Source of the DNA: a bacterium
Lineage (GTDB): Bacteria; UBA9089; CG2-30-40-21; SBAY01
Assembly: GCA_040757115.1 (NCBI GenBank)
Contig: JBFLYA010000076.1
Coordinates: 1-16,772, forward strand
DNA length: 16,772 bases
Reading direction: 5' to 3'
A model generated the notes under the pieces. That model had not been told where the DNA came from. It saw only the letters and a program-made list of their open reading frames with translations, and did no database searches. Within the stretch, counting starts at the first letter, position 1. The number at the start of each line of letters is the position of its first letter. The translations under genes and the position numbers were made by a program. This document shows, one piece after another, positions 1-16,772 of this stretch.

Positions 1-2
1 AA

Positions 3-221
3 TCAAAACGTGTTGTCTTTCACTTTCTCCCAAAACATGGCTCATGGCTCAACCAGATTGAAATTTGGCTAAGTATCCTCTCAAGGAAATTGCTCCGTCG
101 AGGAATCTTTGAATCCTTACACGATCTTGAAGTAAAAATACTCGAATATATCATGCATTGGAACAATTTTTGGGCTCATCCATTTGCATGGACGTATAAT
201 GGCAAACCCCTTAAACTGTGA
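3..221 (+). pseudogene. IS630-type transposase, C-terminal end (runs off the window)
   Basis: The frame starting at base 3 is open to a TGA at 219-221 and gives 72 residues with no start codon inside the window. It reads as the last part of a DDE transposase of the IS630 type. The segment HGSWLNQIEIW (near bases 36-68) holds the Glu, codon 60-62, expected as the third catalytic acid. It is followed by the family-typical LSRKLLRRG and a closing WTYNGKPL. The 5' part lies outside the window, so I cannot say whether the whole gene is intact. It stops about 15 bases before the start of a PorV-type barrel fragment that has lost its 5' end, which fits insertion of this element into that gene. The terminal inverted repeat is not visible with only one end present. 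Family recognition is from memory of conserved motifs. Confidence 0.8.
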
Positions 222-235
222 AAGAACTTAGCTAA

Positions 236-856
236 CACGGTACTACTCAGTCAGGTGTTTATGGGGTGAGTTTAAATTATTTGAGTATAGATGACATAAA
301 AGGTAGAGATAAAAATGGGAATCCAACAGGGGATTTTGGGGCAAAGGATTTAGCCTTTCAATTAGCTTATAGTTTAATGGCTAATACAGACTTATCAGTA
401 GGTGCCTCTGTAAAACTTATAAAGCAAAGGATTGAATGTGAACAAGCTTCTGCATTAGTAATTGATGTTGGACTTTTATACTTTGAACCAGGTCTAAAAA
501 ACTTTAACACGGCTTTTGTTATTCAGAATATTGGGACACAACTTAAATTTATCAATAAACGAGAGGACTTACCAATTATCTATAAAATAGGTGCATCTTA
601 TAAAACAGATAGACTGATTTTATCCACAGATTTAACTAAGCCAGCAGATAATGATTTTCGAATAAACATTGGGACAGAATATTTACTCAGCCCAACTTTA
701 GTCGTAAGATGCGGTTATACTTCAAAGAATGATTTAGATAATGGGTTTAGTTTTGGGACAGGATTTAAATTCAATACCTACCAAATTGACTATGCCTATG
801 TCCCTTATGGCGATTTAGACAATAGCCACCGTATTCCCGTCTCATTCTACTTTTAA
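236..856 (+). pseudogene. PorV/PorQ-type (UPF0164) outer-membrane beta-barrel protein, 5'-truncated
   Basis: The frame is open from just after a stop at 233-235 to the TAA at 854-856. A GTG at 266 is the first possible start, but no ribosome-binding site precedes it, and coding similarity seems to begin earlier (GVYGVSLNYL). The protein is rich in alternating polar and hydrophobic strands and Gly/aromatic residues. It contains the family-like stretch 'NYLS...NGNPTGDFGAKDLA' and ends in SFYF with a C-terminal Phe, as outer-membrane barrels often do. UPF0164/PorV relatives are normally about 300-370 residues and have an N-terminal signal peptide and a conserved 'NPAGLA' segment. Both are missing here, so only about the C-terminal 200 residues remain. 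The neighbour upstream is the end of an IS630-type transposase, so truncation by that element is the simplest explanation. Confidence 0.75.
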
Positions 857-1212
857 GCATTTTCCCGCCCGGTGTTGACGCCTTGCACATAAATTAACAA
901 TAACTATTCAGCCGCAAAGTATAGTAGTTATTAACGAAAATTTCTCATAGAACAGATAGAGCAACATGGTTGATGGTTGATAGTTTATAGTTTATAGTTT
1001 CATAGACCATCAACCATCAACCATCAACTATCAACAATACTAATGTGAACTTTTGGTTAATACTTACTATATTAAGGAATCTCTGGATTGTCTGTGATTA
1101 ACCTGAAATCGGCAAGTGGAGAATGAGGGATGGGTAAAAGTGGGTAGAAAAAGGGGTATTTTTGACGAATTGGGGGGAAATTGAGAAGAAAAAGAGGAAT
1201 TAAAGGAAAAAC
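857..1212. other. Non-coding stretch with a long hairpin-forming repeat
   Basis: I see no convincing gene here. The section holds the 966-1035 hairpin (listed separately), then a purine-rich stretch. Minus-strand open frames that cross 1067-1425 are low-complexity, Pro/Leu/Phe-rich and read through dispersed repeats, so they are not called. Confidence 0.6.
966..1035. repeat. Inverted repeat of tandem GGTTGAT units
   Basis: Bases 966-981 (ATGGTTGATGGTTGAT) are the exact reverse complement of 1009-1024, with 27 bases between them. The left arm runs into a TTTATAG tandem (984-999). The right arm continues as further CCATCAA units to 1035, so several pairing registers are possible. Both arms are built from a 7-base unit. 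It could form a long hairpin on either strand, but no T-run follows a stem, so it does not look like a standard terminator. It lies about 110 bases past the end of the barrel fragment. Confidence 0.75.
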
Positions 1213-1230
1213 GTAACCGTTCAGGATATA

Positions 1231-1280
1231 GCCACAGAGAACACAGAGGGAATATATAACCACGAATGAACACAAATACA
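1231..1280. repeat. Dispersed 'CACAGAGAACACAGAG / ACCACGAATGAACAC' type repeat
   Basis: The stretch contains CACAGAGAACACAGAG followed by ACCACGAATGAACAC. I recognise this wording from intergenic regions of many environmental bacterial genomes, where it recurs as a dispersed repeat. Only one copy is in this window, so the repeat status rests on general recognition, not on anything shown here. On the minus strand it gives a spurious Leu/Cys-rich open frame. Confidence 0.4.
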
Positions 1281-1347
1281 AAAAGATTCGACCTGTGCGG
1301 TTAGAAATTATCAAGGGCAATGGAATAAGAAGTATGATACCATGTGT

Positions 1348-1557
1348 CCCCCGCTGGCGGGGGTTAGGGGGTGGAATGTGAAATCTGACAAATCTAACAA
1401 TTACGCATCCAATAAGGAATTTCAACCATTCGCAAAGAGGATTTAGAGTATTGAGATTTGCGGATGATGAGGTATTAAATCAGATAGAAGATGTGACAAG
1501 AAATATTGAAATGGTGATTGAAGAGATTTCCACCCCCTTAATCCCCCGCCAGCGGGG
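1348..1557. repeat. GC-rich inverted pair, each arm itself a hairpin (REP-like)
   Basis: The arm at 1348-1363 is a self-complementary hairpin: CCCCCGC, loop TG, GCGGGGG. It is followed by TTAGGGGGTGGA. The arm at 1529-1557 is the reverse complement of 1349-1375 except for a 2-base gap in the middle (27 of 29 positions). The arms are strikingly GC-rich against an AT-rich background, and about 150 bases lie between them. Palindromic units in mirrored pairs are the usual layout of REP/BIME-like repeats. The right arm is read through by the DUF559-like frame. Confidence 0.7.
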
Positions 1558-1606
1558 AAGATTTCAGATTCCATCAGTGGGGGGAACTCAAATTGGCAGT
1601 CTATAA
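1382..1606 (+). pseudogene. DUF559-like endonuclease, C-terminal remnant
   Basis: One frame is open from about 1382 to a TAA at 1604-1606. The middle of the translation, GFRVLRFADDEVLNQIEDV (from 1439), matches the C-terminal signature of DUF559 proteins, small PD-(D/E)XK-type (Vsr-like) domain proteins. In these, a 'G-x-V-L-R-F-x-(N/D)-x-E-V-L' strand-helix pair follows the catalytic core. The catalytic Asp/Glu/Lys part upstream is absent, and upstream residues (from the start to about 1430) do not resemble the family. After about 1525 the frame simply reads through the GC-rich repeat arm (residues PLIPRQRG). I therefore call it a decayed 3' fragment, not a working gene. Whether the repeats inserted into the gene or carried it is not clear. 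Confidence 0.55.
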
Positions 1607-1666
1607 CCTAACCGCACAGGTCGAAAAGATTCAACCTGTGAAATAGGAATATTTTGATCGTGGTTA

Positions 1667-2126
1667 GTGTAAGAAGGGGGATAAGGGGATAAAGGAGATA
1701 TGGAGATATCAGAAGAATATCAAGAAAATCTACTTACTGAGATAATAATTCAATGTATTATCAAGACACACCAGACACTGGGTCCAGGCTTCCTGGAAAG
1801 TATTTACCGCAGGGCAATGGTAATTGAACTTACAAAACAGGGATTGAGAGTTGAGACAGAGAAAGAAATACTAATCTACTACGAAGGAGAAGAAGTTGAG
1901 AAACACAGATTGGATATTCTTGTAGAAAGCAAGGTAATAGTAGAACTAAAAACGGTGGAGGAATTAAGCAAAGCTCATTATGCTCAGGTTCGCTCATATT
2001 TAAAAGCTACAGGTGTAAAGGTGGCTCTTCTTGTAAACTTTGCTAAAGAAAAGGCAGATTTTAGAAGAGTGGAATTAGAATAATATCCCCTTATCTCCTT
2101 AATCTCCCTATCTCCTTTTCTTACAC
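1667..2126. repeat. Purine-rich inverted arms abutting the start and stop of the GxxExxY gene
   Basis: The left arm, 1667-1709, begins GTGTAAGAA and continues as degenerate AAGGRGATA units. The right arm, 2083-2126, is its imperfect reverse complement: the first nine bases match exactly and the rest is very similar. The left arm includes the ribosome-binding site and first codons of the gene. The right arm starts at the last base of its stop codon. The repeat and the gene therefore form one unit. Confidence 0.65.
1700..2083 (+). CDS. GxxExxY-family protein, putative PD-(D/E)XK nuclease
   Basis: This is a complete 127-residue protein, the usual length of the GxxExxY family (PDDEXK_3). The name motif is at residues 30-36 (GFLESIY: G30, E33, Y36). 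The nuclease-fold signature follows, with D72 (RLDIL), E82 and K84 (VELK) and Q96, which are the expected metal-binding acids and lysine. No function has been proven for the family; nuclease activity is inferred from fold and motif. The only possible start in this frame is ATG 1700, since a stop lies at 1682. AGGAG at 1693-1697 is only two bases before it, but further G-rich SD-like units lie upstream in the repeat. It is the only intact gene in the left 2.6 kb and sits at the centre of nested inverted repeats. That suggests it travels with them or is maintained by them. Confidence 0.85.
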   Translation: MEISEEYQENLLTEIIIQCIIKTHQTLGPGFLESIYRRAMVIELTKQGLRVETEKEILIYYEGEEVEKHRLDILVESKVIVELKTVEELSKAHYAQVRSYLKATGVKVALLVNFAKEKADFRRVELE

Positions 2127-2157
2127 CAAATAGTGTGGTATAATTTTATTTTCCCAG

Positions 2158-2222
2158 TTCGACCTATTTCACAGGTCGAAAAATTTCGACCTGTACGGTT
2201 AGGTTTAGGGGGACCGTTCAGG
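2158..2222. repeat. Composite repeat block: hairpin, TTCGACCTG copy, ACCGTTCAGG copy
   Basis: Three repeat units follow one another. The first is the hairpin 2158-2180. The second is 2185-2202, which matches 1287-1304 at 17 of 18 positions. The third is ACCGTTCAGG at 2213-2222, identical to 1216-1225. Their order and orientation mirror units on the other side of the GxxExxY gene. The remaining bases 2223-2373 show no gene that I can support. Confidence 0.55.
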
Positions 2223-2387
2223 TGGGTGAAACGCAAGATGTTTGGTGATAATTGCTGGTGCCCCACTACATATATTAACCACCTCTTTTTATAGGCTCAA
2301 AAAAGGAAGCAAAACAGTCTCTCAAAATACTATATTTTGTGTTTTGTAATTCCTAAAAGCCCAAATGTAGTGGCTGAACGGTTACTA

Positions 2388-2661
2388 AAAATGTAAGCCT
2401 GCTCCTGACAGGTTTACGGAGGTTGGGATTTTTCCATATCTATCAGCCAGCTCTTCTTCAATTTCTTGTAAGGATTTAAAATCTTGGGTTAAAGATATTT
2501 TTATAGATGGCATACCGTTGAGTAGTATCCTTGATATATTCTTCTGGGATATAGGTATCACAGAGCAAATCCATTATGGGCAAGGTATCATCAGGTATTT
2601 GTTCGTCTTTTAATTTATCTATGGTTTCTTGAAGTAACCTACAGTACAAGTCAAATCTCCG
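2388..2661 (-). pseudogene. mfd: Transcription-repair coupling factor (Mfd), C-terminal fragment with frameshift
   Basis: Read on the minus strand from 2661, the translation is RRFDLYCRLLQETIDKLK, then IPEEYIKDTTQRYAIYKNI, up to a stop at 2476-2478. A second frame, running to 2385-2387, gives SLTQDFKSLQEIEEELADRY followed by GKIP. Joined, these match the C-terminal TRCF domain of Mfd, which recognises and strips stalled RNA polymerase (conserved 'FDLYC..L', 'Y-I-P-x-x-Y-I', 'R-L-x-I-Y', 'EL-x-DR-x-G-x-x-P'). A one-base shift is needed near the A-run around 2500-2510. The helicase parts are missing, and the frame begins right after an in-frame stop, so this is a broken remnant. It lies four bases past the end of the epimerase gene and ends exactly at a 12-bp repeat arm. 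A working mfd copy would have to be elsewhere. Confidence 0.75.
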
Positions 2662-2665
2662 CTAC

Positions 2666-3658
2666 CTACAAATACCCGTACCTTTTAAACCAGTAAAATG
2701 CTTTTTTAATTGATTCATCAATAGGTGTTTGAGGGGAAAACTCTATTCCCTTGATTGCTTTTTGAGGGGTAAAATAATGGTTAACATAGCCCATCTTTGA
2801 TAGACCTACCGTAATCATAGGTTCTTTTTTAGAAATGTGTTTACTCCATTGCTCAGATAAATAACTCATTCCCATAGATAGTGAATAGGGTATTCTCATC
2901 GTTGGAGGTTTTACACCTACTATCTGAGCAATCTTTTCAAATATCTCTCTATAGGTTAAATTCTGACTCGCTAAAATATACCTTTCGCCCACTTTGCCAT
3001 TTTTAAGCGCTAAAAAGTGTCCCTTGGCTACATCCTCTACATCAACAAAATTGTTCCCTCCTGGAGGATAACCTATAATCTTGCCTTTAGCCATCTCTAA
3101 TATCATTCGTCCTGAGGTAGGTTTTATATCCCACTCTCCAAACATATACGAAGGATTTACTATAATTAATGGAAGTCCTTTTCCCAGTATCTGTTGAGCT
3201 TTTATTTCCGCCTCATACTTACTATTAATGTAATCTATGTCTAAATATCCTAAATTGAAAGATGTAGTTTCATCCGCAGGTTCTCCCTTTTTAATCCCAA
3301 TAGTCGAAACAGTACTTGTATATACTACTTTCTCCACATTACTTTTAAGGGCTTCTTCAAGCACATTTATTGTCCCTCCGACATTAACATCCCACATCAT
3401 CTTTTTAGCCTGCTTATTCGGAACCCATAAGGAAACTATTCCGGCGGTATGAAACACCACATCACATCCTTTTAAAGCGTTGGCAATAGATTCTCTATTC
3501 AAAACATCACCATAGAATTTCTCAATATCTAACCTCTCCAGCCCTAATGTATTGCTTGTATTTCTAATGAGGGCTCTTACCATTAGTCCTTCTTGAATAA
3601 GTCTTCTTACCAGATTTACCCCTAAAAACCCAGTTGCTCCTGTAACTAATACCTTCAT
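2666..3658 (-). CDS. NAD(P)-dependent epimerase/reductase, extended SDR, HpnA-like (possible ceramide reductase)
   Basis: This 330-residue extended short-chain dehydrogenase has a Rossmann nucleotide-binding motif GATGFLG (residues 7-13), a TST active-site segment (114-116) and YINSK (Y143, K147). The pattern 'VNPSYMFGEWDIKPTSGR' near 167-184 is close to proteins annotated as hopanoid-associated sugar epimerase HpnA. Substrate cannot be read from sequence. In Caulobacter an enzyme annotated as an epimerase (CerR) reduces oxidised ceramide. With an SPT-like gene and a GNAT acyltransferase in the same gene block, a ceramide-reductase role is an attractive inference but unproven. The ATG directly follows the stop of the MacB-type permease gene with no spacer, so it is probably translationally coupled and the last gene of that unit. 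The length is normal, and the frame is intact. Confidence 0.85.
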   Translation of the reverse strand: MKVLVTGATGFLGVNLVRRLIQEGLMVRALIRNTSNTLGLERLDIEKFYGDVLNRESIANALKGCDVVFHTAGIVSLWVPNKQAKKMMWDVNVGGTINVLEEALKSNVEKVVYTSTVSTIGIKKGEPADETTSFNLGYLDIDYINSKYEAEIKAQQILGKGLPLIIVNPSYMFGEWDIKPTSGRMILEMAKGKIIGYPPGGNNFVDVEDVAKGHFLALKNGKVGERYILASQNLTYREIFEKIAQIVGVKPPTMRIPYSLSMGMSYLSEQWSKHISKKEPMITVGLSKMGYVNHYFTPQKAIKGIEFSPQTPIDESIKKAFYWFKRYGYL

Positions 3659-4858
3659 TTACTCATACCGTAATGCGACAATAGGGTCTAGATTTGATGC
3701 TTTGTAGGCAGGATAAATCCCGGAGAACATCCCTATTCCTAATGAAAAACTTACTGCCAGAATGATTGAATTTAACGAAATTACAGTTGGTATTTTGATA
3801 AATATAGAGGCAATATTTGCCAGAAGGATTCCTCCACCTATTCCAAGACACCCTCCAATGGTGGATATTGTTACCGCTTCAATTAAGAATTGTCCCATAA
3901 TGTCTTTGCCCCTTGCACCAATTGCCTTTCTTATCCCTATCTCCTTTCTCCTTTCCAAAACAGCGGTAAGCATCATATTCATTATACCAATCCCACCAAC
4001 TAATAATGAGATACAGGCAATTGCTACCCCAACTAAAGTAAGGGTTTGGTTTATTTGGGTATAAGTTTTTATAAATTCTTCTGAAGATTCTGCATTATAC
4101 TTTCCTCTATTCTGGTGTCGTTTCTTAAGAAAATTAATAATGAAAGAAGAAGCCTCTTCAACACTTATAGAGGGGATAAATCGAACCTGTAAAAAATCTA
4201 TGACCTCCTTTTTGTCTTTCTCAGCTATTCTAATAGCAATGTTATAAGGGATAAAAATTGCGTCTCCAACCCAACCTCCAATAGTCATTACTCCTATGTG
4301 CCTCCAGGCCATTACTCCAACCACTACGAATTTTTCCCTGCCTATTCTTATAACCTTTCCTATCGGATTTTCTTCTTTAAAGAATGTCTCTGAGATATCT
4401 TTTCCTATTATGCAGACATGATGTTGTAATTTTATATCCAAATTATTAATTAATCGTCCCATAATGAGAACACAACCTTCACCATGGAAAAAGTCAGAAG
4501 AAGTTACACCATGAATACTCACTTTATCTTTAACCTTACCTTTCGTCACTATCTTTTCTATGTTAATTCTTGGTTTACTGCTTTCTACAATAGGCAATCG
4601 TTCAATTGCTCTTGCATCTTCTAATGTTATCCTTCCTTTCTGATTTGTATTGGGATCATACTCAGAATATATATCTATAGTATTGATACCTAACTCTTCC
4701 AACAGGTTAAGAACCTGTTTTTTTGTTCCATTCCCTATGGATATAAGGGAAACAATCGCTCCTATTCCAATAAATATACTTAATATGGCTAATATAGAAC
4801 GTGTTTTATTTCCCCAGATGCCTATAAAGGCTATCCTTACCCATTCTCTAACTTTCAT
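3659..4858 (-). CDS. MacB-type ABC transporter permease (FtsX/MacB domain)
   Basis: The 399-residue inner-membrane protein has the MacB layout. There is one N-terminal membrane segment (about residues 16-38, preceded by RSILAILSIF), a periplasmic MacB_PCD-type domain to about residue 265, and three C-terminal membrane segments. The 'RRKEIGIRKAIGA' loop after the second membrane segment is typical of FtsX-family permeases. Unlike E. coli MacB, the ATPase is not fused; it is a separate upstream gene, as in many other bacteria. The first codon overlaps the ATPase stop (ATGA, 4855-4858), so the two are translationally coupled. With the MacA-like adaptor and TolC-like channel upstream, it should form a tripartite pump that passes a periplasmic substrate to the outside. 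The substrate is unknown. The peptide or the lipid products of neighbouring genes are candidates. Confidence 0.9.
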   Translation of the reverse strand: MKVREWVRIAFIGIWGNKTRSILAILSIFIGIGAIVSLISIGNGTKKQVLNLLEELGINTIDIYSEYDPNTNQKGRITLEDARAIERLPIVESSKPRINIEKIVTKGKVKDKVSIHGVTSSDFFHGEGCVLIMGRLINNLDIKLQHHVCIIGKDISETFFKEENPIGKVIRIGREKFVVVGVMAWRHIGVMTIGGWVGDAIFIPYNIAIRIAEKDKKEVIDFLQVRFIPSISVEEASSFIINFLKKRHQNRGKYNAESSEEFIKTYTQINQTLTLVGVAIACISLLVGGIGIMNMMLTAVLERRKEIGIRKAIGARGKDIMGQFLIEAVTISTIGGCLGIGGGILLANIASIFIKIPTVISLNSIILAVSFSLGIGMFSGIYPAYKASNLDPIVALRYE

Positions 4859-5535
4859 CTATTTCTTTCACCTATTATTTTCCCATCTTGAAGGTAAATA
4901 ACTCTTTTTGCAAAGGAGGCAATATGTTCATCATGGGTAACCACTAAGATAGTCTTCCCTTCTTGAGATAGGGAAATGAAGATGGCCATAATTTCATTTC
5001 CACATTTAGTATCTAAATTACCTGTTGGTTCATCGGCTAAGATTAGTGTCGGGGTATTGGCAAGTGCTCGCGCAATAGCTACTCGCTGTTGTTCTCCACC
5101 AGATAACTCATTAGGTCTATGATTTCTTCTATCAAAAAGTCCTACCTTCTCCAATAAATATAAACTCCTTTCTCTACACTCTCTTCTCACCGCCCCTCTA
5201 TAAACAAGAGGTAATTCAACATTCAAAAGGGCAGAATATTGTGGCAGTAAATTAAAACTTTGGAAGATAAAACCTATTTTTTTATTTCTGGTCATAGCCA
5301 CTTTGTCTCCATTGAAATTATTTACATATTCACCTTCAAAATAATGAAATCCTGAACTTGGAACATCTAAAAGTCCAATGATATTAAGTAAAGTTGACTT
5401 GCCAGAACCTGAAGGACCCATAATAGCTGTAAATTCCCCAGAACTAATTTGAAGCGAGATACCAGCTAAGGCACAAATATCCACACTACCCATTTTGTAA
5501 ATCTTAAAGATATCCTTTAATTCTATTATTCTCAT
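4855..5535 (-). CDS. MacB/LolD-type ABC transporter ATP-binding protein
   Basis: This 226-residue ATPase has all ABC motifs: Walker [10 protein letters not shown] (40-48), Q-loop Q92 in [13 protein letters not shown], signature LSGGEQQ (144-150), Walker B LILADEP (164-170), D-loop GNLD and switch His H201. The '[18 protein letters not shown]' segment and '[10 protein letters not shown]' are typical of the MacB/LolD/FtsE branch. It powers the adjacent permease (3659-4858), whose start it overlaps by four bases. The adaptor gene ends six bases upstream. The ATG at 5533-5535 has GAAGG only two bases before it and AAAGGA farther up, so initiation may rely on coupling. Length and motifs are complete, and I see nothing unusual. 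Confidence 0.92.
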
Positions 5536-5541
5536 AGCCTT

Positions 5542-6792
5542 CTATAAATTCCTTTCCCTTACCTTTACCCCAGCGGATATTTTCTCCTTATTTGAAGTAA
5601 TGATTTTCTCTCCTTCTTGCAATCCCTTTTTTATAACCACCTCTACTTCATTACTTACGCCAATTTCTACCTTTTTCATCCTGGCAGACGAACCTTCTAC
5701 CGTATAAACAAAGTATCTTCCATCTTTGTTTATTAAGGCATTTTGAGGAATAACTAATACATCCTTCATTTTGTCAATAGTTATCTCTATATCCGCCGAT
5801 AAATTGGGTATCAAAAGTAAGTCCGAAGGGAATTTTTTTAATTCAATAATTGCTTCCATATAAGGATATTCTCCGGATGTAGCACATGGAATAATCTTCA
5901 TAATTTCGCCTTCTAAATAATTCCTATCCGCAGGTAGCCACTCCCCAGTAATAGTGGCTTTCAGACATGGCTTTACTCTATTTATATCTAACTCCTCAAT
6001 CTTAGCTTTAAGTAATGGTTTGTCTAAATTCATTATTTTAAATAGAGTTTCTCCAACCAGGACATATTCTTTTAAACCAACTATGTCTTCTATTATTACG
6101 CCATTAATTGGCGAGATTATTTCTGTCTCTTTTAACTCATTCTCCGCCTTCTTAAGAATTTCTTTATCTAATTTTAATTTCTTCTCTACTTCAGACAAAT
6201 CATCCTTCCATACTTTCTCATAGTGTTCTATATCTACCTTCAATTGTGTTACATGGAGTTGTGCATCTTTAATTTCTTTGGTCAAAGAATCTAATTCAGG
6301 TAAAGAGATACTCTTTTTTTCATATAGCTCTTTGTAAATACATTCTTTCTTCTTAAGGTATTCCAAATTAGTATTTGCTTTGATGAGTTCATTTTTTGCC
6401 TTTGTCAGTTCATAAGGAGAATCTTTTAATCTATTTAATGAATTCTCATCTTTGATGAGGTTAAACTCTGCCTCTTTTAATGCTACTAGATATGGGGTTT
6501 TATCTATTTTTAAGAGCACCTTATCTTTCTTTACATATTCACCCTCTTTTATTGTTTTGAGGATTATCTTTCCTGAGACAGATGTTTTAATTTCTACGGA
6601 TTCTTCAGGAATTATTCTTCCTGTGGTAGATAAGGTAGAAATAAAATCCTTCTTTTTTACCGATGTTACATCTACATTACAAATAGGTGATTTTTTAATG
6701 GTTGTAAAGATAAAAATGGGTATAAGTAATAGGATTAGTAGCCCAATTATTAAAATAGAAACTTTTTTATGAAGATTGATTGATTTTTTCAT
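5542..6792 (-). CDS. MacA/HlyD-type periplasmic adaptor (membrane fusion) protein
   Basis: The 416-residue protein has an N-terminal membrane anchor (about residues 11-31). A biotinyl-lipoyl half-motif follows (GKIILKTIKEGEYVKKDKVL, about 75-95), then a long Lys/Glu/Leu-rich coiled coil (about 105-225). The returning lipoyl half is 'ISPINGVIIE...GLKEYV', and beta-barrel and membrane-proximal domains close the protein. This is the standard MacA/RND-adaptor order: it bridges the inner-membrane MacB pair to a TolC-type channel. The ATG overlaps the TolC gene's stop by four bases and has GGAGGAAAA just before it, a good ribosome-binding site that supports the start. The MacB ATPase begins six bases after its end. 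The coiled coil contacts the outer channel in known homologues. Confidence 0.9.
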   Translation of the reverse strand: MKKSINLHKKVSILIIGLLILLLIPIFIFTTIKKSPICNVDVTSVKKKDFISTLSTTGRIIPEESVEIKTSVSGKIILKTIKEGEYVKKDKVLLKIDKTPYLVALKEAEFNLIKDENSLNRLKDSPYELTKAKNELIKANTNLEYLKKKECIYKELYEKKSISLPELDSLTKEIKDAQLHVTQLKVDIEHYEKVWKDDLSEVEKKLKLDKEILKKAENELKETEIISPINGVIIEDIVGLKEYVLVGETLFKIMNLDKPLLKAKIEELDINRVKPCLKATITGEWLPADRNYLEGEIMKIIPCATSGEYPYMEAIIELKKFPSDLLLIPNLSADIEITIDKMKDVLVIPQNALINKDGRYFVYTVEGSSARMKKVEIGVSNEVEVVIKKGLQEGEKIITSNKEKISAGVKVRERNL

Positions 6793-8177
6793 TTTTCCTC
6801 CGGTCCACTAATTTCAAAAAATTCAATTTTAGCTATTTGGTGGTCAAATAGAGTTTCTATCTTCTCTAAGATAATTTTATCCAAAGTAATTTGTTTATCA
6901 CACAAATCTTCCTCTGCAATTATTTTTGCATCATATTGAGTTTGTGCAATGATAAGGTCTTGGCAGGCTATTTTTTCACTTTCTTGAAGCAGTTCAATTT
7001 GTCTTTCAAGATTTTTTATTTTAAGATACTTTTGGCGTGTAATAGATGTTATTTCTTTTTTTAGTGCTTCAAGGGTAAGTTGAGCGGCAGAATATTTATT
7101 TAAAGATGCTTTTATGTCAGAAGTAACCTCTCCACCAGTGAAAAAAGGTAAGGTAATATTTATTCTGACATTCCATTCTTTATTAAAATCATCAAGACTT
7201 TTTTTTAAGTTTTCATCAGATCTATCATAACCATAATTCCCAGTAATCATAGCAGAAACCTTTCTGCCACTGCGAGCTAAATTAATCTCTTTTTCTTTCA
7301 ACCTAATTTCTAATTGCTGAACTTGAATTTGCAGGTTATCTTCTAATGCTTTAGAAATTGCTTCTTTTAACTGTCCTTCATAAGGGATATAGTCAGGTAT
7401 AATATTAAAGTCAAATTCAGGTAAAGTATCAACATCAAGTAATTGTAAAAATTCTTCTCTTTTTCTTTCATAGATATCTTCAATCTTCATTAAATCATTT
7501 TTTGCAGTTAGAACCTCTAATTTTTTATTTAAGAGTAGAGAAGTGGTAATTATGCCCGCATCTAATTTAGATTCATACTTTTTTAGTTGTTCTTCTTTGA
7601 TGTTTAATAACTTTTGATTTAATTCTATCATCTTCCTATATTTAAGTAATTCATAATAATTTCTTGAAACTTGATAGACCAATTGTTTTTTTATTGATTC
7701 AAGATTAATTTTGGCTATTAAATATTGAATTTGTGCGATAGAAATATTGGTTGAAATCTGACCATTATCAAGTAACCATTGGGTTAGTCCAATATTTATG
7801 TTATTAGTATATTTTTTGGAATCTTCAGCATAAAATATATTCTTATATACCTCACGGTAGTCTTGTGGTATCCAACTTGGAACATCCTCTACTGACTTTT
7901 GATATGGGCTAAATTCTGTCTTGTTGTAGCCAGAATCTATATTGAGATAAAGATGTGGTAACCATTTTGCCCATGCCTTTTTAATATTGGCTTCTAAAGA
8001 AGCAATCTCTTTTAATGCTGATTGAAGTTTTAGACTATTCTTCAAGGCAATTTGAATACCATCCTCTAAAGTTAAAGGTTGGTGATTTTTAGCTTCTTGA
8101 GCTAAATTTTCTTTTGGTGTTAATATTAAAATAAATATTAATATTAATCTTCCTAAAAAAAAGATTCGATACAGCAT
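6789..8177 (-). CDS. TolC-type outer membrane efflux protein
   Basis: The 462-residue protein starts with a hydrophobic export signal (about residues 1-26, ending near LAQEA). Two repeats of the outer-membrane efflux protein domain follow, mostly long Lys/Glu/Leu/Gln-rich helices with short strand regions (for example LYLNIDSGYN and VRINITLPFFTGGEV). In homologues, three copies form one channel through the outer membrane and the periplasm. The length fits the family. It opens the tripartite set, followed directly by the adaptor and the MacB pair, so export through this pump is its likely job. It could also serve the ABC exporter upstream. Thirteen bases separate it from the small membrane-protein gene, and its ribosome-binding site is weak, which suggests expression as part of the operon. 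Confidence 0.88.
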   Translation of the reverse strand: MLYRIFFLGRLILIFILILTPKENLAQEAKNHQPLTLEDGIQIALKNSLKLQSALKEIASLEANIKKAWAKWLPHLYLNIDSGYNKTEFSPYQKSVEDVPSWIPQDYREVYKNIFYAEDSKKYTNNINIGLTQWLLDNGQISTNISIAQIQYLIAKINLESIKKQLVYQVSRNYYELLKYRKMIELNQKLLNIKEEQLKKYESKLDAGIITTSLLLNKKLEVLTAKNDLMKIEDIYERKREEFLQLLDVDTLPEFDFNIIPDYIPYEGQLKEAISKALEDNLQIQVQQLEIRLKEKEINLARSGRKVSAMITGNYGYDRSDENLKKSLDDFNKEWNVRINITLPFFTGGEVTSDIKASLNKYSAAQLTLEALKKEITSITRQKYLKIKNLERQIELLQESEKIACQDLIIAQTQYDAKIIAEEDLCDKQITLDKIILEKIETLFDHQIAKIEFFEISGPEEK

Positions 8178-8190
8178 TTATTCTTAGTAT

Positions 8191-8676
8191 TTAGAAAAAG
8201 ATATCCTTTACCAAATCGAAAAATTTCTTTGATAAACTCTTTTTCTCTTTTTCCCCTTTCGTGATGATAATAATTATAGTTACTACCACGCTGATAATTA
8301 TAGCCAGAGTAGGGATAAAAAAACCAAAAACCCTATAGCTTATAGAAATTAATGCGTAACTTCCTATCAAAGTAATAAAAAGACCTATAAATATGGCACA
8401 TATAATAAGTGGCTTGATAATAAGATTTAAGATAGTGTTATAGATGAGTTTGAGAATCTCTCCGCTCTTGAGTATATTTTTTTCTATGGTGGTAAGACTA
8501 TCTTTTCTAAGACGAACTCGATAAATAAATATACCCACTAATATCCCTAAGGCAATAAAAAATATATCCCTTAGTGTAATCCAATGAGTGATTATATTTT
8601 CGATTAATATCTTTAAAGTGGCAATGCAATTGAACCACCATGGTAAATAATGATTGATGACATCATTTAACAACAT
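8191..8676 (-). CDS. Small membrane protein of unknown function (3 predicted membrane segments)
   Basis: I do not recognise this 161-residue protein. It has a hydrophobic stretch at about residues 37-53 (IFFIALGILVGIFIY) followed by a basic loop (RVRLRK). Two closely spaced membrane segments follow at about 83-107 and 116-138, and the tail is short, basic and Phe-rich. The loop between segments (about 54-82) is amphipathic. It is the first gene behind a good sigma-70-like promoter (8758-8786), and its 5' leader contains a short hairpin. No clear ribosome-binding site precedes ATG 8676, so the start is less certain. Position at the head of the TolC-MacA-MacB genes suggests an accessory role in that pump or in self-protection against an exported peptide, but that is only inference from context. 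Confidence 0.7.
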   Translation of the reverse strand: MLLNDVINHYLPWWFNCIATLKILIENIITHWITLRDIFFIALGILVGIFIYRVRLRKDSLTTIEKNILKSGEILKLIYNTILNLIIKPLIICAIFIGLFITLIGSYALISISYRVFGFFIPTLAIIISVVVTIIIIITKGEKEKKSLSKKFFDLVKDIFF

Positions 8677-8690
8677 TTAACTATTCCAGA

Positions 8691-8714
8691 CAGAAACAGA
8701 TTTTTCTGCTTCTG
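8691..8714 (-). promoter_or_regulatory. Hairpin in the 5' leader of the small membrane-protein gene
   Basis: CAGAAACAGA (8691-8700) and TCTGCTTCTG (8705-8714) pair over ten bases with one mismatch and a 4-base loop. The stem ends 14 bases before ATG 8676 and lies downstream of the promoter, so it would be in the transcript leader and could affect translation. It has no T-run, so it is not a terminator. A regulatory role is inferred from position only. Confidence 0.35.
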
Positions 8715-8757
8715 TTAATTTGAAATTTGCTCTCATCCCTGATTTGAACCTACCTAC

Positions 8758-8786
8758 ATAATACTCGAACTTAAAGCAAAAGTCAA
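8758..8786 (-). promoter_or_regulatory. Sigma-70-like promoter for the TolC-MacAB unit
   Basis: On the minus strand TTGACT (8781-8786) and TATTAT (8758-8763) are separated by exactly 17 bases, close to the ideal vegetative promoter. It lies in the only sizeable gap (137 bases) within the downstream half of the gene block, after the ABC exporter and before the small membrane-protein gene at 8676. It would start transcription about 75 bases upstream of that ATG and split the block into two transcription units. Confidence 0.65.
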
Positions 8787-8813
8787 CTGTTTTCTACATT
8801 GTTTTATAAAATT

Positions 8814-10586
8814 CTAACTAAAGTTATAAGAGCATGTGGCATCTTCTATTCTTTGAAACTGTCTTTGAAACAGACGATAATAATATCCCTTTTCTTTAAT
8901 TAAATCAAAATGTGAGCCCATTTCTACAAGTTTACCCTGATGTAATACAATTATTTTCTCAGCGTTTATAACAGTTCCCACACGATGGGCAATAATAATA
9001 GTGGTTTTCCCTTTAATAAGATTTATTAATAAGTTATGGAATTCTATTTCTGCTTTTGGGTCTAAAGATGAGGTAGCTTCATCTAAGATAAATATATTGG
9101 GATTCTTTAGCAGGGCTCTAGCAATTGTAATAAATTGTCGTTCTCCTCCAGATAATTTTATTCCTCCTTCTCCAACCATTGTCTGATATTTATTGGGAAG
9201 GGCAGTAATAGAGTTATGAATCCCTACAGTTTTTGCCACTGCAATAATTTCTTCTTCACTTGCGTTTTTCTTACCAAAGGCAATGTTATCATAAATAGAG
9301 CCATTAAATAAAATTGTCTCCTGAGGGATATATCCAATCCTTTCTCTTAAAGAGCTAATAGTAACATCTTTAATATCCCGATTGTCAATTTTGACCTTTC
9401 CATTAGTTGGATCATAAAATCGAAGGAGGAGGTTTATCAAAGAGCTCTTGCCTGAACCATTAAGTCCTACCAAAGTTACAATTTCCCCTGGTTTTATCTC
9501 TAAATTAATATCCTTTAAAGCAAAAAAATTATCTTCATAGCGCAGGGAAACTTTTTCAAATTGAATATGTCCTTTTATTCTATTAGTGAAGGGGAAAGCA
9601 TCAGATTTATCTTTTATTTCAGATTCAATAGATAAAATCTCATAGATTCTATCAAGAGAGGCTAATGATCTTTGAAAATCAATATAAAAATTACTCACAC
9701 CAGTTAGAGAATCTGTCAATAGATATAAATAGAATAATAATCCTCCCAGCGTTCCTGGAGTTAATAACCCTTGATTAATCTCATATCCTCCATACCAGAT
9801 AATGAGTATTAGGAAAAATGGATTTAAAAAATTTATTAAAGAACCAAAACCAGCATATATCTTTTCTTCTTTTAAAGAAGATGAAAGGAGATGACTACTT
9901 TCTTTTGAGAATCGGTCAATCATCTTATTTTCTTGAACAAATGACTGAATAATCTTTATGGAAGGGAAAAGTTCCTGAAAAAGGGCATTTATCTTGCCTG
10001 TTTTTACCCGGATATCATAGCTTATTTTTCTCATTTTTTCTCCAATTTTAACCGTAAGAAAGGCTATAATTACTATTCCAGATATCATAATTATTGATAT
10101 TTTCCACGAAAGTATAAAAATAATAACCAATCCTCCTATTGAGAATAGTGTATCTTTCAAAAAATAGAGGAAATCTAAAATGACTCCATATTGGATTTGG
10201 TTGAGGTCGTTAAATGCTCGAGAGCAAATCTCTCCTGACTGTCTGTTTTTAAAGAAACTGAGTGGTAGATTAATTAAGTGAGAATAAAGGTTTTCCCTCA
10301 GATCTACCGTAATCCTTTCTCCAATATATCTTGCCAAATAATTTAGACAATATTGGAACAATTCCCTAAATAGTATTATGATTAGGCAAAGTAAACATAA
10401 TTCTGAAATAACCCATATCCTTTTTCCTTTTTGCAATATACCATCAATAATTTCCTTTATTAATAAAGGAAACCATAAGTTCAAGATAGTTATAAAAATA
10501 AGGAATATAGAAACTATTACCATCTTAATTTTATATTCCTTCAGATAAATTAATATTATTGAGAATAATTTTGTTGTATTATTCAA
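8814..10586 (-). CDS. ABC exporter, fused membrane and ATPase domains (MsbA/peptide-exporter type)
   Basis: The 590-residue half-transporter has six membrane segments in the first about 300 residues and then a complete ATPase. That includes Walker A GLNGSGKS (374-381), Q-loop in PQETILFNGSI (Q422), signature LSGGE (478-482), Walker B ending ILDEATSSLD (500-509) and switch His H534. There is no N-terminal C39 peptidase domain, so it should not cleave leaders itself; the nearby S26 peptidase could. It probably acts as a homodimer that moves a peptide or lipid across the inner membrane. The start is TTG at 10584-10586, overlapping the nucleotidyltransferase gene by eight bases; AGGAGG lies about 11 bases upstream, inside that gene. 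The overlap points to coupled translation with the peptide-tailoring genes. Substrate choice between peptide and lipid is not visible from sequence. Confidence 0.9.
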   Translation of the reverse strand: MNNTTKLFSIILIYLKEYKIKMVIVSIFLIFITILNLWFPLLIKEIIDGILQKGKRIWVISELCLLCLIIILFRELFQYCLNYLARYIGERITVDLRENLYSHLINLPLSFFKNRQSGEICSRAFNDLNQIQYGVILDFLYFLKDTLFSIGGLVIIFILSWKISIIMISGIVIIAFLTVKIGEKMRKISYDIRVKTGKINALFQELFPSIKIIQSFVQENKMIDRFSKESSHLLSSSLKEEKIYAGFGSLINFLNPFFLILIIWYGGYEINQGLLTPGTLGGLLFYLYLLTDSLTGVSNFYIDFQRSLASLDRIYEILSIESEIKDKSDAFPFTNRIKGHIQFEKVSLRYEDNFFALKDINLEIKPGEIVTLVGLNGSGKSSLINLLLRFYDPTNGKVKIDNRDIKDVTISSLRERIGYIPQETILFNGSIYDNIAFGKKNASEEEIIAVAKTVGIHNSITALPNKYQTMVGEGGIKLSGGERQFITIARALLKNPNIFILDEATSSLDPKAEIEFHNLLINLIKGKTTIIIAHRVGTVINAEKIIVLHQGKLVEMGSHFDLIKEKGYYYRLFQRQFQRIEDATCSYNFS

Positions 10587-11745
10587 CTACCTTTATTCCT
10601 CCTTTAAACACTTTATTTATTAAGAATAAAACAAGCAAAGTAAATATTCTTATGACATCTCGAATATTCTCTGCCATAAAAATAGACGCTCCTATTGGAA
10701 TACCATCTCTTCCCATTTTACTGAGTAACTTAGGCAAAAATTTATCATCAAAAAAATTCTCAACATCTTTAAACAATTTAAAGAATAATATTCTTTTAAT
10801 CCTCCAAGGTTTTAAATCATCTAAAATTTTTAAAGGAATTGGAGCATCAAGTAATCTTTCGGCAAAATAAAAAGTAAAATACATAGAATTTTTTATTCGA
10901 TACTCATAAGATTTCTTAACTACATATTCCCAGTTTATCGTATAATAGGTAACAATATTTGTTATATCGCCTATAAGTTTCAATTCAAAGTTATGGTTAA
11001 TAGATAGATGAGGACAGAGACTCAATAACATATCTTCGGGTGAAAGTATAAGTGTATTAACTTCCCCTAATTGAGAAAATTGGGCATTTTCCCATATATC
11101 TTTCATTTCTATTTTTTGAAATAAAACACCTTCAAATACTGTAGTATGAATCTCTAAAGGTATTTTTACCTGTGGATGGATATACATAGGATGTAGCAGA
11201 ATCTTTCTTTTTCTTTCTCTAAAAAGGACCCATAGTAGCCACTCTGCAATTTTTGAGACATTAATTTCTTCTTTATAATAAAGGACATAACCTAACTCAT
11301 CTAACATTTTCTCACATTTGAACATATCCTCTTTGCGAACTAAAAGATCAATATCTCCAACTCCTCTTAGATATATAAGATTAGAATAGACTTTCTCTAA
11401 AGAATACCCTTTAAAAAGAATAACTTTTAGATTATTTTTATAGAATTTTTCTAAAATTCTATTTAGTTCCTTCTCATACCTTAAAGATTCAATAATGTAC
11501 CTTTTATATAAATTCTCCAATTTCATTATAACTTCACATGATAATATCTCTTTTAGATTAATTCTCTTTAAATTGTAATATAGTAAAGCCTGAATATTAT
11601 GAACCTTGGCCTTTTCTAATATATATCTCCAATTTAATTTTTCTTTTAAAAGTTCTATAACTTTATCAGATATATCCTTGTTGATTGTTACTCTTGTACA
11701 GTAGAGTAAAACTAAATTTTCTTTTAAAAATTTCTTTACTTTCAC
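10579..11745 (-). CDS. Nucleotidyltransferase-fold protein (PF14907-like, NTP_transf_5)
   Basis: In this 388-residue protein, 'VILFKG' (108-113) followed by 'YLRGVGDIDLLV' (125-136) is the hallmark of the uncharacterised nucleotidyltransferase family: KG, then an R-x-x-x-D-I-D metal site, here D131 and D133. Family members often sit in RiPP and PqqD-containing clusters. In some lasso-peptide clusters such an enzyme acts after an HprK-like kinase to extend a phosphate on the peptide's C-terminal serine. Such a kinase is encoded nearby (13995-14846), and the precursor ends in Ser. The start is GTG 11745, 24 bases after the signal-peptidase gene, with only a weak GGAAAA upstream. Its end overlaps the exporter gene by eight bases. 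Function here is inference; the family call rests on the motif. Confidence 0.78.
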   Translation of the reverse strand: MKVKKFLKENLVLLYCTRVTINKDISDKVIELLKEKLNWRYILEKAKVHNIQALLYYNLKRINLKEILSCEVIMKLENLYKRYIIESLRYEKELNRILEKFYKNNLKVILFKGYSLEKVYSNLIYLRGVGDIDLLVRKEDMFKCEKMLDELGYVLYYKEEINVSKIAEWLLWVLFRERKRKILLHPMYIHPQVKIPLEIHTTVFEGVLFQKIEMKDIWENAQFSQLGEVNTLILSPEDMLLSLCPHLSINHNFELKLIGDITNIVTYYTINWEYVVKKSYEYRIKNSMYFTFYFAERLLDAPIPLKILDDLKPWRIKRILFFKLFKDVENFFDDKFLPKLLSKMGRDGIPIGASIFMAENIRDVIRIFTLLVLFLINKVFKGGIKVVE

Positions 11746-11769
11746 TGGTCAAATTTTCCAATTTTGATA

Positions 11770-12396
11770 CTACAAAATTTCCCTCTTATTTTTCAGGAGT
11801 GTAGGATAAGGTAATTTTTTACTGCTGATTTTACTATACATGTTATAAATACCAAAGATAATTACCCAGGGGATTATAGTAATTATTTCGCCTATTTTAC
11901 CTATAATCAGTGGGAAGTAGGATATTAAACATACCCTTTTTAATAAAGATATACATATCGCTACTGCAAATGAATATTTTGCTGTTAAATAAGAAAATAT
12001 TTTTACTCTCTTATTCTCTAAATCTATTTTTAGTCCATTTTTTTTTATTATTTCTCTTACCTTACCTATTACTTTTTCTTCTTCGACTAATTCATCAATA
12101 AAAAAAACAAAATCTCCTTTCGTTAAGAAACTTTTTCCCTTTATCTCTTGTTGTATTCTAATAACTCTATGGCCAATAAACATCTCTTCTTCACCATAAT
12201 GAACTACAATAATATCTCCTACTTTAATTTCCTCGGTAGGAATTTTCTTAATCAAGATCTTATCTGAATAATTAATCCATGGAAACATACTCCACCCTTT
12301 TACTCCCGAATATAAAATTGCTCCTTTTTCTAAGCACTCTTTAGCTAATTCCAATTCAGTTTTTGTATATTTTTTGTTTTGTTGGACAAAATTCAT
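11770..12396 (-). CDS. S26-family signal peptidase, ER/archaeal-type Ser-His, candidate leader peptidase
   Basis: The 208-residue protein has GWSMFPWI (34-41) with the nucleophile S36. 'IGHRVIRI' holds H76 in the place where the usual bacterial enzyme has lysine, so it belongs with ER/archaeal or SipW-like signal peptidases. 'LTKGD' (91-95) and D101 complete the active-site box. Membrane helices come after the catalytic part (about 141-185), not before it. Cutting the leader off the radical-SAM-modified peptide would fit its place in the gene order, but there is no direct proof. It starts at ATG 12396 with AGGAG about seven bases upstream. It is the first gene after the strong terminator hairpin behind the precursor gene. 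The C-terminal about 70 residues have no recognised domain. Confidence 0.8.
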   Translation of the reverse strand: MNFVQQNKKYTKTELELAKECLEKGAILYSGVKGWSMFPWINYSDKILIKKIPTEEIKVGDIIVVHYGEEEMFIGHRVIRIQQEIKGKSFLTKGDFVFFIDELVEEEKVIGKVREIIKKNGLKIDLENKRVKIFSYLTAKYSFAVAICISLLKRVCLISYFPLIIGKIGEIITIIPWVIIFGIYNMYSKISSKKLPYPTLLKNKREIL

Positions 12397-12415
12397 TCTT
12401 CTCCTCTCCAGTAAG

Positions 12416-12444
12416 ATTATAGTAAAGTACTATCTCCCACCTTT
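12416..12444 (-). promoter_or_regulatory. Possible weak promoter after the terminator hairpin
   Basis: TATAAT lies on the minus strand at 12416-12421, between the terminator hairpin and the signal-peptidase gene. No good -35 box is seen 17 bases upstream (AAAGGT-like). It could restart transcription for the tailoring and export genes, but a chance match in AT-rich DNA is possible. Confidence 0.25.
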
Positions 12445-12446
12445 CT

Positions 12447-12490
12447 AAAAAGTCGCAGTTTACTTTGATGAGTAAACTGCGACTTTTTTT
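12447..12490 (-). terminator. Perfect 18-bp terminator/attenuator hairpin behind the precursor gene
   Basis: Bases 12447-12464 and 12471-12488 are exact reverse complements (core AGTCGCAGTTTACT), with a 6-base loop. Both sides carry A/T runs, so the structure can stop transcription from either direction; on the minus strand the stem ends in five Ts. It lies 18 bases after the stop of the 44-residue precursor and 51 bases before the next gene. This is where RiPP operons often carry a partial terminator that makes precursor mRNA more abundant than mRNA for the tailoring genes. Confidence 0.88.
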
Positions 12491-12507
12491 GTTAGACTAC
12501 TTCGCTG

Positions 12508-12642
12508 CTACGACTTAGAGTTGACCTTACATCCATTCTTGCACCGACACGGCTTAGTTTTAATAGTCTTATTGCACCACAAAGCAGTCTCCTCAAATAT
12601 TTTTTCTGAAATAATTTGAGGCGTTTCATATTGCCGTTTCAT
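12508..12642 (-). CDS. Cys-rich RiPP precursor peptide (44 aa), putative radical SAM substrate
   Basis: This small gene encodes 44 residues. The first about 21 form an acidic leader (MKRQYETPQIISEK, then IFEETAL; Glu at 6, 13, 17, 18). The rest is a basic core with C23, C32, C34 and C38, seven Lys/Arg, no acidic residue and a C-terminal serine (ending NSKS). The ATG overlaps the 3' end of the radical SAM gene by 17 bases. The ribosome-binding site ATCACCTCCTTTCT (plus strand, 12648-12661) matches the usual 3' tail of 16S rRNA over 14 bases, which implies very high translation. An 18-bp terminator follows the stop. The leader/core charge split, the position next to rSAM and PqqD genes, and the strong expression signals together support a RiPP precursor. 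The ring chemistry (thioether at Cys or another link) cannot be read from sequence. I know no named family for it. Confidence 0.85.
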   Translation of the reverse strand: MKRQYETPQIISEKIFEETALWCNKTIKTKPCRCKNGCKVNSKS

Positions 12643-13699
12643 TTCTTATCACCTCCTTTCTCATTTCAGCTATCTCCTTGTCGTAAGGAGAACAGGCTAA
12701 TAATCCATATCCTTCCAAAAATGTAGCTCCCATACATTTCCCACACAGATTAGCAATATCACAATTGTAACATTCTTCATCAATAGCACGCAAGTTTCTT
12801 ATTTCAAAAAGTTTTTCTGATGTCCACCAGATATTATGAAATGTATCCTTTCTTAGATCTCCTACTTCTACCGGCATCCCTATACAAGGGAAAACTTTTC
12901 CAATTGGAGAAATTGCACATTGAATCGTTCCTGTTCCACAAAATTCTCGATATGGTCTTTCTTTAATACTTTCCTTTTCTTCTCTTGGTATACACGCTTT
13001 TTCTTCTATCCATATACCAGTTCCCCTTTCTTTCTCATACACATTTTTAAGAAAAACAAATAATTCTGACCTATTAAGTCTATACTTTGCGGGTTCAGAA
13101 TCCCCATCATTTTTATAAGTGATATATACATCTGGCCTGGTTAATATTCCTAATTTTTCCCCCATTTCTTTTATTAATTTATATTCTTTAAAATTCTGCT
13201 TCATATATATAGTTTTTAAGATAACCTTTATTCCACTATCTTTCAATAATCTAATAGCATTCATAGTTTTTTCAAACGAACCATTTGTTCTTGTAATTTT
13301 ATCATGAGTTAACGCTGTAGCCCCATAGAGACTAATTTCTACTGAAGAAACATGCAGTTCTTTTATCTTTCTTACTATTTCTGAATCTATTAAGGTTCCA
13401 TTAGTATATAGAATAACATCAAACATATTTTCTCTCGCATAACTTATTATGGTAAATAAATCTTTTCTTAAAAAAAATTCACCGCCGGTAAATGTAATGG
13501 TAAACACTTTTTCTCCCGCCAGTTGGTCTATAATATTTTTAATCTCTTCTGTAGAAAGTTCCTCTTCTGGAGATTGAGAATATTTTACTACATAACAATG
13601 GATACATTTCAAATTACACCAACAAGTAAGTTCAATTGCTGCTGTAAGTGGAAAGCCCTTTTCCATATATTTTTTTGCTAATTCATCTTCAAGACCCAT
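12626..13699 (-). CDS. Radical SAM/SPASM peptide-modifying enzyme (PqqE-like)
   Basis: The 357-residue protein has the radical SAM cluster motif C28-x3-C32-x2-C35 (CNLKCIHC) and a GGE motif (72-74). A SPASM domain follows, with C254, C261, C272, C310, C313, C319, C322 and C336 (CGTGTIQC, then ECYNCDIANLCGKC). That is enough for two extra [4Fe-4S] clusters. Family members such as PqqE, AlbA-type and other peptide maturases make C-C or thioether links on small peptides held by a PqqD-type partner. Here PqqD is the gene directly upstream and a Cys-rich peptide the gene directly downstream, overlapping by 17 bases. A strong GAGGTGAT site precedes ATG 13699. The likely job is cross-linking of the 12508-12642 peptide; the type of bond is unknown. 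Confidence 0.9.
   Translation of the reverse strand: MGLEDELAKKYMEKGFPLTAAIELTCWCNLKCIHCYVVKYSQSPEEELSTEEIKNIIDQLAGEKVFTITFTGGEFFLRKDLFTIISYARENMFDVILYTNGTLIDSEIVRKIKELHVSSVEISLYGATALTHDKITRTNGSFEKTMNAIRLLKDSGIKVILKTIYMKQNFKEYKLIKEMGEKLGILTRPDVYITYKNDGDSEPAKYRLNRSELFVFLKNVYEKERGTGIWIEEKACIPREEKESIKERPYREFCGTGTIQCAISPIGKVFPCIGMPVEVGDLRKDTFHNIWWTSEKLFEIRNLRAIDEECYNCDIANLCGKCMGATFLEGYGLLACSPYDKEIAEMRKEVIRNETAI
12648..12661 (-). promoter_or_regulatory. Exceptionally strong ribosome-binding site for the precursor peptide
   Basis: The plus strand reads ATCACCTCCTTTCT, identical over 14 bases to the usual 3' tail of bacterial 16S rRNA. The minus-strand mRNA would therefore pair with the ribosome over the whole stretch. 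The AGGAGG core ends nine bases before ATG 12642. The site lies inside the last codons of the radical SAM gene (encoding K-E-V-I), so that gene's end is constrained by it. It supports the precursor start. Confidence 0.85.
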
Positions 13700-13729
13700 T
13701 TGAAATCACCTCACTTTATCCAAGAAGAT

Positions 13730-14005
13730 TCAAATCATCTCTAAAACTATTAGTTTCTTATTGCATAATTCTTTTACAAAGTCACAAACTTCTTTTTTAG
13801 CCACATCCTCTTCAACATTATACTCATTACAAATGATGTAAATAATCTCTTTGATAGTCATTTTCCCATCTGCAAGTTCCCATATTCTAGTTCCTACTTC
13901 ATTTAAGGAATGTAGAATTCCTTCTTCTGGAGACAAAATCGTGGCATTATTGTCAATTATCCTAAATGCTGTATTCATACTTCTAACTACATAACTATTG
14001 ATCAT
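13730..14005 (-). CDS. PqqD-family peptide chaperone (RiPP recognition element)
   Basis: This 91-residue protein is the full length of a stand-alone PqqD domain. It shows the winged-helix pattern of the family: 'SPEEGILHSLNEVGTRIWELADGKMTIKEI' in the middle, followed by 'EEDVAKKEVCDFVKELCNKKLI'. PqqD domains bind RiPP leader peptides and hand them to radical SAM enzymes, so its role should be to hold the acidic leader of the 44-residue precursor. It overlaps the kinase gene by 11 bases. A clear GGAGGTG precedes ATG 14005, and the radical SAM gene starts 30 bases after its stop. It could also serve the kinase, as PqqD/HprK-like pairs occur without radical SAM genes. I consider the PqqD call firm. 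Confidence 0.88.
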   Translation of the reverse strand: MINSYVVRSMNTAFRIIDNNATILSPEEGILHSLNEVGTRIWELADGKMTIKEIIYIICNEYNVEEDVAKKEVCDFVKELCNKKLIVLEMI

Positions 14006-14846
14006 TTTTTATACACCTCCAAAAAGATTTATTAGGTAAGAAATGTAGTTCATAACAGGGAATTTTTTCTACCAAATTACAGCATAAAGTAAACAATTTG
14101 TTACTTATCTCACTTCTATGAGAAAAAAATATGATATTTGGCATAATTTCTACTACAGCCTTATATGGAGATAATTTTTTTAGATATACATCTTTATCTT
14201 TTTTTAATAGGAAAATTTTCTTAATCTCCGAAGAAATGTTAACATTATTCCCTTCCTCCCATAACATCCCCCAAAATGGAACTCCAAATATTTTATATCT
14301 TCTATTAATGTTGCGAATAAGAGTTATTTCATCGGTCAACAAAATTGTATCATCTTTTAATAAGTTAGCTATTGTTGACTTTCCTGCTTCAGAGGGGCCA
14401 CAAAATACAAATCCTTCCTTGGAATCAATTACACTTGATGCATGTAACAAGATTCCTTCATAATATTTTGGGAATAACCAACCAGCACACATCCGTAAGA
14501 AATTTTCTACTCCCTCTATCTCTATTTCCTGAAGTTTTAATTCTCCTTCATTTCTTCTAAAATCTATTATTCCTGAAAAATCCCACCTAAAAACGAAAAT
14601 TTTGTCTTTTTTAGAGATAATTTTCAATTCCCGAAGTTCCTTCAATTTAATGTTCTTTTTAACTTGTACATCTATTATAAAATTAGGTTCTTTCATTGAT
14701 AAAAAAGTATTATATTTTCTTTTAATTAAATCCATCAACTCATAATTATCACCTCTAAAAACAAAACATATTTCTCCAATTTCTATAGTTACCTTATTAT
14801 AACCACAAATTTCATTTTGAAGTTTATAACTCTTCACTTCTTGCAT
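13995..14846 (-). CDS. HprK-related P-loop kinase, candidate peptide serine kinase
   Basis: The 283-residue protein has a P-loop GPSEAGKST (150-158), a preceding 'LLHASSV' strand (133-139) and 'LTDEITLI' (170-177) with D172/E173. These are features of HPr-kinase-like and PEP-carboxykinase-like folds. The N-terminal 120 residues have no recognised domain. HPr-kinase-related proteins sit next to PqqD genes in several bacterial systems, and in some lasso-peptide clusters one phosphorylates the C-terminal serine of the precursor. The precursor here ends in Ser, and a nucleotidyltransferase is encoded a few genes on, so the same two-step decoration can be proposed. The GGAAGG site precedes ATG 14846 after a 23-base gap from the GNAT gene. 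The gene ends inside the PqqD gene. The substrate is unproven; a metabolic HPr-type role is less likely because no HPr gene is nearby. Confidence 0.75.
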   Translation of the reverse strand: MQEVKSYKLQNEICGYNKVTIEIGEICFVFRGDNYELMDLIKRKYNTFLSMKEPNFIIDVQVKKNIKLKELRELKIISKKDKIFVFRWDFSGIIDFRRNEGELKLQEIEIEGVENFLRMCAGWLFPKYYEGILLHASSVIDSKEGFVFCGPSEAGKSTIANLLKDDTILLTDEITLIRNINRRYKIFGVPFWGMLWEEGNNVNISSEIKKIFLLKKDKDVYLKKLSPYKAVVEIMPNIIFFSHRSEISNKLFTLCCNLVEKIPCYELHFLPNKSFWRCIKNDQ

Positions 14847-14869
14847 TTATGACCTTCCTTTCTCCTTAA

Positions 14870-15967
14870 CTATATTTTCATCTCATAGATTCGGTATCTT
14901 TTATATAACTTACCTCCCATTTTCTCTGCTGCTCTTTGGGTTAATATATTATCCTCCAGGATCCATGAAAACTCACATTGCTGATAACCTTTTTTTAAGG
15001 CTATTTTTAACGATTCTAAGTAGAGCAACGCCTCAAATCCTCTTCTTCTATATTCGGGTTTAACTCCCATAGCTATCACACGCAAACTCTTAATCTTTCG
15101 GAGTCGCCATAATAATTTTATTGTATCCCACCAGTGTTTATTCAAATTTCTTAACGCCTCGTTATAATTAGGCAAAGTCATAACAAATCCTGCAAAATTG
15201 CCTTTCACTTCTAAAATAAGTAGTAACTCTGGAACAAGTAAAGATTTTAATCGTTTTGCCATATACATAATCTCTTCATCTGTCATTGGGACGAAACCCC
15301 AGTTGTCACGCCAACTGGTATTATAAATCTCTTTAATTATATTTATCTCTTGCGCAAAATTTTTCAAGTTTATCGGTCTAACCCGAGCTCTTTGTTTTTC
15401 CACTCTCTTAGATATTTTCTCCATATTTCCAATCTGTGCTGGTGTAATTTCAAAAAGATAGGCATATAAATCTTTACACTTTTCTAACCCATATTTTTCT
15501 ATGTAGTCAATATAATACCGAGGATTATATGGCATCATTAAAAATGGTGGGGAATCAAAACCTTCAACTAAAAAACCACATTCATCATTCATAGATGGAT
15601 TTACCGGTCCTCGGATTATCTCAATATCTTTTTCTCTTAACCAATCACAAACTTCATCCAGCAACCTTTTAGCAAAAGCATAATCCCTTGAACACTCAAA
15701 AAAACCGAAGAAGCCACATTTTTCATTATGAAAACTGATATGATTATAATCAATAATTCCAGCAATCCGTCCTACTATTTTCTCTTTTTTTCTTAGTAAA
15801 AAGAGCATTCTTTCGGCATGATTCCACAAAGGATTCTTATTTCCAAGGATAAATTTGTACTCCTTAATTTGAGGAGGAATCCAGTTCATATCACCTTTAT
15901 AGACTCTCCAAGGAAACCTTACAAAATCAGTTAGGGATCTATCTTCCTTTACTACTTCAATATTCAT
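14870..15967 (-). CDS. Large GNAT-type N-acyltransferase, possibly a ceramide-synthase-like enzyme
   Basis: The 365-residue protein belongs to a long GNAT family. It begins with a 'FPWRVYKGDMNWIPP' segment (18-32) and has 'KCGFFGFFE' (83-91) and 'RGPVNPSMNDECG' (119-131). A standard GNAT fold closes it, with the acyl-CoA loop GVKPEYRRRGFEALL (301-315). Proteins with this layout are often encoded beside serine-palmitoyltransferase-like enzymes. The truncated SPT-like gene lies 16 bases upstream, which suggests N-acylation of a sphingoid base. In Caulobacter ceramide is built by SPT, an N-acyltransferase (bCerS) and an epimerase-like reductase (CerR); I cannot show that this protein is the orthologue. 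Because it lies next to the RiPP genes, acylation of the peptide is another possibility. No good ribosome-binding site precedes ATG 15967. Confidence 0.75.
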   Translation of the reverse strand: MNIEVVKEDRSLTDFVRFPWRVYKGDMNWIPPQIKEYKFILGNKNPLWNHAERMLFLLRKKEKIVGRIAGIIDYNHISFHNEKCGFFGFFECSRDYAFAKRLLDEVCDWLREKDIEIIRGPVNPSMNDECGFLVEGFDSPPFLMMPYNPRYYIDYIEKYGLEKCKDLYAYLFEITPAQIGNMEKISKRVEKQRARVRPINLKNFAQEINIIKEIYNTSWRDNWGFVPMTDEEIMYMAKRLKSLLVPELLLILEVKGNFAGFVMTLPNYNEALRNLNKHWWDTIKLLWRLRKIKSLRVIAMGVKPEYRRRGFEALLYLESLKIALKKGYQQCEFSWILEDNILTQRAAEKMGGKLYKRYRIYEMKI

Positions 15968-15983
15968 ATCAACTTGTATTTTT

Positions 15984-16652
15984 TTATCCTGGGATTAAAT
16001 TTAATTTCTTTCCTACAGATTCGAATATTTCAAGAGCCTTATCTAACTGTTCATCTGTATGAGTAGCCATATAAGTAGTTCGAATACGCGATTGCTCTTT
16101 GGGTACTGCTGGAGTAATAACTGGATTAGTAAAAATACCATTATCAAAGAGCAATTTCCACATTTGAAAAACTTGAAAATTATCACCAATAATAATAGGA
16201 ATGATTGGAGTTTCACTCTTTCCGATATTAAATCCTAAAGTTTTAAGTTCTCTTCGCATCTTGTTCACATTCTCCCAAAGTCTCTGTCGTCTTTCTGGCT
16301 CCTTCTCGATAATTTCTATTGCTGTACTAATTGAAGCTGCCAAAGATGGAGGTAAACTTGCACTAAACATTAAACTTCTAGCATGATGTTTCAAATAATG
16401 AATTACTTCTTCATCTCCAGCAATAAATCCTCCTATTGAAGCCAATGATTTGCTACAAGTACCCATAACTAAATCAACTTCATCTTCTAGCCTAAAATGT
16501 TCTAAAGTCCCTCTGCCATCCCTTCCTAAGATACCTGTACCATGGGCATCATCAATCATAATGCGGCCATTATACTTTTTAACCAGGTGAACCAATTCAG
16601 GAAGTTTAACAATATCTCCTTCCATACTAAAAACTCCTTCACTCACTGTTAA
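15984..16652 (-). pseudogene. Serine-palmitoyltransferase-like (alpha-oxoamine synthase) enzyme, 5'-truncated by an IS end
   Basis: About 222 C-terminal residues remain of a fold-type-I PLP enzyme normally near 395 residues. Visible features are SEGVFSMEGD, IDDAHGTG with the PLP-ring His (codon 16542-16544), and GTCSKSLASIGGFIAG with the PLP lysine (codon 16449-16451). The tail TTYMATHTDEQLDKAL is typical of the group. The 'SKSLASIGGF' form and the neighbouring GNAT gene favour serine palmitoyltransferase over BioF or the threonine-side enzyme Kbl. Upstream of about 16652 the sequence changes into repeats of an IS end. The open frame continues to a GTG at 16754, but those residues (GQFSLPNLF and so on) are IS sequence, not enzyme. 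About 175 N-terminal residues are missing, so the product is probably inactive unless the rest lies beyond the window in a different arrangement. Confidence 0.8.
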
Positions 16653-16772
16653 TGGCAAACCAAAATTGACCCACTTTTGGCAATGGAAATTGACCCACCC
16701 ATGTAAAAAAATCAGATCAAAAATGAACAAATTTGGCAATGAGAATTGACCCACCCCCGGATATAAAGATTG
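16653..16772. mobile_element. End of an IS21-like element with multiple terminal repeats
   Basis: Three related units of about 22 bases share GGCAA and AATTGACCCAC, at 16654-16676, 16679-16700 and 16735-16756; the core AATTGACCCAC is exact at 16664-16674, 16688-16698 and 16744-16754. Several short repeats at each end are a hallmark of IS21-family elements (binding sites for IstA). The junction with the SPT-like gene is near 16653, where TG would be the element's first bases. No transposase gene is visible; it would lie beyond the window. The family call comes from the repeat pattern and remembered 'GGGTCAATT' wording. Confidence 0.6.

Follow-up and report, generated by a model that had tools for sequence, protein, structure and literature searches.

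The stretch of DNA analysed here (the window, 16,772 nucleotides of contig JBFLYA010000076.1) carries on its minus strand a cassette encoding an HprK/ScmC-like kinase, a PqqD-type discrete RRE, a radical SAM/SPASM peptide maturase and a 44-residue precursor peptide, followed by genes for an archaeal-type signal peptidase (S26), an NTP_transf_5 nucleotidyltransferase, an MsbA-like exporter and proteins of the TolC, HlyD and MacB types (Table 1). The original prediction did not identify the gene at 13995–14846 as an HprK/ScmC-like kinase gene, and it made no mention of the genes further downstream for the S26 peptidase, the NTP_transf_5 protein and the exporter.

Table 1. Genes and sequence features of the cassette in the window.
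Feature	Coordinates	Strand	Evidence or remark
HprK/ScmC-like kinase, 283 aa, predicted precursor kinase	13995..14846	minus	ScmC TIGR04249 1e-7, HprK_rel_A 2e-5
PqqD-type discrete RRE, 91 aa, predicted YxxP leader binder	13730..14005	minus	PF05402 3.6e-17
Radical SAM/SPASM peptide maturase, 357 aa	12626..13699	minus	PF04055, PF13186
Ribosome-binding site AAGGAGGTGAT of precursor gene	12648..12658	minus	sequence
Precursor peptide gene, 44 aa	12508..12642	minus	ORF and homologues in relatives
Predicted leader, residues 1–20, ending Ala20 (Y+15)	12583..12642	minus	LPP cleavage position (PMC13381572); predicted
Predicted core LWCNKTIKTKPCRCKNGCKVNSKS, Cys at +3, C-terminal Ser	12511..12582	minus	predicted
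18-bp hairpin and U-run after precursor gene	12447..12488	minus	folding; terminator or 3′ end protection
Archaeal-type signal peptidase (S26), predicted leader peptidase, LppS-like	11770..12396	minus	TIGR02228
NTP_transf_5 nucleotidyltransferase, LppN/PsmN-like	10579..11745	minus	PF14907 1.1e-45
MsbA-like ABC exporter without peptidase domain	8814..10586	minus	PF00664, PF00005; TIGR02204 5.9e-132
TolC-like outer-membrane channel	6789..8177	minus	PF02321 7.7e-49; order as in G002
HlyD/CusB-type membrane-fusion protein	5542..6792	minus	PF16576, PF13437
MacB-type ABC ATPase and permease pair	3659..5535	minus	PF00005, PF12704, PF02687; order as in G002

The precursor ORF, whose predicted product is MKRQYETPQIISEKIFEETALWCNKTIKTKPCRCKNGCKVNSKS, shares 17 nt with the 3′ end of the radical SAM gene. 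The DNA 5′ of its ATG, AAGGAGGTGATAAGAAATG, contains a full anti-SD match at a spacing of 5 nt. Behind the gene, an inverted repeat forms a perfect 18-bp hairpin with a 6-nt loop and five U residues, with a fold energy of −27.3 kcal/mol as against −12.0 kcal/mol for shuffled sequences (z = −6). This hairpin was found by folding and overlooked by a simple terminator scan; strong hairpins of different sequence are also located 3′ of the precursor gene in two relatives, and an Rfam scan of the whole window returned no RNA family. Homologues of the precursor lie beside the homologous radical SAM gene in two relatives (E values of 1.6e-4 and 0.007 in a protein search, per six-frame genome), both with a 10-nt SD match, and in these homologues the leader is kept while the core is altered. 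Because two related genomes have a homologue in the same place, the 44-codon ORF is a real precursor gene. The near-ideal ribosome-binding site, a terminator-like hairpin and the adjoining PqqD and radical SAM/SPASM genes described in the original prediction are all borne out. Its view of the locus as a RiPP system, in which a radical SAM enzyme and a PqqD-type recognition protein serve a precursor made of leader and core, is likewise supported. It could not assign the core to a named family, and a search of NCBIfam and Pfam indeed gave no match for the peptide.

Other traits attributed to the peptide fared less well. Cysteines are present at positions 23, 32, 34 and 38 (C-x8-C-x-C-x3-C), and residues 23–44 contain seven K/R and no D/E, as had been described; however, neither trait is defining, and the two nearest homologues have three Cys each at other spacings, one of them with three acids in the core. 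The leader called acidic is only mildly so (four E and three K/R in residues 1–22). Since neither the Cys spacing nor the cationic, acid-free character of the core is conserved, the proposal of a membrane-active or antimicrobial product is unsupported. What is conserved among the peptides is the YxxPx[IVL] leader, a first Cys at a set distance from it, in most cases another Cys, and Ser or Thr as the last residue, whereas the cores are highly variable and the number of Cys varies, two to four being typical at related loci.

The radical SAM protein matches PF04055 at 3e-28 and the SPASM domain PF13186 at 4e-8, and its CX3CX2C motif (C28/C32/C35) and six SPASM cysteines are invariant in 38 relatives. 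Its AF2 model (pLDDT 85.4) has SkfB, CteB, SuiB and PqqE as the closest solved folds, and SkfB is the nearest solved relative both by sequence (5.4e-18) and by fold. In common with the sactipeptide maturases SkfB, AlbA and StsB and the ranthipeptide maturase PapB, the system here has a radical SAM/SPASM fold and Cys-rich cores; in contrast to them, its RRE is a separate PqqD protein and its cassette includes a kinase, an S26 peptidase and a nucleotidyltransferase. Membership in the sactipeptide family was rejected with scores of 83–118 bits vs cut-offs of 300–850 for the AlbA, SkfB and StsB family models, and SCIFF or six-Cys ranthipeptides of the PapB type with four Cys instead of six and 75.9 of 340 bits for the PapB model. 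In the tree of radical SAM proteins, a window-type clade (support 90, not starred) with a Tyr-to-Cys distance of 17–19 is set apart from a larger clade (support 100) with a distance of 19–20, and this agreement between split and distance indicates that leader type and enzyme type are linked.

The kinase matches to TIGR04249 and HprK_rel_A are both under the curated cut-offs. Its AF2 model (pLDDT 85.6) resembles PEPCK and HprK folds, and the catalytic residues H135, K156, D172 and E173 align with those of a paeninodin-cluster kinase, taken from an annotated cluster reached via the PqqD search (hhalign probability 98.1, E 8e-14); almost all of the 43 members retain the H-K-D-D/E set. A tblastn search of the kinase against plasmids gave no match. 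The best NCBIfam match of the PqqD protein is lasso_PqqD_Bac (4.7e-14, under the cut-off), while the S26 peptidase reaches 59.6 bits with TIGR02228, above the cut-off of 51.85, with S36 and H76 kept in 14 of 14 members and D95 in at least 90%. An orthologue of the MsbA-like exporter is found within the cassettes of genomes G001 and G002. In a survey of some 60 loci that have a related kinase, the PqqD, radical SAM and kinase genes occur together, commonly with S26 and NTP_transf_5 genes, and mostly with a YxxP peptide that has its own SD sequence. Small ORFs thus occur beside homologous radical SAM/PqqD pairs both in the two relatives and at these related loci, an outcome in favour of the original prediction, which their absence would have refuted. 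A contig scan with the single radical SAM sequence as query gave no match; with the kinase alignment as query, related cassettes were found in records titled Omnitrophota, Nitrospirae, Chloroflexota, KSB1, Verrucomicrobia and Desantisbacteria.

This gene set is highly similar to that of the Linear Polyphosphorylated Peptides (LPPs), reported from the lpp cluster of Paenibacillus alginolyticus (Nat Commun 2026, PMC13381572). The LPP core genes encode an archaeal-type signal peptidase, a PqqD-type RRE, an HprK-like kinase, an NTP transferase and an MsbA-like exporter; the leader has the motif YxxPxVLxHQxIxFETxxS with cleavage by the signal peptidase at Y+15 and the phospho-acceptor Ser at Y+18, and several phosphates are placed on one residue. 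The kinase LppK acts on this internal Ser, not on the C-terminus, and does not accept Thr or Tyr at the site. LPPs were described as linear and from Bacillota only, without assignment of a final product or of a function for the NTP transferase, and a radical SAM enzyme is never mentioned (PMC13381572). All five core genes are in the operon here, with the S26 peptidase and the discrete RRE close to each other, and the YxxPx[VI] leader, a short FE(T) motif ahead of the predicted cut and the cut position at Y+15 are shared, so that this is very probably an LPP-like RiPP cassette with a radical SAM enzyme. The "undescribed-looking" system of the original prediction is accordingly new in its radical SAM addition, whereas the remaining genes are those of the published LPP family. 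Differences are clear as well. The LPP product is linear, made without a cyclising or crosslinking enzyme, while a radical SAM/SPASM gene lies within the cassette here; in YETPQIISEKIFEETALWC the YxxPxI is present but HQ is absent, F is at Y+11 rather than Y+13, and Cys takes the place of the phosphorylated Ser at Y+18; a Ser or Thr is found at the C-terminus; TolC, HlyD and MacB genes are attached; and related cassettes exist outside Bacillota.

When positions are numbered from the tyrosine of the YxxP motif, the cleavage site of LPPs corresponds to Ala20 and their phospho-serine to Cys23, the invariant cysteine. At Y+15, 12 of 17 window-type peptides have Ala (14 have Ala or Ser), as do 20 of 29 other peptides, and Y+18 is Cys in 14/17 of the window type. 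Ala at Y+15 is also present at loci where an S26 gene was not detected. At the other end, the peptide terminates in KS, and a C-terminal Ser or Thr is found in 40 of 50 peptides at related loci vs 9.7% among the 373 ORFs of these loci; the binomial P of 1e-31 treats the 50 related peptides as more independent than they are. Four radical SAM loci that lack a neighbouring kinase gene (L144, L145, L146 and L152) also have C-terminal Ser, although each of their genomes has a related kinase elsewhere; the residue thus goes with this family of peptides without being tied strictly to an adjacent kinase, and these four control loci rule out kinase presence as the sole predictor.

C-terminal Ser is the phosphorylated residue in paeninodin: PadeK phosphorylates it, and PsmN acts on the phosphorylated Ser (PMC9266682). 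Paeninodin-type lasso clusters (PadeK, PsmK, PsmN) resemble the present one in the HprK-like kinase with its H-K-D-D residues (here E173 for the last Asp), the nucleotidyltransferase, the PqqD-type B1 protein, the exporter and the C-terminal Ser of the precursor; both of two lasso-cluster precursors examined end in Ser. They differ in the S26 peptidase and radical SAM enzyme present here and in a leader motif with W instead of Y. A lasso peptide was rejected, as no ORF or domain match for a macrolactam cyclase (C) or B2 leader peptidase is found in the window cluster. SynChlorMet systems (NCBIfam TIGR04248–TIGR04251: ScmC, ScmD, ScmE, ScmF) likewise share a ScmC-like kinase, PqqD and radical SAM/SPASM proteins and YxxP peptides. 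Assignment to SynChlorMet was rejected at 31.6 of 125 bits for ScmC, 37.6 of 100 for ScmD, 104.9 of 400 for ScmE and 86.9 of 400 for ScmF, and the genome itself has no ScmC match at 1e-15. There is one radical SAM enzyme here vs two in SynChlorMet, and loci with ScmC above the cut-off carry long multi-Cys repeat peptides.

Taken at the sequence level, the genes, their joint conservation, the leader, the fixed Cys and Ser/Thr positions and the catalytic residues of kinase and peptidase are the basis from which we infer a pathway, its chemical steps and their order, and the modifications and role of the peptide. On balance, the locus probably makes an exported RiPP by an LPP-like pathway with a radical SAM step, giving a radical SAM-modified and C-terminally phosphorylated product. 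The YETPQI leader motif would be bound by the PqqD-type protein, and the core would then be modified by the radical SAM/SPASM enzyme. Thioether links from the conserved cysteines, the first at core +3, are the most likely chemistry and rather favoured, although the conserved Cys would also be compatible with disulfides. The HprK-like kinase may next transfer phosphate to the C-terminal Ser44 in the paeninodin-type manner, a step of about the same likelihood as the thioethers, Ser44 being chosen because Cys23 occupies the position of the LPP phospho-Ser. The NTP_transf_5 protein might extend or decorate the phosphate, after which the archaeal-type signal peptidase would cut behind Ala20, 15 residues past the leader tyrosine, to free the modified LWCNKTIKTKPCRCKNGCKVNSKS. 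Export would be by the MsbA-like exporter, perhaps together with the TolC, HlyD and MacB proteins.

Other explanations are less probable. An ordinary sactipeptide or ranthipeptide cluster, making a bacteriocin with Cys thioethers beside an incidental or regulatory kinase and nucleotidyltransferase, would account for the closeness to SkfB and, after it, CteB and SuiB, and for the conserved Cys of the cores; it is unlikely, as kinase, PqqD and radical SAM genes recur together in dozens of loci of unrelated groups, the enzyme scores far under the StsB, AlbA, SkfB and PapB cut-offs, and the C-terminal Ser/Thr is left unexplained. Slightly less likely still is plain LPP chemistry, in which an internal residue near the cleavage site is phosphorylated and the radical SAM enzyme has a role unrelated to Cys, such as epimerisation or a C–C link. 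The complete set of five LPP genes and the same fixed position Y+18 agree with it, and the hydroxyls of Thr26 and Thr29 are near the N-terminal end of the predicted core; but Y+18 is mostly Cys, not Ser, in window-type peptides, Thr or Tyr is not accepted by LppK at its site, and it is the C-terminal Ser/Thr that is conserved. A role of the peptide as the scaffold of a pigment or small redox cofactor, in the manner of PQQ and mycofactocin and with degradation after modification, is very improbable: PqqD and PqqE-like proteins are at hand, and AhbD, NirJ2 and the mycofactocin maturase are the top models of the radical SAM protein, all far under cut-off, yet the cassette has a dedicated peptidase and exporter, highly variable cores with a varying number of Cys, and no oxidoreductase genes. 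That the ORF, short and without a family match, is not a gene at all is already refuted by the in-place homologues in two relatives, each with a full SD, and by the dozens of comparable peptides that related loci encode.

With the LPP-like pathway including a radical SAM step as the preferred reading, several uncultured groups are seen to combine the LPP gene set with a radical SAM maturase. In the open-licence PMC literature on SynChlorMet and on radical SAM enzymes with HPr kinase/HprK, this combination is not described, and earlier work elsewhere is possible; as far as that literature goes, this would be the first radical SAM maturase and peptide phosphorylation in one pathway. Tentatively, such cassettes could represent a distinct RiPP class of uncultured bacterial groups: a single short peptide would be crosslinked by the radical SAM enzyme at an N-terminal Cys of fixed position, would be phosphorylated and then nucleotidylated or glycosylated at a C-terminal Ser/Thr, and would be released by a signal-peptidase-like enzyme, with LPPs and SynChlorMet products as siblings. 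The cassette offers concrete precursors with fixed, testable positions, namely the Cys distance from the leader, the C-terminal Ser/Thr and the predicted cut, and it also supplies precursor candidates for ScmC-type cassettes.

The 44-codon gene is, on the evidence of its conservation, a genuine precursor gene. The ORF, its ribosome-binding site, its overlap with the radical SAM (rSAM) gene, its Cys pattern and its charge count were as originally described, and the terminator-like hairpin following it is a perfect inverted repeat (-27.3 kcal/mol, z -6.0 on folding). The peptide matches no NCBIfam or Pfam model, and the 44-residue query found two homologues in related genomes, MKKTYKTPQIVTEEAFTATAAYCCKAGTNLPQCKKKSYPKT in G002 and MRKVYQKPAISSEKMFEQAALGCATSYLPDPDCYAKENNVACRGMHIKS in G001. 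As anticipated, both small ORFs stand beside a homologous rSAM gene, directly 3′ of it and with a 10-nt SD match upstream; the rSAM gene of G002 is 42% identical to that of the window, and in G001, where a contig break splits the gene, the link is to its C-terminal half only. Precursor genes of two relatives also have strong 3′ hairpins, different from the window's. The leader is kept and the core changed among the window, G002 and G001 peptides, with four, three and three Cys in unlike spacing and three acids in the G001 core; the C-x8-C-x-C-x3-C spacing and acid-free core of the original prediction are therefore not family features.

The minus-strand cassette consists, in order, of an HprK/ScmC-like kinase, PqqD, rSAM/SPASM, the peptide, the hairpin, an archaeal-type signal peptidase (TIGR02228 over cut-off), NTP_transf_5, an MsbA-like exporter, a small membrane ORF, TolC, an HlyD-type fusion protein and a MacB-type pair. 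G002 has the same set with the peptidase and NTP_transf_5 swapped. The predicted 161-aa membrane protein, not present in G002, matches nothing in Pfam or NCBIfam.

Coordinates of features in the window and surveyed loci (L-numbers)
Location	Feature	Remark
Window 12642-12508 (-)	44-codon peptide gene	overlaps 3′ end of rSAM/SPASM gene
Window 12447-12488	inverted repeat, 18 bp	
Window 8191-8676	161-aa predicted membrane protein	between exporter and TolC genes
Window 14870-16772	GNAT protein, serine-palmitoyltransferase/BioF-like gene	upstream of kinase, same strand, gaps 23 and 16 nt
Window 16600-16772	N-terminal part of BioF-like ORF, to contig edge	unlike family, repeat-like; GWVNFHCQKWVNF
L039:802-4991 (G001:C84)	precursor, then two MacB-like permeases, S26 gene, second kinase and PqqD	same-genus relative
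L057:5112-5528; L062:1858-2226	paired tandem precursors	
L187:4045-4980	tailoring kinase WP_243495797.1, annotated 'aldolase'	Priestia plasmid paeninodin cluster
L191:296-577; L120:12454-12759; L125:3750-3992; L126:8099-8389; L175:6747-7025	repeat peptides	

Related kinase loci occur in 61 of 386 genomes searched, and the kinase alignment matched records titled Omnitrophota, Nitrospirae, Chloroflexota, KSB1, Verrucomicrobia and Desantisbacteria. Most strong matches bring together kinase, PqqD and rSAM, frequently joined by S26 and NTP_transf_5; they also bear a YxxP peptide whose gene has an SD of its own. Three Cys are found in 27/50 of the YxxP peptides, and 40/50 end in Ser/Thr, versus 9.7% of 373 long ORFs from the same loci; the binomial P of ~1e-31 is overstated since the sequences are related, with divergent rSAM lineages represented. 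The rSAM tree places the window in a clade of 11 rows (SH-aLRT 90); here the first Cys of the peptide follows the leader Tyr by 17-19 residues and mostly ends an [F/L/I/V]-E-x-x-A-L-x-C motif. In another clade (28 rows, support 100) the peptides read YxKPxIKxVxLxPEEAVLxxCK and the Tyr-Cys spacing is 19-20, so that peptide type and rSAM type go together. Two cassettes carry paired precursors whose leaders are nearly identical and whose cores differ, as expected of a family with diversifying cores.

Structural matches to the kinase model (pLDDT 85.6) are phosphoenolpyruvate carboxykinase and HPr kinase, consistent with the superfamily expected. At an hhalign probability of 98.1 (E 8e-14), the kinase profile aligns with one encoded in an annotated paeninodin lasso cluster on a Priestia plasmid. 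Among 43 members, H135 and K156 never vary, D172 is present in 41 and residue 173 is always D/E, corresponding to the H-K-D-D set reported to be essential for lasso kinases (PMC9266682). The 'aldolase' of the Priestia cluster is, judging from its sequence, an HprK-like kinase. The solved folds closest to the rSAM model (pLDDT 85.4) are those of SkfB, CteB, SuiB and PqqE; in the SPASM region, only 7/38 members retain C261 and 6/38 retain C336.

Linear Polyphosphorylated Peptides (LPP), reported from Bacillota in 2026, use exactly the five core genes that here accompany rSAM; their leader, YxxPxVLxHQxIxFET, is cut after Thr 15 residues past Tyr (Y+15), Y+18 is core Ser3 and phosphorylated, and the peptidase LppS requires the RRE LppB (PMC13381572). 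In the window peptide, these positions are Ala20 and Cys23. Y+15 is Ala in 12/17 window-type peptides (Ser in two more) and in 20/29 of the other type, and Y+18 is Cys in 14/17 window-type peptides; the invariant Cys stands at the LPP phospho-Ser site. Since filing under LPP fails on the leader motif with Ser at Y+18 and on LPP's lack of a crosslinking enzyme, the window system is placed as a sibling that works in the LPP manner and adds a radical SAM step. A combination of rSAM and HprK-type kinase in one RiPP pathway was not found described in the open-access papers searched.

Sequence alone shows the gene content, its conservation as a set, the leader, the fixed Cys, the C-terminal Ser/Thr and the catalytic residues; the pathway that follows is inferred from precedents. 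PqqD would bind the YxxP leader (PMC13381572), and the rSAM enzyme, given the conserved Cys and its SPASM type, would form thioethers. The kinase, like PadeK and PsmK, would then phosphorylate the C-terminus, with Ser44 as the predicted site, because Cys replaces the LPP phospho-site and C-terminal Ser/Thr is conserved as in paeninodin-type precursors; those of two lasso clusters read here end in Ser. The nucleotidyltransferase may add further decoration as PsmN does, against which LppN had no activity in the LPP study (PMC13381572). Finally, the signal peptidase, with LppS as precedent, would remove the leader before export; its cut is predicted after Ala20, from the LPP cut at Y+15, the Ala there and S36, H76 and D95, kept in peptidases of related loci. 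The paired exporters suggest secretion, and nothing in the analysis points in particular to the antimicrobial action originally guessed.

Seven rSAM loci lacking a kinase in the region examined served as controls; their peptides end in Ser in four and not in three. In each of the four genomes with Ser, a related kinase is encoded elsewhere in the genome, compatible with action in trans, though no proof of it. At loci with weaker kinase matches and other peptide types, the last residue is Lys in three peptides and Gly in two. C-terminal Ser/Thr therefore follows the family of the peptide more closely than the presence of a kinase alongside.

SynChlorMet membership was rejected, as the window proteins miss all its curated cut-offs. 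ScmC exceeds the NCBIfam cut-off at L191 and L120. At both, as at other two-rSAM loci, there are long YxxP peptides in which the unit C-x-x-G-[ST]-x-A repeats in tandem. These look like precursors for SynChlorMet, a cassette not known to have an identified precursor.

The GNAT and BioF-like genes may share the kinase transcript and are absent from the corresponding place in G001 and G002; the aberrant end of the BioF-like ORF is possibly an assembly join or rearrangement. The L039 arrangement looks as if part of the cassette had been duplicated.
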